Source of the DNA: Glutamicibacter halophytocola
GTDB taxonomy: Bacteria > Actinomycetota > Actinomycetes > Actinomycetales > Micrococcaceae
Direction of reading: 5' to 3'
Assembly: GCF_001302565.1 (NCBI RefSeq)
Contig: NZ_CP012750.1
Location: 1,240,001-1,304,000, forward strand
Length of the DNA: 64,000 bases
Within the stretch, counting starts at the first letter, position 1, and every line of letters begins with the position of its first letter. A model generated the notes under the pieces. It saw only the letters and a list, made by a program, of their open reading frames with translations, was not told the DNA's origin and did not search any database. This document shows positions 1 through 64,000 of the stretch, piece by piece. The position numbers and the translations under genes were made by a program.

Positions 1-1505
1 CGGTGACCCGCTACGAAATCGAGCTGTCGCCAGGCACCAAGGTGGAGAAGGTCACCGCGCTGGCCAAGAACATCTCCTACGCGGTGGCTTCCTCCGACGT
101 GCGCATCCTTTCGCCGATCCCCGGCAAGTCTGCCATCGGCATCGAAATTCCGAATACCGACAAGGAAGTTGTTGCCCTGGGCGACGTGCTGCGCAGCAAC
201 AACGCCCGAAAGACCGAGCATCCGATGGTGATGGGCGTCGGCAAGGACGTCGAAGGCGGCTTTGTGGTCGCCAACCTCGCCAAGATGCCGCACCTGCTGG
301 TGGCAGGCGCCACCGGCGCCGGCAAGTCCTCGTTCGTGAACTCGATGATCACCTCGATCCTGATGCGCGCCACCCCGGATGAGGTCCGCATGGTCATGGT
401 TGACCCCAAGCGCGTTGAACTCACCGCCTACGAGGGCGTGCCGCACCTGATCACCCCGATCATCACCAATCCGAAGAAGGCCGCCGAGGCGCTGGGCTGG
501 GTGGTCCGCGAAATGGACACCCGCTACGACGACCTGGCCAACTTCGGCTACAAGCACATCGACGACTTCAACAAGGCGGTGAAGGCCGGCAAGGTCCATC
601 CGCCGGAGGGCTCCCAGCGGGTGCTCAAGCCCTACCCGTACCTGCTGGTGATTGTCGACGAGCTCGCCGATTTGATGATGGTCGCGCCGCGCGATGTGGA
701 AGAGTCGATCGTTCGCATCACCCAGCTGGCCCGTGCCGCCGGCATCCACCTGGTGCTGGCCACCCAGCGTCCATCCGTGGACGTGGTCACCGGCCTGATC
801 AAGGCCAACGTGCCTTCGCGCATGGCCTTCGCCACCTCCTCGGTCACCGACTCCCGCGTGGTCCTGGACCAGCCCGGCGCCGAGAAGCTGCTGGGCCAGG
901 GTGACGCGCTGTTCCTGCCCATGGGCACCTCCAAGCCGATGCGCGTGCAGGGCGCCTGGGTCACCGAGTCCGAGATCCAGCGCGTGGTCGAACACGTCAA
1001 GACGCAGCTGGCACCGGAGTACCGCGACGACGTGATTCCGGCCGCCGAAAAGAAGAAGCAGATCGACGAGGATATCGGAGACGATCTGGACCTGCTGCTG
1101 CAGGCCACCGAATTGGTGGTCACCAGCCAGTTCGGTTCCACCTCGATGCTCCAGCGCAAGCTGCGTGTTGGCTTCGCCAAGGCAGGCCGCCTGATGGACT
1201 TGATGGAATCGCGCGGAGTGGTGGGCCCTTCCGAGGGCTCCAAGGCCCGCGACGTGCTCATCCAGCCCGATGACCTGCCAATGGTCCTGGCCGCGATGCG
1301 CGGCGATGACCCGGCAACCACCGCGCCATCGGCCACCGAAGCGGCCCTGGTGGCCGAAGCCAACGTGAACCACGCTGATCCAGTGGCCGAATACGCCGAA
1401 GACCTGGTGGCCAGGGACCTGGATGATCGCCCGCAAGCTGTTGACTACTTTGACGGCTCCGACGAACCGGGCGAAGACGCCTGGGACCTGACAGGAAGAA
1501 ACTAG
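1..1505 (+). CDS. ftsK: DNA translocase FtsK/SpoIIIE, C-terminal part
   Basis: Partial gene: the 5' end, including the N-terminal membrane segments, lies outside the window. About 500 residues are visible. FtsK pumps chromosomal DNA through the closing septum during division. The motor domain has a Walker A motif (GATGAGKSS, about fragment residues 102-110) and a Walker B motif ([12 protein letters not shown], about 213-224). A C-terminal winged-helix gamma domain (about 365-435) would read KOPS sites. An acidic, poorly conserved tail follows. The stop TAG is at 1503-1505 and pgsA starts six bases later, so the two are probably co-transcribed. Identification is very secure; only the N-terminus is missing. 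Confidence 0.95.
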
Positions 1506-1510
1506 AACCC

Positions 1511-2113
1511 ATGAGCGAGCAAGCTGGCCACGGCGCCCAGCCACCGGTTCCGACACTGAACATCGCCAATGTGCTCACGTGCATTCGCATCATCATGGTG
1601 CCCTTCTTCGTCTGGGCGCTGCTGGCCGATGGCTCGCAGCAGGGGCTGTGGCGCTGGGTTGCCCTGGTGCTGTTTGTCCTGGCCATGTACACCGACAAGC
1701 TCGACGGGGACCTGGCCCGCAGCCGCGGGCTGATTACCAACTTCGGCAAGATCGCCGACCCGATTGCGGACAAGCTGCTCACCGGCTCGGCCCTTGTATG
1801 CTTCTCCATCTTGGCGGAGCTTCCGTGGTGGGTGACCATCGTGATCCTGGTTCGCGAATGGGGGATTACGCTGCTGCGCGTGGTGGTGATCCGCTATGGC
1901 GTGATCGCCGCGAACATGGGCGGCAAAATCAAGACCGTCCTGCAGTCGGTGGTCATTGGCCTGTACCTGCTTCCATACACCCACACCATCGAATGGCTGC
2001 ACGCTGTTGCCTGGTACCTGATGCTGCTGACCGTGGCCGTGACCGTGGTGACGGGCGTTGAATACCTCATCAAGGCCGGCCAGCTGGTCGCAAGCGCCAA
2101 GAAGCAGAAGTAG
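1511..2113 (+). CDS. pgsA: CDP-diacylglycerol-glycerol-3-phosphate 3-phosphatidyltransferase
   Basis: A 200-residue integral membrane enzyme of phospholipid synthesis that makes phosphatidylglycerol phosphate from CDP-diacylglycerol and glycerol-3-phosphate. The CDP-alcohol phosphotransferase signature (D-x2-D-G-x2-A-R-x8-G-x3-D-x3-D) is visible around residues 58-84, starting DKLDGDLAR and ending ADPIADK. Several hydrophobic helices surround it. The start ATG follows the ftsK stop by five bases. The ftsK-pgsA-cinA-clgR order is common in actinobacteria. The family also contains other CDP-alcohol transferases, but this context favours PgsA. Confidence 0.92.
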   Translation: MSEQAGHGAQPPVPTLNIANVLTCIRIIMVPFFVWALLADGSQQGLWRWVALVLFVLAMYTDKLDGDLARSRGLITNFGKIADPIADKLLTGSALVCFSILAELPWWVTIVILVREWGITLLRVVVIRYGVIAANMGGKIKTVLQSVVIGLYLLPYTHTIEWLHAVAWYLMLLTVAVTVVTGVEYLIKAGQLVASAKKQK

Positions 2114-2123
2114 GGCGCGGCGC

Positions 2124-2609
2124 ATGATGAAGCCCCAGGCTCCCGCCGTCATCGCCGCGGCCATCGAACAAGGCGTCCAGCTGGCCACGGCAGAATCCCT
2201 CACCGCCGGCATGATCGCCGCGCGCTTGGCTGAAGTGCCCGGGGCCTCGGCCGTATTGCGCGGGGGAGTCGTGAGCTATTCCTCTGACGTGAAACGAGCG
2301 CTGCTCAAGGTGGATGCGCACTTGCTCGATGCCCGGGGCTCGGTTGACCCCGAGGTGGCTCGGCAGATGGCGGTGGGCGCGCTGCAAGCTTGCGGTGCGG
2401 ACCTGGCCGTGTCGGCAACGGGAGTGGCGGGACCGGAGGCCCACGATGGCAAGCCGGTCGGCACGGTGTACATTGGCTGGGCCCGCAGTGCCGAGTCGGG
2501 GTCTACGGTGCACCACTTTGTGGGCGATCGCGCCCAGATCCGTGAACAAAGCACCCATGCGGCACTTCAACAGTTGGCTGCCATCCTGGATAAAGCTTCT
2601 TCACAGTAA
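2124..2609 (+). CDS. cinA: CinA C-terminal domain protein (nicotinamide-nucleotide amidohydrolase family)
   Basis: About 161 residues, corresponding to the stand-alone CinA C-terminal (PncC-like) domain, which deamidates nicotinamide mononucleotide in NAD recycling in characterised members. Visible family features include the early AESLTAGMIAARL helix, GGVVSYSSDVK, and the SATGVAGPEAHDGKPVG loop followed by GTVYIGW. The N-terminal MoCF-like domain of full-length CinA is absent, as usual in actinobacteria. I chose ATG 2124 (a second ATG lies at 2127). An in-frame ATG at 2058 lies inside pgsA and encodes an unrelated arginine-rich leader. The gene starts 10 bases after the pgsA stop. Confidence 0.88.
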   Translation: MMKPQAPAVIAAAIEQGVQLATAESLTAGMIAARLAEVPGASAVLRGGVVSYSSDVKRALLKVDAHLLDARGSVDPEVARQMAVGALQACGADLAVSATGVAGPEAHDGKPVGTVYIGWARSAESGSTVHHFVGDRAQIREQSTHAALQQLAAILDKASSQ

Positions 2610-2662
2610 GACGCGCAAGACTGGTTCTCCCGAGATATTACGCAAAAATCCTGCTTCATGTG

Positions 2663-2673
2663 GCGAGTGTCGC
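2663..2673. promoter_or_regulatory. Candidate ClgR-type operator upstream of the clgR-like gene
   Basis: An inverted repeat GCGA-GTG-TCGC lies between cinA and the XRE regulator. Actinobacterial ClgR operators contain CGC/GCG half-sites with a short spacer and ClgR is often autoregulated, so this is a plausible operator. The spacing does not exactly match the published consensus as I remember it, so the call is tentative. Confidence 0.3.
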
Positions 2674-2897
2674 ATTTTTCAGATTAGGCTGAGGATCGGG
2701 GAACAAAATCGTATGACCCGTCGTTGTACGAATTACAGGGCCGCAAGGTTGGCCCCCGTATTAAACAGATCTTCGAGATGGACCTAGGAGCAAAGGCTAA
2801 ATTTATGGTCAAGCAACCCGTTACTGTCAATGGTGTCGTCCGTTGGCGCGATATGGGAGAAGCCCATACGGTCCAGCCCGAGAAGGAGGAGCACAAA

Positions 2898-3218
2898 ATG
2901 GTAGTACTCCGTCATGAAATCGGCGATGTTCTGCGTGACGTCCGCCAGCGCCAGGGACGCACCCTTCGCGAGGTTTCACATAGCGCCCGAGTTTCCCTCG
3001 GTTATCTTTCCGAAGTTGAACGCGGTCAGAAGGAAGCCTCCTCGGAGCTGCTTTCCTCGATCTGCGTGGCGCTGGAAATTCCACTGTCCCTCATGTTGCG
3101 TGAAGTCTCCGAACGAGTAGCGCTGGCTGAAGGTATCGCCATCCCTGATACCGTGCCAACGGATATGGCCAACGAGTTCGCTGAGAAGAGCGCCGGAAAG
3201 CCGCTGGCTTCCGTCTAA
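2898..3218 (+). CDS. clgR: XRE-family transcriptional regulator, ClgR-like
   Basis: A 106-residue protein with a Cro/C1-type helix-turn-helix ([21 protein letters not shown] is the recognition region) and a short C-terminal tail. Close relatives are ClgR proteins, which activate Clp protease and chaperone genes under stress. The conserved N-terminus [23 protein letters not shown] matches that family. I chose ATG 2898 because AGGAGG lies seven bases upstream. The frame stays open further upstream and reads like coding sequence from ATG 2805 (31 extra residues, preceded by AAAGG), so the longer form is a real alternative. A hairpin follows the stop. Confidence 0.85.
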
Positions 3219-3272
3219 GTCAAAAAATCTTATGGTTTCCGCGGCTCAGTAATCGAGTTTGCCGGGGCCGAA

Positions 3273-3305
3273 CAAGGAGCCCACGCTCATCGCGTGGGCT
3301 CCTTG
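3273..3305 (+). terminator. Hairpin after the clgR-like gene
   Basis: A perfect 14-bp inverted repeat (CAAGGAGCCCACGC and its complement) with a 5-base loop, without a clear T-run. It probably ends the clgR transcript. It sits only 24 bases before the DUF3046 start. Confidence 0.6.
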
Positions 3306-3329
3306 CCTATGTCATGGGAGAATAATCAG

Positions 3330-3554
3330 GTGAAAATCAGCGATTTCTGGCGCAATATGGAAGCCGAGTTCGGGCCGCGGTACTCCCACGTTCTGGCCGA
3401 CTCCATGGCTTTGACCGAACTTGACAGCCTCACCCCGGCCGAAGCATTGAACAAGGGCGTCAAGCCCAAGCAAATCTGGGAGGCGCTGTGCCGCGCCCAG
3501 GACGTTCCAGTTGAACGTTGGCTCGGCGTGGATATCGAACCCAAGGATTCCTGA
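3330..3554 (+). CDS. DUF3046 domain protein
   Basis: A 74-residue small acidic protein of the actinobacterial DUF3046 family, typically found between clgR and recA; its function is unknown. Family features visible are the start KISDFWRNMEAEFG, the middle ELDSLTPAEALNKGVKPKQIWEALC, and the end VERWLGVDI. I chose GTG 3330 because GGGAG lies nine bases upstream and the protein then begins at the conserved SDFW. An ATG at 3294 is in frame but lies inside the preceding hairpin. No catalytic motif is visible. Confidence 0.85.
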   Translation: MKISDFWRNMEAEFGPRYSHVLADSMALTELDSLTPAEALNKGVKPKQIWEALCRAQDVPVERWLGVDIEPKDS

Positions 3555-3563
3555 CCGCCGAAT

Positions 3564-3582
3564 TCGAAAATGGTGTTTTCGA
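3564..3582. promoter_or_regulatory. Palindrome upstream of recA, possible second LexA half-site or terminator
   Basis: A perfect inverted repeat TCGAAAA-TGGTG-TTTTCGA lies 26 bases before the canonical SOS box. Its outer TCGAA/TTCGA halves resemble a LexA box but the spacing is wider. It could equally end the DUF3046 transcript, since one arm is T-rich. Confidence 0.35.
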
Positions 3583-3607
3583 TACTTCGAAAACGCCGTG
3601 TTGGATT

Positions 3608-3636
3608 TCGAACATCTGTTCGGATATGCTTATCCT
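3608..3636 (+). promoter_or_regulatory. recA SOS (LexA) box and promoter
   Basis: TCGAACATCTGTTCGG (3608-3623) matches the Gram-positive/actinobacterial LexA box TCGAAC-N4-GTTCGA at 11 of the 12 fixed positions. A -10 hexamer TATCCT lies at 3631-3636, and the left half of the box occupies the -35 position with a 17-base spacer. LexA bound here would occlude RNA polymerase, as expected for SOS-repressed recA. Confidence 0.85.
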
Positions 3637-3794
3637 AGAAGCAGCGCAGGAAACTGCACCAAAAACTTAAGCACTGAGATTGTCCACACTGGCGGGCTAT
3701 CAGAGTCCAAAGTGTCGGTGGATGAGCATACTGTCTACAACAGGACATAAATCATGAGCAGGTCGCTTCCGGCTTGCATGAGCAAAGGTGAACC

Positions 3795-4847
3795 ATGGCA
3801 GCAAATAATGATCGAGAAAAGGCACTAGAGGCTGTCCTCGGCCAAATTGACAAGGCCTATGGCAAGGGCTCGGTCATGCGCCTGGGCGATGAAACCCGTG
3901 CCCCTATTGAAGTTATCCCAACGGGTTCGGTCGCATTGGACGTCGCCCTGGGAATTGGCGGCCTGCCACGCGGTCGCGTCGTGGAGATCTACGGCCCGGA
4001 ATCTTCCGGTAAGACGACGGTGGCGCTCCATGCTGTTGCCAGCGCGCAGAAGGCTGGCGGCGTCGCCGCCTTCATTGACGCCGAGCACGCCCTTGATCCG
4101 GAATACGCCAAGAAGCTTGGTGTAGATACCGATGCGCTTCTGGTCTCGCAGCCGGATACCGGCGAGCAGGCGCTGGAAATCATGGATATGCTCGTGGGTT
4201 CCGGTGCCTTGGATATCATCGTTATCGACTCCGTGGCTGCACTGGTGCCACGCGCCGAAATCGAAGGCGAAATGGGCGATAGCCACGTTGGCCTTCAGGC
4301 TCGATTGATGTCGCAGGCTCTGCGTAAGATCACCGGTCGCCTCTCGGCATCCAAGACCACGGCCATCTTCATCAACCAGCTGCGTGAGAAGATCGGTGTC
4401 TTCTTCGGCAGCCCTGAAACCACCACCGGTGGTAAGGCGCTGAAGTTCTATGCTTCGGTCCGTATCGATATCCGCCGCATTGAGACCTTGAAAGAGGGCA
4501 CCAACCCGGTGGGTAACCGCACCCGCTGCAAGGTCGTCAAGAACAAGATGGCTCCTCCCTTCAAGCAGGCTGAATTCGATATCCTCTACGGTCACGGAAT
4601 CTCTCGTGAAGGTTCGCTGATCGACATGGGTGTCGAGCACAACCTGGTCAAGAAGTCCGGCGCCTGGTTCACCTATGATGGCGACCAGCTGGGCCAGGGC
4701 AAGGAAAACGCCCGTCGATTCTTGCGCGATAATCCAGACCTGTCCGATGAACTCGAGCGGCAGATCTTGCAGAAGCTCGGCGTCCTGCCAAAGGACGAGG
4801 TTGAAGAAGACGAGACAGAACTGCGAGTCGTCGAGGGCGACAAGTAG
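3795..4847 (+). CDS. recA: Recombinase RecA
   Basis: A 350-residue recombinase that forms filaments on single-stranded DNA, performs strand exchange and triggers LexA self-cleavage. The Walker A motif GPESSGKT is at residues 67-74, followed by the IDAEHALD segment, the Walker [11 protein letters not shown], and the L2 loop region [14 protein letters not shown]. Length is normal. ATG 3795 follows AAAGGTGAACC, a reasonable ribosome-binding site. The gene has an SOS box upstream and overlaps recX by one base (stop TAG 4845-4847, recX GTG 4847-4849). The acidic C-terminal tail, which modulates RecA activity, is present. Confidence 0.98.
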
Positions 4848-5710
4848 TGTCCTCAAACTTCCAACGACGTAGCGTCCGCCCCGGACACAAATCCGGGGCG
4901 GACGCTACGTCCGTTTCGCAAGAGTTTCAGGGAAGCCTCGACGACATGCCGGATTGGGCGAAGCCCGACCCCCAGGCAGCGAAAGCGCCGGCCTCGGAAC
5001 CGGCAGGCGCAGCGGAGTCCACGTCGAAACTTCCCGAGCATGGCCATCGCCGCATCATTGTGCCAGCTTTGCAGGAGGACAAGAAGCCCGAAAGCGTCGA
5101 TGAACTGCGTGCAGCGATGGAACGCATCGTCGCCGCACCAGCACCCCCGAAGCCGTCGAAGAAGGAACGCCGCGAAGCGCGGGAAGCCCGCAAGCTGGCC
5201 CGCGAAGCGGGGGAAGCGGAAGAGCTCACCGATGAACAGTGGCGTGAGAAAGCGCGAAACATCCTGCTTCGCCAGCTAACTGCCAGCGACAAGACCGCAA
5301 AGCAGCTCAAAGACAAGCTGCTGGACAAGGAATGCCCGGAAGAAATCGCGGACGAAGTCATTGAGCGATACGCCGAGATCAATCTCGTCGATGACCAGCG
5401 TTTTGCGAAGTCATGGGTGGTGACTCGTGCCCGCTCCAGGGGACTGGCCCGCGGCGCGATTAAGCATGAGCTTCGCTCAAAAGGCGTTGATGATGAACTC
5501 GCCGCCGAAGCGTTGGAACAGATTGATGATGAAGCAGAAGAACAGCGCGCCCGCGAACTCGTCCGCGCAAAACTCCGTCCAGAATCAATGGGAGCAGATC
5601 GCGACAAGGCGTTGCGCCGATTAGTTGGAATGCTTGGACGCAAAGGCTACAACGGTTCGATGGCATTCAAGGTAGCCCGCGAAGAATGGGACGAACGGTT
5701 CAGGTCCTGA
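4847..5710 (+). CDS. recX: Regulatory protein RecX
   Basis: A 287-residue RecX; the family inhibits RecA filament extension and is usually 150-200 residues. The RecX domain is the C-terminal half, from about residue 125 (EQWREKARNILLRQLTASDKTAKQL) to the end, with the helical repeat LVDDQRFAKSWV. The first 120 residues are a low-complexity, charged N-terminal extension. The annotated start GTG 4847 overlaps the recA stop. A perfect 19-bp hairpin lies within the first 22 codons (4867-4910), so translation may instead start at ATG 4946. The gene is co-transcribed with recA unless the hairpin terminates. Confidence 0.9.
   Translation: MSSNFQRRSVRPGHKSGADATSVSQEFQGSLDDMPDWAKPDPQAAKAPASEPAGAAESTSKLPEHGHRRIIVPALQEDKKPESVDELRAAMERIVAAPAPPKPSKKERREAREARKLAREAGEAEELTDEQWREKARNILLRQLTASDKTAKQLKDKLLDKECPEEIADEVIERYAEINLVDDQRFAKSWVVTRARSRGLARGAIKHELRSKGVDDELAAEALEQIDDEAEEQRARELVRAKLRPESMGADRDKALRRLVGMLGRKGYNGSMAFKVAREEWDERFRS
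4867..4910 (+). terminator. Strong hairpin at the recA-recX junction, candidate attenuator
   Basis: Left arm ACGTAGCGTCCGCCCCGGA, loop CACAAA, then the exact 19-base reverse complement. It begins 20 bases after the recA stop and lies inside the 5' end of the recX frame. The following sequence is CCGTTTCG, so there is only a short T stretch. E. coli also has a partial terminator between recA and recX, which keeps RecX low. Confidence 0.65.
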
Positions 5711-5712
5711 GG

Positions 5713-6104
5713 CTAGCGATTTTTCTTTCGCATGAATGGTCTCTTGCCCAAGCGAAATAGCCAGTCATCCAAGCTTTGGCAAACCGGCAAAATGATGACC
5801 GCGATGGCAACCAATATTGAACCTGCCCCAATATCAAAAGCAGGTCGTCAGTGCTGTAATCCATTGGCGGGATTACGCCAATCGCCATCGGAACGGCAAA
5901 AAGGAACAGCGCGGTGAGCGAGGCCATCCACCAACGGAAAACCTTCATGGAGCGCGACAGCGGCAAGGCGCGCCGAGCTGGACTCTTGGCTGGTGGTTCG
6001 CCAGCGTCGCAACCCGCGGTTCTGCTCGCATTCCTTGAAATCGTCAACAGTTGGAACAACCCGGTCGTATCGGAAACCGCTGCACTGCGCTCCAGATGAT
6101 TCAC
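5713..6104 (-). pseudogene. Small membrane protein gene, apparently frameshifted
   Basis: On the minus strand one frame encodes a plausible transmembrane helix (MKVFRWWMASLTALFLFAVP, then AIGVIPPMDY) but goes astray after about position 5850. From there another frame gives a second clean helix and a basic tail (FDIGAGSILVAIAVIILP, then LDDWLFRLGKRPFMRKKNR, stop complement at 5713-5715). Joining the two frames gives a two-helix membrane protein with a normal basic C-terminus. The simplest explanation is a one-base indel near 5840-5853, either a real mutation or a sequencing error. The family is not recognised. The exact start is uncertain (ATG 6104 or a later one). Confidence 0.5.
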
Positions 6105-6187
6105 GAGTACCCATCTCCGATTCGTGGGCCGTTCGCCCTAGGGTCGCCTACATTTCAGCTCGATGGAAATTTCGGTAATCTTGAAGG

Positions 6188-7717
6188 GTGACTGAGCAAC
6201 AAACCGTGAGTATCCCGGAAACCGAAGAATTGCCGCGTACCTATGAAGTACGCACCTTCGGTTGCCAAATGAACGTCCACGATTCCGAGAGGCTTTCTGG
6301 CCTTTTGGAAGACGCAGGATTGAGCCGAAAGCCCGAGGAGCTCAAGGACGGCGTTGCTGATGTCGTCGTCTTCAATACGTGCGCAGTGCGAGAAAACGCG
6401 GACAATAAGCTCTACGGGAACCTCGGCATCCTCAAGGGCATCAAGGCAGAGCGCCCAGGCATGCAAATTGCAGTTGGCGGTTGCCTGGCCCAAAAGGATC
6501 GCGACACCATCCTGAAAAAGGCTCCCTGGGTCGACGTGGTCTTCGGAACCCACAACATCGGGTCCTTGCCTGCATTGCTGGCTCGTTCAGAACACAACAA
6601 GAAGGCGGAGCTTGAGATCCTCGAATCTCTTGACGTCTTCCCTTCGACTTTGCCAACGCGGCGCGAGTCCGTGTACGCCGGCTGGGTATCGATCTCCGTG
6701 GGCTGCAACAATACGTGCACCTTCTGCATCGTTCCGTCGCTGCGCGGCAAGGAACGCGACCGCCGTCCCGGCGAAATCCTGGCCGAGATCCAAGCGCTCG
6801 TTGACGACGGCGCCATCGAAGTGACCCTGCTGGGCCAAAACGTCAACTCCTACGGCGTTGAATTCGGGGACCGCCTGGCCTTCGGCAAGCTCCTGCGCGC
6901 TTGCGGCGAAATCGAAGGGCTCGAACGCGTACGATTCACCAGCCCGCACCCTGCAGCCTTCACCGACGATGTCATCGACGCAATGGCCGAAACGCCTAAC
7001 GTGATGCCGCAGCTGCATATGCCGTTGCAGTCCGGATCCGACAAGGTGCTCAAGGAAATGCGCCGATCCTACCGTTCCAAGAAGTTCCTCGGAATTTTGG
7101 ACAAGGTGCGCGAGCGAATCCCGCACGCCGCGATCACAACGGACATCATTGTCGGCTTCCCCGGTGAATCCGAAGAGGACTTCCAGGCAACCTTGGACGT
7201 TGTCGAGGCTTCGCGTTTCTCCTCGGCCTTCACCTTCCAATACTCCAAGCGGCCTGGCACGCCCGCGGCAACCCTGGAAGGCCAGCTGCCCAAAGCAGTG
7301 GTCCAGGAACGCTACGAGCGCCTGACCGCGCTGCAGGACCGCATCGCCAAGGAAGAAAACGCCAAGCAGCTGGGACGAACCGTGGAAGTCATGGTGACCG
7401 AGCAGTCGGGGCGCAAGGCCGAGGAAACGCACCGGCTTGCTGGCCGTGCGCAGGACCAGCGGCTGGTGCACTTCTCCGTGCCAAAGGGAGCGCAAACTCC
7501 GCGTCCAGGCGATCTGGTGACCCTGCCCATTACCGAAGTGGCAGCATTCCACCTCATTTCGGACCCTGAATCCGGCCAGTACTCATTGCGCCGTTCCCGC
7601 GCAGGAGACGCCTGGGACCGCGCGCAGGCGGAAAGCTGTGGCGTTCCTGCTCCGGGTGAAACTACTGCCACGGGCCGCACAAATTTGGGCATGCCAACTC
7701 TCAAGGTGCGCAGCTAG
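6188..7717 (+). CDS. miaB: tRNA-2-methylthio-N6-dimethylallyladenosine synthase MiaB
   Basis: A 509-residue radical SAM methylthiotransferase that modifies adenosine 37 of tRNAs reading UNN codons. The N-terminal UPF0004 domain has three cluster cysteines (in [14 protein letters not shown] and GGCLAQ). The radical SAM motif CNNTCTFC lies around residue 175, and a C-terminal TRAM domain is present. The GTG start at 6188 has no useful Shine-Dalgarno, but a -10-like TAATCT lies at 6176-6181, six bases upstream, so the mRNA is probably leaderless. miaA starts five bases after the stop and acts just before MiaB in the same pathway. Confidence 0.96.
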
Positions 7718-7721
7718 CCCG

Positions 7722-8648
7722 ATGATGGATACTCATCTGCCGATCATCGCCATCGTCGGACCTACCGGTACCGGCAAATCGGACTTGGCGATTTCGCTGG
7801 CCCAACAGCTCGGCGGGGAAATCGTTAATTCTGATGCCCTGCAGTTCTACAGGGGCATGGATATTGGGACCGCAAAGTTGCCGGTGTCTGAACGCGGCGG
7901 CATTGAACACCATCTGATGGACACCCTGTCGATCGCCGAAGAAGCATCGGTTGCCACGTTCCAAGAAGAAGCACGCGAGCACTTCGCGCAAATTCGCGCG
8001 CGTGGCAAGGTGCCGATCATGGTCGGCGGATCAGGACTTTATGTCAGGGCGGCACTGGATGTCATCGATTTTCCGCCCACCGATCCAGGCATCAGGAAGA
8101 AGCTGGAAGCAGAGGTCCAGGAAAAGGGCGACGGAGATCTTCGCCGCCGGCTAGCTGAAGTGGACCCCGTGTCCGCCGAGCGCAACCTGGATCTGCGGCG
8201 GGCTATCCGGGCCCTTGAAGTCCATGAAATCTCCGCACGCCCGTTCAGCTCCTACATGCCGCAGCGCGAGTACGTTGCTCCGGCTCTTCAGATCGGACTA
8301 AATTACGATCGTTCAGCGTTGCATGAAGCATTGGAAGCACGTGTGCACACCATGGATGCGATGGGATTGGCTGGAGAAGTTGCCGGTTTGCTGGAACTGG
8401 GACTGCGCGAAGGCAAAACGGCTTCTCGCGCGATCGGGTACCAGCAATACACGGATTATCTTGACGGAAAAATCACCCGGGCCGAGGCCATAACCCAGAC
8501 GGTGGTTGCCACCAGAAAATTTGCCCGACGCCAAATCACATGGTTCAACGCTGACCCGCGGGTCAAGTGGCTGGACCCCACCGAATCGGACCTCATTGGC
8601 AAAGCACTGGCCCTCATCGGCAAGCCAACCGAGGAACCAACACGCTAG
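7722..8648 (+). CDS. miaA: tRNA dimethylallyltransferase MiaA
   Basis: A 308-residue enzyme that transfers a dimethylallyl group to adenosine 37 of tRNA, giving the substrate for MiaB. The N-terminal P-loop [10 protein letters not shown] is followed by the catalytic [17 protein letters not shown] segment and the GGSGLYVRA motif. The expected C-terminal region around [14 protein letters not shown] is intact. ATG 7722 (or ATG 7725) follows the miaB stop directly. An upstream in-frame ATG at 7638 lies inside miaB and is not credible. Part of the miaB-miaA-dapF run. Confidence 0.96.
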
Positions 8649-8656
8649 GAGTATCG

Positions 8657-9592
8657 ATGTACAGCACCGAACTAGGCCAACTGGCGGGGCAGCCTTTCGC
8701 CAAGGGCCATGCCACAGGAAACGACTTCGTCTTGATTGCGGATCCAGAAGCTGACGTGGATCTGACCGCCGAACAGGTGGCGGCACTGTGCCATCGGCGC
8801 TTCGGCATCGGCGGCGACGGCTTGATTCGCGCGGTTCCCACATCCAAGATGCCCGGGTACGAACAGCAGGTCGCCCAGAATCCAGAGGCCTACTGGTTCA
8901 TGGACTACCGGAATGGCGATGGCTCCATCGCCGAAATGTGCGGCAACGGGGTGCGCGCCTTCGCCCACTTCCTGATTGCTGAAGGCCTGGTGGATCTTCC
9001 CGTAGGCCAGAGCATCCACATCGGCAGCCGCGCCGGCATCAAGATGATCACCCGGCTTGTTGAAGGCTATGCAGTGAATCTGGGCCCGTGGGGACTGATC
9101 TTCGAGGACCAGGCGGAGGCCGACTCCATAGATTCCATGGTCAAGCCACGCGGTTGGGAACAGGCGCTGCCAGCTTTGAGCATCACCATGGGCAACCCGC
9201 ACACAGTGGTGGCCCTTCCCGATATCGACATGCTCGACAGCCTTGAACTGTTCGCAGAACCAGAAGTCGCACCAAAGCCTGAAAACGGCACCAACGTCGA
9301 ATTCGTGGTTCCCAACGAGCCGCTGATCGAAGAGGACGGAGTTGCCCAGGTGACGATGCGCGTTCATGAACGCGGAGTAGGGGAGACCCTTTCCTGTGGC
9401 ACCGGCGCATGCGCTGCCGCCGCCGCGGTTCGATACTGGGCCCGAGGCACCGCGCTGATCAACCAGTGGGCAGTGTCGGTGCCAGGCGGCCTCGTAGGCG
9501 TTGAATTCCGTGCCAACGATGCCGGCGGCGAAGACACGATCCTTTCCGGCCCTGCAGAACTAGTTGCCCGCGGAGTGATCGGCGCAAAGTAG
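8657..9592 (+). CDS. dapF: Diaminopimelate epimerase
   Basis: A 311-residue PLP-independent epimerase that converts LL- to meso-diaminopimelate for lysine and peptidoglycan synthesis. Both catalytic cysteines are visible, in EMCGNGVRAF and in ETLSCGTGAC. The early motif KGHATGNDFVLI and RHRFGIGGDGLIR-like loop are present. ATG 8657 follows TAGGAG at a good distance; longer in-frame starts lie inside miaA. A 14-bp hairpin downstream ends the miaB-miaA-dapF unit and also the convergent methyltransferase gene. Confidence 0.96.
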   Translation: MYSTELGQLAGQPFAKGHATGNDFVLIADPEADVDLTAEQVAALCHRRFGIGGDGLIRAVPTSKMPGYEQQVAQNPEAYWFMDYRNGDGSIAEMCGNGVRAFAHFLIAEGLVDLPVGQSIHIGSRAGIKMITRLVEGYAVNLGPWGLIFEDQAEADSIDSMVKPRGWEQALPALSITMGNPHTVVALPDIDMLDSLELFAEPEVAPKPENGTNVEFVVPNEPLIEEDGVAQVTMRVHERGVGETLSCGTGACAAAAAVRYWARGTALINQWAVSVPGGLVGVEFRANDAGGEDTILSGPAELVARGVIGAK

Positions 9593-9605
9593 CCGGTGAA
9601 GCAAA

Positions 9606-9645
9606 AATTGCAGGCATCTCGTCCTATGGACAGATGCCTGCAATT
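9606..9645. terminator. Bidirectional terminator between dapF and a convergent methyltransferase gene
   Basis: A perfect 14-bp stem (AATTGCAGGCATCT and its complement) with a 12-base loop, 14 bases after dapF and 15 before the end of the minus-strand gene. Terminal A/T pairs make it usable in both directions. Confidence 0.7.
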
Positions 9646-9659
9646 GCTGGAATGAGGTT

Positions 9660-10265
9660 CTAGGCCGGTCGCGAAACCTTCAGGACGCGGAAGGCCTTGG
9701 CCGTGGCCTCGCGAGTGATCGACCAGTCCTGGGGAAGCTGTTCGGCCAGCCATTTCTGCAAGGAATCGCTCCCCAGATTCTTCTGCACTACCAGCCAGGC
9801 TTCCCCGCCTGCTGCCAGGCGCGGCAGCCACAGCATCAGAAGTTCGTGCAGCGCTTCCTTGCCGATGCGGATGGGCGGATTGGACCAGATGGTATCGAAC
9901 TGGAGACCGGGTTCGACGGAATCGGGGGTTCCGACTACCACGTTGCCCAACCCCAGATGCTGGGCATTCAGCCGGGTCAATTCGATCGAGCGTTCATTGA
10001 CATCCACGCCGTGAACGGTGGATTCGGGGGACCTCTCGGCAGCGGTCAGGGCAATCGGTCCCCAGCCGCATCCGATGTCAAGCACGCGCCCGCGTGGGGC
10101 GGGGACATGCTGCAACAACACCGCGGTGCCTTTATCCAAGCCTGAAGGCGAGAAGATTCCTGCGGCTGTCTGAACCTTGCGCACCGTGCCGTTGAGTTCG
10201 ACTTCAATGGTGCGTCGTTCATCGGCCGAGGCCGGGCTGGCGGTGAAGTAGTGATCCGAGGTCAT
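9660..10265 (-). CDS. Class I SAM-dependent methyltransferase, RsmC/RlmG-like
   Basis: A protein of about 201 residues. The SAM-binding motif I VLDIGCGWGPIAL and the post-motif VHGVDVNERS are clear. The motif IV WSNPPIRIGKEALHE matches the NPP(F/I)xxG signature of the RsmC/RlmG rRNA guanine-N2 methyltransferase family. The target is not proven; actinobacterial members are often a single domain as here. I chose the ATG whose complement is at 10263-10265; a TTG two codons upstream is also in frame. It is transcribed alone and converges on dapF. Confidence 0.85.
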   Translation of the reverse strand: MTSDHYFTASPASADERRTIEVELNGTVRKVQTAAGIFSPSGLDKGTAVLLQHVPAPRGRVLDIGCGWGPIALTAAERSPESTVHGVDVNERSIELTRLNAQHLGLGNVVVGTPDSVEPGLQFDTIWSNPPIRIGKEALHELLMLWLPRLAAGGEAWLVVQKNLGSDSLQKWLAEQLPQDWSITREATAKAFRVLKVSRPA

Positions 10266-10351
10266 AGGCAAAGTTTATCGTTGTGCTTCCCGAGGCCAAA
10301 GACCAGCGCATTCAACGTGAGCAAAGCGATATAGGCAGCTCGAGCATTGAC

Positions 10352-10388
10352 TGATAGAGTTTTCCCTATGACTTTCGTTTTTGTCTAA
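10352..10388 (+). CDS. Candidate leaderless leader peptide MTFVFV upstream of hflX, with extended -10
   Basis: A TGA-TAGAGT element (10352-10360) matches an extended -10 promoter, and seven bases later ATG 10368 opens a six-codon ORF (MTFVFV, stop TAA 10386-10388). A near-perfect palindrome GTAACCGC-A-GCGGTTAC (10392-10408) follows within three bases. The hflX start is about 300 bases downstream, so the mRNA would have a long leader containing this uORF. Translation is not shown; the call rests on spacing and the structured position. Confidence 0.35.
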
Positions 10389-10685
10389 TACGTAACCGCA
10401 GCGGTTACCTCGCGATCCTCCCCGGCGACGCGCCTATTTGGCGTGCCGGCATTGAAGGATTGGCAGACGGCGAAGTCTTTTTTGTTTTCCGCAAGTTGTG
10501 CATCACACGCCTTGCCATTCGCCTTCGCACCTCGGTAACCCCGCATTCACCTGCTTGCCTATATTTTTTGCGCGCTGTCAAAAGGACCACGAATGTTTGA
10601 TGAACCGACAGAACCCCAACGCGTCACGTCGCGAACTGGGGGTCAACCGCACTATTCTGGAATGCGAAGTACTTCTAAGGAGACC
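10389..10685 (+). promoter_or_regulatory. Long 5' leader of hflX
   Basis: There is no convincing gene in this stretch. It contains the 17-base palindrome at 10392-10408, a short GC hairpin near 10429-10445 and a T-rich tract (CTTTTTTGTTTT) near 10477-10488 preceded only by weak pairing. One frame stays open from about 10370 to 10595 but has no usable start codon. The region looks like an untranslated leader, possibly with conditional termination. Confidence 0.4.
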
Positions 10686-12254
10686 ATGACTAACTCCGAG
10701 TCACACGAGCACGATTCGGCATCAATGGATGATGCCCAGATCCAGGCCGCTATCGACAGGATCCTCGAAGCCGATGAAGCCCAAAGCCCACAGGTCCAGC
10801 ACTTCGGAGAAGAAGATACCTCAATCTTCTCCGGGCAGGCCACTGCGCTCAACCGCTTCTCGACCGGCTTTACCCAATACGACGGGGACCAGGATGACCT
10901 CGCGGAGCGTCGCGCCTTGCGTCGCGTCGCGGGCCTGTCCACCGAACTCGAAGACGTTACCGAGGTCGAGTACCGCCAGCTGCGCCTGGAACGCGTTGTG
11001 CTGGCTGGTATTTGGAGCGAAGGCACCGTCACCGACGCCGAAAACTCCCTGCGCGAACTGGCCGCCTTGGCTGAGACCGCAGGTTCCGAAGTTCTCGACG
11101 GCGTGGTGCAGCGCCGCAGCAAGCCGGACCCGTCGACATTCCTGGGGTCGGGCAAGGCCGAGGAACTGCGCGGCATCGTTGTCTCTACCGGCGCGGATAC
11201 CGTGGTGGTTGATGCTGAGCTGGCTCCGTCCCAGCGCCGTGCCCTCGAGGACATTGTGAAGGTCAAGGTTATTGACCGCACTAGCCTGATCCTTGATATC
11301 TTCGCGCAGCATGCGAAGTCCCGAGAAGGCAAGGCACAGGTTGAACTGGCCCAGCTCGAGTACCTGCTGCCACGTCTTCGTGGCTGGGGCGAATCGATGT
11401 CCCGCCAGGCTGGTGGTCGTGTAGGTGCCGCCGGTGGCGGCATTGGCTCGCGTGGTCCGGGTGAAACCAAGATCGAGATGGACCGTCGCCGCATTCGCGA
11501 CCGCATGGCCAAGCTGCGTCGCGAGATCAAGGCCATGAAGCCTGCTCGTGAGGCCAAGCGCGCCAATCGCAAGCGCAATGAAGTGCCCGCAGTGGCTATC
11601 GCCGGATACACCAACGCCGGAAAGTCATCTTTGCTCAACCGCCTGACCAACGCCGGTGTCCTGGTGGAGAACGCGCTGTTCGCCACCTTGGATCCAACCG
11701 TGCGCCAGTCGTCGACTGAAGACGGGCTGACCTATACGTTGGCCGATACCGTTGGATTCGTGTCGAACCTTCCAACCCAGTTGGTGGAAGCCTTCCGCTC
11801 AACTCTGGAAGAAATTGCCGATTCTGATCTAATCCTGCACGTAGTGGATGCTTCGCACCCTGACCCGGAGGGGCAGATTCAGGCCGTTCGTACCGTGCTT
11901 GGCGAAGTTGACGCGTTGAATATCCCGGAAATCATCGTCCTGAATAAGGCTGACGTCGCGGATCCATTTGTCATTGAACGAATCCGCAACCGTGAATCCA
12001 ATACCTCCGTGGTTTCGGCTCACACCGGTGAGGGCATCGAAGAGCTGCTGGAAAAGATCAGCTCGTCGATTCCGCGTCCAGGCATTCAGCTTGAAGTTCT
12101 CATCCCGTACAACCGCGGGGATTTGATCGCAAAGCTGCATCAGAGCGAATCTGAAATCCTGGAAAGCGAACACCTGGACAACGGCACGCGATTGATCGTC
12201 AAGGTGCGCGATTCCCTGGCGGCAGAGTTGGAGACTTTCAACATTCATGGATAA
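10686..12254 (+). CDS. hflX: Ribosome-associated GTPase HflX
   Basis: A 522-residue GTPase that binds the 50S subunit and splits stalled ribosomes; in mycobacteria and Listeria it contributes to macrolide/lincosamide tolerance. The N-terminal HflX domain (about 90-270) ends with a glycine-rich segment and basic helices. The G domain has G1 GYTNAGKSS (about residue 305), G3 DTVGF and G4 NKAD. ATG 10686 follows TAAGGAGACC, a good ribosome-binding site; an in-frame ATG at 10593 has none. The first 60 residues are acidic and poorly conserved. The stop overlaps the dinG-like start by eight bases. Confidence 0.94.
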   Translation: MTNSESHEHDSASMDDAQIQAAIDRILEADEAQSPQVQHFGEEDTSIFSGQATALNRFSTGFTQYDGDQDDLAERRALRRVAGLSTELEDVTEVEYRQLRLERVVLAGIWSEGTVTDAENSLRELAALAETAGSEVLDGVVQRRSKPDPSTFLGSGKAEELRGIVVSTGADTVVVDAELAPSQRRALEDIVKVKVIDRTSLILDIFAQHAKSREGKAQVELAQLEYLLPRLRGWGESMSRQAGGRVGAAGGGIGSRGPGETKIEMDRRRIRDRMAKLRREIKAMKPAREAKRANRKRNEVPAVAIAGYTNAGKSSLLNRLTNAGVLVENALFATLDPTVRQSSTEDGLTYTLADTVGFVSNLPTQLVEAFRSTLEEIADSDLILHVVDASHPDPEGQIQAVRTVLGEVDALNIPEIIVLNKADVADPFVIERIRNRESNTSVVSAHTGEGIEELLEKISSSIPRPGIQLEVLIPYNRGDLIAKLHQSESEILESEHLDNGTRLIVKVRDSLAAELETFNIHG

Positions 12255-14244
12255 GCAAGAGCAGGCCCTTGAGCTTCTTGAGGCCGCGGTAACTTCCATG
12301 GGTGGCGCCATGCGTACAGGCCAGCAGGAAATGGTCAAGCACGTGGTGGCTGCCTTGGAAGACGAAGAACATTTGCTGGTTCAAGCTGGCACCGGAACGG
12401 GAAAGTCCATGGGTTATCTCATTCCGGCGCTGGCCCATGCGCAAACTAGTGCCAAGCCAGTGATTGTTTCAACCGCTACACTCGCGTTGCAGTCGCAAAT
12501 TGTCGGTCGCGACGTGCCGAGATTACTTGAGTCACTCAAGGGCAAGCTCTCCCGTCCCATGGATGTGGCTCTGCTCAAAGGCCGCTCCAACTACTTGTGC
12601 CAATACAAGCTCGGTGGCGGATACCCCGATGACGAAGGCACGCTGTTCTCGATGGATGAACCGGCAGTACCCGCCGGAACCACCTATTCACCGCTTGCCA
12701 GTGAAGTGATGAAACTTCGCGATTGGGCCGAGCGCACCGATACCGGCGACCGAGATGAATTGGTGCCCGGCGTCAGCGACAAGGCCTGGAAGCAGGTTTC
12801 GGTTTCGGCGATGGAATGCCTGGGTTCTCAAAAGTGCCCGATGGCCGATGAATGCTTCTCGGAAATGGCACGCGCCCGCGCGGCCGAATCTGACGTGGTG
12901 ATCACCAATCATGCCTTGCTGGCGGTGTCTGCGTTTGAAGGCCTGTCGGTCTTGCCGGATTTCGATGTGGCCATCATCGATGAGGCCCACGAACTGCAGG
13001 ACCGCGTGACCAGCTCGGTGTCTGGCGCCCTGTCGGCTCGAATGGTGATGACTGCTGCTGGTGGCGCCAAGCGCCACTGCGGCGTCAACGTCGATGAAAT
13101 GGTCAAAGCGGCCAACCGACTGGAGAAGTCCCTGACGGGGATCCCCACCGGTCTGCTGGAGCAAGGCTTGCGCGAAGACATGGGCATTGCACTCAATGAC
13201 ATTGTTGAGCAGGCTCGCCTGGCATTGGCGCTGTCCAAGCCAGAGGCGAACGCGCCCGCCGATGGCGGACGACAGACTGCACGCTCCCAGCTGCAGGCTG
13301 TTATGGATGACTCTCTGCGCATGCTCGAATCTGAAGAGCGCCGCGAAGTTCTCTACACAACGCGCCCACGGGAGTTCGTAGAAGGCCGAGGCTACGTGGA
13401 GGCCGAAGAATCCCAACCGGCAACGCTGAATGTCGCACCGCTGTCGGTGGCAGGAAAACTGCGCGAAGGCCTATTTGATGGCCGCACGGTCGTGCTCACC
13501 AGTGCAACGTTGGCTATCGGTTCGCAATTTGATGCCGTGGCCGGTTCGCTGGGCTTGATGGGGAACGGAGCGCCAACATGGACTGGCGTCGATGTGGGAA
13601 GCCCTTTTGATTATCCAAAACAAGGCATCCTGTACGTAGCCAGGCATTTGCCAAAACCTGGCCGTCAACTTGCCGCTGAGACCCTGGACGAGATTGAAGA
13701 TCTCATCAAGGCATCCGGCGGTGGCGCACTGGCGCTGTTCACTTCGAAGCGTTCGGCGGAAGAGGCCGCCAGCATCTTGCGCGAGCGGCTGGACGTGGAC
13801 ATCTTGTGCCAGGGCGAGGCCAGCATGAAATCCCTGGTCGAACAGTTCGCAGACGAACGCGACACTTGCCTCTTTGGCACGATGACGCTGTGGCAGGGAG
13901 TTGACGTCCCGGGGGATTCCTGCCGTCTGGTCATCATCGACAAGATTCCATTCCCACGCCCCGACGACCCGATTTCGAAGGCCCGGACCGAAGACGTCGC
14001 CAAGCACGGTGGCAATGGCTTTATGCAGGTTTCGGCTACGCATGCCGCCATCCGCTTGGCGCAGGGCGCAGGACGCCTGATCCGATCGGTCAACGACCGG
14101 GGCGTTGTAGCCATATTGGACTCGCGCATGGCCACGGCGCGCTACGGAAGCTTCCTGAAGGCTACCCTGCCACCGATGTGGCCCACAGTAGACAAGAAGG
14201 TCATTTCTGGAGTTCTGGAACGCCTCAAGCCTGCTGAAAAGTAA
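12247..14244 (+). CDS. ATP-dependent DNA helicase, DinG/XPD-like
   Basis: A 665-residue superfamily 2 helicase of the DinG/YoaA type. Walker A is QAGTGTGKS (about residues 47-55), the DEAH box is in IIDEAHEL (about 243), and motif VI is QGAGRLIRS. Four cysteines for an Fe-S cluster are plausible: one in NYLCQYK and three in CLGSQKCPMADEC. Such helicases unwind 5'-3' and resolve R-loops or repair intermediates. The start ATG 12247 overlaps the hflX stop, so the two are co-transcribed. No LexA box is visible directly upstream, so SOS control cannot be claimed. Confidence 0.88.
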   Translation: MDKQEQALELLEAAVTSMGGAMRTGQQEMVKHVVAALEDEEHLLVQAGTGTGKSMGYLIPALAHAQTSAKPVIVSTATLALQSQIVGRDVPRLLESLKGKLSRPMDVALLKGRSNYLCQYKLGGGYPDDEGTLFSMDEPAVPAGTTYSPLASEVMKLRDWAERTDTGDRDELVPGVSDKAWKQVSVSAMECLGSQKCPMADECFSEMARARAAESDVVITNHALLAVSAFEGLSVLPDFDVAIIDEAHELQDRVTSSVSGALSARMVMTAAGGAKRHCGVNVDEMVKAANRLEKSLTGIPTGLLEQGLREDMGIALNDIVEQARLALALSKPEANAPADGGRQTARSQLQAVMDDSLRMLESEERREVLYTTRPREFVEGRGYVEAEESQPATLNVAPLSVAGKLREGLFDGRTVVLTSATLAIGSQFDAVAGSLGLMGNGAPTWTGVDVGSPFDYPKQGILYVARHLPKPGRQLAAETLDEIEDLIKASGGGALALFTSKRSAEEAASILRERLDVDILCQGEASMKSLVEQFADERDTCLFGTMTLWQGVDVPGDSCRLVIIDKIPFPRPDDPISKARTEDVAKHGGNGFMQVSATHAAIRLAQGAGRLIRSVNDRGVVAILDSRMATARYGSFLKATLPPMWPTVDKKVISGVLERLKPAEK

Positions 14245-14336
14245 CTTCCAGTGCTTGAAAGCAATGACCCGGTGACTCGGGCTCGTTGAATGCACTAATG
14301 TCTGTGCCACAGGGAAGGAAAAATCCGGAAGGCAAG

Positions 14337-15371
14337 ATGAAATCCATGAGGGGACTGGCGCGTGAAGCAGCCGAAGATACGCATGCGCGATTTGGCCATC
14401 GGCTCCTTTGCCTGCCAGGCACGTGGATTGGCCGGCCCTATAGCCTTCAGCACCGGATGCATGACGGAAGCATGCTCAGCGATATGAATGGATTTTCTCA
14501 TCCGTTTGCTGAGTGGAACTACTGGTGGCAGGCCCACTACCTGGATGCGATCCTTGACGACGGGCTGGGCTATTGGGAAGCTGGCGATCGTGATGCAGCC
14601 CGGTGCGAACTTCACCGTGCCAAAGACCTGCTGGCAGGAATCCGCATTCGCAATTTCGGAGTCTTCCCGAACTACTTCTTTGACGATATGGCATGGCTGG
14701 CGCTGGCGAGCCAGAGGTTGCTGGCTTTTTCCCGGAAGCTGGAAGGGCACAGCCATCTCGGTGCAAAACGAGCAATAACGACTTTGCGCAAGCAATTGGA
14801 AAGCGGCATCGACGAAGTCTTCGATGGCGGCTTGTACTGGTCGAGGAAACGCGATTTCAAGAATGCCCCTGCCAACGCTCCTGCCGCACTCTTTTTCGCA
14901 CGCATCGGTGATCGCGAACAAGCCAGGAAGCTGCTTGACTGGATGCATTCCAACATCTTCAGCGACCAGCACGGTTTATATCTTGATGGGCTCAGACTCA
15001 CTTCAGCAGGCCAAAAACTGGAAGATCACCTCTATACCTATAACCAGGGACCGGTGCTCGGCGCGCTGCTGGAATTAGGTACCGCAGCTGATCTGGAGCA
15101 TGCTGCTGCACTTGTTCATGCCACACGCCGGCATCTGGCCGACGAGGCCGGATCCCTGCTGCTTGATGGAGGAGGCGATGGCAACCTATTTGCCGGGATT
15201 CTCTGCCGATACCTGGCCCTCTGCGCAAACGATGAGCGCATGGATCTGGAGGTTCGGGGCATCGCACGCGATTTGGTGACGTCGACAGCTAGCCGATTGG
15301 TCAACGAAGAACCACGACGGCTCTCAGCGGCAGTTCAGCGTTGGATGATCTTCAGCGCAGCACAACGGTGA
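14337..15371 (+). CDS. Glycoside hydrolase family 76-like protein (alpha-1,6-mannanase fold), cytoplasmic
   Basis: A 344-residue alpha/alpha-barrel protein. GH76 features are EWNYWWQAHYLDAILDDGL near the start, the FFDDMAWLALA segment carrying the consecutive aspartates that are catalytic in GH76 enzymes, and YTYNQGPVLGALLEL. GH76 enzymes cleave alpha-1,6-mannan. This copy has no signal peptide, so it would act in the cytoplasm, and the substrate is unknown. I chose ATG 14337 because GGAAGG lies four bases upstream; ATGs at 14286 and 14298 are in frame but lack a ribosome-binding site. It is separate from dinG and converges on lexA. Confidence 0.75.
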   Translation: MKSMRGLAREAAEDTHARFGHRLLCLPGTWIGRPYSLQHRMHDGSMLSDMNGFSHPFAEWNYWWQAHYLDAILDDGLGYWEAGDRDAARCELHRAKDLLAGIRIRNFGVFPNYFFDDMAWLALASQRLLAFSRKLEGHSHLGAKRAITTLRKQLESGIDEVFDGGLYWSRKRDFKNAPANAPAALFFARIGDREQARKLLDWMHSNIFSDQHGLYLDGLRLTSAGQKLEDHLYTYNQGPVLGALLELGTAADLEHAAALVHATRRHLADEAGSLLLDGGGDGNLFAGILCRYLALCANDERMDLEVRGIARDLVTSTASRLVNEEPRRLSAAVQRWMIFSAAQR

Positions 15372-15404
15372 GAATCGAAACCGAAATCGCAGGGAGCAAT
15401 CGAC

Positions 15405-15440
15405 TGAGGGGTGTCGATGCTTGCGCACCAACACCCCTCA
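15405..15440. terminator. Terminator between the GH76-like gene and lexA
   Basis: An inverted repeat TGAGGGGTGT / ACACCCCTCA with a 16-base loop lies between the two convergent genes and can serve both. Confidence 0.6.
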
Positions 15441-15452
15441 TGCCAGATGCGA

Positions 15453-16172
15453 TTAGAGCGAACGCATCACAGAAACAACACGGCCCATGATCTTGGCCGC
15501 GTCGCCCAAGATCGGTTCGTAGCGTGAGTTCTGGGGCAGCAGCCATGTATGCCCATCGCGCTGCCGGAAGGTTTTGACAGTGGCTTCTTCGTCCAGCAAT
15601 GCAGCGACGATATCGCCGTTTTCAGCATTCTGCTGACGGCGGACGACTACCCAGTCACCATCACAGATAGCGGCATCAACCATGGAATCGCCAGAGACTT
15701 TGAGCATGAATAATTCGCCGTGTCCGACCAGCTGGCGAGGCAACGAGAAAACATCTTCGACAGACTGATCAGCAAGGATCGGCCCACCAGCAGCGATCCG
15801 GCCGACCAATGGAACCATGGTCGTATCGGCTGACGTGCTGAGCTCGATGACCATCGCGTCTTCGGCAGCCTTGCTCTCTGCAGCCTCCGACGCCGTTGAG
15901 TTCTCAGCATCGTCCGCCAACTGCAGTGGCAACAAAATCTCCATGGCGCGCGGACGGCGTGGATCTCGACGAATGTACCCGAGCTTTTCTAGCTGGCTCA
16001 ATTGGTGGGTGACGCTCGAAAGGCTCTTGAGCCCTACCGAGTCGCCAATCTCACGCATGGATGGTGGATAGCCGTTCTTGCCGATGGCACGCTGGATCGT
16101 TTCCAGGATCTTCTTTTGGCGAATCGTCAACGAGCGTGCATTCGATCGGGGAGTGCGTTGTGAAGCTGACAT
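15453..16172 (-). CDS. lexA: SOS repressor LexA
   Basis: A 239-residue repressor. The N-terminal winged HTH (about 15-75) includes [15 protein letters not shown]. The self-cleavage site is Ala128-Gly129 in RIAAGG, and the catalytic pair is Ser163 (SGDSM) and Lys200 (ATVKTF). Between the domains is an acidic linker of about 40 residues. LexA represses recA (box at 3608) and very likely itself and the divergent LysM gene, since two LexA-box-like sites lie in the shared intergenic region. The N-terminus after MSASQ is basic, as usual in the family. Confidence 0.97.
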
Positions 16173-16292
16173 GAGATTTTGCCTTCCCTAGCTATCTGTC
16201 GAAAGTTCGGCAGTCCAAACTGTCGGAGCCAGATGGTGTGATGTTTTCATTGCTCGTCTACTTCGAAATCTTAGTGGATAAGCGAGCTTCTT

Positions 16293-16308
16293 TCAAAGAT
16301 TTGTTCGA
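16293..16308. promoter_or_regulatory. Degenerate LexA box in the lexA-LysM intergenic region
   Basis: TCAAAGATTTGTTCGA resembles TCGAAC-N4-GTTCGA with a perfect right half and a left half that differs at two positions. It is closer to lexA and may serve its autoregulation. Confidence 0.55.
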
Positions 16309-16358
16309 AAACTTCTGGACAAGTCGGACGAAGCTCTGTTAGAACAGATGTACTAGTT

Positions 16359-16374
16359 TCGAACAAGTCTTCGA
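16359..16374. promoter_or_regulatory. LexA box upstream of the LysM gene
   Basis: TCGAACAAGTCTTCGA matches the LexA consensus with one changed base in the right half. It lies 57 bases before the LysM gene start, so that gene should be SOS-inducible. Confidence 0.75.
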
Positions 16375-16430
16375 AATCTACATATCGAATATAACTTCGC
16401 ATCGCTACACAATCTTGAGGAGATAAGGTC

Positions 16431-16784
16431 ATGGCAACCCTCGCACTTGACTCAAATCAAACCCAGAGCCCATTGAAGATCCGGATCAACCGCCGCGGCT
16501 GGGCTGTTTTGGTGGGCATTCCAGTTTTTGCGCTAACCGTAGCTGCAGCGTTCTTCTTCTCGATGTTCGCTTCAGATGCAAGGGCATCATCTGAACTCCC
16601 AACGGGCGTCGAAACTGTGGACGTCACCGTTATCCCGGGCGACACCGTGTGGAGCTTGGCCAAGGAGTACGCCCAGGGCTACGACGTCACTTCTGCTGTC
16701 AGCCACATTTCGGAACTCAACTCCCTCCAGGGAAGCGAGATCCACGTTGGCGACTCGCTGTCGATCCCTGTGCTCGCTGGTTAG
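16431..16784 (+). CDS. SOS-linked LysM-domain membrane protein (Rv2719c/YneA/DivS-like role)
   Basis: A 117-residue protein: a cytoplasmic stretch of about 23 residues, one transmembrane helix (about 24-47, WAVLVGIPVFALTVAAAFFF), then an extracytoplasmic LysM domain (about 62-113, VIPGDTVWSLAKEYAQG to SIPVLAG) that should bind peptidoglycan. ATG 16431 follows GAGGAGATAAGGTC, a strong ribosome-binding site. The gene is divergent from lexA and has a LexA box. In mycobacteria (Rv2719c), Bacillus (yneA) and Corynebacterium (divS) the gene next to lexA encodes an SOS-induced division inhibitor. By position this is the functional counterpart; sequence kinship with YneA or DivS is not claimed. Confidence 0.8.
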   Translation: MATLALDSNQTQSPLKIRINRRGWAVLVGIPVFALTVAAAFFFSMFASDARASSELPTGVETVDVTVIPGDTVWSLAKEYAQGYDVTSAVSHISELNSLQGSEIHVGDSLSIPVLAG

Positions 16785-16865
16785 AGCATCGATCGAGGCA
16801 GGGGATTGTTACCTTGACTCGTAGCGGATTCACCCGCCAAGCCGGTACGCACGTAGACTTATTGC

Positions 16866-17972
16866 GTGAATGACCGCAGTGAACTTTTGAGTCAGCTGCC
16901 CTTGCGTGAGAATCTCCGCGGGCTATCCCCATATGGCGCACCACAAATCGACGTGCCCATTCAGCTGAATGTCAACGAGAACACTCATCCGCTTCCGCCA
17001 ACTGTCGTGGATGCCATTGCGCAAGAGGTCGCAAAAGCAGCAACCAGCCTCAACAGATACCCGGATCGTGAATTCACCGAACTCCGTGAACTGCTGGCTG
17101 ACTATCTCGGCCACTCCCTGACCGCAGGGAACATCTGGGCGGCAAACGGCTCGAACGAAATCCTCCAGCAAATCCTGCAGGCATTTGGCGGGCCAGGACG
17201 AAGCGTCATGAGTTTCGGACCAACATACTCGATGTACCCCCTCCTAGCTAGCGGGACCGATACAACATATATCGCCGGTACGCGCGCCGAGGATTTCACT
17301 CTCTCCGCAGAATCCGCGGCAGAACAAGTTCTCAGGCACCAACCGAACATTGTCTTCCTGTGCTCTCCTAACAACCCCACGGGCACGGCGCTTGGCCTGG
17401 ACGTGATCACAGCCGTATATGACGCAATGAGCGAGCACAATGGCATGGTCATTGTTGACGAAGCCTACGCCGAGTTTTCCTTGTCCAGCACCAAATCGGC
17501 GCTCACCTTGCTTGAAGGCCGCCAGCGGCTCATCGTCACGCGCACCATGTCAAAGGCCTTTGGCCTTGCCGGTGCCCGCGTCGGGTACCTCGCAGCGGCG
17601 CCTGAAGTCACCGATGCCATTCGCTTGGTGCGGCTGCCATACCACCTCTCGGCCGTCACGCAGGCAACTGCCGTAGCGGCGCTGAAGAATATCGATTTGT
17701 TGTTAGCCCAGGTGGAAGACATCAAAACGCAACGAGATCGAATTGTTGCCCGCTTGAAAGAGCTTGGGCTTAAGCCTTCCGTCTCCGACTCCAACTTCGT
17801 CTTTTTCGGCGGGCTGGAGAACCCCCACGCGGTGTGGGAAGGATTGTTGGAAGCAGGCATTATCGTCCGCGACAATGGGATCCCGGGCACTCTGCGAGTA
17901 ACCGCCGGAACCGAATCAGAAACTACTGCGTTCTTGGATCGTCTATCCGAGCTGCTCGGCGCGGAAAAGTAA
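16866..17972 (+). CDS. hisC: Histidinol-phosphate aminotransferase
   Basis: A 368-residue PLP-dependent fold-type I aminotransferase of histidine synthesis that converts imidazole-acetol phosphate to histidinol phosphate. Visible features are [12 protein letters not shown], the [13 protein letters not shown] loop, [11 protein letters not shown], and the PLP lysine in [17 protein letters not shown]. The GTG start 16866 has no Shine-Dalgarno; a -10-like TAGACT ends at 16859, six bases upstream, so the his mRNA appears to be leaderless and to begin here. hisD, which often precedes hisC in relatives, is not present. Confidence 0.95.
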
Positions 17973-17994
17973 TCAAGAACAAGCGAAGGAAGAC

Positions 17995-18615
17995 ATGGCT
18001 GCCGAATTGATTGGCGCACGTCGCGCCCGCATGGAACGCGTCACCAGCGAATCGTCCGTATTCGTAGAACTGGATCTCGATGGAACTGGTGTGTCGGAGA
18101 TCAGCACGTCCGTGCCGTTCTACGACCACATGCTCACCGCGCTGTCCAAGCACTCGCTCATTGACTTGACCGTTCGGTCAACGGGCGATACCCACATCGA
18201 CGTGCACCATACCGTGGAGGACACCGCCATCACCATCGGCGAAGTGCTGCGCGTTGCCCTGGGCAACAAGGCCGGCATCCGGCGCTTCGGCACCGCATAT
18301 GCTCCATTGGATGAAGCGCTTTCGCGTTCAGTGGTGGATGTATCCGGACGCCCCTACCTCGTCCACTCCGGCGAGCCGGCGGGGCAGGAATACCACCTCA
18401 TCGGTGGGCACTTCACCGGTTCCATGACCCGCCACGTTTTTGAAGCGATCACCTTCCACGCCCAGATTTGTGCACATATCGAGGTGCTCTCGGGCCGCGA
18501 TCCACACCATATTGTCGAAGCCCAGTTCAAGTCCTTTGCACGAGCTCTGCGCGAAGCCGTTGAATTCGACGAACGCATGGGTGACAAGATTCCATCCACG
18601 AAGGGTGCACTGTAA
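17995..18615 (+). CDS. hisB: Imidazoleglycerol-phosphate dehydratase
   Basis: A 206-residue manganese enzyme, the sixth step of histidine synthesis. The metal-binding HHTVEDT motif (in [15 protein letters not shown]) and [18 protein letters not shown] are present, along with PFYDHML near the start. It is the single-domain form without a fused histidinol phosphatase, as in other actinobacteria. ATG 17995 follows GCGAAGGAAGAC. The TAA stop directly abuts the hisH GTG start. Confidence 0.97.
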
Positions 18616-19251
18616 GTGGAAAAGAAGAATGTAGTTGTTCTCGACTACGGTTCGGGCAACGTCCGTTCGGCTGTCCGGGCGCTGGAAGCCGCGGGTGCTC
18701 ACGTGGAGCTGACCGCAGATCCCGAAAAGGTCATGAGCGCTGACGGGCTGGTTGTTCCTGGCGTTGGCGCCTACGCGTCCGTGATGGAACAGCTGACGAA
18801 TATTGGTGCCCTGCGCTGGATCGGCCGCCGCATCGCCGGAGGACAACCCGTATTGGGGATTTGCGTCGGCCACCAGGTCTTCTTCGAGGAAGGCGTTGAG
18901 CACGGAGTCCAAACGGCCGGTATCGGCGAATGGCCCGGCACCGTCGAACGGCTCAAATCCGATGTCATTCCGCACATGGGCTGGAATACCGTGCAGCCAC
19001 CAGCTAGCACCAAGCTCTTTGCCGGCGTCGAGAACGAGCGTTTCTACTTCGTGCACTCATACGCAGTGCAGAAGTGGGAATTCGACGTTACGCAACCTGC
19101 AATGACTCCGCCTCAAGTTACCTGGAGCACGCACGGAACGCCATTTGTGGCCGCAGTGGAGAACGGTCCACTCTCGGCAGTGCAATTCCACCCGGAAAAG
19201 TCAGGCGAAGCCGGCGCACAGCTGTTGCGCAACTGGTTGGGCACCCTGTAG
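18616..19251 (+). CDS. hisH: Imidazole glycerol phosphate synthase, glutamine amidotransferase subunit
   Basis: A 211-residue class I glutaminase subunit that feeds ammonia to HisF. The nucleophile elbow GICVGHQ contains the catalytic cysteine, and the His-Glu pair is in [12 protein letters not shown]. The GTG start follows the hisB stop with no gap. HisF, its partner, is not encoded in the window after hisA, so it must lie elsewhere or further away. Confidence 0.96.
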
Positions 19252-19253
19252 GC

Positions 19254-19403
19254 ATGTGGACCATCGTGCTTGGGTTCGTTGGCGCATTCCTGGCTGGCGG
19301 AGCGATCTCCCTCAAAAGCCAGAAGGCCCATATCTCTTGGGTCATCGCGCTATGGGCTCTCGCAGCAATGAGCATCATTGCCGCGTGGGTATTGGCCCTC
19401 TAA
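19254..19403 (+). CDS. Small two-helix membrane protein in the his operon
   Basis: A 49-residue protein with two hydrophobic helices (WTIVLGFVGAFLAGGAI and WVIALWALAAMSIIAAWVLAL) separated by a short basic loop SLKSQKAH. ATG 19254 lies two bases after the hisH stop, and the stop is 27 bases before hisA, so it is translated from the his mRNA. The family is not recognised and a link to histidine synthesis is only positional. Codon use resembles the neighbours, which supports a real gene. Confidence 0.65.
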   Translation: MWTIVLGFVGAFLAGGAISLKSQKAHISWVIALWALAAMSIIAAWVLAL

Positions 19404-19430
19404 AAAATTCATTTCTTCACAAAGGACATT

Positions 19431-20168
19431 ATGAGCGAGCAACCAATTCTCGAACTCTTGCCTGCCGTAGACATCGCCGGAGGCCAGGCAGTGCGTCTGG
19501 TCCAGGGCGAAGCCGGTTCCGAGACGGGCTACGGCGATCCACTGGAAGCTGCCCTTTCCTGGCAGAACGCAGGTGCTGAATGGCTGCACCTGGTTGATTT
19601 GGATGCTGCTTTTGACCGCGGCAGCAACGTGGAGATCGTCCAGCGCATCGCCAAGGAACTGAACATCAAAGTTGAGCTCTCTGGTGGCATTCGTGACGAT
19701 GCGTCCCTGGACCGCGCCTTGGAATTCGGCGCGACCCGCGTCAACTTGGGAACCGCTGCGCTAGAAAATCCTGAATGGACCAAGCAGGCCATCGCCCGTC
19801 ATGGCGACAAGATCGCAGTGGGCATGGACGTTCGAGGCACCACCTTGTCGGGCCACGGCTGGACCAAAGATGGAGGCGACTTGTGGGAGGTCCTGGCGCG
19901 CCTGGAAGATGCGGGATGCGCCCGTTACGTCGTCACCGACGTGACCAAGGACGGCACCCTTCGCGGACCGAACGTCGAGCTGTTGCGTGAAATCGCCGCA
20001 AAAACCAATAAGCCTGTCGTAGCGTCGGGCGGCATCTCGTCGCTCGAAGACCTGCGTGTGCTTCGCGAGTTAGTTCCAGAAGGCATCGAGGGCGCCATCA
20101 TGGGCAAGGCCCTGTACTCAGGACAGTTCACCTTGCAGGAGGCCCTGGACGTAGCAGGACGCCGCTAA
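19431..20168 (+). CDS. hisA: Phosphoribosyl isomerase A (HisA/TrpF bifunctional, PriA type)
   Basis: A 245-residue TIM barrel that isomerises ProFAR in histidine synthesis and, in most actinobacteria, also PRA in tryptophan synthesis. The catalytic aspartates are in [13 protein letters not shown] and [15 protein letters not shown]. Sequence features such as [27 protein letters not shown] are typical of PriA. Whether it replaces TrpF depends on whether the genome has trpF, which cannot be seen here. ATG 19431 follows AAAGGACATT. A strong terminator follows the stop. Confidence 0.94.
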
Positions 20169-20188
20169 GTCCGCTCGCTCCACCACAA

Positions 20189-20231
20189 TGACGGTTTGAA
20201 TGCCACTGGGCATTCAAGCCGTCATTTGTTT
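20189..20231 (+). terminator. Terminator of the his operon
   Basis: The stem ATGACGGTTTGAATGCC pairs with GGCATTCAAGCGTCAT (one small internal bulge), with loop ACTG, followed by TTGTTTT. It is a classic rho-independent terminator 20 bases after hisA. Confidence 0.85.
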
Positions 20232-20386
20232 TCTGGCGCGGACAGCGCACGATGAAACCAGAGGGCATTCGCCAGCTGCTGATTTCCGCAAATAATCTTG
20301 AATTACCCATTCGTGGTGTTCAAGCTCATGGGAGAAGATTCCGTCCGTCCTTTCAACTGAAGCAAATCCACCGATAGCATGGAGCT

Positions 20387-21268
20387 ATGAGCACGGAGCA
20401 TTCTGAATCAGCGCCTCAACGCCACCTGCCTGGACATATCGTCGCGGCCTTGGCCCAGGCCGGTTCACCCGCCGACTCTGCGGGGCAGGATTGGGAAGGG
20501 CGCGACCTTAGCGGCGAGGGCAACCCCCTGCATAATTTCGACAAGGACGACGGCAGCGCCGACTCCCAAACCATGGAGGCGCTGGCGCAGCTGCGCGACG
20601 GCAAAGGCTCCGAGGCCGAAGTCCACAAGGCCTTGGCCACTGCACGGGTGTTCGTGGCGGTTGTCGCCCAGCTCGGCGAAGAAGCCATGACCGAGCACGG
20701 TTTCGCTTCGGACAAGGAAGCCGACATGGCGCTGGTGAAGATCAATGCTCCGGACGGCCGAATGGCCCTGCCTGTCTTCAGCACCGTCGAACGACTGCAA
20801 GCCTGGCACAAGGAGGCCCGGCCGGTGGCAGTGTTTGCCCCGCGCGCGGCACTCTCGGCGGTCAGCGAGGAATGCCAGCTGCTGGTCCTTGATCCGGGCA
20901 GCGACTTCACTTTCGTCCTGCGCCGACCGGGGGTCTGGAACCTCGCCAAGCAGATCGACTGGACTCCAAGCTATCAGAATCAGCAGATCGCCAACCTCGT
21001 GCAGGACGCCACCGAAGGCTTCAGCCAATTGCAGGCCGTGAAGCTGGCTCCAGGCAGGGGAGTAGGCTCAAGAACCAGGGACGGCCAGATGGTTCCTGGC
21101 GGCGGATCCGGACCAGAACTCAATTTGCAGTTCGTTTTCGCACCGGGAACAAGCCGGGAGAAGGCGCAGGAAATCACCGGCGCCATCCAGGGGCGCTTGG
21201 CCCAGAACACTGAATTCACTGAAGCGGTGGATTCCCTAGAACTCAGTTTGCATAGCGCGCCAAGCTAG
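20387..21268 (+). CDS. SseB N-terminal domain protein
   Basis: A 293-residue soluble protein. The central part (about 80-180, KALATARVFVAVVAQLG to SEECQLLVLDPG) matches the SseB N-terminal domain, including MALPVFSTVERLQAWH; the C-terminal part (about 215-290) resembles the SseB C-terminal domain. SseB was linked to serine sensitivity in E. coli and its molecular role is unclear. The start ATG 20387 is six bases after TAGCAT (20375-20380), so it is probably leaderless. It is followed by an MFS gene 37 bases downstream. Confidence 0.8.
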   Translation: MSTEHSESAPQRHLPGHIVAALAQAGSPADSAGQDWEGRDLSGEGNPLHNFDKDDGSADSQTMEALAQLRDGKGSEAEVHKALATARVFVAVVAQLGEEAMTEHGFASDKEADMALVKINAPDGRMALPVFSTVERLQAWHKEARPVAVFAPRAALSAVSEECQLLVLDPGSDFTFVLRRPGVWNLAKQIDWTPSYQNQQIANLVQDATEGFSQLQAVKLAPGRGVGSRTRDGQMVPGGGSGPELNLQFVFAPGTSREKAQEITGAIQGRLAQNTEFTEAVDSLELSLHSAPS

Positions 21269-21305
21269 ACTCGGCGGGCTCCTAGAAGTAAGGAACACCT
21301 CGGGC

Positions 21306-22643
21306 ATGAAAAGCTATTGGCAGATTCTGCGCCAGCCGCAGATCTCGATGCTCCTGCTGATTGGCATGATTGCCCGACTTCCTCACTCTGCACTGAGCAT
21401 GCTCTTGCTCCTGCATCTGGTCAACAACCTTGAACAGAGCTGGGTCTCGGCCGGCTTGGTCACGGCCTTGATGACCCTGGGTATCGCCATCGGCGCGCCC
21501 TGGCGCGGATCACGCGTCGACTCGTGGGGATTGCGCCGGGCCATGCTGCCCTCGATCATCGTCGAAACCCTGGTTTGGTGCACCGTCCCGCACGTGCCGC
21601 TGGTCTGGGTTTACCCCTTGGCCTTCGTCGGCGGTTTATTCGCCCTGCCAGTATTCTCCGTGGTGCGTACGGCCTTGGGCATCATGACCACCGGCGAGCA
21701 GCGGCGAACCGCATTTGCCTTGGACGCGACAGCCACCGAATTGGTGTTCATCGTCGGGCCGGCAACTGCCGGCATTGTTGCCACCCAGATCAGCAGCGTA
21801 ATCGGCCTAAGCGTCATTGGACTGACCGCCTCCCTGGCCGGATTGGCGCTGATGATCCTCAACCCGCCAACTCGCAGCGATGACCCCAAGGCCATCGCCA
21901 TGCAGCCCAATGCCCATGAAGAGCGGCTGGGTGCCGAAGCCAGCTTCATTGCTGCAGCACCAATGGGCGTGCAGGAGGTTGAAGGCGAACTGATCGTTGC
22001 TGGCTGGAAGTCGGCGCGGGCCAGGATCAAGAAGCGCGGACGGGCCTTCAAGAGCCGCTTCAGCTGGATCAGCGCTTCGGTGCTGGCGGTTTTCATCGCC
22101 TCAGCCGGAGCCGGGATGCTGCTCACCGGCACCGAAGTGGCCATCGTGGCCGAGCTCGATGCCGCCATGCAAAGCCACCGCCTCGGATTGGTGTTCTTCT
22201 TCTGGTGCGGTGCTTCGCTGATTGGCGGCCTGGTCTACGGCTCCATGAAGCGTGTGGTTTCGCCCCTGCTGCTGCTGTTGTTCATGGCGATTTTGACGAT
22301 CCCGATGTACTTCGCGTGGGACACCTGGTCCTTGGCCCTCTTCTCCGCCTTGCCCGGATTCCTCTGTGCGCCGACCCTCTCGGCCGCCTCGGAATGGCTC
22401 ACGGATTTGGTGGCCGAAAAGCGCCGTGGCGAAGCCATGGGCTGGTACGGTTCCGCGATGACCGCAGGCACCGCATTGGGTTCACCGGTCACCGGGCTCT
22501 TCGTGGACAGTGTTGGCCCGGCCTACGCCTTTGTCGGCATTGGCATCATGGCCGCCATCGTGGTCCTGGCCGCCCTGGTTGCCCAGCAGATTCGCCGTCG
22601 GGTGCGCCGGGCTCGCCGGCAGCGCTGGGAAACTACGGCCTAG
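21306..22643 (+). CDS. MFS transporter
   Basis: A 445-residue membrane protein with two bundles of hydrophobic helices (about 1-190 and 245-435) separated by a charged cytoplasmic loop. The conserved loop 2-3 region reads PWRGSRVDSWGLRRAML. The fold is major facilitator superfamily, resembling sugar/multidrug efflux members; the substrate is not predictable. ATG 21306 follows AAGTAAGGAACACC with a long spacer. Its stop TAG overlaps the convergent GNAT stop in a shared CTAG. Confidence 0.85.
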   Translation: MKSYWQILRQPQISMLLLIGMIARLPHSALSMLLLLHLVNNLEQSWVSAGLVTALMTLGIAIGAPWRGSRVDSWGLRRAMLPSIIVETLVWCTVPHVPLVWVYPLAFVGGLFALPVFSVVRTALGIMTTGEQRRTAFALDATATELVFIVGPATAGIVATQISSVIGLSVIGLTASLAGLALMILNPPTRSDDPKAIAMQPNAHEERLGAEASFIAAAPMGVQEVEGELIVAGWKSARARIKKRGRAFKSRFSWISASVLAVFIASAGAGMLLTGTEVAIVAELDAAMQSHRLGLVFFFWCGASLIGGLVYGSMKRVVSPLLLLLFMAILTIPMYFAWDTWSLALFSALPGFLCAPTLSAASEWLTDLVAEKRRGEAMGWYGSAMTAGTALGSPVTGLFVDSVGPAYAFVGIGIMAAIVVLAALVAQQIRRRVRRARRQRWETTA

Positions 22644-23191
22644 TCCTGCGCCCTCTCGGCGATGCGCGAGTACATATACAGGTCCTTGGGCTCATTGCCG
22701 ATCAGCTCCCAGCCGCGCAACAACCCTTCGCGCTGGAATCCACACCGTTCGGCCACACGCCAGGAGCCTTCGTTCCACGGCTCGACGTAGAGCTCGACAC
22801 GATGGATGCCAGGATAACCCAGGGCCCAACCAGCGAGGGTGTTCAGCGCGCAGGCGGCAATGCCTTGACGGCGATGTTCCGGTCCCACCCAGTAGCCGAT
22901 GCTTGCCCGTCCGTGGCGGGCGTCGCGGAACCACAGGCCAATCTGCCCGACAGCCCGATGGGTTGTCGAATCCGCGATGGCGAATGAGTATCCGGTTCCA
23001 TCCGTGGTTCTGCTCCATTGGCGATAGATGAATTCCAGGCATTGTTGATGATCGCCCTGTAGCGGCACAGTGGTGATCTTTGTGATGTAGGGGTCCGACG
23101 AAGCCTGCTTGATGAGCGGGATGTCCTCAAGCGAAAACGGGCGCAGATAATAGGGCGTTGCGTCCAAGACGGGCTGTTCGATCAGTTCCAT
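22640..23191 (-). CDS. GNAT family N-acetyltransferase (RimJ/RimL-like)
   Basis: A 183-residue acetyltransferase. The acetyl-CoA loop is in YWVGPEHRRQGIAACAL, preceded by VGQIGLW and followed by the NEGSWRVAERCGFQREGLLRG motif typical of the RimJ/RimL subgroup, which acetylates protein N-termini or small amines. The substrate is unknown. I chose ATG with complement at 23189-23191; a longer frame to 23254 adds an unconserved leader. Upstream TAGTGT seven bases before the ATG suggests a leaderless transcript. It converges with and overlaps the MFS gene by four bases. Confidence 0.85.
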   Translation of the reverse strand: MELIEQPVLDATPYYLRPFSLEDIPLIKQASSDPYITKITTVPLQGDHQQCLEFIYRQWSRTTDGTGYSFAIADSTTHRAVGQIGLWFRDARHGRASIGYWVGPEHRRQGIAACALNTLAGWALGYPGIHRVELYVEPWNEGSWRVAERCGFQREGLLRGWELIGNEPKDLYMYSRIAERAQD

Positions 23192-23256
23192 TGGAACAAC
23201 ACTAGCCCGAAGCGGACGGCTCGCTGCGCAAAAGGAATCTTGTGATGCATACAACG

Positions 23257-23288
23257 ATGGGCTCGGCTTCCGAAGAAGCCGAGCCCAT
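23257..23288 (-). terminator. Terminator of the DUF1844 gene
   Basis: A perfect 14-bp stem (ATGGGCTCGGCTTC and complement) with a CGAA loop lies 33 bases after the minus-strand DUF1844 gene and before the divergent-side GNAT gene. Confidence 0.6.
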
Positions 23289-23321
23289 GATGTTAATCTC
23301 TTAAAAAACTAGGATGATTGC

Positions 23322-23687
23322 TTAGTTGACAGCGCCGGTGAACTTTTCGCCGGGGCCCTTGCCTGGAGCATCCGGGATCAGCGAAGCTTCGCGGAACGCC
23401 AGCTGCAAGCTGCGCAGGCCATCGCGCAACGGAGCTGCGTGCTGAGAACCGATCTCAGGTGCGCCCGCGGTGACTAGGCCTGCAAGAGCGGTGATCAGCT
23501 TTCGAGCTTCATCCAGATCCTTCAGCTCAACGGCGTCTTCGCCCTCGGCCAGACCGCATTTAACGGCGGCCGCGCTCATGAGGTGAACCGCCGCGGTGGT
23601 GATGATTTCTACAGCCGGAACTTCGGCGATATCGCGCACCTGCTGATCGACGAGGTGCTGATGCGAGTTGGTGTCTTCGGTACTCAT
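23322..23687 (-). CDS. DUF1844 domain protein
   Basis: A 121-residue protein with the DUF1844 core, RDIAEVPAVEIITTAAVHLMSAAAVKCGL followed by DLDEARKLITALAGLV. The family is widespread next to infC in actinobacteria and has no known function. The start chosen encodes MSTEDTNSH; a longer frame to 23732 adds an unlikely leader. It is transcribed away from infC, and both promoters lie in the 295-base gap between them. Confidence 0.85.
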   Translation of the reverse strand: MSTEDTNSHQHLVDQQVRDIAEVPAVEIITTAAVHLMSAAAVKCGLAEGEDAVELKDLDEARKLITALAGLVTAGAPEIGSQHAAPLRDGLRSLQLAFREASLIPDAPGKGPGEKFTGAVN

Positions 23688-23766
23688 ACTGCTAAGCTTG
23701 TCACAGACCGACTCGATGCCGGTACTTCTCATGTTCTCCAGTTAGCCCTGGATGCCAGATTCGTAC

Positions 23767-23979
23767 TAGTATTGAGCCATGCAAGTGGAGGCCATCTCCC
23801 ACCCGCTGTCGCCGTTTCCAGGCTTCCGGGTATTTCGGCAGGATCGCATTCGTGCAATCCCCAGATGCAGGCGCAATGAAATGCGCCACTCATCATGTCG
23901 TTCTCTTATGGCCTTCGCCTGCAATCGCAGACGGGGGCCTTCTTCGTTTGCGGTTATGGATTACGAATTTCAGGAGTGA
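23767..23979 (+). CDS. Candidate leaderless leader ORF upstream of infC, with its -10 element
   Basis: TAGTAT (23767-23772) is a good -10 hexamer and ATG 23779 lies six bases later, opening a 66-codon ORF (starts MQVEAISHPL, ends AVMDYEFQE). Its TGA (23977-23979) overlaps the infC ribosome-binding site and lies three bases before the proposed infC start. The ORF runs through the attenuator-like hairpin at 23910-23939, so its translation could open that hairpin. The protein is not recognised and no good -35 is visible, so it may be only transcribed leader. Confidence 0.35.
23910..23950 (+). terminator. Attenuator-like hairpin in the infC leader
   Basis: GGCCTTCGCCTGC pairs with GCAGACGGGGGCC across an AATC loop (two G-U pairs and one mismatch in the RNA), followed by the T-rich TTCTTCGTTTG. 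It ends about 45 bases before infC. Leader-mediated termination controls the infC-rpmI-rplT operon in Bacillus, so an attenuator is reasonable here. Confidence 0.5.
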
Positions 23980-23982
23980 CAC

Positions 23983-24669
23983 ATCAGCGATCCACGCATT
24001 AATGAGCGCATTCGCGTGCCAGAGGTACGTCTCGTCGGCCCCAATGGTGAGCAGGTAGGCATCGTCCGCATCGAGGACGCGCTTCGTTTGGCTCATGAGT
24101 CCGATCTGGACTTGGTCGAGGTGGCACCCAACGCCAAGCCTCCAGTGTGCAAACTGATGGACTTCGGCAAGTACAAGTACGAAGCCGCTGTTAAGGCTCG
24201 TGAAGCTCGTAAGAACCAGACCAACACGGTCTTGAAGGAAGTTCGCTTCCGCCTGAAGATTGATACTCACGACTACGAGACCAAGGTTGGGCACGCGTTG
24301 CGCTTCCTGGGCGCTGGCGACAAGGTGAAAGCCATGATCCAGTTCCGCGGTCGTGAACAGCAGCGTCCAGAGATGGGCATCCGCTTGCTGGAAAAGTTTG
24401 CAGCAGACGTCGCCGAGGTTGGAATCATTGAGTCCAGCCCGCGCATCGATGGCCGAAACATGGTCATGGTTGTTGGTCCGCTGAAGAACAAGGCAGAGGC
24501 TCGCCGCGAACAGCAGCAGCAGAAGTCCGGTGGCCGTAATTCGGCCAAGCGCAAGATCCGCACCGACGCTCCAGCTGAAACCGAGGGCCAGAACGTTGCA
24601 GCAGCTATGGATGACGAAGCCCGCGCCAAGTTGGAGCAGGCCCGCCAAGCAGCTGAAGGCGACGCCTAG
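23983..24669 (+). CDS. infC: Translation initiation factor IF-3, likely ATC start
   Basis: IF-3 keeps subunits apart and checks the start codon-initiator tRNA pairing. The N-domain begins [27 protein letters not shown] and the C-domain ends [15 protein letters not shown], followed by a charged tail of about 45 residues. The first standard start codon, GTG 24016, would remove the conserved RINERIR segment. Upstream in frame, ATC 23983 lies six bases after AGGAG and gives a 229-residue protein beginning [13 protein letters not shown]-3 genes in other bacteria use rare AUU-type starts for autoregulation. Co-transcribed with rpmI and rplT. Confidence 0.9.
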
Positions 24670-24680
24670 CCAAGCCTGTT

Positions 24681-24812
24681 GGGCTTTCGAGCCCGTCACC
24701 GTTTACGGTGAAGGATCTTCCCCCGGGAAGTTCCAACTACAAGAGAACAACAGCGGTCACCTTATACGGGGCCCGCTTCGGATGATCCCCACGCGGTAAT
24801 TTTGCCGTGTGG
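24681..24812 (+). promoter_or_regulatory. Run of four small hairpins between infC and rpmI
   Basis: In order: GGGCT-TTCG-AGCCC (24681-24694), TCACCG-TTTA-CGGTGA (24696-24711), CTTCCC-CC-GGGAAG (24717-24730), and CCACGCGG pairing with CCGTGTGG (24789-24812, one G-U). The spacer is 166 bases, long for a ribosomal protein operon. It may be an r-protein (L20) binding leader or RNA-processing region. Confidence 0.4.
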
Positions 24813-24835
24813 AGCACGTTAGGAGAACGGCAGCT

Positions 24836-25030
24836 ATGCCGAAGTTCAAGACTCACAGTGGCGCCAAGAAGCGCTTCAAGCTGACCGGTAGCGGTAAGCT
24901 CGTTCGTCAGCAGGCCAACCGTCGCCACTACCTGGAGCACAAGTCCTCGCGCATTACCCGTCGCCTGGCTTCTGACCAGATCGTCGCTAAGGCCGATGTA
25001 AAGACCATCAAGCGGATGCTGGGCCTCTAA
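24836..25030 (+). CDS. rpmI: 50S ribosomal protein bL35
   Basis: A 64-residue basic ribosomal protein, [20 protein letters not shown] at the start and [11 protein letters not shown] at the end, as expected for L35. ATG 24836 follows TTAGGAGAACGGCAGCT. It sits in the canonical infC-rpmI-rplT order. Confidence 0.97.
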
Positions 25031-25134
25031 GCTCTCCCTTTCGCAATTCGGGGAAGCAATACCCCACCACCCATAGATTTCTCCCACCCCGCAAAATCGC
25101 GGGCACTGGGGAACTGACTTGAAGGAGTACACAC

Positions 25135-25785
25135 GTGGCACGTGTGAAGCGGGCTGTAAACGCCCATAAGAAGCGTCGCGTCGTTCTGGAACGCGCAAAG
25201 GGTTACCGCGGTCAGCGTTCGCGCCTGTACCGCAAGGCCAAGGAGCAGCTGCTCCACTCGTTCGTTTACAGCTTCAACGACCGCCGTAAGCGCAAGGGCG
25301 ACTTCCGCCGCCTGTGGATCCAGCGCATCAACGCTGCATCCCGCGCCAACGGCATGACCTACAACCGCTTGATCCAGGGCCTGAAGGCTGCTGAGATCGA
25401 GGTTGACCGCCGCATGCTGGCCGAACTGGCCGTATCGGACTCCAACGCATTCGCAACCCTGGTTAAGGTTGCAAAGGAAGCTCTTCCAGCTGACGTCAAC
25501 GCTCCACGCGCTGCCGCAGAGGTTGCTGCTCCAAAGGCTGCCAAGGCTCCTAAGGCTGCCGCTGCCAAGTCCGTCGAGGGCGAAGGCGTAATCAAGGCTG
25601 TTGAAGGCGAAGACGCTCCTGAGGGCTTCGTTATCAAGGGCAACGCCGGCTCGAACAAGTACCACGTTCCAGGCTCGACCTGGTACGAGCAGACCGAAGC
25701 TGAATTCTGGTTCAACTCGGTTGAAGCTGCCAAGGCTGCAGGCTTCGAACCAGCTGGTGGAGAATCCCGCCAGCAGATGAAGTAA
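25135..25785 (+). CDS. rplT: 50S ribosomal protein bL20 with C-terminal extension
   Basis: The first 118 residues are ordinary L20 ([14 protein letters not shown], then [23 protein letters not shown]). The usual length is about 120-130, but this protein has 216. The extra part is an Ala/Lys/Pro-rich linker (about 120-150) and a compact domain (about 160-208) with [20 protein letters not shown] and [21 protein letters not shown], which resembles the small 'sunset' domain found on actinobacterial proteins. GTG 25135 follows GAAGGAGTACACAC. Codon use is uniform over both parts, so the extension is genuine coding sequence. Confidence 0.93.
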
Positions 25786-25832
25786 ATCTTTTCTCCCTTT
25801 GAGCTAATGCTCAGGTAGGACAGATCACACCG

Positions 25833-25869
25833 ATGGGTGGGTTCCGCGCATGACGCGGAACCCGCCCAT
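25833..25869 (+). terminator. Terminator of the infC-rpmI-rplT operon
   Basis: A 16-bp stem (ATGGGTGGGTTCCGCG with its complement, one G-U) and a CATGA loop, 48 bases after rplT, followed by TAGTGTTTC. Confidence 0.8.
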
Positions 25870-25896
25870 TAGTGTTTCTACCGGTATTCTCGAAGT

Positions 25897-26799
25897 ATGA
25901 GCAGTTTTTCCCCCGAAGTGATGTCCAATCCACGCGCCGAACGAGTCAAAGCCGTTGCCCGGCTTGCCAACCGCAAGGGGCGTGAAGCCACAGGGGAATT
26001 CCTGGTCGAAGGACCACAGGCCGTGCGGGAAGCACTCAAGGCCCACCTGCTGGATGACAACCTTCTCCAGGCCGTCTACGTGGTGGGTGGTTTCCTCGAA
26101 AGCCATGACGAGTTCGCAGAACTGCTCGAGCAAGCGCAGGTTCCAACGCGCATCGTCACCGGCGAAGTACTGCATGCCATGGCCGATACCCAGACCCCTC
26201 AGGGCATTCTCGCCGTCGCTGCGATCGCCCAGCCGCAACTGAGCGAAGTGCTCTCCTCCAAGCCGAAACTCATTGCGGTCCTCTGCCGAGTCCAGGACCC
26301 GGGCAACGCAGGCACCGTGCTGCGCGCTGCCGACGCCGCAGGGGCCGACGCGGTAATCCTGACCAAGGGCAGCGTTGATATTTACAACCCGAAGGCCGTG
26401 CGTTCCACCGTCGGCTCGCTGTTCCACCTGCCGGTGCTGAACAACATCGAATTCGACCACCTCATCGAAGCCGCTAAAACCACCGGAAGCCAAGTGCTGG
26501 CCGCCGATGGGTATGGTGCGCTCAACCTTGATTCGCTCCAGGATGCAGCAGTCCTCCGGGCGCACCACGGCGGTGCGGAAGAAGACCAGGGGCTTGAGGG
26601 CCAGCCAGTCCTGGAAGCGCCAACACTATGGCTTTTCGGCAACGAGGGGCAGGGCCTTGACGAGCACGAAAAGCAGGCCGCAGACCATGCCGTGGCCGTC
26701 CCGCTCTACGGCGTGGCCGAATCGCTGAATGTGGGCACCGCCGCGACCGTATGCCTGTACGCATCAGCGCGAGCCCAGCACGCCTCCAAGTCGAGCTAG
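25897..26799 (+). CDS. TrmH/SpoU family RNA 2'-O-methyltransferase
   Basis: A 300-residue SPOUT methyltransferase with an N-terminal RNA-binding domain (about 15-105, FLVEGPQAVREAL) and a C-terminal knotted domain. SPOUT motifs are visible: motif 1 CRVQDPGNAGTVLRAADAAG, motif 2 LWLFGNEGQGL and motif 3 VPLYGVAESLNVGTAA. The target is probably a ribose in 23S rRNA (RlmB/TsnR relatives), not proven. ATG 25897 is six bases after TATTCT (25885-25890), suggesting a leaderless mRNA. The Nudix gene follows after three bases. Confidence 0.9.
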   Translation: MSSFSPEVMSNPRAERVKAVARLANRKGREATGEFLVEGPQAVREALKAHLLDDNLLQAVYVVGGFLESHDEFAELLEQAQVPTRIVTGEVLHAMADTQTPQGILAVAAIAQPQLSEVLSSKPKLIAVLCRVQDPGNAGTVLRAADAAGADAVILTKGSVDIYNPKAVRSTVGSLFHLPVLNNIEFDHLIEAAKTTGSQVLAADGYGALNLDSLQDAAVLRAHHGGAEEDQGLEGQPVLEAPTLWLFGNEGQGLDEHEKQAADHAVAVPLYGVAESLNVGTAATVCLYASARAQHASKSS

Positions 26800-26802
26800 C
26801 CC

Positions 26803-27249
26803 ATGCCGGAAACAAGAATGCTGAAACAAATTGTCGCTGTAGCCATCGTTGATGACCTTGAAGCTCCGGGCAAACTGCTAGCGGCCCGCCGCAACCGGCC
26901 TGAATCCCTGGCCGGATTGTGGGAGTTCCCCGGAGGAAAAGTTGAGCCGGGGGAGAGCGAAATCGACGCGGTGCACCGGGAACTGCGCGAAGAGCTCGGA
27001 GTCGCCATCCAGCTCGGCGCGCCCATTCCAGGTCCCCACCGCCAAGGGTGGCCGCTGAACGAGAAGGCAGCCATGCGGATGTGGTTTGCACAGATCACCG
27101 CTGGGGTGCCCGACACCTTGGATGGACATGACCAGCTGGCCTGGCTGGCGTTCGATGGCTCATTGCCCATGGCCGTTGAATGGATCCCAGCGGATGCCCC
27201 GATAGTCGCGGCATGCCTGGAGCAAGCACGTGCAAGTGCGACCAAATAA
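26803..27249 (+). CDS. Nudix hydrolase, MutT-like
   Basis: A 148-residue protein with a complete Nudix box GGKVEPGES...RELREELGV (about residues 46-68), which binds Mg and cleaves nucleoside diphosphate-X bonds. The LWEFPGGKVE context and short length resemble MutT-type 8-oxo-dGTP pyrophosphatases. The substrate is inferred, not shown. The gene follows the rRNA methyltransferase stop by three bases and is probably in the same transcript. Confidence 0.88.
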   Translation: MPETRMLKQIVAVAIVDDLEAPGKLLAARRNRPESLAGLWEFPGGKVEPGESEIDAVHRELREELGVAIQLGAPIPGPHRQGWPLNEKAAMRMWFAQITAGVPDTLDGHDQLAWLAFDGSLPMAVEWIPADAPIVAACLEQARASATK

Positions 27250-27328
27250 AGACGCGTAAGCTTGAACTAGCGCCCGTTGAGGCAATGCACGTTTTCTGAA
27301 CCCCAACATTTTTGAGGAGCCCTTTTCC

Positions 27329-27970
27329 GTGAAGAGACTTTTGAGCGTGATTGCGCTGGTCTTTACCGCCGTCCTAGCTTTGTCCGGCTGCGTCAACATG
27401 AATGCAGAAGTCAACGTTCAGGGTCAAGACAAGACGACCGGTGCCGTTGAAGTCACCATGAACAAGGAAAACCTTCAGGGCATGAGCCTCGATGAACTTC
27501 TGGCTTCACAGGTTGACACTGCTGCCATGGAACAGCAGATTGGCGGCAAGTGGACCTACTCGAAGATCGAGGAGGGCGAGAACGTTGGCCTGCGCTTTGA
27601 GACCGATGGCGTGAAAACCTACACTCAGCTCAAAGACGCGTTCAAGGTCTTCGGATTTGAGATCAACCTGGCAGATGACGGCAAGGAAGTGACCTTCTCC
27701 ATGCCAGGCGACAAGGCTGCCGTTGACTCCTCCTTCACCGAGGCCAACTTGCACGTGAACTTCCCCGGTGAAGTCACCTCCCACGCCCCGGGCGAAGTCG
27801 AGCACCACACTGTGACCTTTGACATGATTCAGGGCGCTCCGGTGTACCAGGCGACCGGCAAATTCGACCACTCGCTGTTCTACTCGGCGATCTTCGGGGG
27901 AGCAATACTCGTCCTGACTCTGGTCTTCGTATTGGCTTTCGCGCCAAAGGGCGCCAAGGAAGCGCACTAA
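27329..27970 (+). CDS. LppM-family lipoprotein
   Basis: A 213-residue secreted lipoprotein. The signal peptide is followed by a lipobox LALSGC, so Cys24 should be lipidated. The body matches the LppM (DUF3153) domain, with NMNAEVNVQGQDKTTGAVEVT at its start. A second hydrophobic helix near the C-terminus (YSAIFGGAILVLTLVFVLAF) would anchor the protein again, leaving a short basic tail. In M. tuberculosis LppM affects phagosome interactions; the role here is unknown. GTG 27329 follows TGAGGAGCCC. Confidence 0.85.
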   Translation: MKRLLSVIALVFTAVLALSGCVNMNAEVNVQGQDKTTGAVEVTMNKENLQGMSLDELLASQVDTAAMEQQIGGKWTYSKIEEGENVGLRFETDGVKTYTQLKDAFKVFGFEINLADDGKEVTFSMPGDKAAVDSSFTEANLHVNFPGEVTSHAPGEVEHHTVTFDMIQGAPVYQATGKFDHSLFYSAIFGGAILVLTLVFVLAFAPKGAKEAH

Positions 27971-28008
27971 GCATCCGGATAGCTGCTTCGTGGTAAGAAG
28001 CTTCACGT

Positions 28009-28046
28009 CAAGGGCCCGTCATCGGTGAAACGATCACGGGCCCTTG
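28009..28046 (+). terminator. Terminator of the lppM-like gene
   Basis: CAAGGGCCCGT pairs with ACGGGCCCTTG across a 16-base loop, ahead of the pheS promoter. Confidence 0.7.
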
Positions 28047-28050
28047 GCAA

Positions 28051-28120
28051 TAGAATGGAACCAATGTGTTCTACGCGTAAGTACAAGATAAGAGTAAGGA
28101 TCGATCGATCCCATGTCTGA
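28051..28120 (+). CDS. pheS promoter -10 and candidate leaderless leader ORF overlapping pheS
   Basis: TAGAAT (28051-28056) is a near-consensus -10. Seven bases later ATG 28064 opens an 18-codon ORF, MCSTRKYKIRVRIDRSHV, whose TGA (28118-28120) overlaps the pheS start ATG 28113. It contains no Phe codons, so classical Phe attenuation is unlikely; translational coupling to pheS is the more natural idea. Translation is unproven. Confidence 0.4.
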
Positions 28121-29192
28121 TCAGACAACTGGACAAGCTCCCGACGGGGAGCCCAACGTTCCGCACCCAACCGATGAAGCAGGAATCCAGGCAGCCGTTG
28201 AAGCTGCCCTGGCCGCCATCGAGGCTGCCGGCGACCTGAACGAGCTGAAGGAAGCCCGCCTGGCGCATACCGGTGAAAAGTCGGCGCTGTCCCTGGCCAA
28301 CCGCCAGATCGGCCAGCTCGACAAGTCCGAGAAAGCCGTCGCTGGCAAGCTGGTTGGCTCGGCCCGCGGACGGGTCAACAAGGCGCTGGCTGCCCGCACC
28401 ACGGTGCTGGAAGAAGCGGAAGCCGCCCGCATCCTCATCGAAGAGACCGTTGACGTCACCGCTGCCGCGCGCCGCCGCCCCCTTGGCGCCCGCCATCCGC
28501 TCTCGGTCCTGCAGGACCGGGTGTCCGACATCTTCGTCGGCATGGGCTGGGAAATTGCCGAGGGCCCAGAAGTTGAATCCGAATGGTTCAACTTCGACGC
28601 GCTGAACTTCAAGCCGGACCATCCGGCCCGCGAAATGCAGGACACCTTCTTCATTGAGCCTGCCGACGCGCACCTGGTATTGCGCACCCATACCTCCCCG
28701 GTGCAGGTCCGCTCCATGCTCGAGCGCGATCTGCCGGTCTACGTGCTGTGCCCGGGACGCACCTTCCGCACTGATGAGCTCGATGCCACCCACACCCCGG
28801 TCTTCCACCAGTTCGAAGGCCTGGCCGTGGACAAGGGCCTGACCATGGCCGACCTGCGCGGCACCCTGGAGCACTTCGCCCGCCAGATGTTCGGCGAAGA
28901 AGCCCAGATCCGCCTGCGCCCAGCCTACTTCCCCTTCACCGAGCCATCGGCCGAGCTGGATATCTGGCACCCGGGTGCCAAGGGCGGCCCGCGCTGGATC
29001 GAGTGGGGCGGCTGCGGCATGATCAACCCGAACGTGCTGCGCGCTGCCGGCATCGACCCGGAAGAGTACTCCGGCTTTGCCTTCGGCATGGGCATTGAGC
29101 GCACGCTCATGTTCCGCAACGATGTCCCCGACATGCACGACATGATCGAGGGCGACATCCGTTTCAGCCAGCACTTCGGGATGGAGATCTAA
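28113..29192 (+). CDS. pheS: Phenylalanine-tRNA ligase alpha subunit
   Basis: A 359-residue catalytic subunit of the (alpha-beta)2 enzyme. The N-terminal coiled coil (about 20-110) binds tRNA. Class II motifs are visible, including the Phe-binding segments FHQFEGLAVDKG and FGMGIERTLM near the end. The start ATG 28113 lacks a well-spaced Shine-Dalgarno (AAGGA lies 12 bases upstream), and an 18-codon upstream ORF overlaps it. The stop is three bases before pheT. Confidence 0.97.
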   Translation: MSDQTTGQAPDGEPNVPHPTDEAGIQAAVEAALAAIEAAGDLNELKEARLAHTGEKSALSLANRQIGQLDKSEKAVAGKLVGSARGRVNKALAARTTVLEEAEAARILIEETVDVTAAARRRPLGARHPLSVLQDRVSDIFVGMGWEIAEGPEVESEWFNFDALNFKPDHPAREMQDTFFIEPADAHLVLRTHTSPVQVRSMLERDLPVYVLCPGRTFRTDELDATHTPVFHQFEGLAVDKGLTMADLRGTLEHFARQMFGEEAQIRLRPAYFPFTEPSAELDIWHPGAKGGPRWIEWGGCGMINPNVLRAAGIDPEEYSGFAFGMGIERTLMFRNDVPDMHDMIEGDIRFSQHFGMEI

Positions 29193-29195
29193 GCA

Positions 29196-31736
29196 ATGCG
29201 TATTCCACTTTCATGGCTGCGCGAGTATGCGCAGGTACCGGCCGACGCCTCGGCTGAAGACGTCATGGCGGACCTGGTCAAGGTCGGCCTCGAAGAAGAA
29301 GACGTGCACCGCCCCTCCGACGAGCTTTCCGGCCCGATCGTGGTCGGCCAGGTGCTCTCCTTGGAGAAGGAAGTCGCCTCCAACGGCAAGACCATCAACT
29401 GGTGCCAGGTCCGCGTGGTCCCGGAGGGCACCGAGCAGACCCTGGCCGGCAAGGGCATCGACCCGACGGGCGTGCAGGGGATCGTTTGCGGCGCGCACAA
29501 CTTCGTGGAAGGCGACAAGGTTGTTGTCACCCTGCCCGGAGCGGTGCTGCCAGGAGACTTCAAGATCTCCCCGCGCAAGACCTACGGCCACACCTCGGCC
29601 GGCATGATCGCCTCCTCCCGCGAACTGGGCATCGGCGATGACCACGATGGCATCATCGTGCTCTCCAACTACGGGCTGGATCCGGAACTGGGCACCGACG
29701 TCTTCGAGCTCTTCGGACTGGACGACCAGGCCGCCGAGATCAACGTGACCCCGGACCGCGGCTACTGCTTCTCGATCCGCGGCGTGGCCCGCGAGTACGC
29801 GCTGGCTACCGGCACCTCCTTCACCGACCCGGCAAGCACCGTTGCGGTCGCTGAAGCCACCGAGGCCGGCCATGAGGTCGTGCTTGCCGACCAGGCGCCA
29901 ATTTACGATGTCCCTGGCTGCACCCGCTTCGTGACCCGCGAGGTCACCGGCATCAACCCGGCCCTGCCCACCCCGCGCTGGATGGCTTCGCGCCTGCAGC
30001 TGGCGGGCATGCGCTCGATCTCGCTGCCGGTGGACATCTCGAACTACGTGATGCTGGAGCTCGGCGCACCGCTGCACTTCTACGATGCCGACAAGCTCAC
30101 CGGCGCGATCACCGTGCGCCGCGCCAATGCCGGGGAGAAGCTGACCACCTTGGACGACAAGGAGCGCGAGCTCTCGGCCGAGGACCTGTTGATCACCGAC
30201 GAATCCGGTGCCCTGGGCATCGCCGGGGTCATGGGCGGGGCGGCCACCGAGGTCTCGGATTCGACCACCCGGGTGCTGATCGAGGCCGCGCACTTCGACG
30301 CCGTGTCCATCGGCCGATCGCGCCGCCGCCACAAGCTGCCTTCCGAAGCCTCCAAGCGCTTTGAACGCGGTGTGGACCCGAGCATCATGCAGATCGCGGC
30401 CCAGCGCGCCGTGAATCTGCTCGTGCAGCTGGCCGGTGGCACCGAAACCACCAGGATCACCGATGCCGGCGCGCAGCCAGCCGATACGCAGATCCAGCTG
30501 CCAGCAGGTTTCGCCAGCGCACTGATCGGCGTGGACTACACCGATGAGCAGACCGTGGACTCGCTCGAAGGCATCGGCGCCACCGTGGCGCAGAACGCCG
30601 ACGGCTTCCTGGTCACCGCCCCGAGCTGGCGCCCGGACCTGGCCATCAAGGAAGACCTGGTCGAGGAAGTGGCCCGCGTTGTGGGCTACGACAAGATCCC
30701 GGCAACCTTGCCAGTGGCCCCTCCAGGCCGTGGCTTGACCCGCGCGCAGTCCCAGCGTCGCCGCTTGCTCCAGGGCTTGGCAGATGCAGGACTGACCGAG
30801 ATCCTGTCCTACCCGTTCGTCTCCGAGCTGCAGAACAACACCTTCGGCGCAGCAACGGCGGGCACCGCGGTGAAGGCCATTTCGCTGGCCAACCCGATCT
30901 CCAAGGAATTCCGCTTCCTGCGCACCAGCCTGCTGCCAGGGCTGCTGGACACCGCGCGCCGCAATATCGGCCGCGGCTTCCGCGATCTGGCCCTCTACGA
31001 GGGCGGCCTGGTATTCCTGCCAGGCGAGCAACTGGGCTCCAGCGTGCTTCCGCCACTGGGCGCCAAGCCCAGTGATGAAGTGCTGGCCGAGCTGTTCAAC
31101 GGCGTGCCCCGCCAGCCATGGCATCTGGCTGCTGTCCTCACCGGGCATGAAGCCTCGGCCGCCGCTGGCTTCGAGCCACGCGCATGGGACTGGGCTGACG
31201 CCTTGGACACCGCCCAAGGAGTTGCCGGGATCCTCGGTGTGCAGCTCGAGGTTGTCCAGGGCAGCCACCAGGGCTTCCACCCGGGCCGTGCCGCACAGCT
31301 GATGGTTGCCGGTGAAGTTGTCGGCTACGCCGGCGAACTGCACCCGCAGCTGCTCAAGGATTGGGACCTGCCAGCGCGCACCGTGGCCATGGAACTGAAC
31401 GCTGCTGCGCTGATGGATGCGGCTCCTGCCGTAGTTGTTGCCCAGCACCTGTCCAGCCAGCCGCTGGCTACCCAGGACGTGGCACTGGTCGTGGACCAGG
31501 ACGTTGTCGCCGGGGAAGTGCTGGCCGCTTTGCGCGAAGGCGCAGGCGAGCTGCTCGAAGATATCGCCTTGTTCGACGTGTACCAGGGCAAGGGGATCGA
31601 AGATGGCAAGAAGTCGTTGGCCTTCGGCCTGCGCTTCCGCGCTACCGATCGCACCCTGACCGCCGATGAGGCATCCGAGGCGCGCGCAGCCGCTGTAGCT
31701 GTGGCTGCCGAGAAGTTTGGTGCCACCCAGCGCTAG
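29196..31736 (+). CDS. pheT: Phenylalanine-tRNA ligase beta subunit
   Basis: An 846-residue subunit that carries the editing site and tRNA anticodon recognition. In order: N-terminal B1 and tRNA-binding (OB) domain (about 1-150), B3/B4 editing domain (about 210-400), B5 (about 410-480), an inactive class II-like core, and the C-terminal ferredoxin-fold anticodon-binding domain (about 750-846). Length is normal for the long bacterial form. ATG 29196 follows GGAGATCTAAGCA. A strong hairpin terminates the pheST operon. Confidence 0.97.
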   Translation: MRIPLSWLREYAQVPADASAEDVMADLVKVGLEEEDVHRPSDELSGPIVVGQVLSLEKEVASNGKTINWCQVRVVPEGTEQTLAGKGIDPTGVQGIVCGAHNFVEGDKVVVTLPGAVLPGDFKISPRKTYGHTSAGMIASSRELGIGDDHDGIIVLSNYGLDPELGTDVFELFGLDDQAAEINVTPDRGYCFSIRGVAREYALATGTSFTDPASTVAVAEATEAGHEVVLADQAPIYDVPGCTRFVTREVTGINPALPTPRWMASRLQLAGMRSISLPVDISNYVMLELGAPLHFYDADKLTGAITVRRANAGEKLTTLDDKERELSAEDLLITDESGALGIAGVMGGAATEVSDSTTRVLIEAAHFDAVSIGRSRRRHKLPSEASKRFERGVDPSIMQIAAQRAVNLLVQLAGGTETTRITDAGAQPADTQIQLPAGFASALIGVDYTDEQTVDSLEGIGATVAQNADGFLVTAPSWRPDLAIKEDLVEEVARVVGYDKIPATLPVAPPGRGLTRAQSQRRRLLQGLADAGLTEILSYPFVSELQNNTFGAATAGTAVKAISLANPISKEFRFLRTSLLPGLLDTARRNIGRGFRDLALYEGGLVFLPGEQLGSSVLPPLGAKPSDEVLAELFNGVPRQPWHLAAVLTGHEASAAAGFEPRAWDWADALDTAQGVAGILGVQLEVVQGSHQGFHPGRAAQLMVAGEVVGYAGELHPQLLKDWDLPARTVAMELNAAALMDAAPAVVVAQHLSSQPLATQDVALVVDQDVVAGEVLAALREGAGELLEDIALFDVYQGKGIEDGKKSLAFGLRFRATDRTLTADEASEARAAAVAVAAEKFGATQR

Positions 31737-31748
31737 CTGGAACTGCAG

Positions 31749-31808
31749 ATGCCCCGCCGGCTGCCTTGATTAATTTCAAGGCGATGGGCGGGGCATTTGT
31801 GATTTTCC
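31749..31808 (+). terminator. Terminator of pheST
   Basis: The outer stem ATGCCCCGCC / GGCGGGGCAT encloses a second hairpin GCCTTG...CAAGGC; TTGTGATTTT follows. It lies 12 bases after pheT. Confidence 0.8.
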
Positions 31809-31892
31809 GTGTCCGGGTTTTGCACCGAAGGCGTCTACACTTGATTCTGGGAAACCGCTGATTTTTATTTGATGCTAAGGAAGTGACGGCTC

Positions 31893-32120
31893 GTGAAGGG
31901 ACTGCGTTCATGCGGCGCCGTGCTGCTGGTATTGTTCCTCGGCCTGCTGGCAATCGCAGCGCTCATCGCAGCGGGTTGGGCAGTCGTGGTGTTCATCGAG
32001 CGCGGTGCGGGAGCACACCTGCAAGATGAACCGACTCCGACCTACCAGCCAGAAGAGGAAGCCCCGGATCCCTTGCGGCCTACCAGCTTCGGGCTGCCGC
32101 ATGAGGCGAGCACCTATTAG
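31893..32120 (+). CDS. Small single-pass membrane protein
   Basis: A 75-residue protein with one strong transmembrane helix (about 8-34, AVLLVLFLGLLAIAALIAAGW) and an acidic, proline-rich tail (about 44-75). It would be anchored with the tail outside or free in the cytosol depending on topology; the positive N-terminus (MKGLR) suggests tail outside. No family recognised. GTG 31893 follows AAGGAAG with a spacer of about 11. Its TAG stop overlaps the convergent GNAT stop. Confidence 0.6.
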   Translation: MKGLRSCGAVLLVLFLGLLAIAALIAAGWAVVVFIERGAGAHLQDEPTPTYQPEEEAPDPLRPTSFGLPHEASTY

Positions 32121-32578
32121 AGCGGCCTTGCGGCTTTGGTGAGGGTGAGAAGCGACGCGTCCTGGCTTTGAAGGAGAAATCCTTGCCGTTCAAGGACTTT
32201 AAGCGACGCCGCATTATCGGGTGCCACCCTGGCAATGAGGTCGGTGATTCCAGCTTTTTCCAGCTGCCCTATGCCCAGGGCGACCAAGTCCTTGGCCAGC
32301 CCCTGGCCCCAGAACTCTGGCGCCAGCCAATACCCGATCTCGATGGCCCCGGAGCGCCGTGTTGCCGTGAATAGGCCGATGCGAACCTTGCCGTGCCAGG
32401 CAATGAACCACGAAATTCCAGGGCTTTCCAGGACGTGGGCTACACGCTCTTCGCAGTATGCGCGGCTCCACGGCTGGCCATCACCGATGTAGGCGGTGAC
32501 TCGCTCATCCGCGGCCAGCTCCGCAACGAAATCCGTGTCGGCTTCGGAGATTGCCGTCAGCAGCAGTGGGGAAGTCAT
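32117..32578 (-). CDS. GNAT family N-acetyltransferase
   Basis: A 153-residue acetyltransferase with the GNAT core: GYWLAPEFWGQGLAKDLVALG is the acetyl-CoA binding segment and ARVAPDNAASLKVLERQGF the later motif. It resembles RimJ/RimL-type enzymes; the substrate is unknown. I chose the start MTSPLLL because TACGCT lies six bases before it (leaderless type); the frame extends ten residues further to 32608. It overlaps the small membrane gene by four bases at their stops. Confidence 0.82.
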   Translation of the reverse strand: MTSPLLLTAISEADTDFVAELAADERVTAYIGDGQPWSRAYCEERVAHVLESPGISWFIAWHGKVRIGLFTATRRSGAIEIGYWLAPEFWGQGLAKDLVALGIGQLEKAGITDLIARVAPDNAASLKVLERQGFLLQSQDASLLTLTKAARPL

Positions 32579-32659
32579 GTCTTCAGCGTATTGCATGGCC
32601 TTGTGCACCTCTAGCTACATACGCGAGATGCTGAACACCGACCTGCATGATTAAGCAAA

Positions 32660-32689
32660 AGCAGGGAACGATGGGCATCGTCCCCTGCT
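32660..32689 (-). terminator. Terminator of the phosphoribosyltransferase gene
   Basis: A 14-bp stem (AGCAGGGAACGATG against CATCGTCCCCTGCT), better paired in minus-strand RNA where the odd pair is G-U. TTTTGCTTAAT follows in that direction. Confidence 0.75.
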
Positions 32690-32702
32690 GAAGATCAAAA
32701 AA

Positions 32703-33224
32703 TTACTTTGCTGCACCAGCGGTAACCGGTGGCCGGTCCGACCATGGGAAAGTGATCCACTTGTCGGTGCGGCGCCATTCGTAGTCCGGGACCATGATGG
32801 TTCGCGGCTTGGTGTAGAGGCAGACGGTCTTGACATCTGCGCCCCAAGCGGAGACCAGATCGACGACCTTCTCCAAGGTGCGGCCGGAGTCGGAGACATC
32901 GTCGACTATCAGGATCTTCTTGTCGCGCAGGTGGCCATCATCCAGCATTGGCGGAAGCACCACTGGCTCGGGAAGCACGGTGCCGATGCCCGTGTAGAAC
33001 TCCACGTTCAGGGCGCCGCAGGCCTTGACGCCAAGGGCGTAGGAAATCGAGCCGGCCAGCAGCAGGCCGCCGCGTGCCACAGCCAGGACGATGTCCGGCT
33101 CGAAGCCGCTATCAACAATGGTCTGTGCCAGTTCGCGGGATGCCTCGCCGAAGGTGTCCCAGGTGAGGATTTCGCGCTCTGGTTCTGAAAGGACGGATGC
33201 CCCTGAATCGTCAATGCTAGTCAT
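32703..33224 (-). CDS. Phosphoribosyltransferase
   Basis: A 173-residue type I phosphoribosyltransferase. The PRPP loop ILIVDDVSDSGRT is intact, and ARGGLLLAGSISYALG precedes it. The hood suggests a xanthine/hypoxanthine-type purine salvage enzyme, as in related Gpt-like proteins of actinobacteria, but substrate specificity cannot be read from the sequence. It stands alone with its own terminator. Confidence 0.85.
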   Translation of the reverse strand: MTSIDDSGASVLSEPEREILTWDTFGEASRELAQTIVDSGFEPDIVLAVARGGLLLAGSISYALGVKACGALNVEFYTGIGTVLPEPVVLPPMLDDGHLRDKKILIVDDVSDSGRTLEKVVDLVSAWGADVKTVCLYTKPRTIMVPDYEWRRTDKWITFPWSDRPPVTAGAAK

Positions 33225-33546
33225 TCTGCAATTTTACCGCCGTTTTCCTTGCCATGGTTCTGGCATCAAAGGCCTGATTCGGTTTTCAGCACTAGTCCGG
33301 AGCGGTTTTTGCTTATTGATTAGGCAATAATCCGAAAGGGAGCCCCATCTCTGAGCAATGCATCACGTCGTTGCGAATGGCGCCCGGGGAGAAGCTGCTG
33401 CGTGCCCCAGAAAGCGGCGAAGCAGCGGATCGTGACGAGCAGATCCACGTCTCGGCTGGTCCCGCGGCAAAAATCCCTTTTGATCGATAAACTGGTGGAA
33501 GCAGTCGTCGACTCACCATCTGGCATCGGTCTAAGGAGAAGCGAGC
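33225..33546. other. Intergenic region without a convincing gene
   Basis: A 322-base gap between divergent genes. Both flanking promoters must lie here. Short minus-strand frames exist (for example one ending near 33313) but have no recognisable domain or ribosome-binding site. AAGGAGAAGCGAGC just before 33547 is the ribosome-binding site of the next gene. Confidence 0.5.
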
Positions 33547-35061
33547 ATGACACGTAGCATTCGAAAGGGGCCCGCTGTCAGTGCCTTGGCAATCCTGGCA
33601 TGGGGATTCTTCACCGCGGCGGCACCGGCCCACGCCGTGCCGGCAGTACAAATCCACGCCGGTGAAAACCTGGGGACAGTGACCATCGACGATACCGCTG
33701 GCGTGATCAATCGTGAACGGCTTTCAGATGCCCTCGATGATCTGGATTTCAACGAACCGACCAACGTCGCGGTGTATACGCGCAATGGCGAGTACTCGGA
33801 TGACATCAATGCGAAAACCCTCGAATTCGCCCGTGAATCCCATCCGGAATGGATTTCGGATAAGCCTGAGGACTACGGCGACTACTGGGCCGATGGGCTG
33901 CTGGTCATCACCCTGTCCGTCGAAGGACCCGGAGACGGGCAAATCGGCACGTACTTCGGCGAAGACCGCAAGGTCAGCACCGGCCAGATGGAAAGCATCC
34001 AAGAAAAAGGCTACGAAGATTTCAACCTGTCGAGGTGGACCGATGGCGTAATAGCCGTAGCCACCAAGGCCTCGGGCATCATGAATCGGCCCTGGTACAA
34101 GAGCCCTGCGCTCTGGTGGACCGTAGCAGCCGGAGGCGGCGGCACCGGAATTGTCCTGGGAGCCACTGCCGCAGTGCGTTCCTCGCGACGCAAGAACTTT
34201 GCCCAGGATTTTCACGCAGGACGAGAGCATCTGACCAATGTCACGATGGACCTGGAAGAAACCGAGCTCGCCGCAAAAACTCTGCCCACAGGATCGGCGC
34301 ACGCCGCGCAGCTGGAACGCCGCTTTGCCGACTTCATGGCCAACTATCGCGAAACCTTCGATGCACAAGCCAAACTGGACACAGCTGAGAAGAAGTACCG
34401 GTCATCAACCGATGGCGTGGAAGCCGCCAAGAAATTCAAGGACGACGCGCAAAACCTCGACCGCACCGACGACGCCATCATTGCCGCCGCGGCCCTCTAC
34501 ACTCGCTCGGCTTCATGGGAAGACGCATGGCGTGCGCAAACCAAGCCGCTCGCCGATGACCTGTCGCAGATTTCCACGCTCGTTGATGATGCCGAACCCG
34601 GATTGGCAGGCAGTGCCGCGGCGCTGGCTTCATACCGGGTGACAGCCGCAGAATCGCTGGAAGCACTCGGCACCCAATTGAAGACCGAGGAAATCGATGT
34701 AGATCAGGCATTGGACCAGCTCTCCGATCTTCGCCAAGGACTGACCGAGCGCCTGGACGAGTTTGCCAAGGCGCAAATCGACGCCTATGCAGAAAATGAC
34801 GAGGAGAAGGAACAGATGCGCGAGGCGATGGAACGCTCGCGCAACTCCACCGGAAGCCATAGCCCGCGTGGCGGGACCATCCTGGACGTATTGAACCCCG
34901 GCGCGATGTACTGGAGCGTCAGCAGCTACCACGCCGGCTACACTTCTGGCGCGAACTCGGTAGACCAGTCGCGGGAATCCGCCAGCTCATCCGGGTCGGT
35001 GTCTACCGGATATTCCGGAGGCGGCAGCTTCTCTGGCTCCGGCGGGTCTTCGCGCTTCTAG
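33547..35061 (+). CDS. Exported TPM/DUF5129-like membrane protein
   Basis: A 504-residue protein. A signal peptide (about 1-31, ending PAHAVPA) precedes an extracytoplasmic domain (about 40-180) resembling the TPM/DUF5129 fold, with NVAVYTRNGEYSDDINAKTLEFA and DGLLVITLSVEG. One transmembrane helix follows (about 192-213), then a long charged, coiled-coil-rich cytoplasmic part (about 220-430) and a Ser/Gly-rich tail ending SGSGGSSRF, typical of TPM-family membrane proteins. Function is unknown. ATG 33547 has AAGGAG upstream. The PPTase gene follows after nine bases. Confidence 0.65.
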   Translation: MTRSIRKGPAVSALAILAWGFFTAAAPAHAVPAVQIHAGENLGTVTIDDTAGVINRERLSDALDDLDFNEPTNVAVYTRNGEYSDDINAKTLEFARESHPEWISDKPEDYGDYWADGLLVITLSVEGPGDGQIGTYFGEDRKVSTGQMESIQEKGYEDFNLSRWTDGVIAVATKASGIMNRPWYKSPALWWTVAAGGGGTGIVLGATAAVRSSRRKNFAQDFHAGREHLTNVTMDLEETELAAKTLPTGSAHAAQLERRFADFMANYRETFDAQAKLDTAEKKYRSSTDGVEAAKKFKDDAQNLDRTDDAIIAAAALYTRSASWEDAWRAQTKPLADDLSQISTLVDDAEPGLAGSAAALASYRVTAAESLEALGTQLKTEEIDVDQALDQLSDLRQGLTERLDEFAKAQIDAYAENDEEKEQMREAMERSRNSTGSHSPRGGTILDVLNPGAMYWSVSSYHAGYTSGANSVDQSRESASSSGSVSTGYSGGGSFSGSGGSSRF

Positions 35062-35070
35062 CGAGGATTG

Positions 35071-35760
35071 ATGCGCATTTTCAACAAGCTGCTGCCCGCG
35101 TCAGTACACGTGGCAGAAACACGTTCGGAGCTGGACGAGGGACCTAGATACCGGCCCGAAGAGATCTACGTGGCCAACGCGGTCGAATCCCGCCAGCAAG
35201 AATTTCGCACGGTGCGCATTTGTGCCCGGCAAGCGCTCGCAAAACTGGGCCACGGCGGACATGTTCTGGTGCCTGATGAGCACCGGGCACCGGTCTGGCC
35301 CCGGGGTGTGGTGGGAAGCATGACGCACTGCGAAGGGCTGCGGGCCGCTGCCGTGGCAAGTTCGGATCTGTGGAGCGCGATCGGCATTGACGCCGAACCG
35401 CATTTGGCCCTGCCGCCAGGCACCGTGGATATTCTCCTGCTGCCAGCTGAGCAAGAGGCTGTAGAGCGGCTGTCCACCGTGGAACCGGGCATCGCCTGGG
35501 ACAGGCTGATTTTCAGCGCCAAGGAAAGCGTCTTCAAGACCTGGTTTCCGATGGCACGGCGATGGCTGGATTTCCTTGAATGCGAGATCACTGTGGGCCA
35601 GCGGCCCGGGGCCTTCACCGCCCGAGTCCTGCAGTCCGGGACCTTGCACCAAGGCACAGACCTGTCCGCGGTTTCCGGGCAATGGACGGCCGAGGATCGG
35701 GTGGGGCACGGATTGCTGGCTACCGCGATTGCCGTTCGGCAGCAATTTGCAAGGACCTAG
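35071..35760 (+). CDS. 4'-phosphopantetheinyl transferase (EntD/Sfp type)
   Basis: A 229-residue enzyme that attaches phosphopantetheine to carrier-protein serines. The two signature motifs are present: AIGIDAEPH (Mg-binding) and FSAKESVFKTW. An arginine-rich segment, VRICARQALAKLG, precedes them as in EntD-like enzymes. I chose ATG 35071; TTG 35068 precedes it directly. The stop overlaps the convergent PPK2 stop in a shared CTAG. The only carrier domain visible in the window is in the Pls-like NRPS at 38042-41992, so that is a likely client. Confidence 0.88.
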   Translation: MRIFNKLLPASVHVAETRSELDEGPRYRPEEIYVANAVESRQQEFRTVRICARQALAKLGHGGHVLVPDEHRAPVWPRGVVGSMTHCEGLRAAAVASSDLWSAIGIDAEPHLALPPGTVDILLLPAEQEAVERLSTVEPGIAWDRLIFSAKESVFKTWFPMARRWLDFLECEITVGQRPGAFTARVLQSGTLHQGTDLSAVSGQWTAEDRVGHGLLATAIAVRQQFART

Positions 35761-36653
35761 AACTCTTCGCCGTGGGTGATGACGTTGGCTGCACGGCCCA
35801 CGATCTGCGGGTCGGGTGATCCGACCAGCTCATGGTCCTTGCCCGCGTAATCAAAGCGGTTCAGCACATGGCGCATGGCCGCAAGCCGTGCGCGCTTCTT
35901 GTCATTGGACTTCACTACCGTCCACGGAGCGTGGTCGGTGTCCGTCTTGAGGAACATTTCCTTCTTTGCTTCCGTGTACTTGTCCCATTTGTCCAGGGAT
36001 TCAAGATCCATGGGGGAGAGCTTCCACTGGCGCACGGGATCAAGGCGGCGAATGGTGAATCGGGTGAGCTGCTCGCTGGCGGAGACGGAAAACCAGAACT
36101 TCACCAGATCAATGCCTTCGTCCACCACGAGTTGTTCAAACAGGGGCGTCTGATTGAGGAAATGGCCCGCTTGGGCTGGCGTGCAAAATCCCATGACGCG
36201 TTCCACACCGGCCCGGTTGTACCAGGAGCGGTCAAACAGCACGATTTCCCCGGCGGACGGGAAATGCTGCACGTAGCGCTGGTAGTACCACTGCGTGGAT
36301 TCGCGGTCGCTGGGTTTTTCCAGGGCCACAACGCGGGCGCCACGAGGATTCAGGTGCTCGGTGAATCTCTTGATCGTTCCGCCTTTGCCTGCGGCATCGC
36401 GGCCTTCAAAAACAATCATGATGCGCCGGCCATGGGCCTTGGCCCATTTTTGAAGCTTGAGCAGCTCAATCTGCAGGGCACGCTTTTCGAGCTCGTAGGT
36501 TTCGCGGTCGAGTTTTTCTTCGTAGGGGTAGTCCTCGCGCCAGGTATCGACCACGCTGCCATCGGCGCGCAACAACAATGGATCGTCATCATCATCGTCG
36601 AGCACCGAGTAGCCGCGGAAAGCATCATCAAGCAGGGGGATTTCTACGCTCAT
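35757..36653 (-). CDS. ppk2: Polyphosphate kinase 2 (PPK2 family)
   Basis: A 298-residue P-loop kinase that uses polyphosphate to phosphorylate nucleotides. Walker A is FEGRDAAGKGG, the lid region has RGARVVALEKPSDRE, and Walker B is VLFDRSWYNRAGVERVMGF. The length and single domain fit class I PPK2 (NDP to NTP), but the class is inferred. An acidic N-terminal run (DDDDDD) precedes the domain. It lies downstream of the Pls-like NRPS and M1 aminopeptidase on the same strand and could be part of the same transcript, though 74 bases separate it from the peptidase. Confidence 0.92.
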   Translation of the reverse strand: MSVEIPLLDDAFRGYSVLDDDDDDPLLLRADGSVVDTWREDYPYEEKLDRETYELEKRALQIELLKLQKWAKAHGRRIMIVFEGRDAAGKGGTIKRFTEHLNPRGARVVALEKPSDRESTQWYYQRYVQHFPSAGEIVLFDRSWYNRAGVERVMGFCTPAQAGHFLNQTPLFEQLVVDEGIDLVKFWFSVSASEQLTRFTIRRLDPVRQWKLSPMDLESLDKWDKYTEAKKEMFLKTDTDHAPWTVVKSNDKKRARLAAMRHVLNRFDYAGKDHELVGSPDPQIVGRAANVITHGEEF

Positions 36654-36727
36654 GGTGGCAAGCCTAGATTCAGTGGATGAACAGCCAATGAATCGGAATT
36701 GAACGAGGACACCGGCGGGCCCGGCGT

Positions 36728-38029
36728 TCAGCTAGGGAAGGGCGGCAGCTGGAGTTCGGAAAGCCAATTGTGCAGAATTTGATCAGTTTCAATGCCGGGC
36801 GCATGCTTTTTCAGGTGCTTGCCGAACTTTTTCGCATCGACACTTCCATGCTGATAGGTGCCCGTCCAATCGCGCAGCATCTCGTAGAACGCTTCATCGC
36901 CCAGCTCCTTGAGCAGCGCGTAGAGGGCCAGCGCACCGCGCTTGTAGACGCGATCGTCAAACATGTCCTCCGGGCCGGGATCCCCGATCAGCAGATCCTG
37001 GGGGAGGGCATTGAGCTTCTCCCAGGCGGCCCGGGCACGCTGTTCCATCGGCATGGCGCCACAGTGTTCCGAGTAGACCCACTCGCTGAAACACGCGAAC
37101 CCTTCGTTCAGCCAGATGTCCTTCCACCCAGCAGGTGTCAGCGAGTTGCCGAACCATTGGTGCGCGAACTCGTGGGCGATCAGCCGCTGTGCCTCCCAGT
37201 CCAGGGACAGGTGGTTGCGCCCGAAGATGCTCATGCCCTGGGCTTCCAGCGGAATTTCCAGTTCGTCGTCGACCACCACGATCTTGTAATTCTCAAAGGG
37301 GTACGGGCCGAATTTGCGTTCAAAGATCTCGGCCATCTGCCCCTGCTTGGCAAAGGCGCCACGCACCGCCAAGTCGTTGCCCGGTACCGAGTAGGCCAGC
37401 AGATGGTGCCCGCGGTCACAAGCGATTTCGGCATAGCGCCCGATCTGCAAGGTGGCCAGATAGGTCGCCATCGGTTCACGCTGTTCATAGATCCAGGTGG
37501 AGCGGCTGGCCGAACGGCGCTGGGAGAGCAAATCGCCATTGGCAACGACCCGGTATCCGGCGTCGGTGGACACCTCGAAGCGGTACGAGGACTTGTGGCT
37601 GGGGTGGTCATTGCAGGGGAACCAGGTGGAAGCCCCGACCGGCTGGCCGGAAACGAGAATGCCATCGGTCAGCTCTTCCCAGCCGACTTCGCCCCAAGGC
37701 CCGTTATCCACCGCGGGGTTGCCGCCATAGCGCAGGTTCAGCTCGATATGCTCGCCGGCCTTGACCCGATTCGGGGTCGAGACCACGACGCGGTGGTGCT
37801 TCTTGGCCACGGAGACTTTGCGCCCCTGGCAGGTGGCCTTGATGATCTTGAGCCCATTGAGGTTCAGTGCGATCTCGTTGAGGTCCTCAAGGGCGCGGAT
37901 GCGCAGCATCGCCCGGCCATCGAGGTGGTTGCTGGCCAGCTTCACCACGAGGTTCACGTCGTAGTGCTCCACGGTGTAGTCCGGGGAGCCGTGGTGCTTG
38001 GTGTACTCATCCAATATGCGATGGTGCAT
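36728..38029 (-). CDS. M1 family zinc aminopeptidase
   Basis: A 433-residue, compact M1 metallopeptidase. The zinc motif is HEFAHQWFGN followed 18 residues later by the third ligand in LNEGFACF; the N-terminal beta domain (about 1-200) has NGPWGEVGWEELTDGILVSGQPVGASTWFPCND, replacing the usual GAMEN segment with EAQGMSIFG nearby. It lacks the large C-terminal helical domain of full-length family members. No signal peptide is visible. It starts 12 bases after the NRPS stop, so co-transcription is very likely. epsilon-Poly-lysine producers encode M1-type zinc aminopeptidases that degrade the polymer. Confidence 0.9.
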   Translation of the reverse strand: MHHRILDEYTKHHGSPDYTVEHYDVNLVVKLASNHLDGRAMLRIRALEDLNEIALNLNGLKIIKATCQGRKVSVAKKHHRVVVSTPNRVKAGEHIELNLRYGGNPAVDNGPWGEVGWEELTDGILVSGQPVGASTWFPCNDHPSHKSSYRFEVSTDAGYRVVANGDLLSQRRSASRSTWIYEQREPMATYLATLQIGRYAEIACDRGHHLLAYSVPGNDLAVRGAFAKQGQMAEIFERKFGPYPFENYKIVVVDDELEIPLEAQGMSIFGRNHLSLDWEAQRLIAHEFAHQWFGNSLTPAGWKDIWLNEGFACFSEWVYSEHCGAMPMEQRARAAWEKLNALPQDLLIGDPGPEDMFDDRVYKRGALALYALLKELGDEAFYEMLRDWTGTYQHGSVDAKKFGKHLKKHAPGIETDQILHNWLSELQLPPFPS

Positions 38030-38041
38030 CGGTGTGTTGCC

Positions 38042-41000
38042 TCAGGCTTCCTGTGTGGCGGGCTGTGGAAGGTGCGTATCCGGGTTGATGTTCCAGCGTA
38101 CTGCCGGATTGCCCCGCCAGTAGGTATTGGCGGGCAGAACCTCGCCGCGCAGGATCAGGCTGGCTGGACCGGTGGTGGTGCCTTCGGAGATCTGCGCGGC
38201 CGGCAGGATCACGCTGTGCGGGCCGAGAGTTGCTCCGGCACCCAGGGTCACCGCGTCAATGGACATGATGCGGTCGTGGAAGAGGTGGGTCTGCAGCACC
38301 GAGCCGCGGTTGACCGTGGAATGGTCCTGAAGGGTCACCAGATCGGCTTCGGGCAGCCAGTAGCTTTCGCACCACACGCCGTGGCCGATCTTCGCTCCCT
38401 GGGCACGCAGGAACCACACCAGGGCCGGGGTCCCCGAAGCGAGGCGGGCGAACCATTGGGCGCACACCAGCTCGGTGAAGGAATCGACCATTTCGGTGCG
38501 CCAGATGAAGGAGCTCCACAGGGTGTGCTCGCCGGGGCGGATCGGGCCGACCACCAGCCATTTGGCTGCCACCGCGATCGCCGCGGCCACTGCGCCGGCG
38601 AGCACCAGCACCGCGCCGGAGAGCAAGATGCCCGCCCAGACTCCGGCATGGGTGGCCAAAGTCGCCAGGGTCCACAGCACGCCACCGGCGATGGCCACGG
38701 TAGTGAAGACTGCCAGTGAACGGGCCAGCTCCCAGAAGGTACGCATGATCTTCAATTTCAGGGCTGGCCGGTAGGTGCGCTCCGACTCGGCTTCCACCGT
38801 GGTGCGGCGCAGCTTGTTCGGAGGGGAACCGATCCACGATGTACCGGCCTTCATCTTCTTCGGCGTGGCCGAGAGCACCGCAATCAGCGAACGCTTGGGC
38901 ACGCGGCGTCCTGCATGCAGGATGCCGGAGTTGCCCAGGAAGGCCTTCTTGCCCACGCGCACAGGGGCGATATGCATCCATCCGCCGCCGAGTTCATAGG
39001 AGGCCACCATGGTGTCGTCGGCCAGGAAGGCGCCGGAGGAGATGGTGGTCATCTTCGGGATCAGCAGCACGGTGGAAATTTCCACATCGCGTCCCACCTT
39101 GGCCCCCAGCAGGCGCAGCCAGATCGGGGTGAACAGCGAAGCATAGAGCGGGAAGAGCTGGTCGCGGGCGGTATCCAGGACCCGTTCGGTCGCCCAGGCC
39201 TGCCATCCCACGCGCGAGGTGACCGGATGCCATCCTTCGACCAGGCCGATGGACAGCAGGCGCACCACGAGGATGGTCAGGATCATGCTCGACAGGAACC
39301 AGGCGAGCGCCGCAACGATCACGGCCGGGACGAAACGCCAGCCGATTTCGGCCAGCGACGGGGCTGGCCGCAGGATCGGGGCGACCGACAGGAGGGCGAG
39401 AACCACGGGGATCCACTGCCACAGGTTGAGCAGGATCGAGGCGGCGCCAGCGAGCACTCGAGGCAGCTTGCGGTAGTCCGGTTCGGTCTCTGGCCACTTG
39501 GGCTTGGCCTTGGACTGCCGGGTCGCAGGCGAGCCGGCGTACCGGGAGTTCGCGCGGGCACTTCCGTAGACAGCCGAACCGGCCTCGACGATGGTGTCTT
39601 CGCCGATCACCGCTCCGGGGACCAAGGTGCTGCGCGCGCCGATCGACGCGCGGGCGCCAACCTCGATGGCGCCCACGTGCACCTTGTCCCCGTCAATCCA
39701 GTAGCCGCTGACATCCACCTCGGGCTCGATGGTGGCGCCCGGGCCCACGGTGAGCATTCCGGTCACCGGCGGCAGGGTGTGCAAGGTGGCGGTGCGGTCG
39801 ATCTTCGCGCCGAGCATGCGGGCGTACCAGGGCAGCAGCGGTGCGCTGGACAGCGAAATCGGGTCCACTACGTCGGCGACGTGCTGAGCCAGCCACAGGC
39901 GCAGGTGGACCGATCCGGAGCGCGGATAGACCCCGGGCTGCAGCCCGCGCAGCAGCAGCTTGTTGGCCAGGATGGACAGGGCCATGCGGCCGATCGGGGT
40001 GACGAAGAGAAGCCATAATCCGGCGATCACGTACCACGGGGTGGGCAAGGGGTCTTCGAAAATTCCCATGGACACCATGGCCACGTGCCCGATCATCAAA
40101 TAGGTGAACCAGCGCAGTCCCGAAAGGATGAACAGCGGGAAGGCCACCAGGGTCTGGGCCAATTGGGTGATGCGCTTGGTGCGCGCCACGGTACGCGGTG
40201 CCACCGGTTCGCTGGTGACTTGCTGCCCGCCGAGGAATTCAACCAGGGCACCGAAGCGCGGGTAGTCATAGAGCTCGGCCACCGTCAGATCCGGATAGCG
40301 CACGCGAAGGGCCGAGACCAGCTGGGCTGCCGAGAGCGAACCCCCGCCGGCGGCGAAGAAGTCGGCGTCCAACCCGGATACGGGCGCACCGAGCGCTCCC
40401 TGCCATGCTTCGGCAGTGAATTCTCCCACCTCGTCCAGTGGCGGCAGTTCGCCGGAGGAATCGTTCTGCTCGGTGCCGGGCAGCGGCCAGGGCAGGGCAT
40501 TGCGGTCGACCTTGCCGCTGGTCTTCATCGGCAGGCTGTCCATGACGGCCAGGATCGGCACCATGGGCGCCGGCAGGTCATCCAAAAGCGCGCTGCGGGC
40601 CGCCGGCAGGTCATAGTCCTCGGGAGCTTGCAGGTATCCGACAAGGACCTTGTTGCCGGTGGCGGTTTCCCGCACCGCCACCGCCGCCGAGGATACTCCT
40701 GCCAAGGAGTTCAGGGCCGCATCGATTTCGCCCAGCTCGATGCGCCGGCCGCCGATTTTCACCTGGTCGTCAACGCGGCCGATGAAAATCAGCCCCAGCG
40801 GGTCGTTGACGACCATATCGCCGGAGCGATAGGCGCGCTCCCAGCCCAGGGTGGGCATGGGGGCGTACTTTTCCGCGTCCTTTTCGGGATCCAGGTAGCG
40901 GGCCAGGCCCACGCCGCCAATGATCAGCTCGCCCGAATCGCCCTCGGCCACCGGAATGCCCTGGGGGTCGACCACTGCCAGGTCCCAGCCGGCCAGCGGC

Positions 41001-41992
41001 AGGCCGATGCGCACCGGCAGGCTGCCGTCCATGGTGGCACCGCAGGCCACCACGGTCGCTTCGGTGGGGCCGTAGGTATTCCAGACCTCGCGGCCCTCGG
41101 TCGCCAGGCGGCCGGCGAGCTCGGGCGGGCAGGCTTCGCCGCCAAAAATCAGCAGGCGCACCGAGTCCAGGGCCTGGGCTGGCCACAGCGCCGCCAAGGT
41201 GGGGACGGTGGAGACCGCGGTGATGGAGCGGGAAATCAGCCAAGGCCCAAGGTCCATGCCGCTGCGCACCAGGGCGCGCGGGGCGGGCACCAGGCAGGCG
41301 CCGTTGCGCCAGGCGATCCACATTTCCTCGCAGGAGGCGTCGAAGGCGACCGACAGCCCGGCGAGCACGCGGTCGGTGGTGTTCAGCGGGTCGGCGGCCA
41401 GGAACATCTGCGCTTCGGCATCAACGAAGGCTGCCGCAGAACGATGGGATACAGCGACGCCCTTGGGCTTTCCGGTGGATCCCGAGGTGAAAATGATCCA
41501 GGCGTCATCCTCCAGCCCCGGCATCCGTGGCGCGGCGTATGGCTTGGGCCGCCCGGACTCGGCCACGATGGTGCCGGTGCCCTTGATGATTCCGGCCACC
41601 CGGGCTTCGGTGAAGACGGTTTTGGCCCGCTCGTCGGGGTCATCGGCATCCACCGGAACGTAGGCGGCGCCCACCCAGAGGATCGCCAGGATCCATTCGT
41701 AGAGGTGGCGGGTGCCGGATTCGACGCGCACGCCAATGCGGTCGCCGGCGCCCAGCCCCTGCTCATGCAAGCGGCGGGCCTTGGCCTTGACCTCCTCGAT
41801 GAGCTCGGCGTAGCTTTCGGTGCGCTCCCCGTCATCAATGGCGGGGGCGTCGGGGTAGGCCCGGGCGGTGGCCCGCAGGATGTCCAAAAGGGTTCGAGGA
41901 GCCGGGGCCAGGGCACCGGAAGGAAACTGCGGAGCATAGATTTCTTGATCCGGCGCCGTAGCTTGATCGTTGTCCATGATGAACGGACCCAT
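38042..41992 (-). CDS. Pls/PosA-type membrane non-ribosomal peptide synthetase
   Basis: A 1316-residue single-module NRPS with the architecture of epsilon-poly-L-lysine synthetase (Pls, about 1319 residues). The adenylation domain (about 30-505) has A3 FTSGSTGKPKG, A4 VAFDASCEEMW, A5 WNTYGPTEAT, A7 YRSGDM, A8 GRVDDQVKIGGRRIELGE and A10 MKTSGKVDRNAL. The carrier domain (about 520-590) has its serine at about 552 in AAGGGSLS. Six transmembrane helices in three pairs (about 608-690, 845-918, 1083-1148) alternate with three left-handed beta-helix domains (about 715-830, 950-1060, 1170-1316). There is no condensation or thioesterase domain. The start is either ATG 41992 or ATG 41977. The product is probably an isopeptide homopolymer of a diamino acid; the substrate is not determined. 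Confidence 0.92.
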   Translation of the reverse strand: MGPFIMDNDQATAPDQEIYAPQFPSGALAPAPRTLLDILRATARAYPDAPAIDDGERTESYAELIEEVKAKARRLHEQGLGAGDRIGVRVESGTRHLYEWILAILWVGAAYVPVDADDPDERAKTVFTEARVAGIIKGTGTIVAESGRPKPYAAPRMPGLEDDAWIIFTSGSTGKPKGVAVSHRSAAAFVDAEAQMFLAADPLNTTDRVLAGLSVAFDASCEEMWIAWRNGACLVPAPRALVRSGMDLGPWLISRSITAVSTVPTLAALWPAQALDSVRLLIFGGEACPPELAGRLATEGREVWNTYGPTEATVVACGATMDGSLPVRIGLPLAGWDLAVVDPQGIPVAEGDSGELIIGGVGLARYLDPEKDAEKYAPMPTLGWERAYRSGDMVVNDPLGLIFIGRVDDQVKIGGRRIELGEIDAALNSLAGVSSAAVAVRETATGNKVLVGYLQAPEDYDLPAARSALLDDLPAPMVPILAVMDSLPMKTSGKVDRNALPWPLPGTEQNDSSGELPPLDEVGEFTAEAWQGALGAPVSGLDADFFAAGGGSLSAAQLVSALRVRYPDLTVAELYDYPRFGALVEFLGGQQVTSEPVAPRTVARTKRITQLAQTLVAFPLFILSGLRWFTYLMIGHVAMVSMGIFEDPLPTPWYVIAGLWLLFVTPIGRMALSILANKLLLRGLQPGVYPRSGSVHLRLWLAQHVADVVDPISLSSAPLLPWYARMLGAKIDRTATLHTLPPVTGMLTVGPGATIEPEVDVSGYWIDGDKVHVGAIEVGARASIGARSTLVPGAVIGEDTIVEAGSAVYGSARANSRYAGSPATRQSKAKPKWPETEPDYRKLPRVLAGAASILLNLWQWIPVVLALLSVAPILRPAPSLAEIGWRFVPAVIVAALAWFLSSMILTILVVRLLSIGLVEGWHPVTSRVGWQAWATERVLDTARDQLFPLYASLFTPIWLRLLGAKVGRDVEISTVLLIPKMTTISSGAFLADDTMVASYELGGGWMHIAPVRVGKKAFLGNSGILHAGRRVPKRSLIAVLSATPKKMKAGTSWIGSPPNKLRRTTVEAESERTYRPALKLKIMRTFWELARSLAVFTTVAIAGGVLWTLATLATHAGVWAGILLSGAVLVLAGAVAAAIAVAAKWLVVGPIRPGEHTLWSSFIWRTEMVDSFTELVCAQWFARLASGTPALVWFLRAQGAKIGHGVWCESYWLPEADLVTLQDHSTVNRGSVLQTHLFHDRIMSIDAVTLGAGATLGPHSVILPAAQISEGTTTGPASLILRGEVLPANTYWRGNPAVRWNINPDTHLPQPATQEA

Positions 41993-42177
41993 CCCTTCTC
42001 ATTTAACTGCGTAAATGGAATCGGGGCGCTGGGGGAGAGCGTCCCACAAAGGATATGGATGCTGGAGGGGCGGATCGGGAGATCCAGTGCCTATCTTAAG
42101 GGGCAGTGGATGAACGGGTGCGGCTGGTTCGGCTGAACTGTCGGCTAAGTCTCACTGATTTCGCAACTGCTACGCCG

Positions 42178-42218
42178 TGGGCCCGGGGCACTGGCCACAT
42201 TGTTGTTCCCCGGGCCCA
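42178..42218 (-). terminator. Terminator of the quinone oxidoreductase gene
   Basis: The stem TGGGCCCGGGG / CCCCGGGCCCA with a 19-base loop lies just after the minus-strand gene stop. Confidence 0.65.
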
Positions 42219-42228
42219 AAGCTGGTAG

Positions 42229-43197
42229 CTACGGCAGCAGGATGACCTTGCCGGTGGTGGCCCGCGATTCCAGCGCCGCATGTGCTGCGCCCGCCTCGGC
42301 CAGCGGGTACTGGGCTCCGATGCGCACATCGATCTTGCCGGTGGCCACCCAGCCGACCATATCGCCGAAGCGCCAGTGCATTTCCTGCTCCGAGGTCAGG
42401 AAATCGGCGAGCTTGGGGCGGGTCACGGTCAGCGATCCTCCAGCGTTCAGGCGCTGCAGGTTGAAATCAGGGACCTGCCCGCTGGCGCCGCCAAAAAGCA
42501 CCAAGGTGCCGCGCCGGCGCAGTGCTGCCAGGGAGGTGTCGAAGGTGTCCTTGCCGATGCCGTCATAGACCGCGTTCACGCCTTTGCCCCCGGTGACCTT
42601 CTCGACCGTTTCGGCGACCTGGTTGTAGTCGACCACGTAGTCGGCTCCGGCGGCCTTGGCCAGGTCCTTCTTCTCCTGGCTGGAGGCGGTGGTGATCACG
42701 GTGGCGCCCTTGAGCTTGAGCAACTGGGTGAGGATCAGCCCCACGCCACCCGCGCCGGCATAGGTGAGGATGACATCGCCGTTGTGCACCATGTAGCTGG
42801 AGTGGACCAGGTAATGGGCGGTCATGCCCTGCAGGGGCAGGGCGGCAGCGATATGCAGGTCCACCGAGTCCGGGACCTTGGCGGTCAGCTCGGCATCGAC
42901 CACGGCATAGTTCGAGTATCCGGCCACCCCTGAGGCGGTGGCTACGCGATCGCCCGGCTTGAAGTTCTGGACGCCTTGGCCGATCTGCTCCACCACTCCG
43001 GAGAACTCGGACCCCGGCACAAACGGGTAGTCGACGCTGTAGACGCCGCTGCGCTGGTAGGTTTCGATGAAGTTGACGCCGGTGGCTGCGACCTTGACCA
43101 GCAGCTGTCCGGGCCCTGGGACGGGGACGGGGATTCGGGTTAGCTGCAATCCGGTGGCGTCGGTGGGTTCGTTGACCACGATGGCTTGTTGCTGCAT
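42229..43197 (-). CDS. Quinone oxidoreductase (zinc-independent MDR family)
   Basis: A 322-residue NADPH-dependent reductase of the medium-chain dehydrogenase/reductase superfamily. It has the N-terminal GroES-like fold with NFIETYQRSGVY, the quinone oxidoreductase signature AALPLQGMTAHYLVHSSY, and the nucleotide-binding AGAGGVG. The cysteine zinc ligands of alcohol dehydrogenases are absent, as in QorA. It reduces quinones, usually one electron at a time. The start follows CAGGAGCACCGCATA. It stands alone, divergent from argC. Confidence 0.9.
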   Translation of the reverse strand: MQQQAIVVNEPTDATGLQLTRIPVPVPGPGQLLVKVAATGVNFIETYQRSGVYSVDYPFVPGSEFSGVVEQIGQGVQNFKPGDRVATASGVAGYSNYAVVDAELTAKVPDSVDLHIAAALPLQGMTAHYLVHSSYMVHNGDVILTYAGAGGVGLILTQLLKLKGATVITTASSQEKKDLAKAAGADYVVDYNQVAETVEKVTGGKGVNAVYDGIGKDTFDTSLAALRRRGTLVLFGGASGQVPDFNLQRLNAGGSLTVTRPKLADFLTSEQEMHWRFGDMVGWVATGKIDVRIGAQYPLAEAGAAHAALESRATTGKVILLP

Positions 43198-43323
43198 TAT
43201 GCGGTGCTCCTGAAATACGCGGTGTCTGCGGGGTGTTCCGGCGGGCCTCTACGGCCAGTTTAGGACTTTGCCCGCCATGGTGGGGACAGGACTTGGTGGA
43301 TGTCGGTTACGTGACGAAGTATT

Positions 43324-43366
43324 TTATGAATATTTATTAGCGCACATGAATATTTCGCGATAGAAT
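43324..43366 (+). promoter_or_regulatory. Tandem ARG boxes and -10 of the argC promoter
   Basis: TTATGAATATTTATTAGC (43324-43341) and ACATGAATATTTCGCGAT (43344-43361) are ArgR-type operators with the TGAATATTTATT-like core, 20 bases apart. The second runs into TAGAAT (43361-43366), a -10 hexamer six bases before the argC ATG. ArgR with arginine should repress the operon here. Confidence 0.85.
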
Positions 43367-43372
43367 CTGGTC

Positions 43373-44404
43373 ATGACGATTTCAGTAGCTGTCTCCGGCG
43401 CCAGCGGATACGCCGGCGGTGAGGTCCTTCGCATCCTTGCAGCCCATCCAGAAGTAGAGATTGGTGCGATCACCGCGCACTCCCAAGCCGGGCAGCGACT
43501 CGGTTCCATCGCGCCGCACCTGCATGCGCTCGCCGACCGCATCCTGGTGGACACCACGGTGGAGAACCTTGCCGGGCACGACGTCGTGTTCCTGGCCCTG
43601 CCGCACGGTGCCTCGGCCGCCGTCGCCGCCGCCCTGCCGGAAAACACCCTGGTCATCGACGCCGGTGCGGACCACCGGCTCGAATCCGCAGCCGCCTGGG
43701 AAAAATTCTACGGTTCAGAACATGCCGGCTTCTGGCCCTACGGCCTGCCGGAGCTCCCGGGCCAGCGCGAAAAGCTCGTGGGCACCCGCCGCGTCGCTGT
43801 GCCCGGCTGCTATCCCACCGGCGGGCAGCTGGCCCTGGCCCCGGGCTTTGCCGCCGGGCTGCTGGAAGCAGACGACGTGGTCATCGTTTCCGCCTCGGGC
43901 ACCTCGGGGGCCGGCAAGTCGCTGAAGCCGAACCTGCTGGGCAGCGAAGTCATGGGCTCGATGAGCACCTACGGCGTGGGCGGCATCCACCGGCACATCC
44001 CGGAAATGGAGCAGGGCTTCTCCAAGCTCGCCGGCCAGCCGGTCACCGTGTCCTTCACCCCCACCCTGGCCCCGATGCCGCGCGGCATCCTGACCACCGC
44101 CACCGCCAAGGCCAAGCCCGGGGTGAGCGCCGGGGCGCTGCGCGCCGCCTGGGAACAGGCCTACGCGAACGAGCAGTTCGTGCACCTGCTGCCCGAGGGC
44201 CAATGGCCGACCACCGGTGCGGTCCAGGGTTCCAACCACGTCCAGCTGCAGCTGGCCTTCGACGAGCACGCCAACCGCGTCATCGTCACCGCCGCCCTGG
44301 ACAACCTCACCAAGGGCACCGCAGGTGCCGCGGTCCAGTCGATGAACATCGCGCTCGGCCTGGAAGAAAATACCGGATTGCTCATGCAAGGAGTCGCACC
44401 GTGA
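43373..44404 (+). CDS. argC: N-acetyl-gamma-glutamyl-phosphate reductase
   Basis: A 343-residue NADPH enzyme, the third step of arginine synthesis. The nucleotide-binding [14 protein letters not shown] is near the start and the catalytic cysteine is in [11 protein letters not shown]. The ATG lies six bases after the -10 TAGAAT, so the arg mRNA is probably leaderless. The stop TGA overlaps the argJ GTG. It heads an operon in the order argC-argJ-argB-argD-argF-argR. Confidence 0.97.
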
Positions 44405-45615
44405 GTCTCGCCTACACCAGCACCCACCCATCGGCAGCCACCACGGGTGTCACCGCCCCGGCCGGTTTTACCGCCGCCGGCGTGCCAGCCGGGCTGAAGT
44501 CCACCGGCAAGAACGACGTGGTTCTGGTCAAGAACCTCGGGCCCCAGTTCACCGCGGCCGGGGTCTTCACCTCCAACCGCGTGGCCGCCGCCCCGGTGCA
44601 CTGGTCCAAGCAGGTGCTGGCCGATGGCCGCATCGACGCGGTCCTGCTGAACTCGGGCGGTGCCAACGCCTGCACCGGTGCCGAAGGCTTCGGCAACACC
44701 CACCAGAGCGCCGAATACGCGGCCGGGCTGCTCGATGTCTCCGCCGGGGACGTGGCCGTGGCCTCCACCGGGCTGATCGGCGTGCAGCTGCCCATGGACA
44801 AGCTGCTGCCCGGCATCGAGGCCGCCGCGAAGGCGCTGGCCAGCGGCCAGGCCGCCGCTGACGAGGCCGCCGCCGGCATCATGACCACCGATACCGTGCC
44901 CAAGCTGGTTTCCCGCGTGGTGGGCCCGGCCGGCTCGGCCCAGATCACCATCGGCGGCATGGCCAAGGGCGCGGGCATGCTCGCCCCGGCGCTGGCCACG
45001 ATGCTCGTGGTGCTCACCACCGACGCGGTGCTCACCAGCGCGCAGGCCGACACCGCGCTGCGCGCCGCCACCGCGATGAGCTTCGACCGCGCGGACTCCG
45101 ATGGCTGCATGTCCACCAATGACACCGTGCTCCTGCTGGCCTCCGGCGCTTCGGGCACCACCCCGGACATCGCCGAGTTCACCGGCGCGCTGACCGACGC
45201 CTGCTGCGAGCTGGCCGCGAAGCTGATCGAGGATGCCGAGGGAGCGGACCACACCATCGCGATCCGCACCTACAACGCCGCGACCGAGGCCGACGCCCTG
45301 GAAGTGTCCAAGGCCGTCTCGCGCTCCAACCTGGTCAAGACCGCGGTCTTCGGCAAGGACCCGAACTGGGGCCGGGTGCTCTCCGAGGTCGGCACCACCA
45401 AGGCCGCCTTCGAGCCCGATGAGCTCAACGTCGCGATCAACGGCGTCATGGTCTGCAAGAACGGCGGGGTCGGCGAAGACCGCAACCTGGTCTCGCTCGA
45501 GGAGCGCAATGTCTCGATCGAGATCGACCTGAACGCCGGCACCGAGGAAGCCACCGTGCTGACCAACGACCTGACCCACGACTACGTCCACGAAAATTCC
45601 GCCTACTCCAGCTAG
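44401..45615 (+). CDS. argJ: Bifunctional ornithine acetyltransferase / N-acetylglutamate synthase
   Basis: A 404-residue ArgJ that recycles the acetyl group from N-acetylornithine to glutamate and, if bifunctional, also uses acetyl-CoA. The autocleavage region [14 protein letters not shown] contains the Ala-Thr site whose threonine becomes the nucleophile. [13 protein letters not shown] and [12 protein letters not shown] are further signatures. GTG 44401 overlaps the argC stop by four bases; GGAG lies ten bases upstream. An ORF extension to 44203 is inside argC. Confidence 0.95.
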
Positions 45616-45636
45616 GCTGCACCCGAGGAATCACCC

Positions 45637-46575
45637 ATGGCCCACACCGCCCGCACCAACCTGGATATCGCCCAGTCCAAAGCCGAAGCACTGATCGAGG
45701 CGCTGCCCTGGATCCAGCGCTTTGCCGGAACCACCATGGTCATCAAATACGGCGGCAATGCCATGGTTAATGACGAGCTGCGCCGCGCCTTCGCCGAGGA
45801 CATCGTGTTCCTGCGCCATGCCGGGGTCAACCCGGTGGTGGTGCACGGCGGCGGCCCGCAGATCAACAAGATGCTCGACACCTTGGGCATCAAGTCCGAG
45901 TTCCGCGGCGGGCTGCGCGTGACCACCCCCGAAGCCATGGACGTGGTGCGGATGGTGCTCACCGGGCAAGTGCAGCGCGACCTGGTCGGCCTGATCAACT
46001 CGCACGGCCCCTACTCGGTGGGCATGTCCGGGGAGGACGGCGCCACCTTGCAGGCGATCCGCACCGGCACCGTGGTCGACGGGCAGCCGGTGGACCTGGG
46101 ACTGGTCGGCGAGGTCACCCGGGTGCGCACCGACCAGGTGGACTCGCTGGTGGACGCCGGGATGATCCCGGTGATCTCCACCGTCGCCCCGGAATTCGAC
46201 GCGCAGGGCGATCCGACCGGCGCGGTGCTCAACGTCAACGCGGACACCGCCGCGGCCGCCCTGGCCAGCGCGCTGGGCGCCACCAAGCTGGTGATCCTCA
46301 CCGACGTGGAGGGCCTGTACGCGGCCTGGCCGGACAAGTCCTCGCTGATCAGCTCGATCACCAACGACGAGCTGCGCGGCATGCTGCCCAGCCTCGAATC
46401 GGGCATGATCCCCAAGATGGGCGCCTGCCTCAAGGCGGTCGACGAAGGCGTGGGCCAGGCCCACATCGTCGATGGCCGGGCCCCGCACTCGATGCTGCTG
46501 GAAATCTTCACCACCGCCGGCGTGGGCACCCAGGTGCTCCCGGCCTCCCACACCAACCTGAAGGAGGGCAAGTGA
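45637..46575 (+). CDS. argB: Acetylglutamate kinase
   Basis: A 312-residue amino acid kinase that phosphorylates N-acetylglutamate, usually the arginine-inhibited step. VIKYGGNAM (phosphate-binding lysine), [12 protein letters not shown] and the end-region [14 protein letters not shown] are conserved. The N-terminal helix expected in arginine-sensitive hexameric forms is present (about 1-25). ATG 45637 follows GAGGAATCACCC. The stop overlaps argD by four bases. Confidence 0.97.
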
Positions 46576-47828
46576 GCGAGCAGACCGCGCACACTCCCAA
46601 GACCATCGAGCTGGCCACCGACCAGGTGCAGGAGCTGGCCCAGCTCTCCTCCTCGGTGCTCGCCGAGCGCTACCAGCAATCCCTGCTGGGGGTCTTCGGC
46701 GCCCCGCAGCGCGTGCTCGTGCGCGGGGCCGGCTGCCATGTCTGGGATGCCGACGGCAACCAGTACCTGGATCTGCTCGGCGGCATCGCGGTCAACACCC
46801 TGGGCCACGCCAATCCGCTGCTCACTTCCGTGATCGCCAGCCAGCTGGCCACCTTGGGGCACGTGTCGAACTTCTTCACCTCTCCGAGCCAGATCGCCCT
46901 GGCCGAAAAGCTGCTGGAAATTTCTGCCGCCCCGGCCGGCTCCAAGGTCTTCTTCGCCAACTCCGGCACCGAGGCCAACGAGGCCGCGCTGAAGCTGACC
47001 CGGCGCAACGCCGGCACCGAAGAGGCCCCGCGCACCCGCGTGATCGCCCTGGAACAGGCCTTCCACGGCCGCACCCTGGGCGCGCTGTCGCTGACCCACA
47101 AGGAAAAGTACCGCGCCCCCTTCGCCCCGCTGCCCGGGAATGTCACCTGGATCCCCGCCGGGGACATCGATGCGCTGCGCGCCGCGGTGGACGAGACCGT
47201 ATCCGCGGTGTTCATCGAGCCGATCCAGGGCGAAGCCGGGGTGAAGATGCTCTCCGCGCAGTACCTGCAGGCCGCCCGCGACATCACCCGCGAAGCCGGC
47301 GCCCTGCTGGTTTTCGACGAGGTGCAGACCGGCATGGGCCGCACCGGCTCCTTCTTCGCCTCGGCACCGGTGATCCCGGATGTCATGACCCTGGCCAAGG
47401 GGCTGGGCGGAGGCTTCCCGATCGGCGCGATGATCGTCTTCGGCCAGGAGAACACCGCCTGGCTGACCCCGGGGGACCACGGAACCACCTTCGGCGGGAA
47501 CCCGGTGGCCTGCGCCGCCGGCCTGGCGGTCATCCACACCATCGAATCCCAGAACCTGCTGGACCAGGTCCGGTCCAACGGCCACTGGCTGCGCGAACAG
47601 CTCGCTGCGGTGCCCGGGATCAGCGCGGTGCGCGGGGCAGGCATGCTCACCGCCTTCGAGCTGGCCCAGGCCAATGCCCCGAAGCTGGTCGCCGCGGCGC
47701 TGGAGGCCGGATTCATCATCAACGCCACCGATGATTCCACCATCCGCCTGGCCCCGCCACTGGTGATCACCCAAGAGCAATTGGGCAGCTTCCTGGCCGC
47801 CCTGCCGCCGCTGATCGCCTCCGCCTAG
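46572..47828 (+). CDS. argD: Acetylornithine aminotransferase
   Basis: A 418-residue PLP enzyme, class III aminotransferase. Signatures are [44 protein letters not shown] and the PLP lysine in [16 protein letters not shown] 46572 overlaps the argB stop, and AAGGAGGGCAA lies directly upstream. The first 25 residues are a variable leader. Confidence 0.96.
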
Positions 47829-47877
47829 AACTTCGCCCCCGCCCATTGCGGCCCCCAGCATCAAAGGAGCACCACCC

Positions 47878-48837
47878 ATGAGCGCCACCCGCCACTTCCT
47901 GACCGACCTGGATTTCACCCCCGACGAGCAGTCCAAGGTGCTCGATCTGGCCGCGGCAATGAAGGCCGACAAGTACGGCTACCAGCCCTACGCTGGCCCG
48001 CAGACCGTCGCGGTCTTCTTCGACAAGACCTCCACGCGCACCCGGGTCTCCTTCCACGCCGGCATCGCCGAGCTGGGCGGATCCCCGCTGATTATCAACT
48101 CCGGCGAATCCCAGCTGGGCCACAAGGAATCCATCGCCGACTCCGCCAAGGTGCTCGAGCGCATGGTCTCCACCATCGTCTGGCGCACCTATGCCCAGTC
48201 CGGGCTGGAGGAAATGGCAGCGAATTCCTCGGTGCCGGTGATCAACGCGCTGTCCGACGACTACCACCCCTGCCAGCTGATTGCCGACCTGCTCACCGTG
48301 CGCGAGCACAAGGGAAAAACCGCGGGCCTGATCATGAGCTACCTGGGCGATGCGGCGAACAACATGGCCAACTCCTACCTTCTGGCCGGGGTCACCGCCG
48401 GCATGCACGTGCGCATCGCCGGCCCCGAGGGCTACCTGCCTTCCGCTTCGATCATCGCCGCCGCACAGGAGCGCGCCGCGCTGACCGGGGGATCGGTCAC
48501 GATCACCACCGATGCCGCCGCCGCGCTGGAGGACGCCGACGTGGTGGTCACCGACACCTGGGTATCCATGGGCCAGGAGGATGAGAAGGAAGCGCGGCTG
48601 AAGCTGTTCACCGACTACTCGGTGAGCACCGCGGCGATGAAGCTGGCCAAGGACGACGCCATCGTGCTGCACTGCCTGCCGGCCTACCGCGGCTACGAAA
48701 TCGACGCCGAGGTGATCGACGGCCCGCAGTCGGTGGTCTTCGACGAGGCGGAAAACCGGGTGCACGCCCAGAAGGCCGTGATGGCCTGGCTGATGGTTGC
48801 CTCGGGCCTGGCCGAAGATTCGCGAGTGGAGCTCTAG
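47878..48837 (+). CDS. argF: Ornithine carbamoyltransferase
   Basis: A 319-residue transcarbamoylase that makes citrulline from ornithine and carbamoyl phosphate. The carbamoyl-phosphate motif STRTRVSF, the HPxQ-equivalent HPCQLIAD and the ornithine-binding HCLPAYRG are present. ATG 47878 follows AAAGGAGCACCACCC, a strong ribosome-binding site. A 49-base gap separates it from argD. Confidence 0.97.
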   Translation: MSATRHFLTDLDFTPDEQSKVLDLAAAMKADKYGYQPYAGPQTVAVFFDKTSTRTRVSFHAGIAELGGSPLIINSGESQLGHKESIADSAKVLERMVSTIVWRTYAQSGLEEMAANSSVPVINALSDDYHPCQLIADLLTVREHKGKTAGLIMSYLGDAANNMANSYLLAGVTAGMHVRIAGPEGYLPSASIIAAAQERAALTGGSVTITTDAAAALEDADVVVTDTWVSMGQEDEKEARLKLFTDYSVSTAAMKLAKDDAIVLHCLPAYRGYEIDAEVIDGPQSVVFDEAENRVHAQKAVMAWLMVASGLAEDSRVEL

Positions 48838-48838
48838 G

Positions 48839-49342
48839 ATGTCCGCCCAGCCAAGCACCAAAACCGCCCGGCAGGCCCGCATCCGCGCCTTTCTGGGCAA
48901 CAACTCGGTCAAATCCCAGGCCGAGCTGCTCGGGCTGCTCAAGGACGACGGGCTGGAGGTCACCCAGGCCACGCTCTCGCGCGATCTGGTGGAGATCGGC
49001 GCGGTGCGCATCCGCGACCACTCCGGCCAGCTGATCTACGCCGTGCGCCAGGAAGGCGGGGATCGTTCCCCGCAGACCGCCATCACCCAGGAAGTGCTCG
49101 ACGCGCGCCTGGCCAAGATCTGCGCCGAGCAGCTGGTCACCGCCGAAGCCTCCGGGAACATCGTGGTGCTGCGCACCCCGCCGGGGGCCGCGAACCTTTT
49201 GGCCTTGGCCATCGACCACTCGCAGATGCCCTCGATCCTGGGCTGCATCGCCGGGGATGACACCATCATGGTCACCACCCGGGATATCGACGGGGGAGCC
49301 GAGGTGGCCGCCCGCTTCCTGCAGCTGGCCGAACCGCGCTAG
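48839..49342 (+). CDS. argR: Arginine repressor ArgR
   Basis: A 167-residue repressor with an N-terminal winged HTH (about 10-80, including VTQATLSRDLVEIGAVRI) and a C-terminal hexamerisation and arginine-binding domain (about 95-165, PPGAANLLALAID and CIAGDDTIMV). ATG 48839 is one base after the argF stop. It most likely binds the paired ARG boxes upstream of argC and argH. A strong terminator follows. Confidence 0.96.
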   Translation: MSAQPSTKTARQARIRAFLGNNSVKSQAELLGLLKDDGLEVTQATLSRDLVEIGAVRIRDHSGQLIYAVRQEGGDRSPQTAITQEVLDARLAKICAEQLVTAEASGNIVVLRTPPGAANLLALAIDHSQMPSILGCIAGDDTIMVTTRDIDGGAEVAARFLQLAEPR

Positions 49343-49361
49343 CCGCGCCCCTTGAACACGC

Positions 49362-49400
49362 CACGCCGCCGCGCACTTATCCACAGTGCGCGGCGGCGTG
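49362..49400 (+). terminator. Terminator of the argCJBDFR operon
   Basis: A perfect 16-bp stem (CACGCCGCCGCGCACT and complement) with a 7-base loop, 19 bases after argR. Confidence 0.85.
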
Positions 49401-49436
49401 CTGCTTAATCCGTGCCCGCCGCCGGAGCATCGATGC

Positions 49437-51268
49437 ATGGAAATGCAGCAGATCTCGCGCACGCTCACCGTGCTGGCCGACCAGATGGCCGATCAGGGGG
49501 ACGATGAGCAGCTGCTCGGCGCGCCGCAATTGCTACAGGCCCAATCCCTGTGCCTGAAGCTGATGGCCCGCCTTTCCCGCCAGGCCGAACAGCTGGCGGA
49601 CCCGCGCGCCGCCGTGGCCTATGCCCAGTTTGCCGAAGCCTTCAGCCGCCAGGCCGCCCGCTCGAATATCATCGCGGCCAGCCTCGTGGAAACCACCGCC
49701 GCCCATGCCCTGCATCTCCAGGAATTCGACGATCTGTGCGCCGGCCGCACCGACTTCAGCGCCGAACCGCGCTTTGCCGCCGGACGCACGGTCTACCAGG
49801 ACGCCGCAAACCTGCTGGCCAACCTGCTCGACCTGAACTACTTCGAGGCTTCCCGCCGGGTGGACGACGCGCATCTGGTGCATGCCCGGCGCGAGGTGAC
49901 CGGAGCCGCCTGCGCACCGCGCTTCACCCTGCTCGCCGAGCATTTCGCCACCGCTTCGGATCCGCTTGCCGCGTCCTCCAACGCGTCTTCGCCCTGGTCG
50001 CCGCCTGATCTGCATCACCTGCGCGATCCGCGCGAAGTGCTCAAGACCGCCCGAGCGCTGGATAAGTTCGAACCCGAGGACACCACCTTCGACGGCATCC
50101 CCACCTCGGCCACCGCCACCGCGCCCGACGGCGCGCTCTTAGAGGCGCATGCCAGCGCGCTGCTGGCCGAAATTCCGATGCGCACCCGTCAAAAGCACTT
50201 GGCGACGCTCATCAAGGAGTACAAGGAAGCCCATGCGCAGACCCGCACTCCGCCGCTGGGCCTCTTCCGCGGCAGGGTCGTCAATGGCGTGCATGAATTC
50301 ATTGTCCGAGTGTGCGCCTTGGATGCCGAGCTGTGGATCTCGCTGATCGCGCAGGCCGACAACAAGCGCACCCAGGCTGGAGCCGCCGCCCGCCAGGCGT
50401 CCGAAAATCCCCAGCCCGAGCAGTCCGATCAGCCCGAGCGATCCGGGAATTCTGGGCCGCTGGAAGAAGCAACCTCGCACGAAGAATCCCCGGATCAAGG
50501 AACCCCGATCGATGAACAGCCCGCCGGCGAACTACCTGGCGAACTACCCGGCGAACCGCCCGGCGAACCACCCAGTGAACCACCCGATGAGCTCTGGCAC
50601 AGCGACGATCCGCTGCCTGAATGGGCTCGCGGCGAAGATTGCCCGCCCAGCGACGCAGATCCGCCCGATCGCACAGCACCCGGGGCCGCCGCGCCGGCAA
50701 TGCCCGGCTCCTGCACTATCCCGGAGCGAAGGCTCAACGCCCTGAATGCTGTGCTGCGCAATATCGACCCTGAAAACAGCACCAAGCGCATCACCCCGGA
50801 AATCGTCGTGCACGCCAGCTATGAGGATCTCAACGATCTGGCCTCGCTGCACGGAATCACCGCCCACGGCGTGAAGCTTTCCGCGCCCGAATTGCGCGCC
50901 ATGCTGTGCGAAGCGAAGGTGCTGAGCCCGATCTACAATGCCGACGGGGTGATCATGGACATCGGCCGCGATGCCCGGCTCTTCCCGCGGTGGATGAAGC
51001 TTGCCGCTCGTGACCGCGATGGCGGATGCCTGGTGCCTGGTGCACGGTCGAACCGGCATTGCTGGAATTCCACCATTTCAAGCCGTGGTCCAAAGGCGGG
51101 CATACCCGGCTGCAAGATTGCTGTCCACTTTGCTCAACCCATCACGTCATGGTCCACAGCGGGTATTTGCGGCTGGTGAAGATCAAGGGCTTGCCCTACG
51201 TCATCCTGCCCAGGCATCAGGATCCCGAACAGCAGCCGCGGCGCAATAGCTATTTTGCGCGCACCTGA
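49437..51268 (+). pseudogene. DUF222/HNH endonuclease gene with a frameshift
   Basis: A DUF222-HNH protein of about 610 residues if the frame is repaired. The N-terminal DUF222 region runs over about residues 1-310, then comes a proline- and acid-rich repetitive linker (ELPGELPGEPPGEPPSEPPDEL-type repeats, coded around 50522-50592), then the end of DUF222 and the HNH part. At about 51040 the frame reads DGGCLVPGARSN, while the next frame continues CTVEPALLEFHHFKPW and SKGGHTRLQDCCPLCSTHH to a stop at 51266-51268. One extra base would restore GGC-VPGC-T...HH...HH. Such genes are common and multicopy in Arthrobacter relatives. It may be a real pseudogene or a sequencing error. Confidence 0.75.
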
Positions 51269-51296
51269 CCAGGCGCGCTTCCACCACCCCGGACAT

Positions 51297-51340
51297 GAGC
51301 ACTGCCGCGCCCTTCGCTAAGGAAGGACGCGGCAGTGCTC
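51297..51340. terminator. Terminator between the HNH gene and the macrodomain gene
   Basis: GAGCACTGCCGCG-C-CCTTC pairs with GAAGG-A-CGCGGCAGTGCTC, an 18-bp stem with one mismatch and a GCTAAG loop. It can serve both convergent genes. Confidence 0.8.
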
Positions 51341-51360
51341 TGCCAGGATCGTTGCGGGGA

Positions 51361-51912
51361 TCAGGCTGCCAGTTCCTGGACGGCGTCGAGGTCGAAGGCC
51401 CGCTCGAAAGCGGCCTGGACTTCATCGGTATGCGCCACCAGCACAATCTTGTGGATCGGCGAGATGTGCTTGTTGGTATCGATCCAGCGATCGATGGCTT
51501 CATGGGCGATGTCTGCCACCTGCTGTGGCTCCCAGCCGAAGGCCCCGGCGCCGATGGCAGGGAAGGCGATGGAGTGGGCATCGTGGCGTGCTGCCACATA
51601 GAGCGAGTTCACGAAGCAATCGTTCAAAATTTTTGGGTTGGGCTTGATCAGCGCCAAATTCGGCGCGGCCGTGTGGATGACCCACTTCGCTTCAAGATCT
51701 CCGGCCTTCGTGGCCACGGCGATTCCTGAAGGGATTCCGTCGGGGTAGCGCTGTGCGCGGACTTCTCGGCAGGCAGCCAGCAGGCTGGGGCCGGCAGCTT
51801 CATGAATTGCTCCATCAACTCCGCCACCACCTAGAAGTGAAGGGTTGGCTGCGTTCACAATGGCATCAACGTGCAGGGTGGTGATGTCACCACGGTACAA
51901 CTGGATTTCCAT
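51361..51912 (-). CDS. Macrodomain protein (O-acetyl-ADP-ribose deacetylase type)
   Basis: A 183-residue stand-alone macrodomain. The ADP-ribose-binding motifs are visible: IVNAANPSLLGGGGVDGAIHEAAG, then the AFPAIGAGAFGW loop. This arrangement matches MacroD/YmdB-like enzymes that hydrolyse O-acetyl-ADP-ribose or remove ADP-ribose from acidic residues. The start follows CGGAGGTACGAA. It lies, inverted, between the arg operon and argH; a metabolic link is not evident. Confidence 0.9.
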   Translation of the reverse strand: MEIQLYRGDITTLHVDAIVNAANPSLLGGGGVDGAIHEAAGPSLLAACREVRAQRYPDGIPSGIAVATKAGDLEAKWVIHTAAPNLALIKPNPKILNDCFVNSLYVAARHDAHSIAFPAIGAGAFGWEPQQVADIAHEAIDRWIDTNKHISPIHKIVLVAHTDEVQAAFERAFDLDAVQELAA

Positions 51913-52042
51913 TTCGTACCTCCGAAGATAGTTCCGATTCGGTTATGGCAACACCTTACGCCCGGGCGCTGTGGACTGGAAGAGGTTAAACATCGAGTTT
52001 TCTGCGTGTCGGGCGACGGCGAAAATGCATGAATCCCCGACG

Positions 52043-53542
<1,500 letters not shown>

Positions 53543-53571
53543 AATCCAGCCACGCGGCCTGCCCGCTTGCG

Positions 53572-53607
53572 GCGGCCACCATGCGGAATGCTCCGCGCGG
53601 TGGCCGC
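53572..53607 (+). terminator. Terminator of argH
   Basis: GCGGCCACC pairs with GGTGGCCGC and encloses a smaller GCGGA/TCCGC hairpin, 29 bases after the argH stop. Confidence 0.65.
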
Positions 53608-53645
53608 TTGCACGTTAACCCGCAACCCGCGCTAAAGTGTGTGCT

Positions 53646-54386
53646 ATGGCACAACTTTTGGCTCCCGCCGACCTTATCGCACAAGTCACCTCCGCATTGG
53701 ACGAACTGGCCGATCAATTGCGCGGGGTCCCGGCCGCCGATTACGCCAAACCCAGTTCGCTGCCGGGCTGGAGCACCGCGCAGCTGATCGCCCATTTGGC
53801 TTCCCTGGCCAAAGCGGCGGTGCGCCAGTTTGAGCGTGCCGGCACCGAGGATTTGCCGCCAATGTACGACGGGGGAGCCGAAGGGCGGATCGAGGCCATC
53901 AACATGACCGCGCTGATGCGCCCCGAATCCTTGCAGGCGTTGGCCCTTGAGGCGCTAGCCCAACTGCGTGCGTCCTTGCCGCAGGCCGAGCACAAGTGGG
54001 AAGCGGGCGTCGGATATCGTCCCGGGGCGCAGGTCGCGGACATGATGTACGCATCGTGGCGGGAAATGCTGATCCACGCCACGGACCTTGATCGGGCAAT
54101 CCGGCCCCCGGCCACCTGGCCGGCAGAATTCTGCGCCCATTTATTCAGGGCGCTGGTGGCCCGCGTGCCGCAAGGAACGCGACTGGTCCTCCAGCCGCAT
54201 GGCAAGGCCCGCATGGTCTTGGGGCAAGGCGAGAAGTCGTGGGTGCTGTCTGGCACCGATTTCGACCTGGCGGCGTGGCTTGCCGGCCGCGAAATTCCTG
54301 GTTCCATCCGTGTCACGGCCGCCGCCGACGGGGCTGCCGATCCGCAATTGCTGCCGTGGCCCAGCGACCGATTGATGGAACGTTAA
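53646..54386 (+). CDS. Maleylpyruvate isomerase family / mycothiol-dependent (DinB-fold) protein
   Basis: A 246-residue protein with an N-terminal DinB-like four-helix bundle of the mycothiol maleylpyruvate isomerase type (about 8-155). LPGWSTAQLIAHLASLAKAA supplies the first histidine and WREMLIHATDLDRA the later histidine-containing motif. The C-terminal SCP2-like part is about 165-246. Members use mycothiol as cofactor or are of unknown function. ATG 53646 lies seven bases after TAAAGT (53633-53638), so it is probably leaderless. Confidence 0.8.
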   Translation: MAQLLAPADLIAQVTSALDELADQLRGVPAADYAKPSSLPGWSTAQLIAHLASLAKAAVRQFERAGTEDLPPMYDGGAEGRIEAINMTALMRPESLQALALEALAQLRASLPQAEHKWEAGVGYRPGAQVADMMYASWREMLIHATDLDRAIRPPATWPAEFCAHLFRALVARVPQGTRLVLQPHGKARMVLGQGEKSWVLSGTDFDLAAWLAGREIPGSIRVTAAADGAADPQLLPWPSDRLMER

Positions 54387-54478
54387 CCGCTCCATGGCAT
54401 GGGCAGCACCCAAAATGTGCTCATGATTATGCAACCTGACGCATCATCGGGCGGCCAGAAGGACTAAAATTGCTAGGC

Positions 54479-55018
54479 GTGACTACTTCTGAGAGCATTA
54501 GCGACCTGCTGGACCGACTGAGCAAGATTGTCCCCGACTATCCGCAGCCCGGCATCTCCTTCAAGGACCTGACTCCGGTTTTCGCCGATCCGGTGGGCTT
54601 GCGCCGCATGGTTGACGAGCTGATCGCCCCCTTTGAAGGGCAGTTCGACATTGTCGCTGGCCTTGAGGCACGCGGTTTTGTGCTGGCCGCGGCCGCCGCC
54701 TATGCCTCGGGCAAGGGCATGCTCACGATCCGCAAGGCCGGCAAGCTGCCGCGCGAGGTCTACCGCGACGAGTACACGCTGGAATACGGCACCAGCTGCC
54801 TGGAAGTGCACAAGGACGAGATCGCGCCGGGCACCCGCGTGCTGATCCTCGACGATGTGCTCGCCACCGGCGGCACGGTCGGCTCCTCGGTGCGCCTGAT
54901 TGAAAAAACCGGTGCCGTGGTCGCCGGAGTCGGCGTGGTGCTGGAACTGGATGGCTTGAACGGCCGCGGAAAGCTGGAAGGCCACACAGTGCATTCCCTG
55001 CAGGTCGTCCACTCCTGA
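54479..55018 (+). CDS. apt: Adenine phosphoribosyltransferase
   Basis: A 179-residue purine salvage enzyme that makes AMP from adenine and PRPP. The PRPP motif VLILDDVLATGGT is intact, with YPQPGISFKDLTP near the start and GLEARGFVLA in the middle. GTG 54479 was chosen; TTG 54470 is also in frame. TAAAAT (54465-54470) precedes the GTG by eight bases and there is no Shine-Dalgarno, so the mRNA is probably leaderless. Confidence 0.94.
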   Translation: MTTSESISDLLDRLSKIVPDYPQPGISFKDLTPVFADPVGLRRMVDELIAPFEGQFDIVAGLEARGFVLAAAAAYASGKGMLTIRKAGKLPREVYRDEYTLEYGTSCLEVHKDEIAPGTRVLILDDVLATGGTVGSSVRLIEKTGAVVAGVGVVLELDGLNGRGKLEGHTVHSLQVVHS

Positions 55019-55216
55019 TTTCACGGCCGATCGCGGTAATACTGCGCAGTGTTTCACGCCGCTGGCGAACAGCCGGCCGGCCAAGACAGCGAGCAGCAGG
55101 CGGACAGCTGGCGCCACATGGCCCAGGGGCCGCATCAGCCCGCCCGGAGGATTACCGGCCAGCGATTAAAGGCGCGTATCATTGTCTGTCCTGTGATTTT
55201 GCGCAGGATGCAGATT

Positions 55217-57490
55217 GTGAGCGCGAAGGGAACCAGGTTGACCGAGACGATCGAACGCGACTTGTTGGCTGAATCCGAGTATGTGGGCCGCTTGTATGAG
55301 CGGCTCGACGAACTGCGCGCCGAAAAGGTCGAGCAGCTTGAGCGCACCCGGGCCCAGGGAGCCGTTGGAACCTTCCAGAACATGTCCGAGCGCGACTCCT
55401 TCGCTACCTTGTACGAGGACCGGATCGCCCAGCTGGACGCGGTCCAGGACCGGCTGGTTTTCGGGCGGCTGGACATGAAAGACCAGGAGCAGGATCAGGG
55501 CCCGCGCTACATCGGGCGCATCGGCCTGTCCGACGAAGAGCTGAACCGGCTGATGATCGACTGGCGCGCTTCCGAGGCCGCCCCCTTCTACCAGGCCACC
55601 GCGCTGAACCCGCGCGGGGTGCGCCGCCGCCGCCACCTGATGCTCAAGGGCAGGACCGTGGCCGGGATCGAAGACGACGTGCTCGACGAGACCTGGCTGG
55701 ATGAGGGGCATACCCATCACGGCGAGGGCGCGCTGATGGCTGCCCTGCGCGAAAAGCGCACCGGCCGCATGGGCGATATTGTCGGCACCATCCAGGCCGA
55801 GCAGGACGCGATCATCCGCGCGCAGCTGCCCGGCGCGGTGGTGGTCCAGGGCGGTCCGGGCACCGGCAAGACCGCGGTGGCCCTGCACCGTGCCGCCTTC
55901 CTGCTCTACGAATACCGCGAACGGCTCAAGAACGCCGGCGTGCTGATCGTCGGCCCGTCGAACTCGTTCATGCGCTACATCGAGCGCGTGCTGCCCTCGC
56001 TGGGCGAGACCGGCGTGGTGATGTCCTCGGTGGGCGATCTGTACCACGGCCTGCATGCGGTGCCCGAAACCAACCGCACCGTCGCCCGGCTCAAGGGCCA
56101 GATTTCGATGGCCAAGGTCATCGCCAACGCCGTGCGCAACCGCCAGCGCCTGATTCCCGCTGACCGCACCGTGGTAGTGGAAGGCACCCGCCTGACATTG
56201 ACCCCGAAGATGGTCCGCAACGCGCGCGAACGCGCCCGCCACACCCACAAGCCCTATAACGAGGCCCGCGAAACCTTCGTGAAGGTGCTGGTGGGCGACC
56301 TGGCCGAGCAGCTGCGCCGCAAGCTGGAGGAATCGGCCGGGCAGTCCTCGACCACTGACCGCTCCTACCTGCCCCAGGAAGTGCGCGAATCGCACGATGT
56401 GCGCGTGGCGCTGAACCTGTGCTGGATGCCGATGACCCCGCAGCAGCTGGTGGCCGAGCTTTTTGCCACCCCGCACCTGCTCGCCGCCGCCGCGCCTCAC
56501 CTGAAGGAGGCCGAGCGCGACGCCCTGTACCGCCGCGCCAACTCACCGTTCACCGAGGCCGATGTGCCGCTGCTGGATGAGGCCGCGCAGCTGCTCGGCG
56601 ACTTTGCGGATCCTAACGCGGCCGCCCACACCGCGCAGTATGAGGCGGATGTCGAAAACGCCAAGGCCGCGTTGACCAATATGCACACCATGCTGGAAAA
56701 CGCCGGCATCGATGGCGTGATCACCGCCGAACAGGTGGCCGGGGTGAACCAGGAAACCGCAGCGAAGCTTTCCGCTGCCGAGCGCGCGGTGGCCGATCGC
56801 ACCTGGGCCTACGGGCACATCGTCGTTGACGAGGCACAGGAGCTTTCGCCGATGCAGTGGCGCCTGCTGGTGCGCCGCTGCCCGATGAAGTCCTTCACCA
56901 TCGTGGGCGATATCGCGCAGACCTCGGCGGCTTCGGGCGCCAACAGCTGGTCCCAGGCGCTCAAGCCATTCTTCGGGGAGCGGTTCGACCTTGAGGAACT
57001 GACGGTCAACTACCGCACCCCGGCGCAGATTGCCGATGCCGCGGTGCGCGTGGCCCAGGCCGCGGGCTTGCGCATCACCACTCCGCAGGCTGTGCGCGAG
57101 GGCGACTGGCCACCGGTGATCACCAAAACCACGCAGGAGCACCTGGACGCAGCGGTTCTCGAGGCGCTCGCCCAGGAGCTGGCCTATTCCGCTGGCGGCC
57201 TGCAGGCGGTCATCGTTCCGCAACAGGACCTTGGCAGGATCCGTTCTGCGGTGAGGGAAGTCCATGGCGATCGGGTGGGCACCGGATCGGGCGGATTGAG
57301 CCAGGACATTGTGGTGATTACCGCGCGGGAGTCCAAGGGCCTGGAATTCGATGGCGTGCTGATCCTGGAACCCGCACAGCTGGTTGCCGAAGTCGATGGC
57401 GGCGTGGGGGATTTGTATGTGGCGATGACCCGGACCACCCAGCGCCTGCATCTGGTGCATAGCCAGCCGCTTCCCGAGGGATTGGACTAG
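55217..57490 (+). CDS. HelD-like superfamily 1 helicase (RNA polymerase-binding)
   Basis: A 757-residue UvrD-related ATPase. An N-terminal coiled coil (about 10-80, LAESEYVGRLYERLDELRAEKVEQL) precedes a GRIGL...DWRA segment and Walker A GGPGTGKTAVALHRAAF. Later motifs are VVDEAQELSPMQW, VGDIAQT, VNYRTPAQI and the C-terminal VAMTRTTQRLHLVHS. This layout matches the actinobacterial class of HelD, which removes stalled RNA polymerase from DNA. GTG 55217 has AGGA eight bases upstream; ATG 55208 is an alternative and the longer frame to 55049 is not convincing. Confidence 0.85.
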   Translation: MSAKGTRLTETIERDLLAESEYVGRLYERLDELRAEKVEQLERTRAQGAVGTFQNMSERDSFATLYEDRIAQLDAVQDRLVFGRLDMKDQEQDQGPRYIGRIGLSDEELNRLMIDWRASEAAPFYQATALNPRGVRRRRHLMLKGRTVAGIEDDVLDETWLDEGHTHHGEGALMAALREKRTGRMGDIVGTIQAEQDAIIRAQLPGAVVVQGGPGTGKTAVALHRAAFLLYEYRERLKNAGVLIVGPSNSFMRYIERVLPSLGETGVVMSSVGDLYHGLHAVPETNRTVARLKGQISMAKVIANAVRNRQRLIPADRTVVVEGTRLTLTPKMVRNARERARHTHKPYNEARETFVKVLVGDLAEQLRRKLEESAGQSSTTDRSYLPQEVRESHDVRVALNLCWMPMTPQQLVAELFATPHLLAAAAPHLKEAERDALYRRANSPFTEADVPLLDEAAQLLGDFADPNAAAHTAQYEADVENAKAALTNMHTMLENAGIDGVITAEQVAGVNQETAAKLSAAERAVADRTWAYGHIVVDEAQELSPMQWRLLVRRCPMKSFTIVGDIAQTSAASGANSWSQALKPFFGERFDLEELTVNYRTPAQIADAAVRVAQAAGLRITTPQAVREGDWPPVITKTTQEHLDAAVLEALAQELAYSAGGLQAVIVPQQDLGRIRSAVREVHGDRVGTGSGGLSQDIVVITARESKGLEFDGVLILEPAQLVAEVDGGVGDLYVAMTRTTQRLHLVHSQPLPEGLD

Positions 57491-57653
57491 GCGCGAGCAG
57501 ATGTGACCAAGGGCGGGGACCGGCAACTGGCACTTGTCCATGGCCAAGCGATAATCTGGGAACTGCGCGCCGAGACGGCAACCCCAACTCGCGGCGCAGA
57601 AGCAGAACCGCGTGAGATCTTCACGCGCAACAGGGGCAGAACGAAGACAGAAA

Positions 57654-58988
57654 ATGGTCACAGTGAGCATGTCTGATACCAAGCAGAATCCCGTGATTGC
57701 GGGTCAGAGCAACGACGCATCTTTTCAGAACGTCTGGCAGGAACTGAAGTGGCGCGGCCTGGTGCACGTATCCACCGATGAGACCGAGCTGGAACGCGCC
57801 CTGTCCGAAGAGACTGTGACCTACTATTGCGGGTTCGACCCCACTGCGCCTTCCCTGCACCTGGGCAACCTGGTGCAGCTGCTGAACATGCGCCGCCTGC
57901 AGCTGGCCGGCCACAAGCCGCTGGCCTTGGTCGGCGGTTCCACCGGCCTGATCGGCGATCCGCGCCAAACCGCGGAGCGCACCTTGAACACCAAGGAGAC
58001 CGTGACCGAATGGGTCGCCAAGCTCCAGGCCCAGGTTTCCCGCTTCCTCTCCGCCGAGGGGGAGAACGCGGTACAGCTGGTGAACAACCTGGACTGGACC
58101 CAGCAGCTTTCCGCGCTGGACTTCCTGCGCGATGTGGGCAAGTACTTCCGTGTGGGCACCATGGTCAAGAAGGAGATCGTGGCCGCGCGCCTGAACTCCG
58201 ACGAGGGCATCAGCTACACCGAATTCTCCTACCAGGTCCTGCAGGGCTACGACTTCCTGGAACTGAACCGCCAGTACGGCTGCACCTTGCAGACCGGCGG
58301 CTCGGACCAGTGGGGCAACCTGACCAGCGGCACCGACTTGATCCGCAAGGTCCAGGGCAATTCGGTGCACGCCTACGGCACCCCGCTGATCACCAACTCG
58401 GACGGCACCAAATTCGGCAAGTCCGAAGGCAACGCCATCTGGCTGGATGCAGAAATGTGCAGCCCATACACCTTCTACCAGTTCTGGTTGAACACCGCTG
58501 ACGCTGATGTGATCGACCGCTTGAAGGTCTTCACCTTCTTGACCCGCGAGCAGATCGCCGAGCTTGAGGCCGAAGTTGCCGAGCGGCCATTCAAGCGCGT
58601 TGCCCAGCGCACCTTGGCCTGGGAAGTGACGTCCCTGGTCCATGGGGAGCAGGCCACCGAGCAGGTGATCGCTGCGTCGGCCGCGGTATTCGGCAATGGC
58701 GATCTGGGCGCGATCGACTTGCCTACCTTGGAATCGGTCATCGCTGAGCTTCCCACCGCCAAGGTTGAGGCCGGCGATCTGGGCATCCTGAATGTGCTGC
58801 ATGCATCGGGCTTGAGCAAGTCGCAGTCGGAGGCTCGTCGCACAGTGAGCGAGGGCGGCGCCTACGTGAACAACGAAAAGGTTGAAGGCATCGATACCGT
58901 GCTCAGCGTGTCCGACTTCCTGCACGGACGCTATGCCATCGTTCGACGCGGCAAGAAGAACATGGCCGTGATCGAGCTGGCGCAGTAG
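57654..58988 (+). CDS. tyrS: Tyrosine-tRNA ligase
   Basis: A 444-residue class I synthetase. HIGH appears as HLGN in PTAPSLHLGNLVQ, KMSKS as KFGKS in DGTKFGKSEGNAIWL, and tyrosine recognition motifs YQVLQGYDFLEL and QTGGSDQWGN are present. The C-terminal S4 RNA-binding domain (about 375-440) ends AIVRRGKKNMAVIEL. Start candidates are ATG 57654, GTG 57663 and ATG 57669; none has a strong ribosome-binding site. A small hairpin GCGTGA...TCACGC lies at 57610-57626. No T-box was recognised. Confidence 0.95.
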   Translation: MVTVSMSDTKQNPVIAGQSNDASFQNVWQELKWRGLVHVSTDETELERALSEETVTYYCGFDPTAPSLHLGNLVQLLNMRRLQLAGHKPLALVGGSTGLIGDPRQTAERTLNTKETVTEWVAKLQAQVSRFLSAEGENAVQLVNNLDWTQQLSALDFLRDVGKYFRVGTMVKKEIVAARLNSDEGISYTEFSYQVLQGYDFLELNRQYGCTLQTGGSDQWGNLTSGTDLIRKVQGNSVHAYGTPLITNSDGTKFGKSEGNAIWLDAEMCSPYTFYQFWLNTADADVIDRLKVFTFLTREQIAELEAEVAERPFKRVAQRTLAWEVTSLVHGEQATEQVIAASAAVFGNGDLGAIDLPTLESVIAELPTAKVEAGDLGILNVLHASGLSKSQSEARRTVSEGGAYVNNEKVEGIDTVLSVSDFLHGRYAIVRRGKKNMAVIELAQ

Positions 58989-59013
58989 AGCTGCAATACC
59001 GGCGAACTACACG

Positions 59014-59064
59014 AAACCACCAAAAATGATGTGAAGCAGCACACTTTTTTGGTGGTTTTGTTGT
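59014..59064 (+). terminator. Terminator of tyrS
   Basis: AAACCACCAAAAA pairs with TTTTTGGTGGTTT, 26 bases after tyrS, followed by TGTTGT. It isolates tyrS from the rRNA operon. Confidence 0.85.
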
Positions 59065-59129
59065 ACCCGGAACTGATACACCCAAGTCAGCATGAGATTT
59101 TAGACCAAAATCCGACACGCTTTCCGATT

Positions 59130-59157
59130 TTGCGTCTGGTGGGAATCCGTGTAGAGT
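59130..59157 (+). promoter_or_regulatory. rRNA operon promoter P1
   Basis: TTGCGT (59130-59135), a 16-base spacer and TAGAGT (59152-59157). Confidence 0.6.
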
Positions 59158-59235
59158 TTTATCTCGCGCCGCTGATCCGGACGGGCCGAAAAGGCCTGCA
59201 GGGAACAGCGGGGTGAACAAGCTGGAAACATCGAG

Positions 59236-59263
59236 TTGACTTTGGTTGACATGATGGTAGGCT
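59236..59263 (+). promoter_or_regulatory. rRNA operon promoter P2
   Basis: TTGACT (59236-59241), a 16-base spacer and TAGGCT (59258-59263). A TTGACA also lies inside the spacer at 59246. Confidence 0.65.
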
Positions 59264-59507
59264 TGAAAAGTTGCTCCGGAGCGAAGCAGTCGCCGAGTTT
59301 GTGGTGGTTGTGGTGTCGAGAGTGTTTGTTGTTTGAGAACTCAATAGTGTGCCAAGTTTGTTGATACCGAATTTTTTATTTGGTGAATACATAACATTTG
59401 CTTGAGGCATTGCACCCCCGTGTGATGTTCTTGAGTGTTTTTTATTCGCCAGGATTTTTTCATTGATTCTCCCTTATTTTCCGAGGGGTTTCGGTGGCTT
59501 TTTGTTT
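59264..59507 (+). promoter_or_regulatory. rRNA leader with nut/boxA-like element
   Basis: No protein gene is present. TGTTGTTTGAGAACTCAATAGTG (59327-59349) recurs with three changes before 23S (61531-61553), as expected for an antitermination (boxA region) or processing signal. The rest is T-rich leader ahead of 16S. Confidence 0.6.

Positions 59508-64000
<4,493 letters not shown>

Follow-up and report, generated by a model that had tools for sequence, protein, structure and literature searches.

Which polymer does the large synthetase encoded in this window (the whole analysed stretch of 64,000 nucleotides from Glutamicibacter halophytocola) make, and do the genes around it serve the same pathway? 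The gene at 38042 to 41992 on the minus strand, denoted pls in the following, encodes a full-length Pls/PosA-type synthetase. Its product consists of an AMP-binding domain (Pfam, residues 40-365, 197 bits), a PP-binding domain (528-587, 38 bits) and a long C-terminal region with one Hexapep match (777-808, 31 bits); condensation and thioesterase families are absent at E ≤ 0.001. The model TIGR02353 ('Pls/PosA family NRPS') covers residues 612-1297 with 634 bits against a cut-off of 423.1, and is matched from position 2 to 695 of its 695. The AlphaFold2 model of residues 600-1302 (mean pLDDT 88.7, pTM 0.89, alignment of 68 sequences) shows the same arrangement three times over: a pair of long helices, some shorter helices and a series of short strands. 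The strand series match left-handed beta-helix acyltransferases, and the product combines three membrane-helix pairs with three beta-helix domains. The hydropathy scan is less clean than the model, with the first membrane helix (608-634) visible only at a lower threshold of 1.4, and Pfam detects one of the three beta-helices. An earlier note, made from the letters alone, had described an A-T module followed by three helix pairs alternating with three beta-helices in 1316 residues, lacking condensation and thioesterase domains, and had assigned it to the Pls/PosA class; Pfam, TIGR02353 and AlphaFold2 bear out this description.

Table 1. Features of the pls locus and its flank (positions in the window).
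Feature	Positions	Strand	Evidence
pls, very probable epsilon-poly-L-lysine synthetase, 1316 aa	38042..41992	-	Pfam, NCBIfam, A-domain code, AlphaFold2
A domain, residues about 40-500	40493..41875	-	Pfam, structure match, code
T domain, residues 528-587; Ser552 of GGGS as the phosphopantetheine site	40232..40411	-	Pfam, conserved columns
C-terminal region for polymerisation, residues 600-1302, with three pairs of membrane helices (six in all) and three beta-helices	38087..40195	-	TIGR02353, AlphaFold2
C1 beta-helix region, residues about 681-830	39503..39952	-	Hexapep 777-808, AlphaFold2
C2 beta-helix region, residues about 959-1064	38801..39118	-	AlphaFold2
C3 beta-helix region, residues about 1199-1295	38108..38398	-	AlphaFold2
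QTHLFHDR, residues 1234-1241, with His1236 and His1239	38270..38293	-	conserved columns
M1 metallopeptidase, 433 aa, pldII position	36728..38029	-	Pfam, NCBIfam, motif
ppk2, polyphosphate kinase 2, 298 aa, class-I-like	35757..36653	-	Pfam, TIGR03707, structure matches
4'-phosphopantetheinyl transferase, 230 aa, TTG start uncertain	35068..35760	+	4PPT_N and ACPS
Zinc-type quinone reductase-like gene, flank outside the unit	42229..43197	-	Pfam, NCBIfam
argC-argJ-argB-argD, flank	43373..47828	+	Pfam, NCBIfam

The reading frame of pls starts with ATG, and a second ATG five codons inside is an alternative start. The genome holds one full-length copy; eight further stretches that match pls are adenylating-enzyme-like (28-41% identity). 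The C-terminal region has at least 6066 protein relatives. At 366 of the 368 columns that are at least 95% conserved among 122 relatives pls carries the consensus residue; together with the diamino-acid pocket described below, this goes against those refuting conditions of the earlier note that sequence analysis can address. His1236 and His1239 are invariant in the 122 aligned rows, and more distant family members carry Glu at the position of His1239. Among solved structures, that of the Streptomyces albulus Pls A domain (7wew) comes closest (E = 7.5e-185, 620 bits over 493 residues); it is similar to the A domain considered here, not identical. S. albulus Pls has the same A-T arrangement with six membrane helices, three tandem domains and neither a condensation nor a thioesterase domain. 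The delta-poly-L-ornithine synthetase PosA likewise shares family and architecture, and its three beta-helices are also modelled as a single pseudo-threefold domain (PMC10522769; statements from the cited papers refer here and below to the accessible parts of their text).

The earlier note had left the monomer open between lysine, ornithine, diaminobutyrate and something new, and had suggested a comparison of the pocket residues with those of Pls. We assigned the ten Stachelhaus positions by motif, using what we take to be the motif positions of GrsA. The residues D218, A219, E222, S261, I282, G284, T306, V314, V315 and K494 give the code DAESIGTVVK. Asp218 and Glu222 mark the pocket as of the diamino-acid type, and in the printed alignment, compared by eye, all ten residues are the same in 7wew. 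Of 548 loci, the 80 best all share the code. An extended set of 122 rows, a few of them duplicates, has it 113 times; the other nine rows carry DAESIGTVIK, which differs at position 9 alone. Seven plasmid-borne family members served as a contrast set. The lysine code is present in those of Kitasatospora and Arthrobacter, and the other five, at 27-31% identity, carry DFECLSAVTK (adjoining a diaminobutyrate transaminase gene), DLEDIGTVVK, DFEYLGTVTK and, twice, DFEALGTVTK. At position 2 of the code, Ala is associated with lysine, Met with ornithine and Phe with shorter diamino acids (PMC10522769). Lysine is therefore the best-supported monomer, since the code equals that of 7wew, the relatives agree and position 2 is Ala.

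The genes next to pls were absent from the earlier note and form the less familiar part of the locus. The M1 peptidase gene starts 12 bases after pls on the same strand, and its product has HEFAH at residue 286 and, correctly spaced from it, the second Glu; the hydropathy scan finds no membrane segment in it. A relative lies directly downstream of pls in all of the best 80 of 548 loci and likewise in a named Kitasatospora record. In S. albulus, whose Pls has the same ten-residue code, an M1 peptidase gene is also adjacent to pls; peptidase gene and pls form an operon in Streptomyces and in Corynebacterium variabile, and the Streptomyces PldII degrades epsilon-poly-L-lysine (PMC8117764). The assignment to pldII is one of family and position; by analogy the peptidase is likely to cut the polymer and to protect the producer. 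Lysine code and directly adjacent M1 peptidase together identify the locus, with high confidence, as that of an epsilon-poly-L-lysine synthetase.

On the opposite strand, tail-to-tail with ppk2 and overlapping it by 4 bases, lies a gene for a phosphopantetheinyl transferase of the Sfp/PptT type (4PPT_N 93.3 bits, ACPS 46.0 bits; cut-offs 27 and 25). As PptT proper it was rejected: NF050105 scores 178 bits, below the cut-off of 365, and we regard it as a PptT relative. It is the sole match to PF17837 in its genome. Eleven of the 18 genomes of the genus contain a single such match, in every case at the pls locus; G007 has a shortened copy, beside a pls remnant. No match to PF17837 is found in four of the 14 pls-bearing genomes of the genus (G002, G010, G012 and G017), where either another enzyme serves or the model misses it. 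Position and the sole match in the genome make the transferase a good candidate for the activator of the pls T domain.

The third gene on the strand of pls, 74 bases after the peptidase gene, encodes a polyphosphate kinase (TIGR03707, 382 bits; cut-off 301.8). Its best structure matches are 5ll0, 4yeg, 3czq and 6dzg ('polyphosphate:ADP phosphotransferase', 329-371 bits), of which we take the first two to be class I enzymes; the class III structure 6au0 scores 99 bits. The kinase is therefore class-I-like and predicted to be an ADP-type enzyme. It shares the PPK2 core with these proteins and differs from them in its place within a pls locus. Some PPK2 (E ≤ 1e-40) occurs in 220 of 295 family genomes, and the close type, at least 71% identical to that of the window, in 44. 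All 44 also harbour pls at 60% identity or more. The close type lies at most 3.2 kb downstream of pls on the same strand in 40 of them, within 8.5 kb in three and on another contig in one. PPK2s of 68-70% identity lie near pls in none of the 19 pls-bearing genomes checked. In a tree of 46 chosen PPK2s, 24 linked ones cluster with the exception on another contig (25 in all, support 0.87), and the other 21, all unlinked, fall outside it. Among the best 80 of 548 loci, all 80 named, 15 have a PPK2 match in the fetched flanks, all of Glutamicibacter and Paeniglutamicibacter kinds, and 65 have none. The closest of these named loci, three from Glutamicibacter, are 88-92% identical to pls of the window.

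Taken together, the genes suggest the following pathway. The transferase would arm Ser552 of the T domain. The A domain, judging from its code and fold, would convert L-lysine and ATP to lysyl-AMP and PPi and load the T domain; as known for Pls, the membrane-bound C-terminal region would then link, via the epsilon-amine, the lysine on the T domain with either a free lysine or the growing chain. We hold loading and polymerisation to be very likely, as we do the enzyme identity and the use of lysine, and activation by the transferase to be likely. The peptidase, as known for Streptomyces PldII, would cleave the polymer and shield the producer. Finally, PPK2 would form ATP from ADP and polyphosphate and, with adenylate kinase, offset the ATP-to-AMP cost of each residue; the spending of ATP to AMP by the A domain and the supply of ATP by PPK2 fit together. 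Linkage and family membership give about an even chance that PPK2 regenerates ATP for the synthetase. Polyphosphate might, in addition, act as an intracellular counter-ion of the polycation.

Several other readings have to be weighed. A different monomer (ornithine, 2,4-diaminobutyrate, 2,3-diaminopropionate, beta-lysine or a new one) is very improbable: in the Acinetobacter baumannii PosA small pocket changes, with Met at position 2, move the specificity from lysine to ornithine (PMC10522769), and genes toward ornithine, argCJBD, lie on the other flank of pls, but the lysine-type Ala and the identity of all ten residues with S. albulus Pls speak against such a shift. Moreover, a diaminobutyrate-type neighbour (dat) is missing at the locus, and argCJBD is a plain chromosomal neighbour that remains where pls is lost. 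It is also unlikely, if less so, that the strain carries a silent or decayed locus. Related strains do show decay: G007 retains a pls remnant (residues 3-88), and in G255 the gene is split (L143). C. variabile, whose pls gene works and makes epsilon-poly-L-lysine when placed in S. coelicolor, yields no polymer in culture itself (PMC8117764). The pls of the window is intact, however, with its highly conserved columns kept, and a full-length gene is present in 14 of the 18 genomes of the genus.

A more serious alternative, which we rate as possible though somewhat short of even, is that PPK2 and the phosphopantetheinyl transferase are old neighbours whose linkage to pls is synteny devoid of function. 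The order argC, quinone reductase, pls, pldII, ppk2, pheT-like gene is conserved in many family genomes in the manner of housekeeping neighbours, and functionally untied genes (argC, quinone reductase) on the other side of pls are conserved as well, so that the linkage could be mere old synteny. The close PPK2 is moreover dispensable for pls carriers, 79 of the 123 in the family sample being devoid of it. Against this reading, the close type never occurs apart from pls, and losses are joint: full-length pls, peptidase and PPK2 are present in the same 14 genomes of the genus and missing from the same four, which retain both flanks (the quinone reductase gene, kept in all 18 genomes, argCJBD, and the DUF5129 genes). 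On the flanking-gene tree these four fall at three places (G007 by G011, G008 and G009 by G017, G003 by G005); the grouping of G003 with G005 has a support of 0.055, so the losses lie in two or three separate places. Over the stretch from 36.0 to 42.0 kb, G005 has 79-92% identity to the window, against mostly 66-78% in the flanks (argB 82-83%), which suggests that pls, pldII and ppk2 were exchanged as a block. In two further genera, picked after the family tables had been seen, the close PPK2 is present in 7/7 and 9/10 carriers of pls at 60% identity or more and in 0/15 and 0/5 others. Pooled over the three genera, this amounts to 30 of 31 carriers and 0 of 24 others, the latter including G233 (88% complete), which has a 48% identical paralogue only. 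The genes for the synthetase, its activator, and the polylysine-cutting and ATP-recycling enzymes seem to be inherited together. Tentatively, and with a confidence a little under even, we propose for a subset of the Micrococcaceae a natural polyphosphate-powered epsilon-polylysine cassette that would be retained, lost and exchanged as one block. It would comprise the synthetase, a depolymerase that protects the producer, a PPK2 clade dedicated to recharging ATP at the synthetase and, in Glutamicibacter, also a phosphopantetheinyl transferase of its own.

The synthetase itself is a known kind of enzyme. Literature and genomes contradict the view of the earlier note that loci of this kind are scarcely documented in Micrococcaceae: Pls matches in Arthrobacter, Glutamicibacter and Micrococcus isolates have been reported (PMC8117764), clusters of the NAPAA type are common to the Micrococcaceae strains studied (PMC11078813), and pls at 60% identity or more is present in 123 of 295 family genomes. 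C. variabile offers a comparable case, a non-filamentous actinobacterium of another genus with the same architecture and a peptidase-gene operon, for which the accessible text describes no PPK2 (PMC8117764); the accessible passages on S. albulus mention neither PPK2 nor phosphopantetheinyl transferase neighbours. PosA differs from pls in its code, DMEHNGTVSK, and its single-gene operon (PMC10522769). In the literature searched we found no description of pls-pldII followed by PPK2 with a tail-to-tail phosphopantetheinyl transferase. As far as these searches show, the locus with PPK2 is a previously undescribed variant.

ATP supply is held to be limiting for the yield of epsilon-poly-L-lysine. 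In an engineered S. albulus, ATP regeneration by PPK2/PAP raised this yield by 21%, a coupling of polyphosphate kinase to polymer synthesis that resembles the proposed role of the window PPK2; the engineered strain combines the PPK2B of C. glutamicum with an AMP-phosphorylating enzyme, whereas the window locus has the ADP-type enzyme only (PMC10012588). With pls, the strain adds a non-filamentous, fast-growing candidate to the possible producers of this food preservative. Greater weight would attach to the linked PPK2, with which pls and pldII would make up a ready-made, co-evolved set that could be compared with the engineered one. If the proposed role is true, nature would have reached the same design as the engineers of the S. 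albulus strain of 2023, and polyphosphate would be tied to a cationic polymer within a natural pathway.

The pls-pldII-ppk2 block, comprising the genes for the Pls synthetase, the M1 metallopeptidase and polyphosphate kinase 2, is present in G005, a genome of the same genus as the window. Since this block is far more similar to the window than the G005 sequences flanking it, it looks as if it had been swapped between species. Genes resembling pls are also found on 42 plasmid records (H1-H57), whose hosts include Rhodococcus, Mycobacterium avium, Streptomyces, Rhizobium and Shinella. Several copies are damaged: pls is in pieces in L143 (G255) and in L186, a plasmid record of Arthrobacter sp. 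StoSoilB13, and one locus of G007, likewise of the same genus, has decayed. Within the window itself, the base composition shifts towards the right end, with GC skew climbing to 0.21-0.27 from 60 kb on.

Coordinates of the features discussed
Feature	Locus	Coordinates	Observation
Second-type pls	L087	4794-8849	
Possibly exchanged block	L170 (G005)		matches window 36000-42000
Decayed locus	L084 (G007)	about 9231-10116	pls piece and shortened phosphopantetheinyl transferase left
Low-GC stretch	window	58000-64000	GC down to 0.54-0.57

Position 1239 (numbering of the window Pls) is His across the lysine-type members. Among the five distant, plasmid-borne members, the aligned position is Glu in three, within QTHLFEDR or QTHLYEDR, and differs in the remaining two (Shinella and R. 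rhizoryzae). The residue is possibly linked to monomer type.

A second Pls type in Micrococcaceae shares 47-51% identity with the window Pls (9 loci: L087, L088, L089, L090, L091, L092, L095, L096 and L097). Its A-domain code is lysine-like, with TVIK in eight of the nine. An HGSNAT-like membrane acyltransferase gene adjoins pls at every one of these loci, and dapA, a gene of lysine biosynthesis, lies beside it at six; an M1 peptidase had no match at any of the nine. The second type may produce a modified polylysine and have a lysine supply of its own.
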